Shown here: in pieces, positions 1 to 64,000 of the stretch
Layout of the letters: each line of letters starts with the position of its first letter
Numbering within the stretch: position 1 is the stretch's first letter
NCBI GenBank assembly: GCA_029287455.1
Contig: JARFRB010000100.1
Location: 1 to 64,000, forward strand
DNA: 64,000 nt
Reading direction: 5' to 3'
Source: Pelagibius litoralis
GTDB lineage: Bacteria; Pseudomonadota; Alphaproteobacteria; Kiloniellales; DSM-21159
Notes under the pieces: model-generated
The model's input: only the letters and a program-made list of their open reading frames with translations
Told to the model about the DNA's origin: nothing
The model's database searches: none
Made by a program: the position numbers and the translations under genes

Positions 1-18
1 CCCCTGGGGCTTACCGCC

Positions 19-897
19 TCACTCCCCGATGGCGCCCGCCCGCGCCAGGGCCGACACGAAGGCTTCGCAGGTCATGCCGGTCCGGACCGCCGGGTGATAG
101 AGAGCCGAAAGCGCGTCCAAGGCGTCCCGTTTGGCGTCCTCGGAGATAGCGCCCGCCTGAAAGGCGAACTCGGGCGTGAGGTGTAGCCCAAGGACGATCG
201 CCATTCCCCGAAACGCGCAGTCATCGAGAGTGTCGCCAACCTCCGACAGCCCAATGCGCAAATAGGCGTTCTCGATGCGATATCTTCGCTGCCGAGGCGG
301 CACCCGCGGCGCCCGGCCCTTGTAGGGAACGTCGGCGTAGGCGAGGCAGCCGCCCGCCCGCATCTCGGTCTCGTAGGCTTCACGGCCTCGCCAGGGGTTG
401 CTGAAACGAATGTCTCCGGCGCGCATGTCCGTGTCGATGTGGATCACGAGGTCGATATCCTGGTACCGCGGCAAGGGGTAAGCGGCGGCGCCGACGAAAA
501 AGTTGACCAGCCCCGGCCCGGGAAAAGCGTCCAGGACGCGCTTCGCCTGCATCCCGACCCGGCGGGCCAAGGGTGTCGCCTGAGTCCAGTCGATCGGTCC
601 GGGCCGCGCCGAGTCGGCGATCAGAATCCGCAGGGGCCGGTCCCAGCGGTAAACGCGGTCGCCGATCACGTAGGTGTCGCTGCCCTCGTGAAAGAAGTGC
701 CGCTCCAGAACGGCCCTGGACACAGCCGACGGCGCGCTCGCGTCCAAATCCAAATCCGCCCGCGCCGGCGCGCCGGCGATACAAAACATTATCGCGGCCA
801 AGAGAAGATCGGCGCGACGCACAGCGGCCGCCAAGACCCCGAGTGCTGGGATGAATGCTGTCATTTTTTGGATCCAGCGACTCCATCTAGAGCTCAT
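19..897 (-). CDS. Secreted DUF2927-like protein
   Basis: Hypothetical protein of 292 residues. A hydrophobic stretch around residues 27-47 ending in APARA looks like a signal peptide, so the protein is probably exported. The body has the layout I associate with DUF2927 proteins: a strand (RILIADS), a middle part with a lone Cys (GGCLAY) and a C-terminal Cys and LGL segment followed by an LYHP motif. This family match is from memory and is not certain. Its ATG overlaps the stop of the upstream 71-residue gene as ATGA, and AGGG lies about 7 bases upstream, so translation is probably coupled. It is the last gene of a three-gene minus-strand set. Function unknown. Confidence 0.7.
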   Translation of the reverse strand: MSSRWSRWIQKMTAFIPALGVLAAAVRRADLLLAAIMFCIAGAPARADLDLDASAPSAVSRAVLERHFFHEGSDTYVIGDRVYRWDRPLRILIADSARPGPIDWTQATPLARRVGMQAKRVLDAFPGPGLVNFFVGAAAYPLPRYQDIDLVIHIDTDMRAGDIRFSNPWRGREAYETEMRAGGCLAYADVPYKGRAPRVPPRQRRYRIENAYLRIGLSEVGDTLDDCAFRGMAIVLGLHLTPEFAFQAGAISEDAKRDALDALSALYHPAVRTGMTCEAFVSALARAGAIGE

Positions 898-1109
898 TTG
901 TTACCCTGGAAGCCAAATAAAAATTTCCTAATAAAGCCATTATTATTTGGATTTTCGAGATCCATTATCGTCACATTACTCCTGTGATTTTCAATTTTTG
1001 CCAACTCATCTCTTGCTTTTTTAGCACTTAAGATACCCATTTGCCGCTTCACGGCGATGTCTTTAGCCCTCAGCTCTCTCGTGCTCGCAATCCTCGCCTG
1101 ATTGATCAA
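894..1109 (-). CDS. Small basic hypothetical protein
   Basis: 71 residues, rich in Lys, Arg, Asn and Glu, mostly helical in appearance, ending in an Asn-rich and Phe-containing tail (NPNNNGFIRKFLFGF). I do not recognise it. It starts at TTG; its start overlaps the upstream stop (TTGA) and its stop overlaps the next start (ATGA). This double overlap is the main evidence that it is real. Its DNA is noticeably more AT-rich than the rest of the window, which suggests a later arrival or relaxed constraint. No Shine-Dalgarno sequence is evident, which fits translational coupling. Confidence 0.5.
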   Translation of the reverse strand: MINQARIASTRELRAKDIAVKRQMGILSAKKARDELAKIENHRSNVTIMDLENPNNNGFIRKFLFGFQGNK

Positions 1110-1657
1110 GCGAATTCGGTGCTCGTTCGCTTCTCGTTTCGCCTTTCCACGCTGACGATTCTTTTCGTTAGTTGCCCGGACAGAAACGCGCGCCTTTCCA
1201 ATTGCCAGCGCACGGTCTCCTGACTAGCTCCGACACGACCTTCACCGGGATGACGGGGGGCACGCTCTCGGTATGCGCTTGCCGCGAAGGGACCCCACGC
1301 ACCTTCGAAAGCCTTCCGACCACTTTCGAGCGCTTCGCCCAGGGCTTCTCGGCCGCGGGCTTGGATACGGCGGCGATCCACGGCGCTGCTCTCGTGTGCA
1401 GGCTTTGAGCTGCGTTCACTTTGGCGCAAAGCGGCGATGGTCGGCCCGTTCGGCCTGACAACTCCATCGGGCAGAAGGTCTCGCTCTCGCTGAAATCGGG
1501 TCAAGCCCTCGCGCAACTCTGTGTCGTACCACCCGTGTAAGCCCAGTCTTGGATTAGGCTTGTAGGCTCCGAATGACATCAAGGAACGCTTTAGGTTCAC
1601 GACGTCATCTTCGCGGGAGGCTTGATTGGGGCCAACAGTCTCGAACAATCGCAACAC
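1106..1657 (-). CDS. Peptidoglycan-binding-domain protein
   Basis: 183 residues. Residues about 18-78 match the peptidoglycan-binding-like helical domain (PG_binding_1 type): DVVNLKRSLMSFGAY, then LREGLTRFQRERDL and a DGVVRPNGPT turn. This pattern is typical of alphaproteobacterial wall-associated proteins, where it is often the N-terminal part of much larger proteins, so this could be a shortened relative. The rest is Arg/Glu/Ala-rich and unrecognised. No signal peptide is visible. The start is GTG with GGAG about 6 bases upstream, which makes it the first gene of the coupled minus-strand set with the 71- and 292-residue proteins. Confidence 0.65.
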   Translation of the reverse strand: MLRLFETVGPNQASREDDVVNLKRSLMSFGAYKPNPRLGLHGWYDTELREGLTRFQRERDLLPDGVVRPNGPTIAALRQSERSSKPAHESSAVDRRRIQARGREALGEALESGRKAFEGAWGPFAASAYRERAPRHPGEGRVGASQETVRWQLERRAFLSGQLTKRIVSVERRNEKRTSTEFA

Positions 1658-2055
1658 CTTAACTCCAGATAGTTTTTATGACGATCTCTCCCCATATGCG
1701 AGCATAATAATCATTTCCAAAATAGGTTCGAGTCCTATTTTTATGCTAATATTCCTTTTTTGAGCAGACGCCTTTTAGGCCACGGTATTGGTGCTGCCCT
1801 GTGGCTCAGTTTCGAACGGAGGGTTCCGCGATGCGCCAAAAGGTAGGGAATCCAGTTTCCGCTGGCTTACTCGGCTAGATCAGTCCGAACGCTCTGGATT
1901 AACAAGTTTCCGGAGCGAAGACGTGTATTCGACTCGCGATAATGAGGGGATTTGCGGTCAGGTTTAGCTATCGCGATAGGCAAGGCCCGGCGCCCATGAT
2001 AGCCTCCCCGCCTCGACTTCAATCGAGTTCATCCCCCGGAACCGGCCGCACCGCG
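1658..2055. other. Intergenic region between divergent genes
   Basis: About 400 bases without a convincing gene, between the minus-strand cassette and the LysE gene. It is AT-rich in its left half, where the promoter of the cassette must lie. It contains a tRNA-T-arm-like hairpin (listed separately). The right half is in frame with the LysE gene but does not look like protein, so I do not extend that gene into it. Confidence 0.6.
1701..1747 (+). other. tRNA T-arm-like nested hairpin
   Basis: AAAATAGG (1719-1726) and CCTATTTT (1734-1741) form an 8-bp stem around the 7-base loop TTCGAGT, which matches the tRNA T-loop pattern. Outside it AGCATAA (1701-1707) can pair with TTATGCT (1741-1747), though the two stems compete for one base. 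At 47 bases it is far too short for a normal tRNA and has no D-arm or anticodon arm. It may be a relic tRNA 3' end of the kind left at an integration site, or a chance AT-rich hairpin. Confidence 0.3.
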
Positions 2056-2676
2056 ATGTTCGAGAGCCTCTTGTCCATCTCCCTTGCCTTCTTGATCGTC
2101 ACGGTTTCGCCGGGGCCGGCGAACATCGCCGTGTCCACGGTGGCCCTGCGCCATGGGCGGCGAAGGGGCTTATGGTTCGGGCTGGGGCTCACCCTTGGCT
2201 TGGCGTTTTGGGGGCTCGTGGCGGCGACGGGGATGGGTGCCGTGCTCCAGGCTTCGGCGGAGGCGCTTTTCGCCCTGAAAATCCTCGGCGGCGTCTACCT
2301 GTCGTGGCTGGCCTTCAACGCGGCGAAGGCGGCCCTGAAGGGCGTGGCCGAGGAGGCTGGGCCGGGCCGGGATCGCTCATGGGGCCTGCCGCAAGGCTTG
2401 CTGCTCAACCTCTCCAACCCCAAGGCGGTCTTCGCCTGGATGGCCGCCTTGTCCATGGGATTGAGCGCCGAGGCCGGTGGCGCCCTGGTTCCGGTCGCTA
2501 CGGCCCTTTGCATGCTGATCGGGCTTGCCAACTACGCAGGCTATGCCCTGATTTTCTCGCTGCCGGGCATGATGACGGGCTATCGCCGGATCAGCCGCTG
2601 GGTCGAAGGTGCCGTGGCCAGCCTGTTCTCCGCCGCGGCCCTCGGCCTCTTCCGCTCCGCGCTCAGCGAGCGCTAG
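2056..2676 (+). CDS. LysE family amino-acid exporter
   Basis: 206-residue inner-membrane protein of the LysE/RhtB exporter family, which moves amino acids or similar small molecules out of the cell. The family signature is near the N-terminus (VSPGPANIAV), followed by about six hydrophobic segments and the loop NLSNPKAVFAWMA that is typical before the fourth helix. Length fits the family (about 200-210). The frame stays open upstream to 1942, but the added residues are not membrane-like; the ATG at 2056 puts the first helix at the N-terminus as usual. Substrate cannot be told. It converges on ppdK with 24 bases between the stops. Confidence 0.88.
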   Translation: MFESLLSISLAFLIVTVSPGPANIAVSTVALRHGRRRGLWFGLGLTLGLAFWGLVAATGMGAVLQASAEALFALKILGGVYLSWLAFNAAKAALKGVAEEAGPGRDRSWGLPQGLLLNLSNPKAVFAWMAALSMGLSAEAGGALVPVATALCMLIGLANYAGYALIFSLPGMMTGYRRISRWVEGAVASLFSAAALGLFRSALSER

Positions 2677-2700
2677 GGTCCAGATCTTGAAGCTTCGCCC

Positions 2701-5373
<2,673 letters not shown>

Positions 5374-5476
5374 TTCTGCCGTCCCAAGTGTCTCAGTCCG
5401 AACCGCATGACCACGTTTGTTCATCATCGCCAATATTTTAACTATTTTTTTGTTAAATAGCCCAATAAAGAGCAAT

Positions 5477-5493
5477 TAACTGATTTTCAGTTA
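5477..5493. promoter_or_regulatory. Inverted repeat upstream of ppdK
   Basis: A perfect palindrome, TAACTGA-TTT-TCAGTTA, in AT-rich DNA between glyS and ppdK. It could be an operator for ppdK or a weak stem at the end of the glyS transcript; it has no adjoining T-run on the minus strand that would make it a convincing terminator. Confidence 0.35.
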
Positions 5494-5511
5494 TTAACCT
5501 CAAGTCTACCC

Positions 5512-7608
5512 CTAACCCTCGATCATCGAGAACTCGGCGACGCTTCCGAGGGTTCGGCCGATTTTCGCCAGAAGCTTTAACCGATTCTCCCGGAGCCGCG
5601 CATCCTCGACATTGACGGTGACCGCGTCGAAGAAGGCATCCACCGGCGCGCGCAGCTGGGCCAGGGCCTCCATTGCAGCGACGAAATCTTCCCGATCGAT
5701 CGCGGCCGAGGCATTGTCCGCCGCCTGCTCCAGCGCGGTGAAGAGGCTCACCTCTTCGGGCAATTCGAAAGCCGCGGGCAAAATCTCACCGCCGAAGTCC
5801 CGCTGATCGTTCTTCGACTCTATGCGCACGATGTTGGCGGCTCGGCGATAGGCGACGAGCAAATTCGCCCCGTCATCGCTCTCCAGGAAGGCCGTCAAGG
5901 CCTCCACCCGCAGGAGCAAGCGCACGAGATCGTCCTCTCCGCCGAGTGCGAAGACCGCTGAAATCAGGTCATGCCGCGTTCCACGATCACGCAAGCTGAC
6001 CTTCAGGCGGTCCGCGAAAAAGTCGAGCAGATCGCGCGCCGTGTCTTCGTCCCGCGCGCCGTATCCCGAGAGAGCCATCCCCAGCGCCTGGCCTAGCGGC
6101 AGGCGCAAGCGATTCTCGACAATCAGGCGAATGACGCCAAGCGCCGCGCGCCGGAGGGCGAAGGGATCCTTGGATCCGGTCGGTTTCTCGCCGATGGACC
6201 AGAATCCGGCCAAGGTATCCAGCTTGTCCGCCAGCGCCACCGCCACGCTGACTGGCGCGCGCGGGCAGGCGTCGCTGGGGCCCTGCGGCGCGTAGTGCTC
6301 GGCGATGGAGTCGGCGACCTCGGCGGGCTCTGCGTCGTTCAGCGCGTAGTAGCGGCCCATGATCCCCTGGAGTTCCGGAAACTCGCCCACCATGCCCGTG
6401 GTGAGATCCGCCTTCGCCAGGCGCGCGCCCGAACGCACCTGCGCCCGCTCCGCACCCGGGATCCAATCCGACAGGCCGACCGCCAAGGCTTCGATGCGGT
6501 CCACCTTGGCCTCCAGGCTGCCCAGCTTCGCGTGGAAAACCATGTCCTTGAGCTTGTCCAGGCGGCTTTCCAGGGAGGCCGAGCGGTCTTGCTCCCAAAA
6601 GAACTCCGCGTCGGAGAGACGCGCCCGCAAGACGCGCTCATTGCCGGCGATGATGTTCGCCCGCCGCTCAGAACCTTCGGGCGCGGTCATGTTGGAGATC
6701 ACGATGAAGCGCGCGGCCAGGCGGTCGTCGGGCCCGAGCAACGAAAAGTATTTCTGGTGGCTGCGCATGGAGGTGGACAGCACCTCGGGCGGAAGCGACA
6801 TGAAGCGCTCGTCAATCTTTCCCATCAGCGCGACCGGCCATTCCACAAGACCGGTCACCTCGTCCAAGAGGCCCGCGTCCTCTTTCACCATCAAATCGGC
6901 ATCCCCCGCGAGCCGAGCGGACTGCTCGGCGATCGAACGGCGCCGCTCGGCATGGTCGAGCAGAACCTTGCCGCGACGCAGCTGTTCGGAGTAGTCGGCA
7001 AAAGTGGTGACTCGAAAGGGCTCCGGCGACAAGAAGCGGTGCCCGACCGAAGTATCTCCGAAATCAATCCGCTCAAGGCCCGGTTCGCCCACTCCCAGCT
7101 CGATGAAGCCGGGCAGCGGCGCGCCATCGAAGACCGCCAGCACGGATTTGAGCGGGCGCACCCAGCGGAAGCGGTGCCGCCCCCAGCGCATCGACTTCGG
7201 CCAAACGAACTCCGCGACGCTCGCACCCACTGCTTCGGCTAAAACCTCAGGGGACGGGCGGCCGGAAATCCGGCGCACCGCGAAATAGAAGCTGCCCTTG
7301 GGCGTCTCTCGGATTTCGGCTTCATCAAGCGACGTCAACCCGTTGGCCTTGAGGAAGCCGCCGGTGGCCTGAGGCGGCGCACCGACTTTCGGGCCCTTAC
7401 GCTCTTCCTCCACGTCCGGCTGCCGCGACGGTAGGCCTTGCACATGCACCACCAAGCGGCGCGGCGTGACAAAGGACTCCGCCGCCTCCGACACCATCCC
7501 GGCCGAGTCCAAGCGGCGCAGCAAAGCGGCCTTAAGCTCCTCCGCGGCGCGCTGCTGCATACGCGCGGGGATTTCCTCGGACAGCAGTTCGACAAGCAGG
7601 TCAGGCAC
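5512..7608 (-). CDS. glyS: Glycyl-tRNA synthetase beta subunit
   Basis: 698 residues, normal length for the beta chain of the bacterial alpha2-beta2 enzyme that charges tRNA-Gly in the cytosol. The N-terminus [15 protein letters not shown] is the family hallmark; the middle carries the HD-like region and the C-terminus the DALR-type anticodon-binding region ([19 protein letters not shown]). Starts at GTG and overlaps the end of glyQ by 8 bases, so the two subunits are probably made in step by translational coupling. Confidence 0.96.
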
Positions 7609-8530
7609 GTGACGGCTCCACCGCTTGGCTATCCTGGTTCTTGGAGAAACCCTTCACCCAGGCTTCGCAAGAGCCCTTGGCGAGGGCACGAACCCGGCCA
7701 ATATAGGCCTGGCGCTCGGTCACAGAGATTACCCCGCACGCGTCCAAGAGATTGAATAGGTGGCTCGCCTTCATGCAGAAGTCATAGGCCGGCAAGGCGA
7801 GCTGGGCGGCCAGCGCGCGCTGGCACTCCGCCTCGGCGTCGTCGAAGTGGCGGAACAGCATGGCGGTGTCAGCCTGCTCGAAGTTGTAGGCGGAGAATTC
7901 TTGCTCGGCGCGCAGGAAGACGTCGCCATAGGATTTGCCGCCCCTGTCGCTGGGTACGCCGTCCCAATCGAGATCGAAGACGTTGTCGACCCCTTGCACG
8001 TACATGATGAGCCGTTCCAAGCCGTAGGTCAGCTCGACCGGCACCGGGTCGCAGTCGATGCCGCCCACTTGCTGGAAATAGGTGAACTGCGTCACCTCCA
8101 TGCCGTCGCACCAGACCTCCCAGCCCAAGCCCCAGGCGCCCAGCGTCGGGCTCTCCCAATCGTCCTCCACAAAGCGGATGTCGTGCTCTTCCGGCAGGAT
8201 CCCGATAGCGCGCAGCGAGCCCACGTAGAGGTCCTGAATGTCCGGCGGGCTGGGCTTCATCAGCACCTGGTACTGGTAGTAGTGCTGCAGACGGTTCGGG
8301 TTGTCGCCATAGCGCCCATCGGTCGGGCGGCGCGAGGGCTGCACGTAGGCGCAGTTCCAGACCTCGTCGGGGCCCAGCGCGCGCAGGGTGGTGGCGGGGT
8401 GAAACGTCCCCGCCCCCACCTCCATGTCGTAGGGCTGCAGGATCACGCAGCCGCGCTCGGCCCAATAGCTTTGCAGCTTCAGGATCAAAGCCTGAAAGCA
8501 GGTCTCGGGAATGGCGGATTTCTTGGGCAT
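7601..8530 (-). CDS. glyQ: Glycyl-tRNA synthetase alpha subunit
   Basis: 309 residues. The alpha chain holds the class II catalytic core that activates glycine with ATP. The N-terminus ([32 protein letters not shown]) region, with motif-2-like [14 protein letters not shown] and the motif [18 protein letters not shown] in two parts further on, is close to family consensus. Followed by glyS with an 8-base overlap. It sits 135 bases after the small membrane protein gene in a probable long minus-strand unit. Confidence 0.97.
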
Positions 8531-8665
8531 GTCGCGGGTCGGCGGGTCTCTCAGCGCGAGAAGCGGCGCGGGCGAGGAACCCTATCGGCGCGCCACGCCG
8601 GAATCAAGCGGTCGGCGGCGGGAAACCGCGAAGCATCAACTTCCGCGAAACATCCCCGAAGAAGG

Positions 8666-8923
8666 TCAATAAGGGCAATTGGGCTTGCCGCAGGACTGGG
8701 CCGATTTGGCGGGCACGTAAACGCCGCAAACCGGGCATTGAACCATGTCCTCGGTCTTCTCTGGTTTCGTGGACTTCTTGGGCGCCTTGCCCTGGCCCTC
8801 ACGCAGCTTCGCCTCCGCCTTGCGCGCGGAGTCCATCCGGCCGACGAGTTTGAATCCGTACCACACGGCTAAAATAACGCCGGCCAAGACAAGCAGTTTG
8901 GTGAGCGACGGCAATCCGAACAT
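8666..8923 (-). CDS. Small membrane protein with Cys cluster (PP0621-like)
   Basis: 85 residues. One N-terminal transmembrane helix (about residues 7-25, LLVLAGVILAVWYGF) is followed by a Lys/Glu-rich linker and a C-terminal ribbon with CPVCGVY and SCGKPNCPY. The four cysteines could bind zinc. The layout resembles the PP0621 family of short anchored proteins of unknown role. It lies between the S49 peptidase and glyQ on the same strand. Confidence 0.7.
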   Translation of the reverse strand: MFGLPSLTKLLVLAGVILAVWYGFKLVGRMDSARKAEAKLREGQGKAPKKSTKPEKTEDMVQCPVCGVYVPAKSAQSCGKPNCPY

Positions 8924-8994
8924 GCGAGGTTATTAGGGGCTTGGGCGCCCGGCGGTCAAGCATTCGGCCACGTCTGCTGGTCCAAGCCCGCTCC

Positions 8995-9867
8995 CTATAG
9001 CCCGTAGCGGCCCCAGAGCGCACGCTCTTCGAGAGCCGATAGAAAATTTTCTCCGAGCGAGAGCGCAATATCTTCCGACAATCCGTTCCAGGACCCGGGG
9101 ATCACGCCGAGACGGCGCGGGAACGGTCCCCTGGAAGGCGCAACCAGCTTGAGCTTACAATTCGCACCGAAGCGGCGGCGGGTTTCCTCGCGAAGGTCCG
9201 CGATGCCGTCGATCAGCCCAAGCTCCCGCGCTCCGCGCCCGCTCCAGAAGGCGCCGGAGAAGACCTCCTTGGCGTCACCGGATAGCCGTTCGCCCCGGCT
9301 TGTGCGGACCTGCGTCTTGAAAGCCTCGTGGATTTCCTCCTGCAGGTGCTTCAACCGCTCCACATCGGCGGTCTCCACCGGCTTGAAGGGGTCGAGCAGG
9401 GATTTCTTATCCCCCGCCGTGTAAAGTCGCCGCTCCACCCCCAGCTTCGCCATCGCCTCCTGGAACCCGAAGCCGGAGGAGATCACCCCGATGGAGCCAA
9501 CGACGGAGGTCTCTTGGGCGAAAATCTCGTCGGCCGCGCAGGCCAGCCAATAGCCGCCGGATGCCGCCACATCCTCGCAAAAAGCCAGGACCGGCACCTG
9601 CTTTTCCTTCGCGAGGTCCCGGATCCGCTTTGCGATCAAGGTGGACTGCACCGGCGAGCCCCCGGGCGAATTGATCTGCAGGGCCACGGCCGCGAGACGC
9701 GGCAGCTTGAAGGCACGCTCGATGGGCTCCGCCAAGCTGGCCATGCTCAGGCCGCCTCTCAGCGAGCGCATTCCGATCACTCCAGATAGCCGCAAGACCC
9801 CGACGATCGGGGGCGGCTCGCGGAATCGCTTCAGAGGAATCCAGGTAAGGGCTTTGGCTGTATCCAT
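8995..9867 (-). CDS. S49 family serine peptidase (SppA/SohB-like)
   Basis: 290 residues, the single-domain size of S49 peptidases that cut signal peptides or membrane protein fragments. The nucleophile motif AASGGYWLA is present, preceded by the strand-turn INSPGGSP typical of the ClpP/crotonase-like fold; AFWSGRGARELGLIDGI is the conserved C-terminal block. The N-terminus has no strong transmembrane helix, so membrane association is not obvious. I chose the ATG at 9867 over an upstream TTG at 9876; neither has a clear ribosome site. The gene follows trmN6 on the minus strand, in an order conserved in many alphaproteobacteria. Confidence 0.88.
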   Translation of the reverse strand: MDTAKALTWIPLKRFREPPPIVGVLRLSGVIGMRSLRGGLSMASLAEPIERAFKLPRLAAVALQINSPGGSPVQSTLIAKRIRDLAKEKQVPVLAFCEDVAASGGYWLACAADEIFAQETSVVGSIGVISSGFGFQEAMAKLGVERRLYTAGDKKSLLDPFKPVETADVERLKHLQEEIHEAFKTQVRTSRGERLSGDAKEVFSGAFWSGRGARELGLIDGIADLREETRRRFGANCKLKLVAPSRGPFPRRLGVIPGSWNGLSEDIALSLGENFLSALEERALWGRYGL

Positions 9868-9925
9868 GGGGGCCAAAATGGCGCAAGCGGGAGGCGGTGA
9901 AAAGCGGATTCCGTCCCGGCGCGGA

Positions 9926-10684
9926 TTACGGGGCGCCTTCGAGATCCAAGGGCTTGGCCGCGCGCAGGATGCCCTCGGCCTCCTCGGTGAAGGCAGACTC
10001 GGGTCCGTGTAGGGTCAGGCCCGGCAGCAGACGGGCTGGCGCTCGGCTTTTGGCGCGCGCGGACACGATGACCCGCTTGGCCGGTTGCCCGGCCCGGGGC
10101 CAAACCGGAAAGACGCGCAATGACCCCGCCTTGCCCATCAGGGCGGCGAGAACGTGCTCAAGCCGGTCGGCCCGGTGAATGACGGTCAGTGACCCTTTGG
10201 GTTTCAGGCAGCTCAAGGCCGCGCCGAGCCAAGCGTCCAGGCTAGCGGACCCTTCCAGATGGGCCATGGCCCGGCTGGTATCCTTCGCGGCCGTGGCCTC
10301 TCCGCTGGGCAGAAAGGGCGGGTTGAGCATGACATGATCGAAACGTCCGGAGTACGCGGGCGGAAGGGCCAGGACATCTCCCGTCTGGGCGTGGAAGAAC
10401 TCCGCCACCCCGTTCAATTCAGCGTTACCGCGCGCCAGATCGACCAACTCCGCCTGCAACTCCAAGCCTGTGACGCGGCAACCCGGAACCCGGGCCAAGA
10501 GGCAGAGGGCGGCCGCCCCCACGCCACAGCCGAGATCCAGGACCTCTTCGCCCGGCTTGGCTGGCACGGATGCCGCCAAAAGCACCGGGTCGATCGCCAC
10601 CCGGTAGCCCTCAAGGGGTTGCAACAGCCTGACGTGCCCCCCATGCAGTCGATCCTCGCTCACGCCCGGGCAAAGCGTCGTCAC
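9926..10684 (-). CDS. tRNA1(Val) adenine-N6 methyltransferase-like
   Basis: 252-residue class I SAM-dependent methyltransferase. Motif I is VLDLGCGVGAAAL, and the N6-amino-methylase signature NPPF appears as MLNPPFLP. Together with the N-terminal LLQPLEGYRVAIDPVLLAA this places it with TrmN6 (YfiC), which methylates A37 of tRNA1-Val, though a related RNA target is possible. Start overlaps the stop of the DUF2007 gene as ATGA, so the two are coupled. Confidence 0.82.
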   Translation of the reverse strand: MTTLCPGVSEDRLHGGHVRLLQPLEGYRVAIDPVLLAASVPAKPGEEVLDLGCGVGAAALCLLARVPGCRVTGLELQAELVDLARGNAELNGVAEFFHAQTGDVLALPPAYSGRFDHVMLNPPFLPSGEATAAKDTSRAMAHLEGSASLDAWLGAALSCLKPKGSLTVIHRADRLEHVLAALMGKAGSLRVFPVWPRAGQPAKRVIVSARAKSRAPARLLPGLTLHGPESAFTEEAEGILRAAKPLDLEGAP

Positions 10685-10911
10685 CAGAGCCTCTCCTCGG
10701 GACCCTGCTCCTCCCCGGCCTCCTCCAAAACGCGCCTGGCCTTTTCGTAGTCCTCGTTCAGGACCATGAGGCGCCGCGGTATCGCCAGCGCAGAACCCTC
10801 GAGCACGGAGGCGTGGCTATCCAGCACCAGGCTCTCCAAACCCGCCTCGCTCAGCAAGGCCTGCAGCCAGGAAAGCTTGACCAGGTCGTTGGTGCGCAGC
10901 AGTTCCTTCAT
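10681..10911 (-). CDS. DUF2007 domain protein
   Basis: 76 residues. The whole protein matches the small DUF2007 fold: KELLRTNDLVKLSWLQALL at the start, a middle loop and RRLMVLNEDYEKARRVLEE at the end. Such proteins are sometimes described as putative signal transducers because the fold resembles PII-type domains, but no role is established. Transcribed away from the polyprenyl synthetase gene and coupled to trmN6. Confidence 0.82.
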   Translation of the reverse strand: MKELLRTNDLVKLSWLQALLSEAGLESLVLDSHASVLEGSALAIPRRLMVLNEDYEKARRVLEEAGEEQGPEERLW

Positions 10912-10971
10912 GAGTGAACGTTAATCCTTCTGTTACAGGGCGTTCCCAGCCGCCCGGCGGCGCGGTTCCGC

Positions 10972-10999
10972 TTGACCGGCTGGCCCGCCCGCTTATGCT
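10972..10999 (+). promoter_or_regulatory. Candidate sigma70 promoter of ispB
   Basis: TTGACC (10972-10977) and TATGCT (10994-10999) are separated by 16 bases and lie about 95 bases before the GTG of the polyprenyl synthetase gene, pointing towards it. The match is good but is only a pattern match. Confidence 0.5.
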
Positions 11000-11092
11000 T
11001 GCGGGCAAGGGCGAAACCGAGGGGACGGAGGCGAACAAGGCCCCGGTGGCAGGAAGGGCTTCGCGCTCCCGCCACGAAGTTAGGAGAAGAAG

Positions 11093-12115
11093 GTGGCTTT
11101 AGCCACGAACGCGAAAACACTGCAAAGCCCTCCTCCCCGGTCGGGATTGGAGCCACTTGCCGATATCTGCGCGGAAGATCTGAAGCGCGTCAACGGCATT
11201 ATCCTCGAGATGATGCAATCGCCGGTCGCGTTGATCCCGCAGCTCGCCGGCCACATCATCGCCGCCGGGGGCAAGAGGCTGCGGCCGCTGCTGACCTTGA
11301 CCTCGGCGAGGCTGTGCGACGCCGAAGGCGACCGCCAGATGGCGCTTGCCGCCTGCGTGGAGTTCATCCACACCGCCACCTTGCTGCACGACGACGTGGT
11401 GGATGACAGCGACCTGCGCCGGGGTCAGGCGACCGCCAATGCCCTCTGGGGCAACAAGGCAAGCGTCCTGGTGGGCGATTTCCTGTTTAGCCGCGCCTTC
11501 CAGTTGATGGTCGCCGACGGCTCGCTCAAGGTCTTGAAGGCGCTCTCGGACGCCTCCGCCACCATCGCGGAGGGCGAGGTCCATCAACTGATCACCGCCA
11601 ACGACACCGAGACGCGCGAGGTGGACTACCTTGACGTGATCCGCGCCAAGACGGCCGCCCTCTTCGCCGCGGCCTGCCAAGTGGGCGCCATCGTGGGCAA
11701 CCAGCCCGATGACAAGGAACTGGCGCTCTTCGACTACGGCATGAACCTGGGCATCGCCTTCCAGCTTGTCGATGACGTCCTCGACTACTCAGCGGCGCAG
11801 GCGGAGCTGGGCAAATCCGTGGGCGACGATTTCCGGGAAGGCAAGATGACCTTGCCGGTGGTGCTGGCCTACGAACGGGGCAGCGACGAGGAGCGAGCCT
11901 TCTGGCGGCGCTGCCTGGAGGAGCTGGACCAGTCGGACGGCGATCTGGAGCGCGCGCTCGACCTGATGATCCGGCACCGGGCCTTGGAGGACAGTATCGA
12001 CCGCGCCCGCGGCTTCGGCGCCTCAGCCCGCGCCGCGCTGATGGTCTTTCCGGACCGTCCGGAACGCCGGGCGCTGCTGGAGGTCGTGGATTTCTGCGTG
12101 GAACGGGCGTTCTAA
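11093..12115 (+). CDS. ispB: Polyprenyl diphosphate synthase (quinone side chain)
   Basis: 340 residues. A trans-prenyltransferase that builds the long isoprenoid tail of ubiquinone by repeated addition of isopentenyl diphosphate. The first Asp-rich motif DDVVD is at residues 100-104 and the second, LVDDVLDY, near residue 222; KRLRPLL is the conserved substrate-binding block. The start is GTG with AGGAG six bases before it. Alphaproteobacteria often make a decaprenyl chain, so the product length (C40 or C50) is not decided by the sequence here. Divergent from DUF2007-trmN6-S49, as in many relatives. Confidence 0.92.
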   Translation: MALATNAKTLQSPPPRSGLEPLADICAEDLKRVNGIILEMMQSPVALIPQLAGHIIAAGGKRLRPLLTLTSARLCDAEGDRQMALAACVEFIHTATLLHDDVVDDSDLRRGQATANALWGNKASVLVGDFLFSRAFQLMVADGSLKVLKALSDASATIAEGEVHQLITANDTETREVDYLDVIRAKTAALFAAACQVGAIVGNQPDDKELALFDYGMNLGIAFQLVDDVLDYSAAQAELGKSVGDDFREGKMTLPVVLAYERGSDEERAFWRRCLEELDQSDGDLERALDLMIRHRALEDSIDRARGFGASARAALMVFPDRPERRALLEVVDFCVERAF

Positions 12116-12128
12116 CGCCCCTGAGGCC

Positions 12129-12205
12129 TGGTCGGGGAGAGAGGATTCGAACCTCCGGCCCCCACGTCCCGAACGTGGTGCTCTACCAGGCTGAGCTACT
12201 CCCCG
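12129..12205 (-). tRNA. tRNA-Pro (anticodon CGG)
   Basis: 77 bases with a full cloverleaf: acceptor CGGGGAG paired with CTCCCCG, a D-arm with AGCTCAGCCTGGTAGAGC, the anticodon stem CCACG/CGTGG around the loop TTCGGGA, and the T-loop TTCGAAT. The encoded 3' end is ACCA. Anticodon CGG reads proline codon CCG. It is convergent with ispB. Confidence 0.97.
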
Positions 12206-12345
12206 GTTTTAGGCTGCCCGCCAACCGACCTGCGAAGCGGGCGAGGCTGTATAACCGCTCGCACCGATGGATGCAACGGCGGAAGGCCGGGAATCGGTGA
12301 TCCGGCCCCATTGCCGCGAACGGGCCACCCATAGGCGCTTGGGCG

Positions 12346-13457
12346 TCAGGCCGCCTCTTCGTCGAGCCGGGCCAGCAGGAAGGCCCGGTCGGACTCGGTG
12401 AAGGCGTTGTCGTGGTCGAAGAAAGTGAGCAAACGCTCAAGCAAACGCTCGACGAAGCGCGCCCGCTCGTTCTCGCCGCCCTCGTAGTCGGTCTGGGTGA
12501 CAACTTCGATGGCGGCGCGAAATGGCGGAAAGAGTGGTTCGGGAAATCCGGCCTTGCGGTAAAGGGAATGGAAACCCAGACCGCCGGGGTCGTGGATCAA
12601 AGTGCGCGCATTGGCCAGCGAGACCTTCGCAGCCTGCGCCAAGGCAGCCTCGAAGAAGGCCAAATCCCCAACCGAGAGCGCGCGCAACACAAGCGAGGGT
12701 GTTAGGCCACCGCGCCGATGGATCGAGGCGACCAGGTTCTCCAAGGCTGCCTCGCCGAACCCGGGGCCGAAGGCCGCCGCCGCGGCGCGCGCCCGCACTT
12801 GCAGGACCAGCTTGGCCGCGAGATCCGGCTGGGTGGCGCCTTTCTCGTTCAAGACATCGTGCAGGCGCTCGGTCAAATCCAAAAAAGGCGGTCGGCGAGA
12901 CCATCGGGCAAGCGCACGCGGCGGCTGAGCACATCGGCCACCCGGCCGCTTTCGCCAAAGGTTTCCATCACGGCGACGAGCCCGCTCTCGCTGATCCGCG
13001 CACCCTCGTTGCCCACCAGCTTCGAGACAACGGACTCCTCGCCCCTGGCGATCAGAGCGTCGGAGAGCTTTTCCGAGACCTCGGCGCGCTGGGCAACCGC
13101 GCTCTGGCGGGCGGTCGAACCCGTGCCGACGATTTCGAGCAGGTCCTCCTCGCTTAGCACGGTGCTTTCGCGCAGGACCGGCAAGGAGACGGCATCAACA
13201 TCGTTCGCGAGTGCCAAGGCCACATCCCTGGGGATATCGCACGACGCCTTTATCTCCTGCGCTAAAGCCTCGCGCACCGCTTCCGCCGCGTCCTTCACGA
13301 GGGCCTTGAAGACCTCCGAGGCAATCTCTCGCTCGGCCGTGCTGAGCCCTTCGCTCTCGTACGCAGCCGCGATCTTCGAAGCGGTTGCGGCGCGACGAAG
13401 CGGCGTCGGCTCGGACATCAAACGTGCAACATCTTGTTTCGACAGACCCTCGGCCAT
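12346..13457 (-). pseudogene. DUF2336 protein, frame broken at A6 run
   Basis: Two minus-strand frames together make one DUF2336 protein of about 370 residues. The first part (13457 down to 12873) runs from EGLSKQDVARLMSE to LPDGLADRLFWI and then stops; the second part (12882 to 12346), in another frame, starts DLTERLHDVL and runs to the natural end. The change of frame is at six A on the plus strand (12881-12886). Adding one base there restores DRLFLDLTERL across the join. It may be a base-calling slip in a homopolymer, a true recent mutation, or slippage. ATG at 13457 has GGAG nine bases upstream; an earlier ATG (13466) or GTG (13496) is possible. Function of DUF2336 is unknown. Confidence 0.75.
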
Positions 13458-13649
13458 CGCCTTCATCTCCAAACCCCAATCAACTTGTAATTGCACGCGG
13501 CAGGTTAATAGTCGATAAAGAGCTGAAACCCGGCGGAGGCGAGAGCTTGGGTTTACGGCAACGTGATCGCCTGTGACTGGCTCTCGAGTTTTGCCTATGC
13601 TTCGATCACCTTAGAGCAGTGTTTCACAAAGCGTGGGGAGCAAGAGGCG

Positions 13650-14093
13650 ATGCTGCGCTGGTTACGGGCAACTGGGCTCTTTCTCCTGGCCTTCGGCATC
13701 GGGCAGGCTTTGGCCAATGAGCCCATCGAGGTCATGAGCGCCGAGCAAGCGCTCGTGGAATCGCAATCGGGCGAGCGCGTGCTCATCGACGTGCGCTCCC
13801 CTTCCGAATGGCGCGAGACCGGCATACCGGAGACCGCCGAGGCCGTGACGATTCACGACCCCCGGGGTCTGCCCGCCTTCGTCCAGGAAGTGATCGACCG
13901 GACCGGGGGCGACCGCGAGCGGCCCGTCGCCTTCATCTGCGCGACCGGTGTACGCTCCGCCTACGCGACACAGCTTCTGCGCGATGCCGGATACCAGGAT
14001 GTCGTGAACGTGAAGGAAGGCATGTTCGGCAGCGACGCCGGCAGCGGCTGGCGCGAAAAGGGCTTACCCATCGCCGAGTGCCAGAACTGCTGA
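13650..14093 (+). CDS. Periplasmic rhodanese-like protein
   Basis: 147 residues. A signal peptide (residues 1-22, hydrophobic core LFLLAFGIGQALA) precedes a single rhodanese domain: VLIDVRSPSEW, then the catalytic loop with Cys97 in ICATGVRSA, and a C-terminal GWREKGLPI. Single-domain exported rhodaneses handle sulfane sulfur or thiol chemistry in the periplasm; the substrate is not known. The frame is open to 13563, but the ATG at 13650 has AGAGG two bases away and GGGGAG further up, and gives a proper signal peptide. It converges on the DUF6969-like gene with four bases between stops. Confidence 0.85.
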   Translation: MLRWLRATGLFLLAFGIGQALANEPIEVMSAEQALVESQSGERVLIDVRSPSEWRETGIPETAEAVTIHDPRGLPAFVQEVIDRTGGDRERPVAFICATGVRSAYATQLLRDAGYQDVVNVKEGMFGSDAGSGWREKGLPIAECQNC

Positions 14094-14097
14094 GCGC

Positions 14098-14865
14098 CTA
14101 ACGCTCCAACTGGGCCTCAAGCTCGGAGATTTTCCCCTCGATCGAGACATCCAGCAAGGACGTGACTTCCAGGTCCCGATCCTCGAAGACGTCCGGCGGG
14201 TTGTGATGGCGGCGCCAGGCCTCGACCGCTTGGTCGCGGGCCTTGATGAGTTCGACCACCTCCTGCTCGAACAAGACCAGCATCGCCGAGACCCAACGAT
14301 TGGCCGGCCAGGAGGGCCGGGCGTGATCGATCTCGAAGTTCTCCAGCATTTCGATGACGTCCGGGGCGGCGTACCAAGTCTCGCCGGTGACCCACCGGTT
14401 GACGGTGAAGAGGCAGATCGGAAAGCCCTTGGTATCCATCGAAATCGCCACGATGTGGGAAATCGCGTCGTTTCCAACCTTGGTCAGCGGCGAGTTCGGC
14501 ACCGGCAGGGGCTTAATATGCGCCGGCATCCCCTGTGGCCGCAGAAAGGTGTGGAAATGCCCGTGCTCCCCGGGAAAGCGCTGATCCTCAGGATGCGCGT
14601 GGTAGTAGTACTGTGCGTGGGTTTCGGCGTCGTAAACATCGCCAGGCGGATAGTGGTCCCACTCGAAGAAGGTCCCGTTGCCCCTTAGAACCTCGCCGAC
14701 CACGTTGTCGCCGGTCTTCGCCAAGAGGCGATGGATGTTCCAAATCTCCCGGCCGGCGGCGAGCATTCGCCGCAAATCCCCCGCCTCCGGGCGGGCGAGA
14801 CCGGCAAGGCTCGGGCGGATGACGCCCGCTTTGTCCGCGGTGGCGTTCGAGAAACTGTGCAACAA
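14098..14865 (-). CDS. Histidine-rich conserved protein (DUF6969-like)
   Basis: 255 residues, soluble. The centre has a dense histidine region: YYYHAHPEDQ, then EHGHFHTFLRPQGMP, which could bind a metal. The pattern resembles DUF6969 proteins, but I assign that from memory only. No signal peptide or membrane segment. The start is TTG; no ATG comes early enough, and AGG lies about six bases upstream. Function not known. Confidence 0.68.
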   Translation of the reverse strand: MLHSFSNATADKAGVIRPSLAGLARPEAGDLRRMLAAGREIWNIHRLLAKTGDNVVGEVLRGNGTFFEWDHYPPGDVYDAETHAQYYYHAHPEDQRFPGEHGHFHTFLRPQGMPAHIKPLPVPNSPLTKVGNDAISHIVAISMDTKGFPICLFTVNRWVTGETWYAAPDVIEMLENFEIDHARPSWPANRWVSAMLVLFEQEVVELIKARDQAVEAWRRHHNPPDVFEDRDLEVTSLLDVSIEGKISELEAQLER

Positions 14866-14960
14866 GCTAGCCTATTCAGCGAGTGTCCAGGACAAGGAAG
14901 CAAGATTGCTGTGCCGCCCGGTGGTCGCGCAAGGGGCGGATTGGACAAAACACCCGATTT

Positions 14961-14999
14961 AGAAAACGAAACGGCGGACGAACCGAAGCTCATCCGCCG
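14961..14999 (-). terminator. Terminator of the Hsp20 gene
   Basis: On the minus strand a 12-bp stem (14988-14999 with 14972-14983, two G-T pairs) closes the tetraloop TTCG and is followed by TTTCGTTTTCT. This is a strong intrinsic terminator about 35 bases after the hsp20 stop. Confidence 0.9.
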
Positions 15000-15034
15000 C
15001 AACGCTTGGTAAGTGGCTGGAAAGGAAGCCGAGG

Positions 15035-15502
15035 TTAAGCGGCCGCGTTTTCCAAAACCTTCGCGGGCTTCTTGGCCTTCGCGGTGCCGATGGCGATGCT
15101 GCGCGGCTTCTTCGCCTCGGGAACCTCGCGGGCGAGATCCACGTGCAGCATACCATTCTCAAAGCTGGCGCCGGTGACCTGGATGTGGTCGGCCAACTGG
15201 AAGGTCCGGCTGAACGAGCGGGTCGCGATGCCGCGGTGCAAGTACTGGCGATCCTTATCGCCGTCCTTTTCCTTGCGGCCCTCAACCAACAACGAAGCCT
15301 CCTGAACGGTCACGTTCAGCTCGCTCTCCGCGAAGCCGGCAACCGCCATGGTGATCCGATAGGTGTCCTCGCCGGTTTTCTCGATGTTGTAGGGCGGATA
15401 GCTGGTGCCCGTGTCAACGCGCGCGGCGTTGTCCAGCGTCTGCATCATCCGATCGAAGCCGACGGTGGCACGAAAAAGGGGAGAAAAATCATAACTACGC
15501 AT
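15035..15502 (-). CDS. Small heat-shock protein (Hsp20/IbpA)
   Basis: 155 residues, IbpA size. It binds unfolding proteins in the cytosol and holds them for refolding. The N-terminus MRSYDFSPLFRATVGFDRM is characteristic of the IbpA class; the alpha-crystallin domain spans about residues 38-130 (YNIEKTGEDTYRITMAVAGF to NGMLHVDLAREVPE). A C-terminal I-x-I appears as SIAIG. The ATG at 15502 has GGAGGA eight bases upstream; an in-frame extension to 15544 is rejected because the family starts at MRSYDF. Expression is probably heat-controlled both by a sigma32-like promoter and by a ROSE-like leader. Confidence 0.93.
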   Translation of the reverse strand: MRSYDFSPLFRATVGFDRMMQTLDNAARVDTGTSYPPYNIEKTGEDTYRITMAVAGFAESELNVTVQEASLLVEGRKEKDGDKDRQYLHRGIATRSFSRTFQLADHIQVTGASFENGMLHVDLAREVPEAKKPRSIAIGTAKAKKPAKVLENAAA

Positions 15503-15614
15503 ATCCATATCCTCCAAGAGCGATAGGTTGATGCGGTCCACCACATGGTCTGACCGCGGTTACTAATGCGGATCGCGGTTCGGAAACCCAAGTTGCGGCG
15601 TTTCCTCGCGATCT
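15503..15614 (-). promoter_or_regulatory. ROSE-like RNA thermometer leader
   Basis: The predicted leader of about 110 bases folds into hairpins. One is GCGGTC/GACCGC (15552-15557 with 15533-15538). Nearest the start codon TCGCT (15523-15519) stands opposite GGAGGA (15515-15510), the Shine-Dalgarno sequence. A U(U/C)GCU element masking the ribosome site next to the start of an hsp20 gene is the defining trait of ROSE thermometers in alphaproteobacteria. Not folded by program here. Confidence 0.6.
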
Positions 15615-15620
15615 GAACCT

Positions 15621-15649
15621 TAGGTGGGGATTGCGGCCCCATTTGCAAG
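15621..15649 (-). promoter_or_regulatory. Candidate heat-shock (sigma32) promoter
   Basis: CTTGCAAA (15649-15642), a 12-base spacer, then CCCCACCTA (15629-15621) on the minus strand. This resembles the sigma32 pattern CTTGAAA and CCCCAT-TA. Transcription would start near 15614, about 110 bases before the hsp20 ATG. Confidence 0.5.
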
Positions 15650-15799
15650 AGGCCGAACGCAAGGGGAGAGTCCCCGTTTCGCGGACCTCGGAAACTCCAC
15701 CTTAAGGCACACTCCCTTAGACTGGCTTCCCCGTTTGGCGCTAAGAGCCTAAAATATAACAGGAATTCACGACGGACTTGAGGATGGGAGCGCGCCAAG

Positions 15800-16201
15800 A
15801 TGGCCCGACTGGATGGCACCCACGCGATGTTCGAGAAGACCTATCAGGAAGCTCTCGGGCTCACGCGGGAAGCCCGCGACTACGTCGCTTTCCAAGAGAG
15901 GCGTGACCAATCAAGCCTGGTGCCACTCGATCAACTTACAGCGTCCTGCGAGTCCATGCGGGTCACGGCGCGCCTGACCCAGGTCATGGCCTGGCTCTTG
16001 GTACAGAAGGCGGTCCACCAGGGCGAGATGACCCGCGAGCAAGCGGCGGATCCCGAACTGCGCCTAGCGGGGCAGCATATCTGCGGCGTCAGCAATCAGC
16101 AGGTCAACGAGACTCTGCCACCGCGCCTACGGGACTTACTGGAAAGAAGCCACCAGCTCTACCGGCGCATTGAGCGCTTAGACGCCCTAATGGACGGCTG
16201 A
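15800..16201 (+). CDS. rcdA: RcdA-like regulator (DUF1465)
   Basis: 133 residues, mainly helical, matching DUF1465. The Caulobacter member, RcdA, is an adaptor that helps ClpXP degrade the cell-cycle regulator CtrA; whether this protein does the same cannot be read from sequence. Conserved blocks: FEKTYQEALGLTREARDY at the start, ESMRVTARLTQVMAWLLVQKAV in two overlapping helices and RDLLERSHQLYRRIERLD at the end. ATG at 15800 follows GGGAGCGCGCCAAG. Located by rpmE, as in other alphaproteobacteria. Confidence 0.82.
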   Translation: MARLDGTHAMFEKTYQEALGLTREARDYVAFQERRDQSSLVPLDQLTASCESMRVTARLTQVMAWLLVQKAVHQGEMTREQAADPELRLAGQHICGVSNQQVNETLPPRLRDLLERSHQLYRRIERLDALMDG

Positions 16202-16223
16202 CCGTCGCGCGGCGAGGTTCCCC

Positions 16224-16260
16224 GGAAAAACGAAGGGCGCCACCCCGAAGGAAGGCGCCC
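16224..16260 (-). terminator. Terminator of rpmE
   Basis: GGGCGCC (16235-16241) and GGCGCCC (16254-16260) form a 7-bp GC stem with a 12-base loop. Read on the minus strand it is followed by TTCGTTTTTCC. It lies just beyond the rpmE stop. Confidence 0.85.
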
Positions 16261-16288
16261 GAGCGATCGGCATTTAGCCTCTACCGCC

Positions 16289-16513
16289 TCAGGACTTCAT
16301 CCCAAGCCCGGAGAAGCGCTTGCGGAACTTCGCCATTTGCCCGCCGGTCTCGCTAACCCGGTGCACGCCGGTCCAGGCCGGGTGGGTTTTGGGGTCGATG
16401 TCCAGGCGCAACGAGTCGCCGTCCTTCCCGTAGGTCGAGCGCGTCTTGAACTCGCTTCCATCGGTCATCACGACGGTAATCTCGTGGTAATCGGGGTGAA
16501 TATCTTTCTTCAT
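16289..16513 (-). CDS. rpmE: Ribosomal protein L31
   Basis: 74 residues, part of the 50S subunit at the contact with 30S. N-terminus [20 protein letters not shown] and HPAWTG are typical. It has no cysteine, so it is the zinc-free form common in alphaproteobacteria. Single gene between divergent ABC transporter and convergent rcdA, with its own terminator. Confidence 0.96.
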
Positions 16514-16611
16514 GGCCGGTCACTCCAAAATCAGCCGCGCTCTATATCCGACCCCGGTGGCGAACGCAAGGGCTAGGCTGCGTGCCGCCGAAACCCTATT
16601 GATATGTCGCC

Positions 16612-18477
16612 ATGTCCAGATTTAGAGAGCCATCCCCCACCGAGTCAAACAAGGCATACCCTCGCGAGCAAAGCCGAAACTTCGCCGTGCTCCTGGAGCT
16701 CTGGCCCTTCCTGCGTCCCTATGGACGCCAGATCGCGGGGGCTGGCGCTGCATTGGTGATCGCCGCCGGCACCTTGCTTGGATTGGGCTTCGGCTTGCGC
16801 ATGATGGTCGATCAAGGCTTCGCGCCCGGCAACGCGGAGCTGTTGGATCAGGCGGTCTTGGTGCTGTTCGCCGTGATCGTGGTGCTGGCCTGCGCCTCCT
16901 ACGCCCGCTTTTATCTTGTGTCTTGGTTGGGCGAGCGGGTCGTTGCCGACCTGCGCAAACGGGTTTTCGATCACATTATCCGTCTGAGCCCAGGCTTCTT
17001 CGAGGTGACGCGCACGGGCGAAGTGCTCTCCCGGCTGACGACCGATACCACCTTGCTGCAAACCGTTGTCGGCACCTCGGTATCGATCGCGCTACGCAAC
17101 CTGCTGCTTCTCGTCGGGGGTCTTGGGCTGCTGATCTTCACCTCGCCCAAGCTCACGGGCTTGGTCTTGCTGGTCGTTCCGCTGGTGATTGCGCCGATCC
17201 TGATCTTTGGGCGCAAGGTGCGGCGCTTGAGCCGGGAAAGCCAGGACCGGGTGGCGGACGTCGGGGCCTACACCGAAGAATCCCTCAACGCGATCCGCAC
17301 GGTCCAGGCCTTCACACACGAAGCCATCGATCATGCCCAGTTCGCCGGCCAGGCCGAAGCGGCATTTACCACCGCGATCGGCCGGATCCGGGCGCGCGCC
17401 ACGTTGACCGCCTTGGTGATCCTGCTGGTCTTCGGGGCTATCGCCGCGATCCTTTGGGTCGGCGGCCACGACGTGATCGCGGGCCGTGTCACCCCTGGCG
17501 AGCTTTCGGCCTTTGTTTTCTACGCTGTCGTGGTGGCCGGGGCGGTCGGTGCGCTCAGCGAGGTCATCGGCGATCTGCAGCGTGCCGCGGGCGCAATGGA
17601 GCGGCTGATCGATCTTTTGGCGACCCCTCCGGACATCCAGGCGCCAGCGCGGCCTCACCCCTTGCCAAGCCCCCCGCGCGGCGCGGTGGGCTTCGTAGAT
17701 GTCGCCTTCACCTACCCCGCCCGGACGGAGGTGCCCGCCCTCCTGGACTTCAACCTGACGGTCCAGCCGGGAGAAACCGTCGCCTTGGTTGGCCCCTCCG
17801 GCGCGGGCAAGACGACTGTCTTTCAACTGCTTTTGCGGTTCTACGATCCGGTCGAAGGAGCGGTCACGCTCGATGGCGTGGATCTGCGCCAGGCCGACCC
17901 GCAAGACCTGCGCCATCGGATCGGCCTAGTGCCGCAAGACAGCGTGGTGTTCGGCGCGAACGCTTGGGAGAACATTCGCTATGGCCGGCCCGGCGCCAGC
18001 GACGAAGAGGTGCGCGCAGCGGCCGAGGCGGCGGCCTGCACGGAATTCCTGGATACTCTCCCGCAGGGCTTCGACACCTTCCTTGGCGAAAAGGGCGTGC
18101 GCCTGTCCGGCGGGCAGCGCCAGCGCATCGCTATCGCCCGAGCAATTCTGCGCGACCCGGCCGTGCTCCTGCTCGACGAAGCCACCTCCGCCTTGGACGC
18201 GGAGAGCGAGCAACTGGTGCAGCGCGCGCTTGAGCGGCTGATGCGTGGGCGCACCACCTTGGTGATTGCCCACCGCCTCGCCACCGTGCTGAAGGCTGAC
18301 CGGATCGTTGTGATGGACCAAGGCCGTATCGTCGCCAGCGGGGATCACCAGGCCCTGATCGCTGACCGGGATGGCCTCTACGCCCGCCTCGCGCGCCTGC
18401 AATTCGATCAAGCCGCTGCCTTGGAATCCAAGCGCCAAGAGGTGGTCGCGGAGGCTCGAAAGGGCGCTCTGCCCTAG
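16612..18477 (+). CDS. MsbA-like ABC exporter (fused TMD-NBD)
   Basis: 621 residues, a half-transporter that works as a homodimer in the inner membrane. Six transmembrane helices lie between about residues 40 and 320; the ATPase domain follows with Walker A GPSGAGKTT (393-401), signature LSGGQ, Walker B AVLLLDEATSALD and H-loop VIAHRLAT. It is closest to lipid/multidrug exporters of the MsbA/BmrA kind often found beside rpmE and rcdA in alphaproteobacteria. Substrate unknown. The ATG at 16612 gives a normal hydrophilic N-terminal lead. Confidence 0.9.
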   Translation: MSRFREPSPTESNKAYPREQSRNFAVLLELWPFLRPYGRQIAGAGAALVIAAGTLLGLGFGLRMMVDQGFAPGNAELLDQAVLVLFAVIVVLACASYARFYLVSWLGERVVADLRKRVFDHIIRLSPGFFEVTRTGEVLSRLTTDTTLLQTVVGTSVSIALRNLLLLVGGLGLLIFTSPKLTGLVLLVVPLVIAPILIFGRKVRRLSRESQDRVADVGAYTEESLNAIRTVQAFTHEAIDHAQFAGQAEAAFTTAIGRIRARATLTALVILLVFGAIAAILWVGGHDVIAGRVTPGELSAFVFYAVVVAGAVGALSEVIGDLQRAAGAMERLIDLLATPPDIQAPARPHPLPSPPRGAVGFVDVAFTYPARTEVPALLDFNLTVQPGETVALVGPSGAGKTTVFQLLLRFYDPVEGAVTLDGVDLRQADPQDLRHRIGLVPQDSVVFGANAWENIRYGRPGASDEEVRAAAEAAACTEFLDTLPQGFDTFLGEKGVRLSGGQRQRIAIARAILRDPAVLLLDEATSALDAESEQLVQRALERLMRGRTTLVIAHRLATVLKADRIVVMDQGRIVASGDHQALIADRDGLYARLARLQFDQAAALESKRQEVVAEARKGALP

Positions 18478-18486
18478 GGTTCTGAC

Positions 18487-18954
18487 CTAGCTGCCAAGCC
18501 TAAGCACCGCGGGCTCGCTGCCACGCCGCCGGAAGACGGCGACGGACCAAGGGCTGGTCCAGGTCGCGAACCCGCTACCGGAGGCGTTGTCACCCCTTGG
18601 CGATTGCGCCCGGTAGACAATCTCCAAAGAGCTGCCATCCTGCCGAAGCCCTTCGATCAGAACCCGCAAGGCTTCACCCTGATGAGGGCCTAGAAAGACG
18701 GCGGTGGCAAGTTCCTCGCCGGTCCTAAGTTCGCGTGGCGGGGGCAAGCCGATAAGCCGCCACATTGCCTCCCACTCGTCCTGATCGACCGCGAGCATGC
18801 GGGAGGGGCGCGTCATGGAGGAGTTCCCGCCGTTCCAGCCCTGAAGGGGCGGCTCATAGCCATATCCACCGCTCGGCGCCTGCGTGCACCCGGACAGCGC
18901 CAAGATCGCCGCGAAACCGGCGATAACGGCAAGTGCTCCGGTGCCTAACCTCAT
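18487..18954 (-). CDS. Putative lipoprotein, PrcB_C-like
   Basis: 155 residues. Signal peptide with lipobox LSGC, Cys23 as the likely lipidated residue. The mature part has DQDEWEAMWRLIG followed by TAVFLGPHQGEALRVLIEGLRQDGSSL in two strands and a TSPWSVAVFRR end, a pattern like the PrcB C-terminal domain. That domain's role is unclear outside the Treponema dentilisin complex. Transcribed towards the ABC exporter gene with 9 bases between stops, and just upstream of mrp on the same strand. Confidence 0.7.
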   Translation of the reverse strand: MRLGTGALAVIAGFAAILALSGCTQAPSGGYGYEPPLQGWNGGNSSMTRPSRMLAVDQDEWEAMWRLIGLPPPRELRTGEELATAVFLGPHQGEALRVLIEGLRQDGSSLEIVYRAQSPRGDNASGSGFATWTSPWSVAVFRRRGSEPAVLRLGS

Positions 18955-18966
18955 GGCCCTCGCGTC

Positions 18967-20118
18967 CTACTGCATTACGATCCTGGGCGCCTGACGGGCG
19001 CCGGTGCGCGCGGCAAGCTTGTCGCGCAGGGTCTCGGCGATCCGCAAGTAGGCCTGTGCCTGGGCACTGTCCGGCTGGGACACGACCAAGGGCCGGCCCT
19101 CGTCGGAGGTTTCGCGGATAGCGATATCCAGAGGCACCTCACCCAAGAAATCCATGCCCAGCTTCTCCGCTTCTCGTCGAGCGCCGCCGTGCCCGAAGAT
19201 ATGCGACTCCTCGCCGCAGCTTGGGCAGACAAATGTACTCATATTCTCGACGATTCCAAAGACCGGCACGTCAACCTTTCGGAACATGTTGAGGCCCTTG
19301 CGGGCATCCAACAAGGCAATGTCTTGCGGCGTCGAGACGATCACCGCCCCGGCGAGCGGCACCTGCTGGGCCATGGTGAGCTGCGCATCCCCGGTGCCGG
19401 GCGGCATATCGACAATGAGCACATCGAGTTCGCCCCATTCCACGTCACGCAGCATCTGCTGCAAGGCCGACTGAACCATGGGGCCACGCCAGATCATCGG
19501 CGTGTCTTCAGCCACGAGAAAGCCCATGGACATGGTCTTCACGCCATAGTTCTCCATCGGCCGCAAGGTCTTTCCGTCAGGAGAGGTTGGGCGCCCTGAA
19601 ATGCCCATCATGCGCGGCTGCGACGGCCCATAGATGTCCGCGTCAAGCATACCGACCGTCAGCCCGAGGCGGCTGAGGGCCAAGGAAAGATTGGTCGCGG
19701 TGGTGGACTTGCCCACGCCCCCCTTGCCGCTAGCGACCGCGACGATCGCCTTTACGCCAGGCACCATGGCCTGCTGTTGACCGCCACCCGGGCCCGCCCC
19801 CGCCGGCTTGCCTCCCGGCGCCTGGCTGGCCTGAGAGGTGGGTTGTTGTGGCGCGGCGGCCGCCGCTGGCTTGTGGGCAGTCAGAACCGCCGTGACCGAG
19901 AGCACGCCCGGCAAAGCGTCAACCGCCGCCTCGGCCGCTTTGCGAAGCGGCTCCATGGCCGCGCCCTTGCGCGGGTCCACCTCGATGGCGAAACCGACGT
20001 TGCCGTCCTTCACCACCAACCCGGTCACCATGCCAAGGCTGACGATATCCTGCTTGCGATCCGGATCGCTGACGCCGCTCAAGGCCGCCATGACCTGATC
20101 TCGACTTACTGCGCTCAT
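18967..20118 (-). CDS. mrp: Iron-sulfur cluster carrier Mrp/ApbC
   Basis: 383-residue P-loop ATPase that carries and delivers Fe-S clusters. An N-terminal MIP18/DUF59 domain (residues 1-75, with SDPDRKQDIVSLGMV) is joined by an Ala/Pro/Gln/Gly linker to the ATPase with the deviant Walker A GKGGVGKST and a C-terminal CPSC pair that binds the bridging cluster. The ATG at 20118 fits the family and has GAGG nine bases upstream; the frame extends to 20250 but those residues are not Mrp-like. Divergent from hflK. Confidence 0.94.
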   Translation of the reverse strand: MSAVSRDQVMAALSGVSDPDRKQDIVSLGMVTGLVVKDGNVGFAIEVDPRKGAAMEPLRKAAEAAVDALPGVLSVTAVLTAHKPAAAAAPQQPTSQASQAPGGKPAGAGPGGGQQQAMVPGVKAIVAVASGKGGVGKSTTATNLSLALSRLGLTVGMLDADIYGPSQPRMMGISGRPTSPDGKTLRPMENYGVKTMSMGFLVAEDTPMIWRGPMVQSALQQMLRDVEWGELDVLIVDMPPGTGDAQLTMAQQVPLAGAVIVSTPQDIALLDARKGLNMFRKVDVPVFGIVENMSTFVCPSCGEESHIFGHGGARREAEKLGMDFLGEVPLDIAIRETSDEGRPLVVSQPDSAQAQAYLRIAETLRDKLAARTGARQAPRIVMQ

Positions 20119-20285
20119 GCTTGAAAACCTCGGCAATATGACGATATCCCGAAGACCAATATCAGCCTGCGGAACACTGCGCCGTTGATATAAGATCTCA
20201 CTCGGGCATTTTGTACTGCGGGCACTTCGTATAGAAGATGCGCTCGACAAACGCGAGCGAACAAGTGATGGAAGGGTGATAAAGC

Positions 20286-21452
20286 ATGCCTTGGCAATCC
20301 GGCAGTGGGGGCGGTGGAGGCCCCTGGGGTGGCGGCGGCGGCGGCGGTAGCGGCGGCGGCGGCGGACCTTGGGGACGTGGCGGCGGCCCGGGCGGCGGCA
20401 ATTTCGGCGGACCGCGTCCGCCGGATTTGGAGGAAACGATCCGCAACGTCCAGAACCGCTTCAAAGGGGTTCTCCCCGGCCGGATGGGCGGCGGCATGGG
20501 CATCGGGGTGGTCGCCTTGGTGCTGATCGTTCTTTGGGCGCTCTCGGGCTTCTATCGCGTGGAGCCGGATCAGCAGGGCGTGGTGCTGCGCTTTGGCAAG
20601 TGGGTGAACACCACCGCGCCGGGCCTGAACTGGCATCTTCCCTATCCTATTGAATCCGTTCTGACTCCCTCGGTCGAGGCGATCAATTCGATCGACATCG
20701 GCTTCCGGGCCGCGGCAGGCGCCGCGAGCAACCGCTCGACCAGCAGCCGGCGCGACGTGTCGGAGGAAAGCTTGATGCTGACCGGCGACCAGAACATCAT
20801 CGACATCGATTTCACCGTGCTGTGGAAAATTTCCGATGCCGGGCAGTACCTCTTCAACATCCGCGAGCCTGAGGCGACGGTAAAGATCGCAGCGGAGAGC
20901 GCCATGCGTGAGATCATCGGCCGCACGGATATCCAGCCCGCCTTGACAGAGGCGCGCGGCGACGTCCAGGCCAAGGCGCGGACCCTGCTGCAGTCCATCC
21001 TGGACGAGTACGAATCGGGCATTGAAATCACCCAGATCCAGCTCCAGGAAATGCAGCCTCCGGCACCGGTCATCGATGCCTTCAACGACGTGCAGCGCGC
21101 CCAGCAGGACCGTGACCGTTTGCGCAACGAGGCCGACGCCTACCGCAACGACATCCTGCCCCGCGCCCGAGGCGAGGCACAGCGCCTGATCCAAGAGGCC
21201 AACGCCTACAAGGAGCGGCTGTCCAACGAGGCGCAGGGTGAAGCACAGCGCTTCCTCCAGGTCTACGAGGCGTATCTGCAAGCCCCGGATCTTACGAAGC
21301 GCCGCATGTACCTCGAGACCTTCGAGGACATCTATCGGGAAACGGATAAGGTGCTGCTTGGCAAAGGCACGGAGGGGATTGTGCCCTACCTGCCGCTCAA
21401 CGAGTTGCAAAGGCGCATGCCCTCCGGCAACGATGCCGGCCGGACGCAGTAG
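20286..21452 (+). CDS. hflK: FtsH modulator HflK
   Basis: 388 residues. Anchored in the inner membrane with its SPFH/band-7 domain in the periplasm, where HflK and HflC form a cage round the FtsH protease. The N-terminal 45 residues are extremely Gly-rich (PWQSGSGGGGGPWGGGGG), as usual for HflK; one transmembrane helix at about residues 74-95 is followed by YRVEPDQQGVVLRFGKW. ATG follows GGAAGGG. hflC begins 15 bases after the stop. Confidence 0.95.
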   Translation: MPWQSGSGGGGGPWGGGGGGGSGGGGGPWGRGGGPGGGNFGGPRPPDLEETIRNVQNRFKGVLPGRMGGGMGIGVVALVLIVLWALSGFYRVEPDQQGVVLRFGKWVNTTAPGLNWHLPYPIESVLTPSVEAINSIDIGFRAAAGAASNRSTSSRRDVSEESLMLTGDQNIIDIDFTVLWKISDAGQYLFNIREPEATVKIAAESAMREIIGRTDIQPALTEARGDVQAKARTLLQSILDEYESGIEITQIQLQEMQPPAPVIDAFNDVQRAQQDRDRLRNEADAYRNDILPRARGEAQRLIQEANAYKERLSNEAQGEAQRFLQVYEAYLQAPDLTKRRMYLETFEDIYRETDKVLLGKGTEGIVPYLPLNELQRRMPSGNDAGRTQ

Positions 21453-21467
21453 GCGGAGAACGAGATC

Positions 21468-22361
21468 ATGAGCAAGAAGCTGCTTCTTCCCCTTGGCGTC
21501 GTCGTCCTGCTGCTCGGCATCGCCGCTTTCTCATCCATGTTCACGGTGTACCAGACGCAGCAGGCCCTGGTGCTCCAGCTCGGCGAGCCGCGCCGGGTAA
21601 TCACGGAGCCCGGCCTGAATTTCAAGATGCCGTTCATCCAGAACGCCCTGTTCTACGAGAGCCGGGTCTTGAACTTGGATCCCCCGGTCGAACGGGTCAT
21701 TCTCTCAGACCAGAAGCCGCTCCAAGTGGACACCTTCGCGCGCTACCGGATCGTCGACCCCCTGAGGTTCTATCAGACGGTCGGAACGGAGCGCACGGCC
21801 AACAGCCGCCTGGCGGTCATCGTTAACGCCACGGTCCGCGGCATCTTGGGCAACGTCAACCTGGCGAGCGTGCTTTCCGAGGAGCGTGCGACCATCATGG
21901 TCCAGATCCGCGACCAGGTGAACCAAGAGGCCCGGCGGTTCGGCATTGACGTGGTGGACGTGCGGATCCGGCGCTCCGACTTGCCGGACGAGACCAGCCA
22001 AGCGGTCTATGCCCGGATGAAGTCGGAACGCGAACGGGAAGCTGCGGAGTTCCGCGCCCAGGGCTTCGAGCAGGCGCAGCGCATCCGGGCCACCGCCGAC
22101 CGCGAGGCGACGGTGATCGAGGCGGAGGCGACGCGCGAAGCTGATATCCTGCGCGGTGAAGGCGAAGCGGAACGGACCCGGACCTTGAGCGATGCCTTTG
22201 GGCAGGACCCGGATTTCTTCGAGTTCTACCGCTCCCTCAAGGCTTACGAAGAGGCGATCAACGCGGACACCAGCCTGTTGGTGATTCCGCCGGACAATGA
22301 GTTCTTCCGCTTCTTCAACGACCCGACCCAAGCCCCCCGGGAGGCCCCGTTGACGAAGTAG
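21468..22361 (+). CDS. hflC: FtsH modulator HflC
   Basis: 297 residues. Partner of HflK: N-terminal helix (LLLPLGVVVLLLGIAAF), then the band-7 domain beginning FTVYQTQQALVLQLGEPRRV in two strands and a long Glu/Arg/Ala helix in the second half (about residues 180-245). The ATG has GGAG nine bases before it. Same operon as hflK and the DUF2065 gene. Confidence 0.95.
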   Translation: MSKKLLLPLGVVVLLLGIAAFSSMFTVYQTQQALVLQLGEPRRVITEPGLNFKMPFIQNALFYESRVLNLDPPVERVILSDQKPLQVDTFARYRIVDPLRFYQTVGTERTANSRLAVIVNATVRGILGNVNLASVLSEERATIMVQIRDQVNQEARRFGIDVVDVRIRRSDLPDETSQAVYARMKSEREREAAEFRAQGFEQAQRIRATADREATVIEAEATREADILRGEGEAERTRTLSDAFGQDPDFFEFYRSLKAYEEAINADTSLLVIPPDNEFFRFFNDPTQAPREAPLTK

Positions 22362-22390
22362 CACGGACGGCTCGGTCGCGCCGGCATGGC

Positions 22391-22576
22391 ATGAACGATT
22401 TATTGACGGCGCTCGCGCTGGTTCTGGTTATTGAAGGTTTGGTTATGGCGATCCTTCCCAGCATGCCCCGGCGCATGCTGGAACGCCTCGCGCAAGTTCC
22501 GCCGGAAACCTTGCGTATTGGAGGATTGACGGTTGCCGCGAGCGGGGTTCTCTTCGTGTGGCTGATTCGTGGCTAG
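22391..22576 (+). CDS. DUF2065 small membrane protein
   Basis: 61 residues with two transmembrane helices (about 4-20 and 43-60) and the loop PRRMLERLAQVPPETLRIGG, which is the DUF2065 (YjeT) signature. It nearly always follows hflC in proteobacteria, so a part in HflKC/FtsH function is likely, but this is inference. Confidence 0.88.
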   Translation: MNDLLTALALVLVIEGLVMAILPSMPRRMLERLAQVPPETLRIGGLTVAASGVLFVWLIRG

Positions 22577-22734
22577 AGGGTGCCCGGGAAGGCCGGGGCT
22601 GAAACAAGCGCTGGGCGTACAGGCCGGGCGTATTGCCCTCTTCGCCTCGAACGACCATTTTGTTTACCAATTAAGGTTCCGATGGTAGCTCGGGCGCGGG
22701 TAGGCTGCGCTTCGGGCCGGTGAGGAGAGATAGA

Positions 22735-24204
22735 GTGTCGATGCAATTGGAAGAAAGCTGGCCGAAGTCCGCGATTTTCGGGGCGGCCGCGCTAAAGGGC
22801 TTGGCTCTTGCGTGCTTGCTCGCCTTCAGTGGTGGTCAGGCCTCCGCGGCGACCGCGCCGGAAAGCTTCGCGGATTTGGCGGAGAAACTTATCCCGACCG
22901 TCGTGAACATCTCCACGACCCAGGTTGTGGAGCGCGGCGACGGCGGAGAGGATTTCGAGGAGCTGTTCCGGGAGTTTTTCGAGCGGCGCGGCCAGCAAGC
23001 GCCCCAACCGCGCACCCCGCGCCGGGCAAGCTCGCTTGGCTCGGGCTTCATCATTGATCCGTCCGGCTATATCGTAACCAATAATCACGTGATCGCCGAA
23101 GCGGACGAAATCTCCGTGCGCCTGTGGAACGAAGAAATTCTCACGGCGAAGGTGATCGGCACCGACGACAAAACCGACCTCGCCCTACTCAAGGTAGAAA
23201 GCGAGGAGCCGCTGCCAGCCACGACCTGGGGCGCCAGCGGCGACGTGCGGGTCGGCGACTGGGTGGTCGCGATCGGAAATCCCTTCGGCCTGGGCGGGAC
23301 GGTGACTACCGGTGTTCTCTCCGCACGCCAGCGCGACATCAATGCCGGGCCTTATGACGATTTCCTGCAGACCGATGCCTCGATCAACCGTGGCAACTCG
23401 GGCGGGCCGATGTTCAACCTCGACGGCGAGGTGATCGGCATCAACACCGCCATCTTCTCGCCCTCCGGCGGCTCGATCGGGATCGGCTTCGCCATTCCCT
23501 CGGCCCTTGCCCGCCCGGTCATCGAGTCATTGCGGCAATTCGGCGAAGTGCGGCGCGGGTGGCTCGGCGTGCGCATCCAGACCGTCACAGAGGAGCTGGC
23601 GGAGGGATTGCGCCTGCCCGACGAGAGCGGCGCGCTCGTGGCCTCGGTAACCGAAGACGGGCCGGCCGACGAGGGTGGCGTCAAGCAAGGCGACGTGATT
23701 CTTGAATTCGATGGCCGGAAGGTTCCGGATATGCGCCGGCTGCCCCGCATGGTGGCCGAGACGGAAATTGGCAAGACGGTGGAAGTGGTGGTCTGGCGCA
23801 AGGGCGAACGCGAAACCCTGAACATCACGCTGGGGCAGCTCGACGATACGGTGCTGGCCGCCGCCCCAGCCACGATACAGCCGGAAGTCAGCCCGGACGG
23901 GTCGGTCAGCGAGCTTGGGCTCAGCCTATCGTCGATCACGCCGCAGTTGCGCGAGGAGTATGGGCTGGAAGACAGCGCGGAAGGCGTGGTCATCACCGAG
24001 GTGGAGGAAGTGGGCAGCGCGTCCGAGAAAGGCCTGCGGCCGGGCGACCTCATCGTCGAGGTGGACCAGGAAGAAGTAAGCTCCCCGGAGGAAGTGGCCG
24101 CGCAGATTGCCGAAGCCAAGAACGCCGGCTACCGCGTCGTCACCCTTCTGGTCTTCCGGGAAGGCGACTTCCAATGGGTGGCCGTGCGCCTGCAGGACGG
24201 CTGA
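22735..24204 (+). CDS. Do/DegP-family serine protease
   Basis: 489-residue periplasmic protease-chaperone of the DegP/DegQ/MucD group. A signal peptide (LACLLAFSGGQASA) precedes the trypsin-like domain with triad His118 (NNHVI), Asp148 (TDLALL) and Ser222 (GNSGGP), then two PDZ domains (about 265-355 and 385-480). The GTG at 22735 has AGGAG eight bases upstream; GTG 22720 and ATG 22741 are in frame but less well spaced. It lies after hflKC-DUF2065, a common alphaproteobacterial grouping of envelope quality control, with 158 bases between, enough for its own promoter. Confidence 0.93.
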   Translation: MSMQLEESWPKSAIFGAAALKGLALACLLAFSGGQASAATAPESFADLAEKLIPTVVNISTTQVVERGDGGEDFEELFREFFERRGQQAPQPRTPRRASSLGSGFIIDPSGYIVTNNHVIAEADEISVRLWNEEILTAKVIGTDDKTDLALLKVESEEPLPATTWGASGDVRVGDWVVAIGNPFGLGGTVTTGVLSARQRDINAGPYDDFLQTDASINRGNSGGPMFNLDGEVIGINTAIFSPSGGSIGIGFAIPSALARPVIESLRQFGEVRRGWLGVRIQTVTEELAEGLRLPDESGALVASVTEDGPADEGGVKQGDVILEFDGRKVPDMRRLPRMVAETEIGKTVEVVVWRKGERETLNITLGQLDDTVLAAAPATIQPEVSPDGSVSELGLSLSSITPQLREEYGLEDSAEGVVITEVEEVGSASEKGLRPGDLIVEVDQEEVSSPEEVAAQIAEAKNAGYRVVTLLVFREGDFQWVAVRLQDG

Positions 24205-24237
24205 CGGCCTCGGCACCCGCGCTGCGGCGCCTAGGGT

Positions 24238-25131
24238 CTAGACGATCTCGCGCGCCCGGTAGCCCTGCATGTAGAGCAGGCCGGTGAGGTCCGCGTGGTC
24301 CAGGCTAAAGCGCGCGGCCTCGCGCACGGCAGGCTTGGCGCGATACGCGACCCCGAGCCCCGCGGCGCGCAGCATGGCCAAATCGTTGGCGCCGTCCCCT
24401 ACCGCGCAGACGCCCGACTCGTCGAGTCCCTGCTCCCGGGCAAGGCGCCGCAAGGCTTCCAGCTTGGCTTCACGTCCGAGGATCGGCTTCAGGACACGGC
24501 CGGTGAGCCGCCCCTCGGCGCTTTCGAGCTGGTTGGACCGATGACTATCGAAGCCACAGAGGACCGCGACCTTGCCGGTGAAAACAGTGAAGCCACCGGA
24601 CACCAAGGCGGTTGGAACGCCGGCCCGGGCCAAAGTGGAGATCAGGCTTCGCGCTCCAGGGTTCAGGGTGATCCGCTCGGCCGCTGCCTCCAGGACATCG
24701 ACCGGCATGCCGGCCAGCTTCGCGACCCGTGCTTCAAGCGCACTCTCGAAATCCAGCTCGCCCCGCATGGCAGCGGCGGTCACGGCGGCGATTTCATCAC
24801 GAATGCCCAGGGTCTCGGCCAGTTCGTCGAGCATTTCCTCGGCGATGATGGTGGACTCCATATCGGCGATCAGAAGCCCCTTGCGCCGCCCCGCGAGGGG
24901 CTGAGCCGCGACGTCAAAGGGTGCTTGCCCCAAAGCCTCCCGCGTCACCCCTTCCGCTGTCTCCGGCTCGGCTCCCTCGAACGGCAGGTCGCAGGCAATG
25001 CCCGGCGCCAGCCAATCCGCTTCCCCGACCACGCACCCGAGGGCGCGCAAGACGTCCCGCAAGGCGAGGACATCCCCGTCGCCAAGCTTGCGGCCGGCCG
25101 GATCGGCCATCATTGTGAGAACGAGGCTCAT
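24238..25131 (-). CDS. serB: Phosphoserine phosphatase
   Basis: 297 residues, HAD superfamily; last step of serine synthesis. An N-terminal ACT-like part of about 80 residues precedes the catalytic domain. The nucleophile motif reads DMEST (Asp90): the second acidic residue, the general acid, is Glu92 rather than the usual Asp. Motif II is VSGGF, and motif III is VGDGANDLAML. LDELAETLG and FESALEARVAKLAGMP are SerB-specific. Tail to tail with the protease gene. Otherwise normal in length and motifs. Confidence 0.9.
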   Translation of the reverse strand: MSLVLTMMADPAGRKLGDGDVLALRDVLRALGCVVGEADWLAPGIACDLPFEGAEPETAEGVTREALGQAPFDVAAQPLAGRRKGLLIADMESTIIAEEMLDELAETLGIRDEIAAVTAAAMRGELDFESALEARVAKLAGMPVDVLEAAAERITLNPGARSLISTLARAGVPTALVSGGFTVFTGKVAVLCGFDSHRSNQLESAEGRLTGRVLKPILGREAKLEALRRLAREQGLDESGVCAVGDGANDLAMLRAAGLGVAYRAKPAVREAARFSLDHADLTGLLYMQGYRAREIV

Positions 25132-25176
25132 GCCGTGCTGCTATAGCGACGGCCAAGGCGTGCGGACAAGCGGCAA

Positions 25177-26160
25177 GTGGCGCGGAACCCCATCTCGAAG
25201 AAACCCAATCCGGTCGTCCTGGTCGCGGGACCGACGGCGAGTGGCAAGTCCGGCCTGGCGCTCGCGGTCGCAAGGCAGTTCGACGGCGTCGTGATCAACG
25301 CCGATGCGCTGCAGGTCTACCGGGAGCTGCACATCGTTACGGCGCGGCCAGGCGAAGCGGAGGCACGGGAAGCCCCGCACCGCCTCTATGGCGTGCTGAG
25401 CGCGGCGGAACGCTGCTCAGCGGCCCGTTGGCGGAGCCTTGCCCTGGCGGAGATCGCCGAAGCCCACGGCCACGGCAAGCTGCCCATCCTATGCGGTGGC
25501 ACGGGCTTGTATCTCAAGGCCTTGCGTGAGGGCTTGGCCGAGATCCCGCCGGTCCCCACAGAGGTTCTGGAGCGCGGCAAAACCATCCTCGACAGCCGAG
25601 GTGTCGAAGGGTTGCGGCACGAACTGGCCGCGCGGGACCCAATCAGCCACGCGAAGATCGCGCCACGCGACCGGCAGCGGCTTTTGCGCGCCTGGTCGGT
25701 CCACGAGGCCACCGGGCGGGCCCTGAGCGCCTGGCAGCAAGACAGCGGCGATCAAGACGCGGAGCCCGGCCTTCGCTTTATCGATCTTGTCCTGCTGCCT
25801 TCGCGACCCGAGCTCCACGCAGCCATCGAGACGCGCTTCCGCGCGATGGTGGAGACCGGCGCCCTGGACGAAGTCGCCGGGCTGATGGGCCTAGGCCTGG
25901 ACCCCTCCCTACCCGCCATGAAGACGCTGGGGGTGCCTGAACTGGCACGTTACCTCCAAGGGGAGACGGACCTGGCAACCGCCGTCGAAGCGGGCATTCG
26001 ATCCACGCGAAAGTATGCGAAGCGCCAGGAAACCTGGCTTCGAACCCAGGTTATGAGACAGAAAAACAATGTTTCTGTCTTTGAAACGCAATTTTCAGAA
26101 AGCCTGCCGGAAAAAATCTTTCCGATTATTCGTCAGTTTCTATTGACCGGCCCCATGTGA
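25177..26160 (+). CDS. miaA: tRNA dimethylallyltransferase
   Basis: 327 residues. Adds the dimethylallyl group to A37 of tRNAs reading UNN codons. P-loop GPTASGKS at residues 17-24, DALQVYREL and the conserved PILCGGTGLYLKAL block; the C-terminus has the RYAKRQ-type motif as KYAKRQETWLRTQ. The start is GTG, with no clear ribosome site; it is divergent from serB by 45 bases. A stem and T-run 50 bases after the stop may end the transcript. Confidence 0.93.
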   Translation: MARNPISKKPNPVVLVAGPTASGKSGLALAVARQFDGVVINADALQVYRELHIVTARPGEAEAREAPHRLYGVLSAAERCSAARWRSLALAEIAEAHGHGKLPILCGGTGLYLKALREGLAEIPPVPTEVLERGKTILDSRGVEGLRHELAARDPISHAKIAPRDRQRLLRAWSVHEATGRALSAWQQDSGDQDAEPGLRFIDLVLLPSRPELHAAIETRFRAMVETGALDEVAGLMGLGLDPSLPAMKTLGVPELARYLQGETDLATAVEAGIRSTRKYAKRQETWLRTQVMRQKNNVSVFETQFSESLPEKIFPIIRQFLLTGPM

Positions 26161-26179
26161 GCGACTACGGTCGGCGGCC

Positions 26180-26256
26180 AGCGCCCAAGTTGGGGCGGGT
26201 ACGAACGTCCAGCGCCCAATAGCGGGCGCTTTTCACTTACATGGGCGCTTTTCACT
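26180..26256 (+). promoter_or_regulatory. Duplicated stem elements before ilvI
   Basis: AGCGCCC (26211-26217) pairs with GGGCGCT (26224-26230), followed by TTTTCA: a likely miaA terminator or ilv attenuator. Both arms are duplicated: AGCGCCCAA also occurs at 26180-26188, and GGGCGCTTTTCACT also at 26243-26256. So alternative pairings exist. No leader peptide rich in Ile, Leu or Val codons is seen. Confidence 0.5.
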
Positions 26257-26325
26257 AAGCGTCGAAGGGCGGGCGGGCACCCCGGATTGGGAGGCCTGGC
26301 TTCGCCGGTTCAGAGGATTAGGCAG

Positions 26326-28143
26326 ATGTCGACACCCACAGCCCCTGCTCAGCAGGACGCCGCGCCAAAGGAGACAGCGGCCGAAACCGAGAATCTGGCG
26401 ACCGGTTCGGAACTGGTCATCCAAGCCTTGGTGGAGCAGGGGGTAGAGGTCGTCTTCGGCTATCCGGGCGGCGCCGTGCTGCCGATCTACGACGCGCTGT
26501 TCAAGCAAAACCAGCTACGGCATATCCTTGTCCGCCACGAACAGGCCGCGGTGCACGCTGCAGAGGGCTACGCACGCTCCACAGGCAAGGTAGGCGTGGT
26601 CCTGGTGACCTCCGGACCCGGCGCCACCAACGCGGTCACCGGACTGACCGACGCCCTGATGGATTCCATCCCGGTGGTCTGCCTCACGGGCCAGGTTCCC
26701 ACCCACCTGATCGGCAACGATGCCTTCCAGGAGGCGGACACCACCGGCATCACCCGGCCCTGCACGAAACACAACTACCTGGTCAAGCGCATGGAGGACC
26801 TGCCGCGGGTCATGCATGAGGCCTTCTACGTGGCGCAAAACGGCCGCCCCGGCCCCGTGGTGATCGACCTGCCGAAGGACATTCTGCAAGGAACCGGCGC
26901 CTACGTTGAGAAGGACGCGGTCAACCACCGCAGCTACCGCCCCCAGGTCAAGGCCGAGGCAGCCAAAATCCGCGAGGCGGTGGAGATGATCGCCAGGGCC
27001 AAGCGCCCGATCCTCTACGCAGGCGGCGGCGTGATCAATGCCGGCCCCGAGGCCAGCCGCTTGCTGACCGAATTCGCCCGCAAGACCAATATCCCCGTCA
27101 CCAATACCCTGATGGGCCTGGGTGCCTTTCCGGCGAGCGATCCTCAGTTTCTGGGCATGCTGGGCATGCACGGCACCTACGAAGCCAACCTCGCCATGCA
27201 CGGCTGCGACGTGATGATCAACGTCGGTGCGCGCTTTGACGACCGTGTGACTGGTCGCTTGAGCGATTTCTCCCCGAAATCCAAGAAGATCCACATCGAC
27301 ATCGACCCGAGCTCGATCAACAAGAACGTCATGGTCGATTTGCCGATCGTGGGGGATGCCGGAAGCGTGTTGACGGACCTGGTCGACGCCTGGCGGAACT
27401 TGGGCAAGTCCCTGGACGAGAAGGCGATGGAGGCCTGGTGGTCCCAGATCGGCGAATGGCGCAAGCGTGATTGCCTGAGCTTCCGGCAAACTGGCGACAT
27501 CATCAAGCCACAGCATGCAATCCGCCGTCTCTATGAACTCACCCGCGAGCGCGACACCTACATCACCACCGAGGTGGGCCAACACCAAATGTGGGCAGCC
27601 CAGTACATCAAGTTCGAGGAGCCCAACCGTTGGATGACCTCCGGAGGGCTCGGCACCATGGGCTACGGCCTGCCGGCCGCCATGGGCGTGCAGATCGCCC
27701 ATCCGGACGCGCTGGTGATCGATGTCGCGGGCGAGGCCTCGATCCTGATGAATATCCAGGAGATGTCGACCCTTCAGCAGTACAAGCTTCCGGTCAAAGT
27801 CTTCGTCATCAACAATCAGTGGATGGGCATGGTGCGTCAGTGGCAGGAGTTGCTGCACGGCGGCCGCTATTCGGAGAGCTATTCCGACTCCCTGCCGGAC
27901 TTCGTGGCGTTGGCCAAGGCTTTCGGCGCCGAGGGCCTGCGCATCGAAAAGGCCAGCGATCTCGACGCAGGAATCCAGTGGATGATCGACACGCCCAAGG
28001 CGGTGATCGTCGATTGCTGCGTGGCTCAGGAGGAGAACTGCTTCCCAATGATCCCCTCGGGCGCGGCGCACAACGAGATGCTGCTTGGCCCCGAGGACCG
28101 GGCGGAAAAGCCGATCTCGGAAGAAGGGATGGTGCTGGTATAA
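26326..28143 (+). CDS. ilvI: Acetolactate synthase large subunit
   Basis: 605-residue thiamine-diphosphate enzyme that joins two pyruvates (valine/leucine route) or pyruvate with 2-oxobutyrate (isoleucine route). The catalytic Glu lies in VRHEQAAVHAAEGYAR; GTMGYGLPAAMG and the Mg-ThDP site (GEASILMNIQEM with NNQWMGMVRQW) follow. An N-terminal Ala/Thr/Pro-rich stretch of about 25 residues precedes the core. ATG at 26326 follows GAGG. First gene of ilvI-ilvN-ilvC. Confidence 0.96.
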   Translation: MSTPTAPAQQDAAPKETAAETENLATGSELVIQALVEQGVEVVFGYPGGAVLPIYDALFKQNQLRHILVRHEQAAVHAAEGYARSTGKVGVVLVTSGPGATNAVTGLTDALMDSIPVVCLTGQVPTHLIGNDAFQEADTTGITRPCTKHNYLVKRMEDLPRVMHEAFYVAQNGRPGPVVIDLPKDILQGTGAYVEKDAVNHRSYRPQVKAEAAKIREAVEMIARAKRPILYAGGGVINAGPEASRLLTEFARKTNIPVTNTLMGLGAFPASDPQFLGMLGMHGTYEANLAMHGCDVMINVGARFDDRVTGRLSDFSPKSKKIHIDIDPSSINKNVMVDLPIVGDAGSVLTDLVDAWRNLGKSLDEKAMEAWWSQIGEWRKRDCLSFRQTGDIIKPQHAIRRLYELTRERDTYITTEVGQHQMWAAQYIKFEEPNRWMTSGGLGTMGYGLPAAMGVQIAHPDALVIDVAGEASILMNIQEMSTLQQYKLPVKVFVINNQWMGMVRQWQELLHGGRYSESYSDSLPDFVALAKAFGAEGLRIEKASDLDAGIQWMIDTPKAVIVDCCVAQEENCFPMIPSGAAHNEMLLGPEDRAEKPISEEGMVLV

Positions 28144-28240
28144 GCCGCCTCCTCGCGGGCGGTGCGCCGGCCGCCCGCCCCTGCCTGCCCTTGTTTCGCT
28201 CGCGGGCTTGATCCCGCGCCTATCCTTTAGGAACCGTCTC

Positions 28241-29891
<1,651 letters not shown>

Positions 29892-29899
29892 GGTCGGTC

Positions 29900-32800
29900 T
29901 TACTGGATGCCCTTCAACAGGTCCTGCAGGAGGCGTTTGCCGCTGTCCTTGAGGATGTCCTTGGGGACGGGTTGCTTACCCGGGTCCGCTGGCGTGGGCT
30001 CCGGCTGCGGGGCGGCATGGGGTTGGTCGAGGGAGCGTGGCAAGGGGCGGTCGAGGGGGCCCGCAAGAACGAGCTTGGCGAAGGGCTGGCGCTCGCCTGG
30101 GCGGGCGAGATCGATGTTCAGGTCCGTTGCCCAGGCGGGCAGGTCCGCCACGGTGCCCCGGAAGCGGGCGGTGGCGCCGGTACCGTCGAGCCGCGCGTCC
30201 TGGGTGGTTGCCACGCCATCGCGCAGCTGCAGGCTGCCGCTAAGCCGTGCCGGATCGTTGAGGAAAGCTTGCGCAAGCACACCCAGAAGTCCGCTGGCTC
30301 CGGCCAGGTTGCCAAGCCCGCGCTTATCGAGCTTTTGCCCAAGCTGCTCGCCGAGCGCGCCGAGCAAGGCCCCGCCAACACGCTCCTTCGTATCGAGCTT
30401 GAGCCTTAGATTGCCCAGCAAGGTGACCTGTCCGGCGAGCGATCGCACCAGCGCCGCCTCACTGGCACCTTGGGCGCCAAGATTGGCCTTAACCGTTAGC
30501 GGGCCGGACAGCCGCTCGAAGTCGGCGGCCGCCTCTAGCACCGGACCCAGGTCCACTTCGGTCGCGGTCAGCTCCAGTTGGCCGGAGGGAACCTGGCCTG
30601 CGCCGTCGAAGCTCCCGCTCGCCAGAATCGCGCCGGCGCCAACCCGGCTGCTCAAGCGGGAAAGATCGAGCTTCGCCGCGTCGAGGCTCGCCTCGATGTC
30701 CGTGTCGCGGAATTCGAGCTCCTCGTAGACCGCCTTGGCGAGGCGCAGCTTGAGATCGGCGTCCACCGCCTGCAAGCCAGAAAGGTCCAGCCTCTCCCGG
30801 GACCAGCGCTGGGCGGAACCGCCGGACTGGCCCCCGCCCCCGCCGCCCGCCGTCGGGCGCTTCAGGTCCACCTCGCCAAGATCGAGGTCCGCGACCACCT
30901 TCGGCCGGGCGGCGAGCATTTCGGCCTCCACATTCCCGGCAAGGGTCGTCGGCCCAACGGTCCCTTGCATCTCCGAAAACGCGAAGCGCAAGGGGGTGCC
31001 GGTGACTCGCGAGGTCAGATCGAGCGCGCCATAGCCGGGCGGCAAGGGGGAAGAGCCCATCACGCGATCCAGCAACCCCGGCAAGTCGGGATGGGCGAGA
31101 TCGGCGCGCAGATCCACCTCGGGAATCCCGCTGTCGAGGTCCTTGGTGGAGCCCTGGAAGGCGAACCGGCCGCCAGAAAGCGCAATCACCGTATCGTAGT
31201 GGACATCGGTCAAGGAGCCGGAGAATTGGCTTGAAACGTCGAGCGGGCCCAGCCGTGCCAGCAAGCCATCGCCCGGTTGCCGCAAATAAGCGGCCAGGCG
31301 CTTGCTCTCCAGGCCCGCGACATCAATGCGCCCCTCCTCGACCCGCAAGCTCTCCGGCGCGAAGCCCTCGCGCGACAACCCGCTCACCTGCCCCGAGGAC
31401 AACAAGCTTCCGCCCAAGGCGGCAAGGTCGAGATTGTAGACGAAGGACTCCAGGCTACCGGCGAAGGTGCCGGCCGCCGTGAAAGGGCCGAGACGATGCA
31501 GGGCGCCGTCGGTCGGCTGGCCGACGAAGCGGGCAAAGCGCCGCGCATCGGCGACCTTCAGCTCGAAGCTGCCGTCCTCTACCCGCGGCAGGTCCGGCAA
31601 GCCGTAAAACACGCCCGCCACCTGACCCTCCGCCCCCGCCAGATCGCCGGCTGTGAGCTTGCGCAGCCGCAGAACGCCGCCGCGCAAGGTGGCATCCAGG
31701 TGCAGGTCGCGCGCGGGCTGATTGTGCAGAACCAGCTCGCCGACCCTGAGGTCGAAATTGGCGTCGAAGGCCTCCAGGGCGTTCGCCCCGCCTCCCGGCG
31801 CGGGAGCCTCGGCGTCCTGACCGCCCCCTCCGCCACCGTCGGCGGGAGGCAGATAGCCGTCGAGGTTCAAGCGATCGACTGTCAAGCCGATCCCAAGCCC
31901 CACCCGCTCCCGCGGCGCGATAGCGATACCGCCGGCGAACCGGCTGGTGTCCACCTCTCCGGCAATATCCTTGAATAGGATCTCGCGTGGTGTGGCCTCG
32001 ATCCCACTGACGAGGGTCAACCGGCGCAGCCGGTCGGGCGGCACGGCCTCGGGATCGATGCCCAGCCAGGACAGCACCCGGCGCAGATTGTCGGCCGAAG
32101 CCTCAATCCTGCCGGTAAAGACGGGCTCACCATCGCGCGCGCGCAGCACACCGCCGCCCGAAACGTCCGCCCCACCGGGCAGGAGCGCGAAGGTGTCGTT
32201 GACAGCGAGTTCGCCCTTTTCGAGCCGCGCGGACAGGCCGGTCTGGCGAATCACCTGCCCTTTGTAGATCAACGCGGAAATCCGCAGATCCAGGCTAGCG
32301 GCGATGTCCTCCGGCAAGGAAAAGGCGCCCGCCGGCTGATCGTCCGGTTCTTGCCCCTGGGTGCTGCCGGGAGCAGGGGCGGAGTCCGGCGCTGCCGGCG
32401 CGCCCTCTTGCGTCTGTGTTTGCGGCGCTTGCGGCTGCCCTGCGGAAGGGGCCTCGGCGCGCGCCAAAAACCCATCCAGATCGAGCCTGGGAACCAAGAG
32501 ATCGACGCGGACGTCGGGGATATCCTTTGTCAGAATCTCCGCCGTGCCGCTAGCCGTCACGGAGAGAAGGCTGAGTTCCAGGTTACGGACATCCACCACG
32601 TCCTGGTCGTAATCCACGGTGGCCTTTATCGAGAAATCTTCCGCGAAGCGCTCCCGCGCCGCCAGGTCCGGCGCGAAGACCCCGATCAAGGCGGCAAGAT
32701 CCTCGCCGCGTGCTTCCAGCCGGCCGCGCGCGGAAAACGGCTGCCCGGTGTTGACCGTTCCGGAGTAGGTCAGGCGGGCGGCGCCCGCCTCGGGCAGCTC

Positions 32801-33496
32801 CAAAGCGATACCCAAAGGAACCGAACCATCGACCGCGCCAAGGTTCAGGTTAAAGTTAACGGGTATTCCCCTGGGGCTGGCGCGCCCCTTGGCGGTCAAG
32901 GGGCCGCGCAGCGAGCGGGCGCTGAGGTCGGCGGAAATCTCCTCCACCCGTTCTTCCCAGCCGTGGGCGAGATCGCGGTAAATCACCGTGCCGTCGCGCA
33001 GTTGCACCCGGTCAAGGCTGATCTCCGGACCGCCGCCGGACGAGCCCGGCTGGCTCTGGCTCTGGCTCTGGTTGGCACTTGGCGCTTGGGCGGCGGTATC
33101 AGCCCCTTCGGCTTTGAACTCCCAATTCGGGCGGCCGTCGGGCAAGACCTCCAGCAGCAAGCGGGGCCGCAGCAAGGTTACGCTGCGGACCTGGATGTCA
33201 CCGGAAATCAGGGGCAGGATCGCAACTTCTACCCGCGCCTTACCGACCTCCAGCAAAGGCTCGGCGCTTCCCTCCGGCAGATTGGCAATGCTCAGCCCCT
33301 CCACCGAAAGCCGCGGTGTGGGGATGACGGCGAGGCTAAGGTCGCCGGAGATTTCAAGATCGCGCCCCGTCAGTTCGCGCAGTTCGGCGACGATCCGGGG
33401 TTTCTGGGCGTTCCAATCCACCAGATAGGGGGCGACCAGAACCGCGGTTATCGCCAGCAGCAAAATGCCCAGAAATGCGAAAAAAAGCTTTCTCAA
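29900..33496 (-). CDS. AsmA family envelope protein
   Basis: About 1198 residues. An N-terminal transmembrane anchor (LFFAFLGILLLAITAVLVAPYLV in part) is followed by the AsmA N-domain (DWNAQKPRIVAELRELTGR, then GDLSLAVIPTPRLSVEGLSI), long beta-rich repeats split by Pro/Gln/Gly linkers, and the AsmA C-domain. Proteins of this AsmA/TamB-like class bridge the periplasm and are thought to carry lipids. The TTG at 33496 has GGAG nine bases upstream and is preferred; a TTG two codons earlier is too close to it. Divergent from the DUF4169 gene. Confidence 0.88.
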   Translation of the reverse strand: MRKLFFAFLGILLLAITAVLVAPYLVDWNAQKPRIVAELRELTGRDLEISGDLSLAVIPTPRLSVEGLSIANLPEGSAEPLLEVGKARVEVAILPLISGDIQVRSVTLLRPRLLLEVLPDGRPNWEFKAEGADTAAQAPSANQSQSQSQPGSSGGGPEISLDRVQLRDGTVIYRDLAHGWEERVEEISADLSARSLRGPLTAKGRASPRGIPVNFNLNLGAVDGSVPLGIALELPEAGAARLTYSGTVNTGQPFSARGRLEARGEDLAALIGVFAPDLAARERFAEDFSIKATVDYDQDVVDVRNLELSLLSVTASGTAEILTKDIPDVRVDLLVPRLDLDGFLARAEAPSAGQPQAPQTQTQEGAPAAPDSAPAPGSTQGQEPDDQPAGAFSLPEDIAASLDLRISALIYKGQVIRQTGLSARLEKGELAVNDTFALLPGGADVSGGGVLRARDGEPVFTGRIEASADNLRRVLSWLGIDPEAVPPDRLRRLTLVSGIEATPREILFKDIAGEVDTSRFAGGIAIAPRERVGLGIGLTVDRLNLDGYLPPADGGGGGGQDAEAPAPGGGANALEAFDANFDLRVGELVLHNQPARDLHLDATLRGGVLRLRKLTAGDLAGAEGQVAGVFYGLPDLPRVEDGSFELKVADARRFARFVGQPTDGALHRLGPFTAAGTFAGSLESFVYNLDLAALGGSLLSSGQVSGLSREGFAPESLRVEEGRIDVAGLESKRLAAYLRQPGDGLLARLGPLDVSSQFSGSLTDVHYDTVIALSGGRFAFQGSTKDLDSGIPEVDLRADLAHPDLPGLLDRVMGSSPLPPGYGALDLTSRVTGTPLRFAFSEMQGTVGPTTLAGNVEAEMLAARPKVVADLDLGEVDLKRPTAGGGGGGQSGGSAQRWSRERLDLSGLQAVDADLKLRLAKAVYEELEFRDTDIEASLDAAKLDLSRLSSRVGAGAILASGSFDGAGQVPSGQLELTATEVDLGPVLEAAADFERLSGPLTVKANLGAQGASEAALVRSLAGQVTLLGNLRLKLDTKERVGGALLGALGEQLGQKLDKRGLGNLAGASGLLGVLAQAFLNDPARLSGSLQLRDGVATTQDARLDGTGATARFRGTVADLPAWATDLNIDLARPGERQPFAKLVLAGPLDRPLPRSLDQPHAAPQPEPTPADPGKQPVPKDILKDSGKRLLQDLLKGIQ

Positions 33497-33660
33497 CCCC
33501 AACTACTCCAAATCCACATTCCGGCGGTCTTGCCCGCCAAGGTAAGGCGCGGCGCAGCGCCTGGCAAACCGAACCCGCGCGACCAGCCGTCCCTTGGTGG
33601 CGGCCTGGGTCTGTGCTACGCCTGTCGGCGGCGGCTGCGACCAACCGAACCAGGAAGCCC

Positions 33661-33867
33661 ATGCCCGAAGTAGTGAACCTTAGGCGCTTTCGCAAGCACA
33701 AGCTGCGCGAGGAGAAGGCGGCCAAGGCGGACCGGAACCGTGCCGCCTTTGGCCGCACAAAGGCAGAGAAGCAGCGGCTTGAACTTGAGCGCCGGCGCGA
33801 CCAAAGTCAGCATGAGGGGCACCGGCTGAGCGCCCCCTCGGAACCTGATCCAGGCAAGGAGACCTGA
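33661..33867 (+). CDS. DUF4169 small protein
   Basis: 68 residues, highly charged and helical. The N-terminus VVNLRRFRKHKLREEKAAKA and the following NRAAFGRTKAEK match DUF4169, a short alphaproteobacterial family of unknown role. AGGA lies six bases before the ATG at 33661. The aminotransferase gene starts four bases after its stop, so they form one transcript. Confidence 0.82.
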   Translation: MPEVVNLRRFRKHKLREEKAAKADRNRAAFGRTKAEKQRLELERRRDQSQHEGHRLSAPSEPDPGKET

Positions 33868-33870
33868 ACC

Positions 33871-35052
33871 ATGCGCTATGCCCCTTTTGTCCAGCGTGTC
33901 GCGGGTGAAGGCGCGGAAGCCTGGAATATTCACATGGCAGCCGAAGCGCGGGTGGCGAAGGGGGAGGACATCCACGTGCTCACCATCGGCGATAGCGATT
34001 TTCCCACCCCCACATCCGTCGCGGAGGCCGCCAAAGCCGCGATCGACGCCGGACGAACGAAATACATGGCCATGCAGGGCGAACCGGCACTGCGGCGAAT
34101 CATCGCGGCGCGCCACGAACGGCTAACCGGCGTGCCTACGCGTCCCGAGCAGGTGGTGGTGACACCGGGCGCGCAGACGGCCTTGCTGGGGGCCGGGCTC
34201 TGCCTCTATGGCACTGGCGACGAGGTGATCGCCCCGGAACCGATGTACGCGACATATCCCGCCACTCTGCGCGCCGGCGGCGCCAGCTTGGTCACCGTCC
34301 CCTCCCCGCCCGAGACCGGTTTCCATGCCAATCCCGACGCCATTGCCGCCGCGGTCACCGAGCGAACCCGGGCGATCGTGCTGACCACGCCGAACAATCC
34401 GACCGGGGCCGTGTTCAGCCGCGAGGAGTTGGAGGCGATCACTGAAATCTGCTTGCGCCACGATCTCTGGGTTATCTCCGACGAAGTCTATGAAACCTTG
34501 TGCTATGGGCGGCCTCACGTCTGCCCGGCCTCGCTGCCCGGCATGGCGGAGCGCACGGTGGTGCTTGGCAGTTTATCGAAATCCCACGCCATGGCGGGAT
34601 GGCGGCTCGGCTGGACCATCGCGCCAGGTGACCTGCCCTTGCACATCTGCCGTTTCGCCATGTGCAATACCTTCGGCGTTCCCGGCTTCGTGCAGGACGC
34701 AGCTATCGAGGCGCTGACCAGCTTGCCCGACGCCATTCCCGAGATGCGCGCCGCGTACCAGGACCGCGCGGCGCGGCTCGTCGCCAGGCTAGACCAGGTG
34801 CCCGGGCTCACCTGCCGCCATCCGGAAGGCGGTATGTTCGCGATGATCGACATCCGCGCGCTCGGGATCAGCGCCTACGCTTTCGCGGAAAGCCTGCTGT
34901 CCGAAAGAAACGTGGCGGTGCTGCCCGCCGACGGCTTCGGTCCCAGCGCCGCCGGGCACATCCGGGTCAACCTCGGCACGCCCGACGCGGTGTTCGACGA
35001 GGCCCTGACGCGGATCGCCGCCCATGCCACGCGCGCCGCGGCGGCGGAATAG
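33871..35052 (+). CDS. Class I/II pyridoxal-phosphate aminotransferase
   Basis: 393-residue fold-type I aminotransferase. Motifs: TPGAQTALL, TTPNNPTGAVFS, SDEVYETLCYG, and the PLP lysine in GSLSKSHAMAGWRLGW; the substrate-binding Arg is in IRVNLGTP. It resembles the aspartate/aromatic group but the amino-acid specificity is not clear. Co-transcribed with DUF4169 and converging on the FAD oxidase gene (five bases between stops). Confidence 0.88.
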   Translation: MRYAPFVQRVAGEGAEAWNIHMAAEARVAKGEDIHVLTIGDSDFPTPTSVAEAAKAAIDAGRTKYMAMQGEPALRRIIAARHERLTGVPTRPEQVVVTPGAQTALLGAGLCLYGTGDEVIAPEPMYATYPATLRAGGASLVTVPSPPETGFHANPDAIAAAVTERTRAIVLTTPNNPTGAVFSREELEAITEICLRHDLWVISDEVYETLCYGRPHVCPASLPGMAERTVVLGSLSKSHAMAGWRLGWTIAPGDLPLHICRFAMCNTFGVPGFVQDAAIEALTSLPDAIPEMRAAYQDRAARLVARLDQVPGLTCRHPEGGMFAMIDIRALGISAYAFAESLLSERNVAVLPADGFGPSAAGHIRVNLGTPDAVFDEALTRIAAHATRAAAAE

Positions 35053-35057
35053 GCACT

Positions 35058-36443
35058 CTAAATCCGCAGCACTTTGCCCGGATTCATAATGTTTTCCGGA
35101 TCCAGGGCGAGCTTTATCTGACGCATTACGCTGACAGCCTCGCCCTGCTCGGCCTGTAGGAAAGCGATCTTTCCGTAGCCCACCCCATGCTCGCCGGTGC
35201 AGGTGCCACCCATGGCGATGGCGCGGGTCACCATGCGCTCGTTCAGCGCTTCGGCCGTTTCGATGTCTCCGGGCCGGTCGGGGTCCATGAGGTAGAGCAG
35301 GTGGAAGTTGCCGTCGCCGACATGGCCGACAATGGGCGCCAAGATGCCGCTTTCCTCAACGTCGCGCTTGGTTTCGAGGATGCATTCGGCCAGCCGGGAT
35401 ATCGGCACGCAAACGTCGGTCGCCCAGGTTTGCGCCGTGGGCTTCAGGCCCTTGGCCGCCCAATAGGCATCGTGCCGGGCCTGCCACAGTTTGTTCCTAT
35501 CCTCTTGCAAGGTGGCCCAGCGGAACTCGCCGCCACCCAACTCCGAAGCGATGGCCGCAACACTCTCGGATTGCTCTTGCACGCCGCTGGGCGAGCCGTG
35601 GAACTCGAAGAACAGCGTCGGGCGAACCGGGTAATCCAGCCCCGAATAGCGGTTGCAGGCGTCCATCTGCACCTCGTCGAGCAGCTCGATCCGCGCGACC
35701 GGAATGCCCGATTGGATGGTGAGGATCACGGTGTTGACCGCGCCCTCCAAGGTCTCGAAGTCGCAGACCGCAGCCGAGATCGCCTCGGGAATGCCGTAGA
35801 GCCTGAGTTGAACCTCCGTGATAACGCCGAGCGTCCCCTCGGAGCCGACGAGGAGCCGCGTGATATCGTACCCGGCGGAAGACTTGCGGGCCCGGCCGCC
35901 GGTGCGCACGATCCGGCCGTCGGGAAGGACGACGGTCAAGCCCAGCACGTTCTCGCGCATGGTCCCATAACGCACCGCGTTGGGGCCCGATGCGCTGGTC
36001 GCGGCCATGCCGCCGAGCGAAGCGTCGGCGCCGGGATCGATGGGGAAGAACAGTCCAGTGTCGCGCAGATACTCGTTCAACTGCTTGCGTGTCACGCCCG
36101 CCTGCACGCGGCAATCCAGGTCCTGGTCGTTGACTTCCAGAACCGCGTTCATCCGGCTCAAGTCGATGCACACACCGCCTTTCAGGGCCGCGATGTGCCC
36201 TTCCAGAGAGGTGCCGGTACCGAACGGGACCACGGGAATCCTCGAGGCGGCACAGATCCGCACGATCTCTCCCACTTCCTCGGTGGTCTCAGCGAAGGCG
36301 ACCGCGTCGGGCGGATGGCCCTCGTGATAGGTGAGGTCGTTCCCATGATGCTCCCGGACGGCCATCGACGTGGATAGCCGATCCCCCAGCAGGGCCTTGA
36401 GTTCGTCCAGCGCGCTTGGCGGCATGGCGGATTGCAGTGACAT
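35058..36443 (-). CDS. FAD-linked 2-hydroxy-acid dehydrogenase (GlcD/D2HGDH/DLD type)
   Basis: 461 residues. FAD_binding_4 domain (about 40-215, with VVPFGTGTSLEGH and GADASLGGMAATSASG) followed by the FAD-oxidase C-terminal domain (GHVGDGNFHLLYLMD, CTGEHGVGYGK, LDPENIMNPGKVL). It oxidises a D-2-hydroxy acid, such as D-lactate, glycolate or D-2-hydroxyglutarate, and passes electrons to a quinone or electron-transfer protein. The ATG at 36443 has GGAGGA nine bases upstream; a GTG at 36464 is open but less likely. Divergent from an L-2-hydroxyglutarate-oxidase-like gene. Confidence 0.9.
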   Translation of the reverse strand: MSLQSAMPPSALDELKALLGDRLSTSMAVREHHGNDLTYHEGHPPDAVAFAETTEEVGEIVRICAASRIPVVPFGTGTSLEGHIAALKGGVCIDLSRMNAVLEVNDQDLDCRVQAGVTRKQLNEYLRDTGLFFPIDPGADASLGGMAATSASGPNAVRYGTMRENVLGLTVVLPDGRIVRTGGRARKSSAGYDITRLLVGSEGTLGVITEVQLRLYGIPEAISAAVCDFETLEGAVNTVILTIQSGIPVARIELLDEVQMDACNRYSGLDYPVRPTLFFEFHGSPSGVQEQSESVAAIASELGGGEFRWATLQEDRNKLWQARHDAYWAAKGLKPTAQTWATDVCVPISRLAECILETKRDVEESGILAPIVGHVGDGNFHLLYLMDPDRPGDIETAEALNERMVTRAIAMGGTCTGEHGVGYGKIAFLQAEQGEAVSVMRQIKLALDPENIMNPGKVLRI

Positions 36444-36531
36444 CGGGCTTGTTCCTCCTCGCACTTGATTCTATCTCACCCGGGGCGGTCTGAACAGGCC
36501 AGCCAGGTCGCATAGGCCGGAAGGGACGCGG

Positions 36532-37635
36532 ATGGAACGGGTGGACAGCGTGGTGATCGGTGCCGGAGTGGTAGGCCTGGCGGCCGCGCGCGCGCTGGCG
36601 CTGGCGGGCCGCGAGGTGGTGATCCTGGAAGCCGCCGAGGCCTTCGGCACTGAAACCTCCTCACGGAACAGCGAAGTCATCCACGCCGGCATCTATTATC
36701 CCACCGGCAGCTTGAAGGCCGAGGCTTGCGTCGCCGGCAAGCTGGCGCTTTACGAATATTGCCAGAGCCACGGCATCGCCTATCGACGCTGCGGCAAGCT
36801 GATTGTCGCGACCTCGGAGGACCAGCGGCCAAAACTCGAGGCGCTAAAGGCCCAAGCCGCCTCGAACGGTGTGCGCGACCTCACGTTTCTAACGCCGTCG
36901 GAAGTGAAAGAGCTTGAGCCGGAGGTGCGCTGCGTAGCCGCCCTGCTCTCGCCGTCCACGGGCATCGTCGACAGCCATGGGCTGATGCTGGCCTATCTGG
37001 GCGACGCCGAGAACGCGGGCGCGATGCTGGCCACCCATGCGCCAATCCTGAGCGGACGGGTTTCGGACGACGGCTTCTCGCTTTCGGTCGGCGGGGAGGC
37101 CCCCATGGAGCTCGCCGCCCGCCAGGTGGTCAACGCAGCCGGTCTCCACGCTGGCCAGGTCGCCCATTCCCTGCAAGGCCTCCCGGAAGACAGCATTCCG
37201 GCGCATTATTTCGCAAAGGGCAACTACTACACTCTGGCCGGCCGCTCCCCCTTCTCGCATCTGATCTATCCGGTGCCGGAGGCCGCCGGCCTCGGGGTGC
37301 ACGTCACCGTGGATCTGGGAGGGCAAGCACGGTTCGGGCCGGACGTCGAATGGGTCGATGGGCCGGACGACTACAGCGTCGATCCCGGACGTTCGGACTC
37401 CTTCTACGCGGAAGTGCGCAAGTACTGGCCGGACCTTCCCGACGGGGCCATCCAGCCGGGCTACGCGGGCATCCGCCCCAAGCTGCAAGCGCCGGGCGAG
37501 CCCGCCAAGGACTTCCAAATCCAGGGGCCGCGAGACCATGGCGTGCCAGGCTTGGTCAACCTTTACGGCATCGAAAGCCCCGGCCTGACCGCCTCCCTCG
37601 CGCTAGCCGACCGGGTAGCGGCGATCCTGCGGTGA
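36532..37635 (+). CDS. L-2-hydroxyglutarate oxidase-like FAD enzyme
   Basis: 367 residues, DAO family. The N-terminal dinucleotide motif is [16 protein letters not shown], then [24 protein letters not shown] in two blocks, which with CGKLIVA and the C-terminal [14 protein letters not shown] is typical of LhgO/L2HGDH. It would oxidise L-2-hydroxyglutarate to 2-oxoglutarate, feeding the quinone pool. The ATG follows GGAAGGGACGCGG. Adjacent and divergent to the D-2-hydroxyacid dehydrogenase. Confidence 0.86.
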
Positions 37636-37687
37636 GGTAAAAAGGGCCGTTGGGGCCGTCGTCGCGAGGTGAAGCCGACCTTATCGT

Positions 37688-37833
37688 CGTTGCGAGCCGA
37701 AGCCGCGGCAATCCAGGGTTTATTGGTTCCTCGGCGGCGCGGCAAATCAAACACCTCTGGATTGCCGCGCCTTCGGCTCGCAATGACGGGAAATGTGGAT
37801 TGCCGCGCCTTCGGCTCGCAATGAGGGGAAACG
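37688..37833. repeat. Interspersed repeat, three copies
   Basis: Two direct copies of a 38-base unit (37758-37795 and 37796-37833; TGGATTGCCGCGCCTTCGGC and on) stand head to tail, differing at only a few bases. A third, inverted copy at 37688-37716 is close to their complement, so transcript from here can form a 27-bp stem with either copy. This style of repeat is spread through many alphaproteobacterial genomes between genes. Lies between LhgO and the MarR-like gene. Confidence 0.85.
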
Positions 37834-37876
37834 GGTCCGCGATAACCGACCCGGCCACTGAGGCGCCGAGGTCGCG

Positions 37877-38362
37877 CTAAAGCGACGCGGCTCCACGGGC
37901 GGCCTGGTCGTAGAGGCCGGAAAGGGCGCGCAGCAGGCCGGCGGCCTCGGCGACCTCCGCGTTGAAGGTCTTGGGATCGGCGCCGGAGAGCGCATCCAAG
38001 GCTTCGATCAGACAGGCCTCGCGCACCTCGCGGTAGGCCAGGCAAGCGGCCTCACCGGCTTCGGTCACGCCGTAGTGGATTTCCTTGCCACGCCGCTCGC
38101 CGGAGATCAGCCCGGCTCGCACCAGCTTCTTCAAGCTATAGGTGACCGTGTGCGGCTCCTCGATGTTCAGGATGAAGCAAAGATCAGCGAGCTTCTTCTC
38201 GCGCCCCCGGTGATGGACCGAGTGCAGCACGAGCACGTCGAGCGCCGCCAAATCCCCCTGGCCCGCGGCTGCCATGCAGCGCACGATCCAGCGGTTGAAG
38301 GCGTTTGAGGCAACGATCAGGCCGAACTCGAACTGGCTCAAGGAGCCAGCCTTCTCCGACAC
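37877..38362 (-). CDS. MarR-like winged-helix regulator
   Basis: 161 residues. A winged helix-turn-helix sits at about 55-120 (KKLADLCFILNIEEPHTVTY, then SLKKLVRAGLISGERRGKE), with helices on both ends for dimerisation, as in the MarR group. The start is GTG with no good ribosome site. It follows the oxoprolinase-like gene on the same strand (44 bases), so it may control that gene or its neighbours; this is inference. Confidence 0.78.
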   Translation of the reverse strand: MSEKAGSLSQFEFGLIVASNAFNRWIVRCMAAAGQGDLAALDVLVLHSVHHRGREKKLADLCFILNIEEPHTVTYSLKKLVRAGLISGERRGKEIHYGVTEAGEAACLAYREVREACLIEALDALSGADPKTFNAEVAEAAGLLRALSGLYDQAARGAASL

Positions 38363-38406
38363 GAGGTGGGCGGAGGAGACGATGGCGGGCGACCCGCGCG
38401 CGCCCT

Positions 38407-41400
38407 TCAGTCTCCCGCCTCCCGCTTCGCCGGAGCCGGGCCGTAGCCGCCGCCCCCCGGCGTTTCCACGAGGAAGACGTCCCCGACAGCCATTTCGGCC
38501 TTATCGGTGCCACCGAGTTCCTCCACCGCCCCATCGGCACGAATAACGGCGTTACGCCCCATGGCGCCGGGCACGCCACCATCGACGCCAAAGTTGGGCA
38601 CCGCGCGGTGGCTCGACAGGATCGAGGCGGTCATTGGCTCCAGGAAGCGAATGCGGCGGCGGGTTCCGTTACCGCCGTGGTGCCGACCCGCACCGCCAGA
38701 GCCATGTCGCACCTCGAAGAGATCCAGGAGCACCGGGAACCGCCATTCCAAAACCTCCGGATCGGTCAGGCGGGAGTTGGTCATGTGGGTGTGCACGGCA
38801 TCAGTGCCGTCGAAATCCGGCCCCGCCCCGGAGCCGCCGGCGATGGTCTCATAGTACTGGTAGGTCGCATTGCCGAAAGTCAGGTTATTCATGGTGCCCT
38901 GGGCCGCAGCCAGTACACCCGTCGCCCCGTAGAGACAGTCGGTGATCGCTTGGCTGGTTTCCACGTTTCCGGCAACCACCGCGGCCGGATACTTCGGATT
39001 CAGCATTGACCCTTCGGGGATCACGATCTCGAGCGGCTTCAGGCAGCCCTCGTTCATCGGGATCTCATCGTCCACAAGCGTCCGAAACACGTAAAGAACA
39101 GCTGCGCGGCAGACCGCCGTGGGAGCATTGAAGTTGTTCGGCCGCTGATCGCTGGTCCCGGTGAAGTCGATGCGCGCCGAGCGGGCCTCTTTGTCAATGG
39201 CGATGGTCACCGCGATCTGGCTTCCGTCATCCTGGGGATAGACGAAATGCCCATCGCTCAGGCGGTCGAGGACGCGGCGCACCTGCTCCTCCGCATTGTC
39301 CTGGACATGACCCATATAAGCGTGCACCACGTCGAGCCCGAAATGGGCCACCACCCTGTTCAACTCCTGCACGCCCTTGGTATTGGCCGCGATCTGCGAC
39401 TGTAAGTCAGCGATATTCTGATCTGGATTGCGCGCGGGATAAGGGCCGGAGGCCAGCAGGGCGCGGGTCTCGGCCTCCAAGAAGCGACCGCGCTCCACCA
39501 GCTTGAAGTTGTCGATGAGGACGCCTTCTTCCTCGACCGTGTGGGAATCCGGCGGCATGGAGCCGGGGGTTAGTCCGCCCACGTCGGCATGATGGCCACG
39601 ACTGGCCACGTAGAACAGAATCTCCTTTTCCCCGGCATCAAAGACCGGCGTGATCACCGTGATGTCGGGCAGGTGCGTTCCGCCGTTATAGGGCGCGTTC
39701 AGCATGTAAACGTCGCCAGGCGCGATCTGGCCCGCGTTCTGCCGGATCACCGCCTTGATGGATTCGCTCATGGAACCTAAGTGCACCGGCATGTGCGGGG
39801 CATTGGCGACGAGATTTCCCTCGGGCGTGAAGAGCGCGCAGGAAAAGTCGAGCCGCTCCTTGATGTTCACGGAATAGGCGGTGTTCTCCAGTGTGGAGCC
39901 CATCTGCTCCGCGATTGACATGAAAAGATTATTGAAGATCTCGAGCATCACCGGATCGACCTGGGTGCCGACCGCCTTGTCCCGCTCCAACGCCACCACC
40001 CGCGTCAGCACCAAGTGATCGCGCGGATTGATTTCCACCCGCCAGCCCGGATCGACCACGGTGGTCGAGGTGGGCTCGATGATGATCGCCGGGCCATCGA
40101 TGAGATCACCGACGCCCAGGTCGCCACGCTCAAAGACCGGCGTGTCTTGCCACGCGCCCGAGCAATACATGGGCTTGACCGCTTTAGGGGCCGCGGCGGC
40201 CGCGCGCTCAATCGCGGGACGGAGAGGATCCTCGGCGGTTTCCGTCGCCCCGATCACCTCGACGGAAACGGCTTCGACGAGAAGCGCCTTCTCCTTCATC
40301 AGGAAGCCGAAGCGCTGTTCGTAAGCGCGCTCGAAGCGCTCCACGACTTGCCCGCGTGTTCCCTGATCGACGATCAGGGCGGTGTCGGTGCCTTCATAGC
40401 GCAGGTGCACCTTCTCCAAGACCTCGATCAGGTCCTCGTGGAGGCCTTGGGCGAGCATGTCGGCCCGGCCCTGGCGCGCAAGATCCGCGAATATGCCCGG
40501 CAGGTCGTCCAAGCAATCGTCCAGCCGGCCCTCGACCGCTTGCTCCTTCATCAAGCGTAAATCCGCGAGTCCCATGCCGAAGGCGGAAAGCACACCGGCG
40601 AGCGGGTGTACGAAGATCCGCGTCATGCCAAGCGTGTCGGCGATATCGCAGGCATGCTGGCCGCCGGCACCCCCAAAGCAGTTCAAAGTGTATTCGGTGA
40701 CGTCGTAGCCGCGCTGGGTGGAAATCTTCTTGATGGCGTTCGCCATGTTCTCCACCGCGATCCTCCTGAAGCCTTCCGCCACCTCGGCCGGGCTTCGCGT
40801 ATCCCCGGTCTGGGCACGAATGTCCTCCGAAAGCTCGGAGAATGCGTGGCGCACCGCCTCCGCGTCCAAAGCTTGGTCGGCGTCGGGGCCGAAGACCTTG
40901 GGAAAGAACTCCGGTTGAATGCGGCCCAGCATGACGTTCGCGTCGGTCACCGCCAGGGGGCCGCCGCGCCGATAGCAAGCCGGCCCCGGATTAGCGCCCG
41001 CGCTGTCGGGCCCCACCCGGTAGCGGGCACCGTCGAAATGCAGGATCGACCCGCCGCCCGCCGCGACGGTGTGGATCTGCATCATCGGCGCGCGCATGCG
41101 CACGCCCGCGACCTGCGTTTCGAACGCCCGCTCGTACTCGCCGTCGTAGTGCGCGACGTCGGTGGAGGTGCCCCCCATGTCGAAGGTGATGATGCGGTGA
41201 AAGCCGCTCATGGCGGCTGTGCGCACACCGCCGACGATACCACCGGCCGGGCCGGAGAGGATCGAGTCCTTGCCCTGGAAGGCCTGCGCGTCGGTCAGTC
41301 CACCGTTCGATTGCATGAAAAGCAAACGCACCGCCTTGGCCGCGCCGGTGGTGAGCTGCCCCGCCACCTGATCCACGTAGCGGCGCAGGATCGGTGAGAG

Positions 41401-42057
41401 GTAAGCGTCAACCACCGTGGTGTCACCCCGGCTGACAAACTTCATTAGTGGGCTGACCTCATGACTGACGGAGATCTGCGTGAAGCCGATCTCCCGGGCC
41501 ACATCAGCCAGCAAACGCTCGTGCTCGGTATAGCGATAGCCATGCAGCAGCACGATCGCCAGCGCGCGGATGCCGTCATCGAATGCCACCTGCAAGGCCC
41601 GCCGCGCCGCCTCCGCATCGAGCGGGCGCAGCACCTCTCCTTGCGCGCTCATCCGCTCGTCGACCTCCACGACTTGCTCGTAGAGCAGCTCTGGCAATTC
41701 GATGTGGCGGGTGAACAGGAGAGGCCGATTCTGGTAGGCGATGCGCAAGGCATCCCGAAAGCCCTGGGTCACCGCGAGCACCGTGCGGTCACCCTTGCGT
41801 TCCAGCAAGGCGTTCGTCGCGACGGTGGTGCCCATCTTGACCGCGTCGATCCGCTCGGCGGGGATCGCCGCATCCCGATCCAGGTCCAGGATCTCGCGCA
41901 CCCCTTGGATGGCCGCGTCGCGGTAACGCTCGGGGTTCTCGGACAAGACCTTGTGGCTGACCAGACGCCCGTCGGGCGCACGGCCGACAACGTCCGTGAA
42001 GGTTCCGCCCCGGTCCACCCAGAACTGCCAACCTTGCGTTTCGACCTCAGCGCTCAT
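38407..42057 (-). CDS. Hydantoinase/5-oxoprolinase (HyuA-HyuB fusion)
   Basis: 1216 residues. HyuA half (about 1-690): [13 protein letters not shown] phosphate-binding motif, [13 protein letters not shown] and [11 protein letters not shown]; HyuB half (about 705-1216): [32 protein letters not shown] and the ending GGGGYGP. The fused form is that of ATP-dependent 5-oxoprolinase, which opens 5-oxoproline to glutamate; other cyclic amides or ketones are possible substrates for this family. The ATG at 42057 has GGGAGG five bases upstream; 42060 is alternative. Near 2-hydroxyglutarate enzymes, which would fit glutamate-linked catabolism. Confidence 0.9.
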
Positions 42058-42253
42058 CATCGCCTCCCGGAATTCATTCTCGCATTTTAATGGCAATTTA
42101 TCGGTAATTCGTCAATGATCCAAAAGATGCGAGGCCGCGTAATGGCCATGCAACGTCGCTTTCGCGATTGCGCGCTTGACCGGCCAGGCGCAAGCGTTAC
42201 GGGTTCACAAAGACCACCAAATCAAGGTGGGCACTTAGAGACGGAGTGGGACG

Positions 42254-43444
42254 ATGGTTGAGTTGGAAGGCATAGCGGAGGCTCCCGCCGATGTGCTCAT
42301 GGACGTGGCGCCCCGGATCGGGTTCGGCAGCCGCGTGCGCAAGTCGCCCTTCTTCGATGCGACGCTGCGTTGGGGCTGCAAGGCCTACTCGACATATAAT
42401 CACATGTATATGCCGCTCTACTACGAAAGCCCGGTGGCCGACTATTGGAAGCTGATCAGCGATGTGACGCTTTGGGACGTCGCGGTGGAGCGGCAGCTCG
42501 AGATCACGGGGCCGGACGCGGCCAAGCTCGTGCAGTACCTCACTCCGCGCAATCTCTCCACCATGGAAGTGGGACAGTGCAAGTATGTGGTGATCTGCGA
42601 CCAGCACGGCGGCGTGGTCAACGATCCTATCCTGCTGAAGCTCGGACAGAATCACTTCTGGCTCTCCATGGCGGACAGCGACCTCTTGCTTTGGGCAAAG
42701 GGCCTGCAGGTCCACAGCGGCTTCAACGTGGCGCTCTCGGAGCCCGACGTCAGCCCCCTGCAGATTCAGGGTCCGGTTTCCACCCAGGTCATGGCCGACC
42801 TCTTCGGCGACTGGATCAACGACCTGAAGTACTATTGGTTCCGGGAAGCCGAGCTTGAAGGAATGCCGCTGGTCATCTCCCGCACCGGTTGGTCGAACGA
42901 GCGTGGCTACGAGGTCTTCCTGCGTGACGGCCAATACGGCGACATCCTTTGGGAGCGCATTATGGCCGCCGGCAAACCTTATGGGATCGCCCCTGCAGCG
43001 CCCTCGACGATCCGGCGCGTCGAGGCCGCGCTTCTGTCCTATGGCGCGGACATGGACCTCGGCGTGAATCCCTTCGAGCTCGGCCTTGGGCGGCTGGTCG
43101 ATCTGGAGATGCCAGCCGAGTTCGTGGGCAAGGGCGCCCTTCGGCGGATTGCCGCGGAAGGGCCGTTGCGCAAGCTCGTCGGCATGACCCTTGGCGGCAG
43201 CGCCCTGGAGAGCCCGAACGAAGAGCCCTGGAGCGTGCTCGACGCGGAGGGCGCGCTGGCCGGTAAGGTGACCTCAGCCGTTTACTCGCCGCGCCTGGAC
43301 CGCAACATCGCCCTTGCGCTCCTGCGCCAAAACATTGCCTTGGAAGGTTCTGAGTTTCAGGTGATCGCCCCTAGCCAACAATTGTCCGGCACTGTTGTGC
43401 CGATCCCCTTCTACAATCCGAAGAAGCTCAAGGCCGCATCCTGA
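42254..43444 (+). CDS. DmdA-like aminomethyltransferase-fold protein
   Basis: 396 residues of the GcvT family: folate-binding domain then C-terminal barrel. N-terminal blocks KAYSTYNHMYMPLYYES, VERQLEITGPDAAKLVQYLT, GGVVNDPILLKL and ADSDLLLWAKGL resemble dimethylsulfoniopropionate demethylase DmdA more than GcvT; DmdA takes a methyl group to tetrahydrofolate. Close relatives without DMSP activity exist, so specificity is not settled. ATG at 42254 follows GGAGTGGGACG. It is divergent from the oxoprolinase gene across 196 bases. Confidence 0.75.
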   Translation: MVELEGIAEAPADVLMDVAPRIGFGSRVRKSPFFDATLRWGCKAYSTYNHMYMPLYYESPVADYWKLISDVTLWDVAVERQLEITGPDAAKLVQYLTPRNLSTMEVGQCKYVVICDQHGGVVNDPILLKLGQNHFWLSMADSDLLLWAKGLQVHSGFNVALSEPDVSPLQIQGPVSTQVMADLFGDWINDLKYYWFREAELEGMPLVISRTGWSNERGYEVFLRDGQYGDILWERIMAAGKPYGIAPAAPSTIRRVEAALLSYGADMDLGVNPFELGLGRLVDLEMPAEFVGKGALRRIAAEGPLRKLVGMTLGGSALESPNEEPWSVLDAEGALAGKVTSAVYSPRLDRNIALALLRQNIALEGSEFQVIAPSQQLSGTVVPIPFYNPKKLKAAS

Positions 43445-43570
43445 CGCCTGCCATGCCAAGGCTTCGGACCGCGATGCCGGGATAACGCGCGCCTTGCCCT
43501 TGCCCCACGGGTGGCTTCCGTGGAATAAGCGAGGCGGTTTGACTCGCCTGAACAAGCAAGGCCAGGTCTG

Positions 43571-44338
43571 ATGAGCATCTGGGGAAAAATCGTCGGGGGT
43601 GCCGCGGGCTTCGCGATCGGCGGCCCGATCGGCGCCCTGCTGGGCGGCCTCGCCGGCCACGCGGTCGACAAGATGCGCGAAAGCGCAGCTCCGCCAAGCA
43701 TCGAGGACCAAACCCGGGACGGCGCGGGCTTTGGCGACGAGGGCACCAAGAGCATCGCTTTCACCATCGGCGTCATCGTGCTCGGCGCGAAGATGGCCAA
43801 GGCGGATGGCGTCGTGACGAAGGACGAGGTTTCGGCCTTCAAGGAGGTGTTTCAGGTCCCGCCGGACGAGGTCAAGAACGTCGGCCGGGTCTTCAATCAG
43901 GCCCGCCAGGACGCTCAGGGTTACGAACCCTATGCCAAGCAGTTGGGCCGGATGTTCCGCGAGAACCCGCGCGTCCTGGAGGAACTGCTGGACGGCTTGT
44001 TCCATATCGCCCGCGCGGACGGAAAAGTGACCCAAGAAGAGGTGACCTATCTAAGCCAAGTCGCCCAGGCCTTTGGCTTCACCGAGGCCGAATGGGACCG
44101 CATCCGCGCCGCCAACATGGGCCCCGACAAACAAGACCCCTACGTCATTCTGGGTGTCCAGCGCGACGATAGCGACGAAGCCATTCGCCAGGCGTGGCGA
44201 AAGCTGGTTCAGGAAAACCACCCCGACCGACTGATCGCCCAGGGCATGCCGGAGGAATTCGTCAATCTGGCGAACGAGAAGCTGGCGACGATCAATCATG
44301 CCTACGACCAGATCCGGAAGAGCAGAGGCTTGCCCTAG
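43571..44338 (+). CDS. DjlA-like membrane co-chaperone (TerB + DnaJ)
   Basis: 255 residues. A short Gly/Ala-rich hydrophobic N-terminus (about 4-28, GGAAGFAIGGPIGALLGG), a TerB-like helical domain (60-175) and a C-terminal J domain with HPDRL, which stimulates DnaK. Domain order is that of DjlA. The ABC-F gene starts three bases after its stop. Confidence 0.9.
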   Translation: MSIWGKIVGGAAGFAIGGPIGALLGGLAGHAVDKMRESAAPPSIEDQTRDGAGFGDEGTKSIAFTIGVIVLGAKMAKADGVVTKDEVSAFKEVFQVPPDEVKNVGRVFNQARQDAQGYEPYAKQLGRMFRENPRVLEELLDGLFHIARADGKVTQEEVTYLSQVAQAFGFTEAEWDRIRAANMGPDKQDPYVILGVQRDDSDEAIRQAWRKLVQENHPDRLIAQGMPEEFVNLANEKLATINHAYDQIRKSRGLP

Positions 44339-44341
44339 AAC

Positions 44342-46177
44342 ATGCCCGCTGCCCTGCCTCTTGTCGCGCTTGACGGCGTGTCGTTGCGCTATGGCGCGGC
44401 CCCGCTTTTCAAGGGATTGGATGTCGGGCTGCTGGAAGGCGAGCGCGCCTGCCTCGTCGGGCGCAATGGCAGCGGCAAATCAACCCTGCTGAAGCTCTTC
44501 GCCGGCGAGGTCGAGGCGGACGAGGGCGAGCGCACGGCGCAAGCCGGCGTCAAGGTCGCCTACCTGCCCCAAGACCCGCTCCTCCCCCCGGACCTTCGGG
44601 TGGCCGACTACGTGGGCTTGGGGCTGGACGGAGAGGACCCAAGCACCCGCTATCGCATCGACGCGGCCGTCGCGCGCCTGAAGCTCGATGGGCAAGCCCG
44701 CCTTGGCAGCTTGTCCGGCGGCGAAGGGCGCCGCGCGGCCTTGGCGCGCTGCCTGGTTTCCGGAGCGCAAGTCCTGTTGCTGGACGAGCCGACCAATCAC
44801 CTGGATCTGCCGACGATCGAGTGGCTGGAGGACGAACTTCTGCGGTTTCGTGGGGCGCTGCTGGTGATCAGCCATGACCGCGCGTTCCTGAGGCGGATCT
44901 CCACGGCGACACTCTGGCTGGATCGAGGCCGTTTGCACCGTTTAAACGATGGCTTCGAGCGCTTCGACGCCTGGGCGGATTCCCTGCGCGACGCCGAGGA
45001 GCAAGAGCTGCGCCGCCTCGGCAAAGCGATCGAGCGCGAAGAGCACTGGCTGCACCGAGGGGTGACCGCGCGCCGCAAGCGCAACATGGGACGCCTCGCG
45101 CGCTTGCAGGATCTTCGCGGCGCACGCGCTGCCGTGCTGCGCAATCAGCAATCCCAGATGGAGATGACCGCGGCCGAGGCCGGGCGCAGTGGCAAGCTCG
45201 TGATCGGCGCGGAGAACATTTCCAAGAGTTTCACCAGGCCGGACGGCGAGCCCCTGACAGTGATCGACGGATTTTCCTGCCGCATACGGCGCGGCGACCG
45301 GATCGGCATTGTCGGGCGCAACGGGGCGGGCAAGACCACCCTGATCAAGCTGCTGTTGGGCTTGCTGCCCCCCGACACCGGAAGCGTCACGCTGGGCACC
45401 CAGCTAGAAGTGGCGGTCTTCGATCAGCGCCGGGCGAGCCTGGACACTGAAACGACTCTTTGGCGCACGCTCGCCCCGCACGGCGATTCCCTGATGGTGG
45501 GCGGGCGCCAGAAGCATGTCGTCTCTTACTTGCGTGATTTCCTCTTCGACGAAAGCCAGGCGAACCAGCCGGTGAAGTCGCTTTCCGGTGGCGAAAAGAA
45601 CCGGCTGTTGCTGGCCAAGCTCTTCGCTCAACCGTCCAACCTTCTCGTGCTCGACGAGCCGACCAACGATCTCGACATGGATACTCTCGACCTCTTGGTG
45701 GAGGTGCTTGGGGACTACGAGGGGACCTTACTCCTGGTTAGCCACGACCGGGATTTTCTCGACCGCCTGGCGACCAGCGTGATCCTGCTCGACGGCCAGG
45801 GCGGCGCGCGCGAATACCCTGGGGGCTACAGCGACGCGATCCGTCAGGCCGGTGGCCTGCCCAGCGCGCGCGGTGGCGACGGCAAGGCGAAGCCCAACGC
45901 GAGAGCCGTCAAGCCGAAAGCAATCGGCCGCAAACTGTCCTACAAGGACCAGCGGGAGTTGGACGGCTTGCCGGAGAAGATCGCCGGACTTCAGCGCAGC
46001 GTGGATGCCCACCAGGCCAAGCTCGCCGACCCGGATCTCTATGCCCGCGCCCCAAAGGCGTTCGAGCGAGCGAGTGCCGCCCTGGAAGAGGCGCGCGACG
46101 TCTTGTCCAAGGCAGAAGACCGCTGGCTGGAGCTGGAGGAGCTGCAAGACAGCCTGGCCAACGAAGCCATGTCCTGA
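44342..46177 (+). CDS. uup: ABC-F ATPase, Uup type
   Basis: 611 residues, soluble, no membrane domain. Two ATPase cassettes: Walker A GRNGSGKST with LSGGEGRRAAL, and GRNGAGKTT with LSGGEKNRLLL; an arm of charged helices between them and a C-terminal coiled coil (about 530-610) as in Uup. ABC-F proteins act on ribosomes; Uup also touches DNA transposition and stalled-translation phenotypes in E. coli. Follows the djlA-like gene directly. Confidence 0.9.
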   Translation: MPAALPLVALDGVSLRYGAAPLFKGLDVGLLEGERACLVGRNGSGKSTLLKLFAGEVEADEGERTAQAGVKVAYLPQDPLLPPDLRVADYVGLGLDGEDPSTRYRIDAAVARLKLDGQARLGSLSGGEGRRAALARCLVSGAQVLLLDEPTNHLDLPTIEWLEDELLRFRGALLVISHDRAFLRRISTATLWLDRGRLHRLNDGFERFDAWADSLRDAEEQELRRLGKAIEREEHWLHRGVTARRKRNMGRLARLQDLRGARAAVLRNQQSQMEMTAAEAGRSGKLVIGAENISKSFTRPDGEPLTVIDGFSCRIRRGDRIGIVGRNGAGKTTLIKLLLGLLPPDTGSVTLGTQLEVAVFDQRRASLDTETTLWRTLAPHGDSLMVGGRQKHVVSYLRDFLFDESQANQPVKSLSGGEKNRLLLAKLFAQPSNLLVLDEPTNDLDMDTLDLLVEVLGDYEGTLLLVSHDRDFLDRLATSVILLDGQGGAREYPGGYSDAIRQAGGLPSARGGDGKAKPNARAVKPKAIGRKLSYKDQRELDGLPEKIAGLQRSVDAHQAKLADPDLYARAPKAFERASAALEEARDVLSKAEDRWLELEELQDSLANEAMS

Positions 46178-46396
46178 GAGGCGCGCAAGGTTTCGGCGCG
46201 CGCGGGGATATGGCCTGGAGCCACGGCGGCGCGCGACAGCCTCCGCGCATCGAACCCGCGATCGCGAATTTGTGCGTCAACTAGATCGCATGGGGTAGAA
46301 TTCTGTACAGTAGATCGGCGGCAACGCGGTTTGGCATGGCGGCCAGAATACCGCGCTACCCGGCAACGACCGATGCCAGCGCTAACCAGGTGCAAC

Positions 46397-47077
46397 ATGG
46401 TCACGATCATCGAGCGGCCCTCGCCCAATCACGACGCCAGGCCAGAAGGCCAGGTGGTGGATCTGATCGTGCTGCATTACACGGGAATGCGCAGCGCCGA
46501 GGAGGCGCTTGACCGGCTTCGGGACCCTGCCGCCAAGGTGAGCGCGCACTACCTTCTCGACGAAGACGGAAGCGTGAGCCGCCTGGTGCCCGAGCACCGG
46601 CGGGCCTGGCACGCGGGCGTGGCCAGTTGGCGCGGGTCGAGCGATATCAACGCCCGGTCGCTGGGCATCGAACTCGTCAATCCCGGTCACGAGTTCGGCT
46701 ATCGCCCGTTCCCGGAAGCGCAGATGGCCGCGCTGATCGAGCTTTGTCATGTGTTGCGCGCGCGCCACGGTATTGAGCGACAGGGGTTGGTGGGCCATTC
46801 GGACGTGGCTCCCCTGCGCAAGCTCGACCCCGGCGAATTCTTCGATTGGCGGCGCTTGGCCGGGGAAGGGCTCAGCGTCTGGCCCGAACAGCGGGCCGCG
46901 GCCGTCGAGACGACGCCTCTGCGCAATCTCCGCAGGCTTCAGGACTTCGGCTACGGCTACCTGGCCGAGGATCCGGGCGCGGTCGTGCGAGCGTTTCAGA
47001 GGCGCTTCAGGCCATCCGTGATCAGCGGCGAGATTGACGCGGAAACCGCGGCGCTGCTCGGCGGCCTCGTCGCCTAG
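46397..47077 (+). CDS. N-acetylmuramoyl-L-alanine amidase (AmpD/AmiD family)
   Basis: 226 residues. Amidase_2 zinc fold: His in VLHYTG, His in RAWHAGVASWRG and the His-Asp pair in LVGHSDVAPLRKLDPG. After it a peptidoglycan-binding-like helical domain (about 170-226). It cuts the lactyl-alanine bond in wall fragments. No signal peptide is visible, so a cytoplasmic role in muropeptide recycling (AmpD-like) is possible. The ATG at 46397 starts the domain; an in-frame open lead to 46331 is not domain-like. The 219 bases before it hold nothing I recognise. Confidence 0.88.
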   Translation: MVTIIERPSPNHDARPEGQVVDLIVLHYTGMRSAEEALDRLRDPAAKVSAHYLLDEDGSVSRLVPEHRRAWHAGVASWRGSSDINARSLGIELVNPGHEFGYRPFPEAQMAALIELCHVLRARHGIERQGLVGHSDVAPLRKLDPGEFFDWRRLAGEGLSVWPEQRAAAVETTPLRNLRRLQDFGYGYLAEDPGAVVRAFQRRFRPSVISGEIDAETAALLGGLVA

Positions 47078-47093
47078 GCGGCCGGGTCCAAGA

Positions 47094-47122
47094 TTGACCC
47101 AAGGCCTTGCAATTCTTATATC
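47094..47122 (+). promoter_or_regulatory. Promoter of rnpB
   Basis: TTGACC (47094-47099), a 17-base spacer and TATATC (47117-47122) stand seven bases before the inferred 5' end of the RNase P RNA. A near-consensus sigma70 promoter with ideal spacing. Confidence 0.8.
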
Positions 47123-47129
47123 CGCCAAT

Positions 47130-47520
<391 letters not shown>

Positions 47521-47932
47521 AATTTCTCTCCACGCGGGCGGCAAATCGGATAACCGCAAATATTGGGGGTCATGGTTAATGGCCCACAACAAAATGATTC
47601 CCCTACAAGAACATTTAATGAACATCATCTTGCCAAATTCACGTTCGAATCTCAATTTCACCGATTTCACCTCGCCTCAGAAAAACCAAAAGACAATCCC
47701 GCGGAACCTTCGGCAGTTAGAGAAATCACCCGTTTCAGCCCTTGTCGAATACTGTCACTTCCATTGACACCCATAATTGCCCATGATATCCCATGATGTC
47801 CCATAACCGAACCAACCCATCCCATTTTCGGGGTTGGCGAACAGCAGTGTCGCCGGGGGTGGATCAGGCGGGGGCGGAGGGCAAGACGGGGGTGACGCGA
47901 TTTGCGTCGCCGGGCTGCGAGCGGAGTCAGGG
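47521..47932. other. Regulatory region before mraZ
   Basis: 412 bases with no convincing gene. It is AT-rich in 47530-47760, where two overlapping plus-strand frames (47563-47796, 47579-47767) look like chance. The right part holds the promoter and MraZ boxes of the division cluster and a Gly-coding stretch that I treat as leader. Confidence 0.7.
47764..47825 (+). promoter_or_regulatory. MraZ operator and dcw promoter
   Basis: Four CCCAT boxes at 47770, 47780, 47790 and 47800, exactly ten bases apart, with two further at 47816 and 47821. Read on the minus strand they are ATGGG repeats, as MraZ binds. A -35 TTGACA (47764-47769) with a possible -10 TATCCC (47787-47792) after 17 bases places the boxes on the promoter, so binding should repress the cluster. 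Confidence 0.8.
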
Positions 47933-48409
47933 GTGCAGGAGCAGTTACCGTTCCTCGGCATGCACGAGAACAAGGTCGACCGGAAGGGCCGTGTGTCCGT
48001 TCCCGCGTCCTTCCGTCAAGTGCTGGCCGACCAGAGCTTCCAGGGCATCGTCTGCTTCCTGTCCTACCGGGTGGATGCCATCGAGGGTTGCGGCATGAAC
48101 TTCATGACGGAGCTCAGCAACAGCGTGGCCGACATCGATCTGTTCTCCGACGCACAGGAAGACCTTTCCGCGACTCTTTTCAGCACCTCGCATCCCTTGG
48201 CCTGGGACAGCGGTGGCCGTGTGCAGCTTCCGCCGGACCTCCTTGAGGCGGCGGGCATCACGGATACAGCCGCTTTCGCCGGTATGGGCAAGACCTTCCG
48301 AATTTGGGAACCCGCGCGCCTCGCAGCCTTCCAAGCCGAGCGCCGCGGCCAGGCGAAGAGCAAGGGTTTGACGCTGCCTCTGAGCGGCAAGCGTGGAGGG
48401 GAAGGCTGA
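47933..48409 (+). CDS. mraZ: Transcriptional regulator MraZ
   Basis: 158 residues, AbrB-fold DNA-binding protein that represses its own division and wall operon. Motifs [19 protein letters not shown] in the first repeat and [20 protein letters not shown] in the second match the doubled MraZ domain. GTG at 47933 with GGAG six bases upstream is chosen; the frame runs back to 47834 but with a Gly-rich tail-like lead. rsmH starts on the last base of the stop (TGATG). Confidence 0.9.
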
Positions 48410-49392
48410 TGACGGCCGACCGCACGCTCACCGCCCAGGCCGCCGCGCCACCGGAGAAACACGCGCCGGTCATGCTGGACGAGGTTCTGGAATGCCTGGC
48501 CCCGCGCGACAGCGAGATCTACGTCGACGGCACCTTCGGTCGCGGAGGCTACAGCGCGGCGATCCTTAAGACCGCGAACTGCGCCGTGATCGGCATCGAC
48601 CGGGATCCGGAAGCGATTGCCTTCGGGCAGGCCTTGGCTGAACGCCACGGCGGCCGCTTGGAGATCATCGAGGGCTGCTTCGGCGACATGGATCGCCTGG
48701 TGGCCGTCCGGCCGATCGATGGCGTGGCACTCGACCTTGGCGTGTCCTCACCACAGATCGACCAGGCCGAGCGGGGGTTTTCCTTCCGTCATAAGGGGCC
48801 TTTGGACATGCGCATGGGCGGATCGGGCATGTCCGCCGCCGACATCGTGAACGAGCTGCCGGAAGCCCAATTGGCCGACATCATTTGGCGCCTGGGCGAG
48901 GAGCGGCGCTCGCGGCGGGTCGCCAAGGCCATTGTCGAGGCCCGCGCCCAAGCCCGCATCGAGACGACGACACGGCTCGCGGAGATCGTGCGCTCGGCCG
49001 TTCCCGCCGCGCGTGATGGAATCGATCCGGCAACACGAACCTTCCAAGCGCTGCGGATCTATGTGAACGACGAATTGGGAGAGCTAGAGCGCGGCCTTGG
49101 CGCGGCGGAGCGCATGCTGGCGCCGGGTGGCCGCCTGGTGGTTGTCAGCTTTCACTCTCTCGAGGACCGCATCGTCAAAGATTTCCTGCGCCAGCGCTCC
49201 GGCGGCGCGCCGAAAGCCTCCCGTCATCAGCCCGCCCAATCCGCGCCAGACCTGGCGCCAAGCTTCGAGCTTTTGGAGCGCGGGGCCCGTCGGCCAAGCG
49301 CGGCGGAATGCGCCAGCAACCCTCGCGCCCGCTCGGCCAGGTTGCGGGCGGCCCGCCGCACGGCGGCACCCGCCCAGGGAGTGGCCGCATGA
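48409..49392 (+). CDS. rsmH: 16S rRNA (cytosine1402-N4)-methyltransferase
   Basis: 327 residues. Methylates N4 of C1402 in 16S rRNA with SAM. Motifs [36 protein letters not shown] and [17 protein letters not shown] are all RsmH hallmarks. Overlaps mraZ by one base and ftsL by four (ATGA). Also known as mraW. Confidence 0.96.
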
Positions 49393-49937
49393 TCCGCTTG
49401 TCCTCTCTCCTTTGGCTTGGGGCGGCGGGCTTGGCCGCGACGGTGCTTTTCCAGGTCAAGGACGAAGTCCAGGATCTAGAGGGTGAGTTGGTCGGCGTCC
49501 AACGCGAAATTCAACGGGACCGCGAAGCGATTCACGTTTTGAAAGCGGAATGGAGCTACCTTAACCGTCCGGCGCGGATCGAGGAATTGGCTCGCCGTCA
49601 CCTTGGCTTCCAGCCGCTGGAGCAAACGCAAATTTCGCTCGTCGACTACCTTCCCGCTCGGCCTGAGGATTTCGGACGCAACGCCGAGGCCGAGCGCCTG
49701 ATCGTTCCGCCGCGGCGCCCGTCGATGCCAGCGGGATTGTCACTTGCGGCCACGCCAGAGGCGCCGCCGCAGCCCAAGATCAAGCAAAAAGCAAAGCCCG
49801 CGAGCCAGGCCGTCACAGCCAAGGCAAGCGCCCCCAAGAAGGCGCCGGCGACAGCCCCCTCCGCGGTCCCGGTCAACCCGGTCACTGGGCGACCGCTGCC
49901 GGTTAGCTCCACCCTCGTATCCACGGGAGCTCAGTGA
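49389..49937 (+). CDS. ftsL: Cell division protein FtsL
   Basis: 182 residues. One transmembrane helix at residues 2-22 and a periplasmic coiled coil (about 25-65, [20 protein letters not shown]), then [20 protein letters not shown], the FtsL signature. The last 85 residues are an Ala/Pro/Lys-rich tail that is long for FtsL. It works with FtsB and FtsQ to activate FtsWI. Overlaps rsmH (ATGA) and ftsI (TGATG). Confidence 0.9.
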
Positions 49938-51697
49938 TGTTCCGCCGTCAATCCGCGAAACCGACGATCCGGCCGCGCACGCCCTGCGGACACGATTTGG
50001 GCCCCAATCGCGATTGGATCGTCGAGTTGGAAGGCACCGCCAAAGCCGCGCTCGAGACTGGGCGCACGCGCCTAATCGTGGCGGGCTTGGTCTTTGCCTG
50101 CGCCTTCTTGGTGGTGGGCTTGCGGTTGGTCGGCATCGTTTTGCTGCAGGACGTGGAGGAGCCGCGCTTGGCGGCCACGCCCTCGGGCAGCGAAGCCTTG
50201 GAGACCGGGCGCGCGGAGATCCTGGACCGCAATGGTCAGGTCCTGGCGACGACGCTGCCGACCTCTTCGCTCTACGCCAATCCCCGGCATATCACCAACC
50301 CGGAGGAAGCCGCTGTCCGGCTGGCCACGGCACTGCCCAGCGAGCCCAAGGCGAAGCTTCTCGCCAAACTCTCGGCCGACCGTAGCTTCGTCTGGATGAA
50401 GCGCGGCCTAACGCCACGTGAGACAGCCGCCGTAAACCGCCTCGGCATCCCCGGCCTCTACTTCCAGCGCGAGGAGCGGCGCTTCTATCCCCACGGCGCG
50501 CTGACCAGCCACATCGTGGGCTTCACCAACATCGACAATAAGGGCCTCGCCGGGATGGAGCAGGCCTTCAATCCCCAATTGCGCGGCTCGAACCAGCCTC
50601 TGCGGCTGTCGATTGATCTGCGCATTCAGCACATTCTGAGCGAGGAATTGCTCGCCGGCATGCAGGCCTTCAACGGCATTGGCGCCGCCGGTTTGGTGAT
50701 GGATGCCCGCAGCGGCGAGGTCCTGGCAATGGTCTCGCTACCGAGCTACGACCCCAACAATCCAGCCGCGGCACCGGACGCCGGCCGCTTCAATCGGGCG
50801 ACATTGGGCGTCTATGAGATGGGGTCGATCTTCAAGATCTTCACCACGGCCATGGCATTAGATTCCGGTGTGGTCACCCTGGAAGACGGCTACGACGTGA
50901 CGAAGCCGATCCGCATCGCCCGCTTTACCATCACCGATTTCCACCCCCACCGCGGCTGGCTGTCGATCCCCGAGATTTTCAAGGAGTCCAGCAACATCGG
51001 CACGGTTCACATGGCCGTGGATAGCGGGACCGAACTGCAGAAGCGCTACCTGGCGGGCCTGGGCCTGCTCTCCGCGCCGAAGTTGGAGCTGCCCGAGGTG
51101 GGAGAGCCGATGATCCCGGCGAAATGGCGCGAAATCAATACGATGACCATCTCCTATGGACACGGGATCGCGGTCACCCCTGTGCAGGCCGCTCGCGCTG
51201 TGGCCGGCGTGGTGAACGGCGGCGTCCTGCCTGAGGCGACCTTGCTGAAGCGGCCCGAAGGCGAGCCCCTGGGTGGCACGCGGGTTATCGGCGAGCGCAC
51301 TTCGGACCAGATGCGCTGGCTGATGCGCCTCGTGGTCGAGCAAGGCACCGGGGGGAATGCCGAGGCCGAGGGCTATTTGGTCGGCGGCAAGACCGGAACC
51401 GCGGACAAGCTGCGGCCAGGTGGCGGCTACGCGCGAGACAAGCGCATTGCCTCCTTCGCCGGCGCCTTTCCCATGAACGATCCGCGCTATGTGGTGCTGG
51501 CCATGGTCGACGAGCCCAAAGGCACCAAGGCGTCTTACGGCTATGCCACCGGCGGATGGGTGGCAGCACCGGTTGTAGGCAAAACCGTGCAGCGGATGGC
51601 GCCCTTGCTGGGCATCGAGCCCGCGCCGAGCGCGCCGGTCCAGAACGAATTGCTTGTTCCGGTGAATCTGCGAGGGCGCGCTGTTGCGGCTCAGTGA
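49937..51697 (+). CDS. ftsI: Septal peptidoglycan transpeptidase FtsI (PBP3)
   Basis: 586 residues. One membrane helix (about 46-68), the PBP dimerisation domain and the transpeptidase domain with Ser297 in SIFK, SSN (351-353) and KTG (485-487). It crosslinks septal wall strands. The ATG at 49937 overlaps the ftsL stop; GTG one codon earlier is possible. murE starts inside its end (14-base overlap). Confidence 0.96.
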   Translation: MFRRQSAKPTIRPRTPCGHDLGPNRDWIVELEGTAKAALETGRTRLIVAGLVFACAFLVVGLRLVGIVLLQDVEEPRLAATPSGSEALETGRAEILDRNGQVLATTLPTSSLYANPRHITNPEEAAVRLATALPSEPKAKLLAKLSADRSFVWMKRGLTPRETAAVNRLGIPGLYFQREERRFYPHGALTSHIVGFTNIDNKGLAGMEQAFNPQLRGSNQPLRLSIDLRIQHILSEELLAGMQAFNGIGAAGLVMDARSGEVLAMVSLPSYDPNNPAAAPDAGRFNRATLGVYEMGSIFKIFTTAMALDSGVVTLEDGYDVTKPIRIARFTITDFHPHRGWLSIPEIFKESSNIGTVHMAVDSGTELQKRYLAGLGLLSAPKLELPEVGEPMIPAKWREINTMTISYGHGIAVTPVQAARAVAGVVNGGVLPEATLLKRPEGEPLGGTRVIGERTSDQMRWLMRLVVEQGTGGNAEAEGYLVGGKTGTADKLRPGGGYARDKRIASFAGAFPMNDPRYVVLAMVDEPKGTKASYGYATGGWVAAPVVGKTVQRMAPLLGIEPAPSAPVQNELLVPVNLRGRAVAAQ

Positions 51698-53159
51698 GCT
51701 GTTGGAGAACGAGGAGAAGGGCAAGGTGGCCATAGCGGCCGAAGATTTCGAAGTGACGGGCTTGACGGCCGATAGCCGTCGCGTGGCCGAAGGCTATCTC
51801 TTCGCGGCCATCCCCGGCACGCAGCAAGACGGCCGGGCCTTTATCGCCGAGGCGGTGGCCAAGGGCGCGGTTGCCATTCTGGCGCCTACGGGAACCCGGA
51901 TGGGCGCCTACGGACGCCCTGTGCTTTTGATCTGCGACGAGGAGCCGCGCCGGCGCCTCGCCCGCATGGCGGCCGCGTTCTACAAGCGCCAGCCGAGCCA
52001 TATCGCCGCGGTGACGGGGACCAATGGAAAGACCTCCGTCGCGACCTTCACCCGGCAAATCTGGACCGCTCTCGGTCATAAGGCGGCAAGCCTGGGAACC
52101 TTGGGTCTGGAGCCTGCCCGCGCTAACGCCCCGGCCGCCTTGACCACGCCTGATCCGGTGGACCTCATGCGCTGCCTAGCTGAACTGGCGAGCGACGGCA
52201 TCGACCGGCTGGCCATGGAAGCCTCCAGCCACGGTCTCGACCAATTCCGCCTCGACGGCGTGCGCGTCACCTCAGCAGCCTTCACGAATCTCTCCCGCGA
52301 CCATTTGGACTACCACGGGGACATGGAGCGGTATCTCGCCGCCAAGCAGCGTCTCTTCGCCCAGCTTCTGCCCAGCACCGGCAACGCCATCCTTAACGCC
52401 GACATCCCGGAATTCGCCGCCCTGGAAGCCGGATGCCGCGCGCGTCACCAGCGCATTATCAGCTATGGCAAGGCCGGCGCCGACTTGAAGCTTCTATCAC
52501 TGATGCCGGGGCCGGGCCGCCTGGACATCGAGATCGAGGTCTTCGGCAAGCACCACGCGGTGGCGTTGCCCCTCGCCGGAACGTTTCAGGCGTGGAACGC
52601 CCTCGCCGCCCTTGGCTTGGTCTTGGCGGAAGGCACCGATATCGAGCCAGCTGTGGAAGCCCTCTTCGGCCTTTCGGGCGTGCCCGGACGGGTCGACTTG
52701 GTGGGCGAGACGGAGACCGGGGCTCACGTCTATGTGGACTACGCCCACACTCCCGACGCCTTGGAGACGGTGCTGCACGCCTTGCGCCCGCATACCCGAG
52801 GCAAGCTTGCCGTGCTTTTCGGCTGCGGCGGCGACCGCGACCCGGGCAAGCGCCCGATGATGGGCGGGATCGCCTCACGGCTCGCCGACACGGTGTTCAT
52901 TACCGACGACAATCCACGCAGCGAAGATCCTGCCGACATCCGCCAACAGATCCTGACCGCCGTGCCCGAAGCTTTCGAGTTCGACGATCGGGGGGAGGCC
53001 ATCGCTTCGGCGATAGCCTCGCTTGGCCCGGGCGACACGCTTGTTATCGCGGGGAAAGGACACGAGACGGGGCAGACCGTAGGGGATCGTGTCATTCCAT
53101 TCGACGATCGCGTCGTCGCCCGGGCCTCTCTTTTCGGACCGGACGGAGGGCGCCCATGA
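51684..53159 (+). CDS. murE: UDP-MurNAc-Ala-Glu:meso-diaminopimelate ligase
   Basis: 491 residues. Adds the third peptide residue to the wall precursor. ATP loop GTNGKT (112-117), Lys-carbamate region and the DNPRSEDP motif (about 410) whose Arg selects meso-diaminopimelate. The start is TTG, overlapping the end of ftsI by 14 bases; no better start is near. Overlaps murF by four (ATGA). Confidence 0.96.
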   Translation: MRLSELLENEEKGKVAIAAEDFEVTGLTADSRRVAEGYLFAAIPGTQQDGRAFIAEAVAKGAVAILAPTGTRMGAYGRPVLLICDEEPRRRLARMAAAFYKRQPSHIAAVTGTNGKTSVATFTRQIWTALGHKAASLGTLGLEPARANAPAALTTPDPVDLMRCLAELASDGIDRLAMEASSHGLDQFRLDGVRVTSAAFTNLSRDHLDYHGDMERYLAAKQRLFAQLLPSTGNAILNADIPEFAALEAGCRARHQRIISYGKAGADLKLLSLMPGPGRLDIEIEVFGKHHAVALPLAGTFQAWNALAALGLVLAEGTDIEPAVEALFGLSGVPGRVDLVGETETGAHVYVDYAHTPDALETVLHALRPHTRGKLAVLFGCGGDRDPGKRPMMGGIASRLADTVFITDDNPRSEDPADIRQQILTAVPEAFEFDDRGEAIASAIASLGPGDTLVIAGKGHETGQTVGDRVIPFDDRVVARASLFGPDGGRP

Positions 53160-54601
53160 CCGCGGCCTTGTGGACCGGCACCGAGGTACGGGCCGCGACC
53201 GCCGGCCGGGGTCCCGACAATTGGAGTGCAGATGGCGTGTCGATAGACACGCGGACGATCGAGCCCGGCGACCTGTTCGTCGCGCTCGCCGGGCCGAATT
53301 TCGACGGCCATGACTACCTACAGCAAGCCTTCGAGAAGGGGGCCGCCGCCGCTCTCGTGCATCGAGGGACAGGTGACGCTTCGCCGGGGCCGCTGATCAC
53401 GGTTTCGGACACGCTCGAAGGGCTGCGCGCCCTGGGCCGCACCGGGCGGGAGCGGAGCGCGGGAAAAGTCGTCGGCCTCACCGGCTCTGTCGGCAAGACC
53501 GGTAGCAAGGAAGCCTTGCGTGCCGCACTTGGCGCCCAGGGTCGCTGCTTCGCCAGCGCCAGCAGCCTGAATAACCATTGGGGTGTTCCTCTTTCCCTTT
53601 CGCGGATGCCCAAGGACAGTGACTTCGGTGTCTTCGAAATGGGCATGAACCATGCCGGAGAGATCGCCGACCTGACCTCGCTCGTGCGGCCGGACGTGGC
53701 GCTGATTACGAACATCGGCGTTGCCCATATCGAGTACTTCGACTCTCGCGCAGGGATCGCCGACGCGAAGTCGGAGATTTTCCAAGGGATCGTGCCAGGA
53801 GGTGTCGCGGTTCTTCCGCGCGACGACGACTTCTTCGACCGTTTGGCCGCGGCCGCGGCGGCGCGCGGCGTCAACCGGATCGTGACCTTCGGGCGCCACC
53901 CGGATTCCGACATCCGCCTGGAAGATGCGCAGCTTCACGCCACTTGCAGCGCGGTCACAGCAGCCATCAAGGGCCATGCGCGGCCCCTCGAGTTCTGCCT
54001 CGCCCTACCCGGCGGTCATTGGGTCATCAACGCGCTGGGCGTTCTCGCCGTGGTGAAGGCGTTGGGTCTGGACCTCGTAACAGCGGCCGCCGAATTCGCG
54101 CGCTTGGTCGCCATGAAGGGCCGTGGCGCGCGCCAGCGCCTGGAACTGCCCGGTGGTGGCGGCGCCATCCTGATCGACGACAGCTACAACGCCAACCCGG
54201 CTTCGGTGAAGGCAGCCTTGGCCGTGCTTGGACGCGCGGCGGCCAAGGACGGCGGCCGCAGGATCGCCGTGCTCGGCGACATGCTGGAGCTTGGAGCGGA
54301 GGCAGCCGAGATGCACGCCACGCTCAGCGACGACGTAATGGCCCAAGGCATCGACCTGGTCTTCACCTGCGGACCCATGATGGGGGGCCTAGCCGAAGCG
54401 CTGCCCGCGGAGCGTCTCGGCGCCCATGCCCCCGATTCCGGGGCCCTCGCTGAAATCCTGGTGCCCCAGGTGCGCAATGGCGACGTGATCCTGGTGAAGG
54501 GCTCCCTCGGCAGCCACATGGCGCGGGTGGTCGAGGCCCTGGAAGCGCTCTCGGTGGACAGTGGGGATCACTCCCTGCCCCGCGCAGTCAACGGAAACTG
54601 A
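53156..54601 (+). CDS. murF: UDP-MurNAc-tripeptide:D-Ala-D-Ala ligase
   Basis: 481 residues. Last cytoplasmic Mur ligase, adds D-Ala-D-Ala. ATP loop [36 protein letters not shown] and LGDMLELG are family hallmarks. The ATG overlaps the murE stop; the frame is open far upstream inside murE, but that is a shadow. Confidence 0.96.
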
Positions 54602-54611
54602 GGGGCGGGGC

Positions 54612-55700
54612 ATGCTTTACAACCTTCTCGTCCCCCTCTCGGAAGACATTAGCTTCCTCAACCTCTTCCGCTACCTGACGTTCCGGACGGGCGGGGCCGT
54701 GATGACCGCTCTGGTCATTTCCTTCATCCTAGGCCCGGCCGTGATCGCCTGGCTCAAGAAGAAGCAGCGCGAAGGCCAACCGATCCGCACGGACGGGCCG
54801 GAGAGTCACATCATCACCAAGCAGGGCACCCCGACCATGGGTGGTGTGCTCATCTTGCTTGCGCTGTCCATCTCGACACTGCTCTGGGCCAATCTTTCCA
54901 ACCCCTACGTCTGGATCGTGCTCTGGGTCACGATTGGCTTTGGGCTGATCGGCTTCAGCGACGACTACCTCAAGCTGACCCGCCGCAGCCACAAGGGCTT
55001 GCCCGGCCGTTTCAAGCTTCTGGGCCAAGTCCTCATCGCCGGAATCGCCACCGCGGCGATCATCAAAATCAGCCCGCCGGATCTCGAAACCGCGCTTGCC
55101 GTCCCCTTCCTCAAGGACGTGCTATTGAACCTCGGGATCGGCTTCGCGGTTGTCTCGATCTTCGTGATGGTCGGCGCCTCGAATGCGGTGAACCTGACGG
55201 ACGGGCTGGACGGTTTGGCCATTGTGCCGGTGATGATCGTCGCCGCCTGTTTCGCGCTGATTGCCTATCTGGTCGGTAACACGGTCTTCTCGAACTACCT
55301 GCAGATCCACTATGTCGCCGGCACCGGCGAGCTTGCCGTCTTCTGCGGCGCCTTGGTGGGCGCCAGCCTTGGGTTCCTTTGGTTCAACGCGCCGCCGGCC
55401 ATGGTCTTCATGGGCGACACCGGCTCGCTGTCCTGCGGCGGGGCCCTTGGCGGGATCGCGGTAATAACCAAGCATGAGCTGGTGCTGGCCATTATCGGCG
55501 GCCTGTTCGTCCTGGAGACGGTTTCGGTCATTGTCCAAGTCGCGTCCTTCAAGCTGACCGGCCGGCGCGTCTTCCGAATGGCGCCCTTGCACCATCACTT
55601 CGAGCAGAAGGGCTGGAAGGAGCCAACCATCGTGATCCGCTTCTGGATCATCGCGATGATCCTGGCGCTCGCCGGCCTTTCTACGCTGAAACTGCGATGA
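54612..55700 (+). CDS. mraY: Phospho-MurNAc-pentapeptide translocase
   Basis: 362 residues with about ten membrane helices; makes lipid I from undecaprenyl phosphate and the UDP precursor. [24 protein letters not shown], the Asp-rich loop [21 protein letters not shown] and [11 protein letters not shown] are all diagnostic. ATG at 54612 follows GAGGGG; the frame opens earlier (54561) within murF and is rejected. Confidence 0.97.
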
Positions 55701-55710
55701 GGGGGACCGG

Positions 55711-57105
55711 ATGATCGAGCTTCCCTTCTACGCAGGCTATACGGTCGCGGTCTTTGGCCTGGGCAAGTCTGGCCTCGCGGCCGCCCGCGCCCTCACGGCG
55801 AGCGGTGCGGAGGTATGGGCCTGGGACGACAACGAGGACAGGCGCGCGGAAGCGGCGGCCAAAGACGTTCCTCTGGTCGATCTCTATACCTGCAACTGGC
55901 TTGAGCCGGTGAGCCTGATCCTTTCTCCCGGCATTCCCCACACCCACCCGGAGCCCCATCCGGTGGCGGCGCTGGCGCGTGAGCAAGGGATCGAGATCAT
56001 CGGCGATATCGAGCTGCTCGGCCGCGCCCAACCGGATGCGCGCTATCTTGGAATCACAGGCACGAACGGCAAGTCCACCACCACCGCCATCGCCGCCCAT
56101 GTGCTCGAACTCTCCGGGCGGCGCAGCGAAGCGGGCGGTAATCTTGGCGAGCCGGTCATGACCTTCGAGCCTCTGGGCTCGGAAGGCATCTACGTGCTGG
56201 AGCTGTCCTCTTATCAGCTCGAGCTGACCTTCTCGATCACCTTCGACGTCGCGGTGCTGCTCAACATCAGCCCCGATCATCTCGACCGTCATGGCGGCAT
56301 GGAGGGATACGTCGCGGCCAAGCGCAACATTTTCCGCCGCCAGAGCGAGCCCCGTACCGCCGTTGTCGGTATCGACGACGAGATATCCTTCGGGATCTTC
56401 CAGGAGCTCAAGGCTAAAGGCGATCAGATCGTCTGGCCGATTTCCGCGAAGACGCGCGCCGAAGGCGGCGTCTATGTGATCGAAGGCGTGCTGTTCGACG
56501 ACACCGAAGGCCAAGCCGTGCCGGCACTCGACCTGAAGGACGTGGAAAACCTGACCGGCCAGCACAATTGGCAGAACGCCGCGGCAGCCTACGCGGCCTG
56601 TAAGGCGGCCCAGGTTCCGCCTCCCGTGATCGCCGCATGCCTGCGCAGCTTTCCGGGCCTCGCGCATCGCCAGGAGCGTGTCGGGGAGATCGACGGCGTA
56701 CTCTACGTGAACGACTCAAAGGCGACCAACGCCGAAGCAACCGCCCGCGCGCTCGCGTGCCACGACAGCATCTACTGGATCGCCGGTGGCCGCGCCAAGG
56801 AAGGCGGCCTCGCGGGGCTTGAGCCCTACTTCCCGAAGATCGCCAAGGCCTTCCTGATTGGCGAGGCGGAAGCCGATTTCGCCGCTTTCCTTGACGGCAA
56901 GCTCGATTACGAGCGCTGCGGCGATCTGGCCACAGCCTTGGCCGCGGCGAGCGCCGAGGCGCACGGGCGAGAAGGAGCCACAGTTCTGCTTTCGCCCGCC
57001 TGTGCCTCCTTCGATCAATTCCCCAATTTCGAGGCTCGCGGCGACGCATTCCGTTCGGCCGTGCGGGCGCTTTCCGGGGAAACAGCGCGGGAGGTGTTGC
57101 AATGA
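55711..57105 (+). CDS. murD: UDP-MurNAc-L-alanine:D-glutamate ligase
   Basis: 464 residues. Adds D-Glu. N-terminal Rossmann motif [18 protein letters not shown] loop GTNGKS (117-122), LNISPDHLDRH and NDSKATNAEAT are typical. The ATG follows GAGGGGGACCGG. Overlaps ftsW by four bases (ATGA). Confidence 0.97.
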   Translation: MIELPFYAGYTVAVFGLGKSGLAAARALTASGAEVWAWDDNEDRRAEAAAKDVPLVDLYTCNWLEPVSLILSPGIPHTHPEPHPVAALAREQGIEIIGDIELLGRAQPDARYLGITGTNGKSTTTAIAAHVLELSGRRSEAGGNLGEPVMTFEPLGSEGIYVLELSSYQLELTFSITFDVAVLLNISPDHLDRHGGMEGYVAAKRNIFRRQSEPRTAVVGIDDEISFGIFQELKAKGDQIVWPISAKTRAEGGVYVIEGVLFDDTEGQAVPALDLKDVENLTGQHNWQNAAAAYAACKAAQVPPPVIAACLRSFPGLAHRQERVGEIDGVLYVNDSKATNAEATARALACHDSIYWIAGGRAKEGGLAGLEPYFPKIAKAFLIGEAEADFAAFLDGKLDYERCGDLATALAAASAEAHGREGATVLLSPACASFDQFPNFEARGDAFRSAVRALSGETAREVLQ

Positions 57106-58226
57106 GCAGCTTCGCGCGCACGGATACCAGCCTGCTGGGCCGCTGGTGGTGGACCATCGACCGCTGGACGCTGCTTTCCGTGGCCGTGCTGATGGGTCTT
57201 GGCGCGATTTTGATCCTCGCCGCCTCGCCCGCGGTCTCCGAAAGGATCGGTCTCGGGGCATTTTCCCTGGCCAAGCGGCAGCTAGTACTGCTTCCGCTCG
57301 CCGGCGCGATGATGTTCGCCATGAGCCTGCTATCGCCACGCTGGGTGCGGCGCGCGGCGGTCTTTGGCTTTCTCGGATCCCTGCTCTTGATGGTCGCGAC
57401 CCTGATGATCGGCCCGGAGATCAAGGGCGCCACCCGCTGGATTAATCTTGGCGGCTTCTCGCTGCAGCCAAGCGAGTTCGTCAAGCCCTGCTTCGCCGTG
57501 GTGGCCGCCTGGATGTTCGCGCTGGGCAAGGAGCAGGAGAATTTCGCCGGCGCCGGCGTAGCCTTCGGGCTTTGGACGCTGGTGGTCTTGCTGCTGTTGC
57601 TGCAGCCGGACTTCGGCCAGGCCTTCGTGGTCAGCGCCGTCTTTGGCGTGCAGTTCTTCCTGGCCGGTTTGCCGATGCTGCTAGTCGCGGCTCTCGCGCT
57701 CCTGGGCATTGGCGGCATCTTCGGCGCCTACTTTCTGCTGCCCCACGTCACCCAGCGCATCGACAGCTTCTTCGATCCGGACGTTGGCGACCGCTATCAG
57801 ATCGAGCGCTCCATGGAAGCCTTCATGAACGGCGGCCTCTTCGGGCGCGGCCCCGGCGAGGGCACCGTGAAGCTCTACCTGCCGGACGCCCACGCCGATT
57901 TCGTCTTCGCCGTCGCCGGAGAAGAGCTGGGCCTGATCGCATGTCTTCTGATCGTCGGCATCTTCGCTTTCGTCGTGCTGCGCGGCTTCACCCGGCTGCT
58001 GGGCGAGAACAACCTCTTCGTGATGCTGGCGGCCACCGGGCTGCTGACCCAGTTCGGGCTGCAGGCCCTGATCAACATGGGGTCCGCGCTGCATCTGATG
58101 CCCACCAAGGGCATGACCTTGCCGTTCATCAGCTATGGCGGTTCTTCGCTCATGGCCTTGGCTCTAGGCATGGGCATGGTGTTGGCCCTCACCCGGCGGC
58201 GGGTCGGCACGGGAGACGGCCAATGA
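57102..58226 (+). CDS. ftsW: Septal peptidoglycan polymerase FtsW
   Basis: 374 residues, SEDS glycosyltransferase with about ten membrane helices. GATRWINLGGFSLQPSEFVK in two overlapping halves, the catalytic loop region with FGRGPGEGTVK and ending PFISYGGSSLMA are the SEDS hallmarks. Pairs with FtsI to build the septal wall. Overlaps murD and murG by four bases each. Confidence 0.97.
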   Translation: MSSFARTDTSLLGRWWWTIDRWTLLSVAVLMGLGAILILAASPAVSERIGLGAFSLAKRQLVLLPLAGAMMFAMSLLSPRWVRRAAVFGFLGSLLLMVATLMIGPEIKGATRWINLGGFSLQPSEFVKPCFAVVAAWMFALGKEQENFAGAGVAFGLWTLVVLLLLLQPDFGQAFVVSAVFGVQFFLAGLPMLLVAALALLGIGGIFGAYFLLPHVTQRIDSFFDPDVGDRYQIERSMEAFMNGGLFGRGPGEGTVKLYLPDAHADFVFAVAGEELGLIACLLIVGIFAFVVLRGFTRLLGENNLFVMLAATGLLTQFGLQALINMGSALHLMPTKGMTLPFISYGGSSLMALALGMGMVLALTRRRVGTGDGQ

Positions 58227-59374
58227 CCGCGCCCCTCGGCAAGCCCGAAACCAGGTGTGTCCTCCTCGCGGCCGGCGGCACGGGCGGCCACATGTTCCCC
58301 GCCCAGGCCCTAGCCCGCGAATTGTTGGGGCGCGGAGTCGCGGTGGCCCTGCTGACCGACAAGCGCGGTGGCGGATTCGGGCCCGACATGCCGCAGGTCA
58401 AGACTTTCCGGATTTCCGCCGGCACGCCCTCGGGACCCCTGCCCCGCCGGGTTAAAGGCCTGTTCCTGCTTGGGGTGGGCTTCTTTCAGGCCAGCCGCGT
58501 CTTGAAGGAACTCGCGCCCAGCGCGGTGGTCGGCTTTGGCGGCTATCCTTCGGTCCCCACGATCATCGCCGCGGCGCGGCAAAAGCGTCGCATCGTGCTG
58601 CACGAGCAAAATCAGGTGGTGGGGCGCGCCAACCGCCTGCTCGCCGGCCGCGCGGAGGTGATTGCGACCTCATTCGATCCCATCGAGGGACTGAGCGAAA
58701 CGGACCGCGCCAAGACCGTGCTCACCGGAAATCCGGTGCGCCCGGCCATCGCGGACGTCGGCCGGCAGCCCTATGCGGTTCCAGGCTCCGACGACCGGCT
58801 CCGCTTGCTGGTGACTGGCGGCAGCCAGGGCGCGCGGGTCTTTAACGAGCTTCTGCCCGCCGCTATCTGCCAGCTTCCCGAAGATCAGCGCCGGCGGCTT
58901 TCGATCTCCCAGCAAGTTCGGGGAAGCGACCTGGAGGAGATCCAGGCGCGCTACCGCGGCTGCCGCGTGAAGGCGGACCTCGCCCCCTTCTTCGACGACA
59001 TGCCCAAGCGGTTAAAAGCCGCGCAATTGATGATCTGTCGCTCCGGCGCCTCGACGATTGCCGAACTGGCGGCGGCCGGGCGACCGGCGATCCTCGTCCC
59101 CTTCCCCTTCGCGGCCGACGATCACCAAACCGGCAACGCCCGCGCCTTCGCGCAAGCCGGCGGCGGCTGGCTGATGCCGCAAGGTCCGCTGACGCCCGAA
59201 TCCCTGGCCGAACGGTTGACGTCGGTCCTTTCGCAGCCGGCCCTGCTGGCGCGCGCGGCCTCTTCGGCGCGCGCCTTCGCCCAGGACAACGCGGCCAAGC
59301 GCCTGGCCGATCTGGTCTGTGGTGTGATGCCGGCAAACGGCGAGTCCGGGCGCAACGAGGAGAAAGCTGCATGA
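58223..59374 (+). CDS. murG: Lipid II synthase MurG
   Basis: 383 residues, peripheral membrane GT-B glycosyltransferase that adds GlcNAc to lipid [15 protein letters not shown] is the N-terminal G-loop; [27 protein letters not shown] and the C-domain [25 protein letters not shown] follow. Overlaps ftsW and murC (ATGA). Confidence 0.96.
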
Positions 59375-60816
59375 GAGCGCTTCCCCTCGACATCGGTCTC
59401 GTCCACTTCGTGGGCATCGGCGGGATCGGCATGAGCGGGATCGCCGAGATCCTGCATAACCTCGGCTACCAGGTGCAAGGCAGCGACATGGCAGAGAACG
59501 CCAACGTCCGCCGCTTGCGGGAGCTGGGCGTGAAGGTGGCCATCGGTCAGGCGGCGGAAAACCTCGCCGACGCCCAGGTGGTCGTCATCTCCTCCGCGAT
59601 CTCCGACGAGAATCCCGAGCTTAAGGCCGCGCGGGAGATGTTCCTGCCGGTCGTGCGCCGCGCCGAGATGCTGGCCGAGCTGATGCGGCTAAAATGGTCC
59701 ATCGCGGTGGGCGGCACGCACGGAAAGACCACGACCACCTCCATGATCGCCGCCCTCTTGGACGGCGCCGGCCTGGACCCCACGGTGATCAACGGAGGGA
59801 TCATCAACGCCTACGGCACCAACGCCCGCCTGGGCGCCGGGGACTGGATGGTGGTCGAGGCCGACGAGAGCGATGGCACCTTCACCAAGCTGCCCGCCAC
59901 CATCGCGTTGGTAACCAACATCGACCCGGAGCACCTGGATCATTACGGCTCGGTAGAGGCGCTGCACGACGCCTTCGAGACTTTTGTCAAGAACATCCCC
60001 TTCTACGGCTTCGCGGTGGTCTGTCTCGACCACCCGGTGGTCCAGGGCCTGATCGGCCGGATAGAGGACCGGCGCATGATCACCTACGGCTTGGGGCCGC
60101 AAGCCGATGTGCGTGCGGAGAACCTCAGGCTGGAGCCCTCCGGCTCGCGTTTCGACGTGACGATCGCCCAGCGCGGCCAAACGGAGCGGCGCCGGATCGA
60201 TGACCTGATGCTGCCCATGCTCGGGCAGCACAATGTGCAGAACGCGCTCGCCGCAGTGGCGGTGGCCGACGAGATGGGCCTGCCGGCCGAGAGCATTCGC
60301 GCGGGCCTCGCGGGCTTCGGCGGCGTGAAGCGGCGCTTCACCCGTACGGGCGAGTCCGGCGGCGTCACCGTTATCGACGACTACGGACATCACCCCGTGG
60401 AGATCAAGGCAGTCTTGCGGGCGGCGCGGCAGTCGGCGGCCAATAAGGTCATCGCCGTGGTGCAGCCGCACCGCTACACGCGCCTGCGCGACCTCTTCGA
60501 GGATTTCTGCACCTGCTTCAACGACGCCGACCATGTGATCGTTTCGGAGGTCTACGCCGCAGGCGAAGCCCCCATCGACGGCGTGGACCGCGACCAGCTC
60601 GTCGAGGGCTTGCGCGCGCGCGGCCACCGGGGCGCGGTCGCGCTTGAAAGTCCCGAGAGTCTGGCCGCCACCGTCGCCGCGATCGCCCGGCCAGGCGACC
60701 TCGTCGTGTGTCTCGGCGCCGGGAACATCACCGCTTGGGCGAACACGCTGCCGGGCGAGCTTGACGCCTTGCGCGGCGGCGGCGCCAAGCTGCACGGCGC
60801 AGGGGGAGGACGATGA
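59371..60816 (+). CDS. murC: UDP-MurNAc:L-alanine ligase
   Basis: 481 residues. Adds the first peptide residue. [18 protein letters not shown] starts the N-terminal domain; ATP loop GTHGKT (115-120), [20 protein letters not shown] and [10 protein letters not shown] are typical. Overlaps murG and murB by four bases. Confidence 0.97.
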
Positions 60817-61760
60817 GCGCCATGGCCGCCCCGCGCACCCCGTCTTCCAGCCACCTCATCGGCCGTTTGCCCGAGGTGCGGGGCCGCTTGACCGCCGATG
60901 CCCCCTTGTCCGGTGTCACCTGGTTCCGCGTCGGCGGCCCGGCCGAGGTGATGTTCCGGCCCACCGATCCGGAGGACCTCAAGACCTTCCTGGCCGCGAA
61001 GCCCGAGGATGTACCGGTCACGGTCATCGGCGTGGCCTCCAACCTGCTGGTGCGGGACGGCGGGGTGCCGGGTGTCGTGATCCGGCTGGGCCGCGCCTTC
61101 GCGAGCGTCGAGGCGGAGGGCGACGAGATCCTGGCGGGCGCGGGGGCGCTTGATCTCAACATCGCGGAGGTCGCACGCCGGGCCGGAATCGCAGGGCTGG
61201 AGTTCTTCTGCGGCGTTCCGGGCACTCTTGGCGGCGCGCTGCGGATGAACGCGGGCGCGTACGGCAAGGAACTGAAGGATGTGCTGGTCTGGGCCGAGGC
61301 CTGCGACGCCGGAGGGCAAATCCACAGGGTCACGGGCGAGGACCTGGGCCTCGGCTACCGGCATTCGAATGCGCCCGCGGACTGGATATTCCTGTCCGCG
61401 CGGCTGGCGGGCAGCTTCGGAGACCCTGTGGCGATTGGCAGGCGCATGGCCGAGATTCAAGCGGCACGCAGCGAGAGCCAGCCAATCCGCACCCGCACAG
61501 GCGGCAGCACCTTCAAGAACCCTCCGGGCGCGAAAGCCTGGGAGTTGATCGACCGCGCGGGCTGCCGGGGGCTGCGCTTGGGGGACGCCATGGTCTCCGA
61601 GCAGCACTGCAATTTCTTGATCAACACCGGCCAAGCGACTGCGGCCGAGTTGGAAGCGCTGGGCGAGGAAGTGCGCCGGCGCGTGAAGGCGGCGACCGGC
61701 ATCGCCCTGGAGTGGGAAATCCGCCGGATCGGCGTCGCCAAGGAGGAGGAGCGGGCATGA
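60813..61760 (+). CDS. murB: UDP-MurNAc (enolpyruvylglucosamine) reductase
   Basis: 315 residues, FAD enzyme. [35 protein letters not shown] in two blocks, [21 protein letters not shown] and [10 protein letters not shown] mark MurB type I; catalytic Ser lies in GGSTF. ATGA overlaps with murC and ddl. Confidence 0.97.
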
Positions 61761-62680
61761 GCAAGCGCATCCTCCTGCTTCTTGGCGGCGAATCGGCCGA
61801 GCGCGAGGTTTCATTGGTTAGCGGCAAGGCCTGCGCCGACGCCTTGCGCTCTCTTGGCCACAAGGTCGAGGTGTTCGACTGCGGCCGCGATGTAAGCGCC
61901 CTGATGGATGCGCTCGACCCGAGGCCGGAGATTGTCTTCAACGCTTTGCACGGCCGCTGGGGCGAGGATGGCTGCATCCAGGGAATCCTGGACCTCTTGG
62001 GCCTGCCCTACACACACTCCGGGCTGCTTGCCTCCGCCCTGGCCATGGATAAGCCCATGGCGAAGAAGGTTTTCGCCGACGCGGGCTTGCGCTGCCCGGC
62101 CGGCGAGGTGGTGAGCCGGGATGTCTTCCACGACGGCGACCCCCTGCCCCGGCCCTACGTCATTAAGCCGCTGCACGAGGGTTCCTCCAAAGGCGTGATT
62201 ATCGTGCATGCCGGGGGCAACGAACCCCCGCTCGATTCGCGCGAATGGGCTTTTGGCCCGGACGTTTTAGTGGAGCCCTTCGTGCCGGGCCGCGAGCTAA
62301 CCGTGGGCGTGATGGGTGACCGGCCCTTGGGCGTGACGGAAATCCGGCCGCTCGACGAATTCTATGACTACACCGCGAAGTACACCGAGGGCAAAGCAGA
62401 GCATCTGATCCCGGCGCCGGTGCCAGACGGCGTGCTGCGCCAAGCCATGGACGATGCGGTGACGGCTCATAAGGCCCTCGGATGCCGCGGAGTGAGCCGC
62501 GCCGACTTCCGGTACGACGACGGCCCCGAAACCGATTCTTCCACGGGCCTCTATCTCCTGGAGGTGAACACACAGCCGGGCATGACGCCGCTGAGCCTCG
62601 TTCCCGAGCAAGCCGACCACATCGGCATCTCGTTTCCCGAATTGGTGCAATGGATGGTGGAGCACGCGGCATGCGACTGA
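61757..62680 (+). CDS. ddl: D-alanine--D-alanine ligase
   Basis: 307 residues, ATP-grasp. GGESAEREVSLVSG, NALHGRWGEDGCIQG, YTHSGLLASALAMDK, YVIKPLHEGSSKGV and EVNTQPGMTPLSLVPEQA are DdlB features. Makes the dipeptide for MurF. Overlaps murB by four and ftsQ by ten bases. Confidence 0.97.
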   Translation: MSKRILLLLGGESAEREVSLVSGKACADALRSLGHKVEVFDCGRDVSALMDALDPRPEIVFNALHGRWGEDGCIQGILDLLGLPYTHSGLLASALAMDKPMAKKVFADAGLRCPAGEVVSRDVFHDGDPLPRPYVIKPLHEGSSKGVIIVHAGGNEPPLDSREWAFGPDVLVEPFVPGRELTVGVMGDRPLGVTEIRPLDEFYDYTAKYTEGKAEHLIPAPVPDGVLRQAMDDAVTAHKALGCRGVSRADFRYDDGPETDSSTGLYLLEVNTQPGMTPLSLVPEQADHIGISFPELVQWMVEHAACD

Positions 62681-63555
62681 ACACACGACCCAAGCCAAAA
62701 CCCGCCGCCCGCCGCCGGCGCCCCAAGACGAACACCCGTCGCGGGAAGGCCCGCCAGACCAGCCTGCTCAGCCCAGCTGTCGCGCGTGTTCTGCTGGCGG
62801 GCACGATTTTGCTGCCCTTGGGGCTGGGGGCCACCTGGCTATGGACCTCCGGCGCCATTGGGCGCTTCGCCGACAGTGTCGGGAACGGCGTCTACAACAT
62901 GACCGCAGCGGCGGGACTGGCCGTCGAGGACGTCCTTGTCGAGGGGCGCGACCGCAGCGGCACCCAATCTATTCTCGCCGCCCTAGACGTGGCGCGCGGC
63001 ACACCGATCCTGAAGCTCGATCCGAAGGCCGTCAAGGCCCGGCTCGAGGCGCTGCCGTGGGTCAAGTCCGCCGAGGTGGCGCGCCGCCTGCCGGACATCG
63101 TGCATCTACGCCTGGAAGAGCGGCGCCCGCTCGCCCTTTGGCAGGTCGGCGGGGAGCTCTCCGTGATCGACCAGGACGGTTTGCCGATCCCAGGCGCCAA
63201 GCCCCAGCGTTTTGCCAAGTTGCCGTTGGTGGTGGGCGAGGACGCGCCCGAGCACGTACGCGGGCTCCTGTCGATGCTCGCCAGCCAGCCGGACCTCGCG
63301 CCAAAGGTGGTAGCGGCCGTGCGTGTTAGCGGCCGGCGCTGGAACCTTCAGCTCGACGGGGGCGTGGACGTGCGCCTGCCCGAGGAGGCGCCCGAAGCGG
63401 CCTGGGCGAAGTTGGCGCGTGTCCAGCGCGAACAGGATCTTTTGGAGCATGACGTGGTGATGATCGATCTGCGGATTCCCGATCGCTTGGTCGTGCGCAG
63501 CTCGACGGGCCAGGTGCCGGTGCGCCCGGACGCCTTGGCGGGGAAGAACACATGA
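62671..63555 (+). CDS. ftsQ: Cell division protein FtsQ
   Basis: 294 residues. A basic cytosolic tail (1-37, many Arg and Lys), one membrane helix (about 38-58), a POTRA domain (about 83-155, VEDVLVEGRDRSGTQSIL start) and the FtsQ/DivIB beta domain. Scaffolds FtsB and FtsL at the septum. The ATG at 62671 lies within the end of ddl; open frame upstream is a shadow. Confidence 0.92.
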   Translation: MRLNTRPKPKPAARRRRPKTNTRRGKARQTSLLSPAVARVLLAGTILLPLGLGATWLWTSGAIGRFADSVGNGVYNMTAAAGLAVEDVLVEGRDRSGTQSILAALDVARGTPILKLDPKAVKARLEALPWVKSAEVARRLPDIVHLRLEERRPLALWQVGGELSVIDQDGLPIPGAKPQRFAKLPLVVGEDAPEHVRGLLSMLASQPDLAPKVVAAVRVSGRRWNLQLDGGVDVRLPEEAPEAAWAKLARVQREQDLLEHDVVMIDLRIPDRLVVRSSTGQVPVRPDALAGKNT

Positions 63556-63601
63556 GGGGCTCGGCGGCAAGCACTGCCCGAGTGGGGAGCGGTCGGAAGC
63601 G

Positions 63602-64000
63602 ATGAGGAACGGGATTAAGCGGAACCGCCACGGCGTCGTCGCCGGGCTCGACGTGGGCAGCAGCAAGATTTGCTGCCTGATCGGGCGCGCCGGTGTCGGC
63701 CGTGCCGACGCGCCGCCTAGGATCAAAATTCTCGGCATCGGCCAGCAGATCAGCCGTGGGGTCAAGAACGGCGCGGTCGTCGACATGGAAGCGGCGGAGC
63801 AGGCTATCCTTGCCGCCGTCCACGCGGCCGAGCAGATGGCCCAGGAAACCATCGAGCGGGTTGTCGTCAATCTGTCCGGCGGCTACCCCGCCTCACGCTC
63901 GGTGCACGTGGAAGTCGCGATCGACGGCCACGAGGTCGGCGACGGCGATCTTCGTCGCGCCCTGGAGCAAGGCCACCAAGTCGAGGGCGTTCTGGGCCAA
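63602..64000 (+). CDS. ftsA: Cell division protein FtsA (N-terminal part, runs off window)
   Basis: First 133 codons of the actin-like membrane tether of FtsZ. After a basic start of ten residues comes GVVAGLDVGSSKICCLIGR, the phosphate-1 region, then ISRGVKNGAVVDMEAAEQAI and VVVNLSGGYPASRS of the 1C domain entry. The ATG at 63602 has GGGGAG upstream; 46 bases separate it from ftsQ. No other start is open in this frame. The rest lies beyond the window. Confidence 0.95.
   Translation, partial: MRNGIKRNRHGVVAGLDVGSSKICCLIGRAGVGRADAPPRIKILGIGQQISRGVKNGAVVDMEAAEQAILAAVHAAEQMAQETIERVVVNLSGGYPASRSVHVEVAIDGHEVGDGDLRRALEQGHQVEGVLGQ

Follow-up and report, generated by a model that had tools for sequence, protein, structure and literature searches.

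The window analysed here, a stretch of 64,000 nucleotides from Pelagibius litoralis, carries on its minus strand a small heat-shock gene, hsp20, whose ATG is preceded by a leader of approximately 112 nt (from the inferred transcript start) running from a probable sigma32 promoter at 15649–15621. The question raised by this locus is whether the leader is an RNA thermometer of the ROSE type, and whether heat would therefore act on the gene twice, as a preliminary description had proposed: once through sigma32 at the promoter and once through melting of the RNA that covers the ribosome-binding site. The features on which the argument turns are the following.

15642–15649, minus strand: sigma32-like −35 box CTTGCAAA, part of the highest-scoring sigma32-type pair within the 200 bases upstream of the ATG
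15621–15629, minus strand: sigma32-like −10 box CCCCACCTA, separated from the −35 box by a 12-base spacer
15571–15613, minus strand: hairpin I (predicted fold; inner-stem covariation in chosen relatives; matched by covariance models R2 and R3, described below)
15533–15557, minus strand: hairpin II (predicted fold; covariation in alignments A1 and A2, described below)
15505–15527, minus strand: hairpin III, the presumed thermosensing hairpin, masking the Shine-Dalgarno sequence and carrying a bulged G at 15521 (predicted fold; alignments of relatives)
15519–15523, minus strand: ROSE motif UCGCU, the anti-Shine-Dalgarno (sequence; T[TC]GCT in relatives' leaders)
15510–15515, minus strand: Shine-Dalgarno sequence GGAGGA (sequence; in predicted hairpin III all but one of its six bases are paired)
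15035–15502, minus strand: hsp20, encoding an IbpA-type small heat-shock protein of 155 aa (PF00011)
14971–15000, minus strand: terminator-like hairpin 3' of hsp20 (consensus scan only: 13 pairs, then a T-rich tail)

The hsp20 product matches PF00011 with E 2e-21, above the cut-off, and the NCBIfam IbpA model with E 7.3e-48; because the latter score, 162 bits, falls below that model's cut-off of 212, we refer to the protein as IbpA-type and not as IbpA. We place its start at the ATG at 15502–15500 (minus strand), in agreement with a protein comparison in which 79 of 80 loci match from residue 1 onward; an alternative in-frame ATG at 15508 lies just 2 nt past the GGAGG. Downstream, the terminator-like hairpin is one of two such sites found in the region by consensus scan, against 1.1 expected. 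The divergent neighbour on the plus strand (15800–16201) belongs to the DUF1465 family, with a weak likeness to the protease adaptor RcdA (95.6 of 170 bits), and a gap of approximately 300 bases separates its start from that of hsp20. Elsewhere in the window, class A RNase P RNA (47133–47521, plus strand) and a tRNA (12132–12205, minus strand) exceed their Rfam thresholds, and these two are the only matches at Rfam gathering scores in the whole window.

Folded by itself, the leader (15616–15500) is predicted to form three separate hairpins, with identical minimum-energy and centroid structures and a free energy of −40.5 kcal/mol; its advantage over 200 shuffles is modest (z −2.07), with six of the 200 folding equally well. 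Hairpin I combines an outer stem (15613–15607 with 15577–15571) and an inner stem, GGAAAC/GUUUCC (15605–15600 with 15587–15582), with a bulged G at 15599. Hairpin II pairs GCGGUC (15557–15552) with GACCGC (15538–15533) and has an inner ACC/GGU helix. Hairpin III pairs CCUAUC-(G)-CUC with GAG-GAUA-(U)-GG, and within it UCGCU (15523–15519) is predicted to pair with the opposing GGAGGA (15515–15510). The single base G15521 is unpaired both in the minimum-energy fold and in the consensus structure of the relatives. When the minus strand is read directly, all of the sequence pieces named in the preliminary description are present where it had placed them, among them TCGCT facing GGAGGA and the upstream GCGGTC/GACCGC hairpin.

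A rival pairing of the Shine-Dalgarno sequence appears when coding bases are included. In two of three such folds GGAGGA pairs with UUCUCC (15485–15480, codons 6–8), with preference for this pairing at 25 °C in the 135-nt fold and at temperatures up to 30 °C in the 145-nt fold. Under either pairing, hairpin III or UUCUCC, the Shine-Dalgarno sequence is predicted to be hidden. With regard to hairpin I, its unpaired G (15599; NGCC...GGG) recurs in many relatives and is also present in the consensus of the Rfam ROSE family RF00435, and the NGCC...GGG pattern resembles the bulged-G duplex formed between the motif and the Shine-Dalgarno sequence in hairpin III.

Comparison with related leaders indicates which parts of this fold are conserved. 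Relatives were taken from the 80 loci, found by protein similarity, and from a search of 58 genomes belonging to the family and order (the own genome among them), 57 of which have an hsp20 match. Motif counts cover 104 leaders of hsp20 relatives; own loci, four exact duplicates and L044, whose match does not start at residue 1, were left out. Of these, 99 have T[TC]GCT no more than 45 nt from the ATG, compared with 8 of 104 for a more distal upstream control stretch and 5.8 expected from shuffles, and in those 99 leaders the motif starts 19–31 nt before the ATG, or 21–25 nt in 88 of them.

Two alignments extend this from the motif to the helices. Alignment A1 contains 33 relatives' leaders, with rows that we chose and with the own sequence excluded, and yielded model R1; its consensus comprises hairpins II and III. 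Eight of its 15 pairs changed on both sides versus 3.1 in shuffles, with none of 500 shuffles as high, and 95.6% of its cells are paired, falling to 39–52% after partners were slid. Alignment A2, the source of model R2, covers the full leader in 22 relatives, whose rows were picked after viewing single-sequence folds, a choice that favours hairpin I. Here 12 of 23 pairs changed on both sides versus 6.3 in shuffles, all three helices being included; hairpin I contributes six of its eight pairs, with 89% of its cells paired. Across both alignments the share of paired cells is 95–96%, dropping to 39–57% when partners are slid, and covariation exceeds all 500 shuffles and all slides. The cells of hairpin III are paired in 98.3% and 100% of cases in A1 and A2, respectively, and the most conserved alignment columns are the anti-Shine-Dalgarno and the Shine-Dalgarno sequence.

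Applied to the window, R1 matches 15491–15571 with 59.3 bits, E 1.3e-13 (E-values of R1, R2 and R3 are rough throughout) and one of 15 pairs non-standard; its runner-up in the window has 14.6 bits, and the next place in the own genome, on contig C33, has E 0.30 among the 150 of 923 first-look candidates that were scored. R2 matches 15497–15620 with 71.1 bits, E 1.1e-18 and none of 23 pairs non-standard. Because R1 and R2 both contain the Shine-Dalgarno sequence and the start codon, we built R3 from the same 22 relatives (A3), limited to the region of hairpins I and II and free of the Shine-Dalgarno sequence, the motif and the start codon. It matches 15528–15619 with 36.0 bits, E 2e-6 and two of 13 pairs non-standard, the next best match having E 0.25.

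Turning to transcription, the promoter pair with its 12-base spacer is as the preliminary description gave it, whereas the distance to the ATG needs correcting: counted from 15621 it is 118 bases, where 110 had been written. The transcript would start at approximately 15616–15612. The sigma32 consensus is given as CTTGAA - N13-18 - CNCCATAT in the cited part of PMC3669281, and we scored sites over 13 letters, CTTGAA and CCCCATNT. The pair CTTGCA-14-CCCCACCT conforms to this consensus and scores 11 of 13. When the own 200-base stretch was shuffled 1000 times, 1.1% of the shuffles did as well (P 0.011). Scores of at least 11 occur in 67 of the 104 relatives' leaders versus 1% of shuffles, and in 62 of those 67 the −10 box starts 98–131 bases before the ATG, compared with 127 here. 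Among the 25 order loci listed, 14 reach 11 or more, five stand at 10 and six at 9, the last a value that 44% of shuffles attain. A consensus scan of 14900–15820 returned no sigma70-type site.

The rpoH model TIGR02392 finds five places in the own genome, two of them over the cut-off. By gene, three are rpoH-like and lie on contigs C108, C133 and C13, two being over the cut-off and one at 286.5 of 323.1 bits; the two other matches are weaker. The sigma32 part of the double control claimed at the outset thus emerges as the weaker half, with rpoH genes present and a consensus match that recurs in many relatives, not in all. We consider it likely that the hsp20 promoter at 15649–15621 is in use and recognized by RpoH. 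Comparable arrangements are described in the cited sections of two papers: Pseudomonas ibpA has a sigma32 promoter plus a thermometer (PMC3669281), and ROSE genes of S. meliloti are reported to be rpoH-dependent (PMC3989490).

Could the promoter be all that matters, with the leader kept because it stabilizes the mRNA or offers a binding site, and with no thermometer at all? The recurrence of sigma32-like scores among relatives, so far above that in shuffles, would suit such an explanation, as would the predicted persistence of hairpins I and II at temperatures up to 50 °C. We nevertheless hold it to be very unlikely, since mRNA stability needs no U(U/C)GCU opposite a Shine-Dalgarno sequence, and it is the anti-Shine-Dalgarno and the Shine-Dalgarno columns that are the most conserved and are paired in 98–100% of cells.

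We favor instead, with high confidence in the reading as a whole, a ROSE-type thermometer leader in which heat loosens hairpin III, together with probable transcription by RpoH. At normal temperature UCGCU would pair with the Shine-Dalgarno sequence GGAGGA in hairpin III, leaving one G bulged, and ribosomes would be excluded. On heating, the imperfect hairpin III would loosen and expose the Shine-Dalgarno sequence, with hairpins I and II remaining folded, and RpoH would probably transcribe hsp20 from the promoter at 15649–15621. As the proposed scheme joins an RpoH promoter to a thermometer, heat would raise hsp20 mRNA and its translation alike. We infer that hairpin III melts within the physiological range.

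Energy calculations bear on this mechanism in part. In the 135-nt fold (ViennaRNA), the mean unpaired probability of GGAGG goes from 0.12 at 25 °C through 0.18 (37 °C) to 0.24 (50 °C); at 37 °C the unpaired share is mostly that of one loop G, the other four bases being unpaired at 1–4%. In keeping with the earlier claim, the Shine-Dalgarno sequence is thus base-paired in the prediction for low temperature, which a thermometer requires. Non-canonical pairs are poorly described by this folding energy model. Hairpin III has a predicted stability of −6.1 kcal/mol at 37 °C, equalled or exceeded by the hairpins of 85 of the 104 relatives. In a comparison across leaders, of which only the trend is used because positions are slightly mixed between leaders, Shine-Dalgarno exposure is 0.27 at 37 °C and 0.31 at 50 °C, and E. 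coli ibpA is also closed in the same calculation (0.02 at 37 °C, 0.03 at 42 °C and 0.07 at 50 °C). A first Shine-Dalgarno finder (63 of 105 leaders below 0.3 unpaired at 25 °C) was set aside, as its positions were shifted in many leaders. Since E. coli ibpA, named in the cited part of PMC3669281 as among the best studied ROSE-like thermometers, is likewise predicted to be closed, the predicted opening does not discriminate for or against melting. Temperature sensing by ROSE elements rests on non-canonical pairs, according to the passage cited from PMC4166951.

The small predicted opening with heat could also be read as a repressive structure relieved by a ligand, a protein or a small RNA, or as a Shine-Dalgarno sequence hidden mainly by pairing with the start of the coding region, for which the GGAGGA–UUCUCC pairing, preferred at 25–30 °C and below in two of three coding-inclusive folds, would speak. 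Such an explanation appears extremely unlikely. The sole riboswitch-type match up to E 10 in 15300–15900 is Glutamine-II at 15617–15662, which lies over the promoter and, at 15.7 of 33 bits and E 0.24, was rejected as chance. Moreover, the homologous ROSE leaders are published thermometers, as described in the cited part of PMC3669281.

The thermometer reading is approached from another side by the curated Rfam models. When 15300–15900 was searched under permissive settings, the two best of 4227 Rfam families were ROSE_2 and ROSE, both reaching just past the start codon. ROSE_2 (RF01832) aligns end to end with 15496–15567 on the minus strand at 26.6 bits (threshold 65), E 0.002, and ROSE (RF00435) aligns end to end with 15496–15605 on the same strand at 24.4 bits (threshold 45), E 0.19; the latter alignment extends over hairpin I with its unpaired G. 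The Rfam search that the preliminary description named as a check on its claim therefore gave a divided result, failing at the gathering score and succeeding below threshold in this local stretch. Gathering scores also yielded no ROSE element in the window as a whole or in 40 (20 plus 20) of the 110 relatives' loci L003–L112. As its scores lie below the gathering thresholds, we do not file the leader as a member of RF00435 or RF01832 as curated. The caution that it might be a variant form was fair insofar as the leader falls outside the Rfam thresholds, yet its several-hairpin layout is the classical one.

With E allowed up to 10, RF01832 turned up in 21 of the 58 genomes of the order, in none of them over the cut-off, and by eye many of these places are not at an hsp20; this gamma model is too remote for the lineage. 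Across 190 genomes of the class, RF00435 reached its threshold in none, and E 0.1 or better in 26 (strict filters).

The distribution of R1 matches is different. In the order, with a limit of E 0.1, R1 matches 52 of the 58 genomes; 26 of these 52 supplied A1 leaders and match by construction, and among the 32 genomes outside A1 (own included) the count is 26. The six R1-negative genomes (G016, G018, G033, G036, G041 and G046) likewise lack a strong match to this hsp20, having either none or a best E of 1.8e-31 to 1.4e-4. Of the 58 R1 places in the order, 57 overlap an hsp20 start on the same strand. The remaining one, on contig C10 of G012 (E 0.04), is regarded as a false positive: it is not at an hsp20 start and has no clear gene start around it. 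On relatives' loci outside A1, R1 matches 69 of 72 at E 0.01 or better (74 sources including the own locus, which matched), and these further matches include, by record title, Rhodobacterales, Methylobacterium, Azospirillum and sphingomonads. The sequence parts, the conservation and covariation of the hairpins, their position before hsp20 and the homology of the element across the order are established.

At the level of the class, 73 of 190 genomes contain R1 matches with E 0.01 or better, 79 places in all (G001 and G005 being A1 suppliers). Judged by the hsp20 matches listed, which go down to E 1e-30, 73 of these 79 places (68 genomes) coincide with an hsp20 start, and six fall at none of the listed hsp20 genes. 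At least 115 of the 190 genomes have such an hsp20 match (E 1e-30 or better), and set against the 73 with R1 this means that a good part of the hsp20 genes of the class is unmatched by R1. Where RF00435 gives sub-threshold matches, R1 matches 14 of 15 loci at E 3e-5 or better, one of them, L127, coming from a genome used to build R1. In E. coli K-12, R1 picks out the start of ibpA with 20.0 bits (E 4.7e-4) and also ibpB with 16.9 bits (E 0.0029). That a GC-rich leader with an ordinary Shine-Dalgarno sequence has produced all this by chance, for which the folding z of just −2.07 and the unreached Rfam thresholds could be cited, has a negligible probability given the E-values of two independent models, R1 and R2, covariation that beats all 500 shuffles and all slides, and 57 of 58 order places at an hsp20 start.

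How, then, does the leader compare with known ROSE systems? In the cited portions of PMC3669281, PMC4166951 and PMC11342760, a ROSE-like thermometer is a small heat-shock leader with U(U/C)GCU pairing with the Shine-Dalgarno sequence in the 3'-most hairpin, a bulged G, two to four hairpins, and opening and translation that depend on temperature; the bulged G within U(U/C)GCU is itself part of the published description (PMC11342760), and in 2005 more than 40 ROSE-type elements were predicted in alpha- and gamma-proteobacteria (PMC4166951). On sequence and predicted fold, the present leader shares four of these traits: its position before a small heat-shock gene, pairing of the motif with the Shine-Dalgarno sequence, the bulged G and three hairpins. 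Position, U(U/C)GCU and bulged G, together with the sub-threshold Rfam ROSE matches and the covariance models of relatives, support the identification of a ROSE-type leader made at the outset.

With RF00435, which represents Bradyrhizobium japonicum hspA ROSE1 and its rhizobial relatives, the leader has in common the small heat-shock gene, the motif, the bulged G and several hairpins, and differs from it in score, at 24.4 bits against a threshold of 45. The ROSE genes of B. japonicum are described as having housekeeping-type promoters, in contrast to the sigma32-like promoter here. Shared with ROSE_2, the E. coli ibpA family, are an IbpA-type gene, a similar CCAUG/UGG second hairpin and UAUGCGUA at the start; again the score sets the leader apart (26.6 bits, threshold 65). 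In the R1 alignment, the hairpin III pairs of E. coli ibpA are mostly non-standard, and the match to that gene therefore comes from hairpin II and the start of the gene. Pseudomonas ibpA, as far as the cited part of PMC3669281 describes its ROSE-like element, likewise has U(U/C)GCU against the Shine-Dalgarno sequence in the last hairpin and a sigma32 promoter, but two hairpins in 61–62 nt, compared with three in approximately 112 nt (from the inferred start) here. For the Pseudomonas ROSE-like leaders the same source gives a 3.3- to 8.3-fold rise with temperature.

The genome has a second hsp20 (L002, on contig C55), with CCUUGCUCGCUGGAGGAGG before its ATG. The leader of this gene (L002 1278–1378) is predicted to form three hairpins, with UUGCU opposite GGAGG and a bulged G in the last. 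R2 matches it weakly, at 18.1 bits with E 7.2e-5 when the L002 locus is searched and E 0.0015 among 18 sources, and without a proper hairpin II; R1 gives no match there at E 1 or better, and RF00435 scores 20.2 bits, E 0.64. In the second-hsp20 leaders of 20 relatives, chosen from a longer list, CCTTGCTC followed by GAGG occurs in 17; the opposite strand shows it in 0 of the 20 and shuffles would give 0.01. R2 matches 11 of the 20 at E 0.1 or better. The second hsp20 leader is a weaker ROSE-like element. A more speculative proposal, which we regard as doubtful, is that hairpin I is a second temperature-sensitive or tertiary-contact unit tuning the melting of hairpin III, and that the two small heat-shock genes of this lineage carry separate ROSE leaders that differ in set point.

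For the organism, these data suggest that synthesis of the small heat-shock protein probably takes place mainly once heat has loosened the leader fold. The biology of the element is already known, and what is new is its occurrence in a lineage that the Rfam thresholds miss; in the literature covered here, no paper joins Kiloniellales and RNA thermometers. At its threshold, RF00435 misses much of the class, with 0 of 190 genomes versus 73 of 190 for R1 at E 0.01 or better, and annotation by Rfam thresholds will under-report likely heat-controlled translation in this class. Alignments A1 and A2 could seed an improved ROSE family model.
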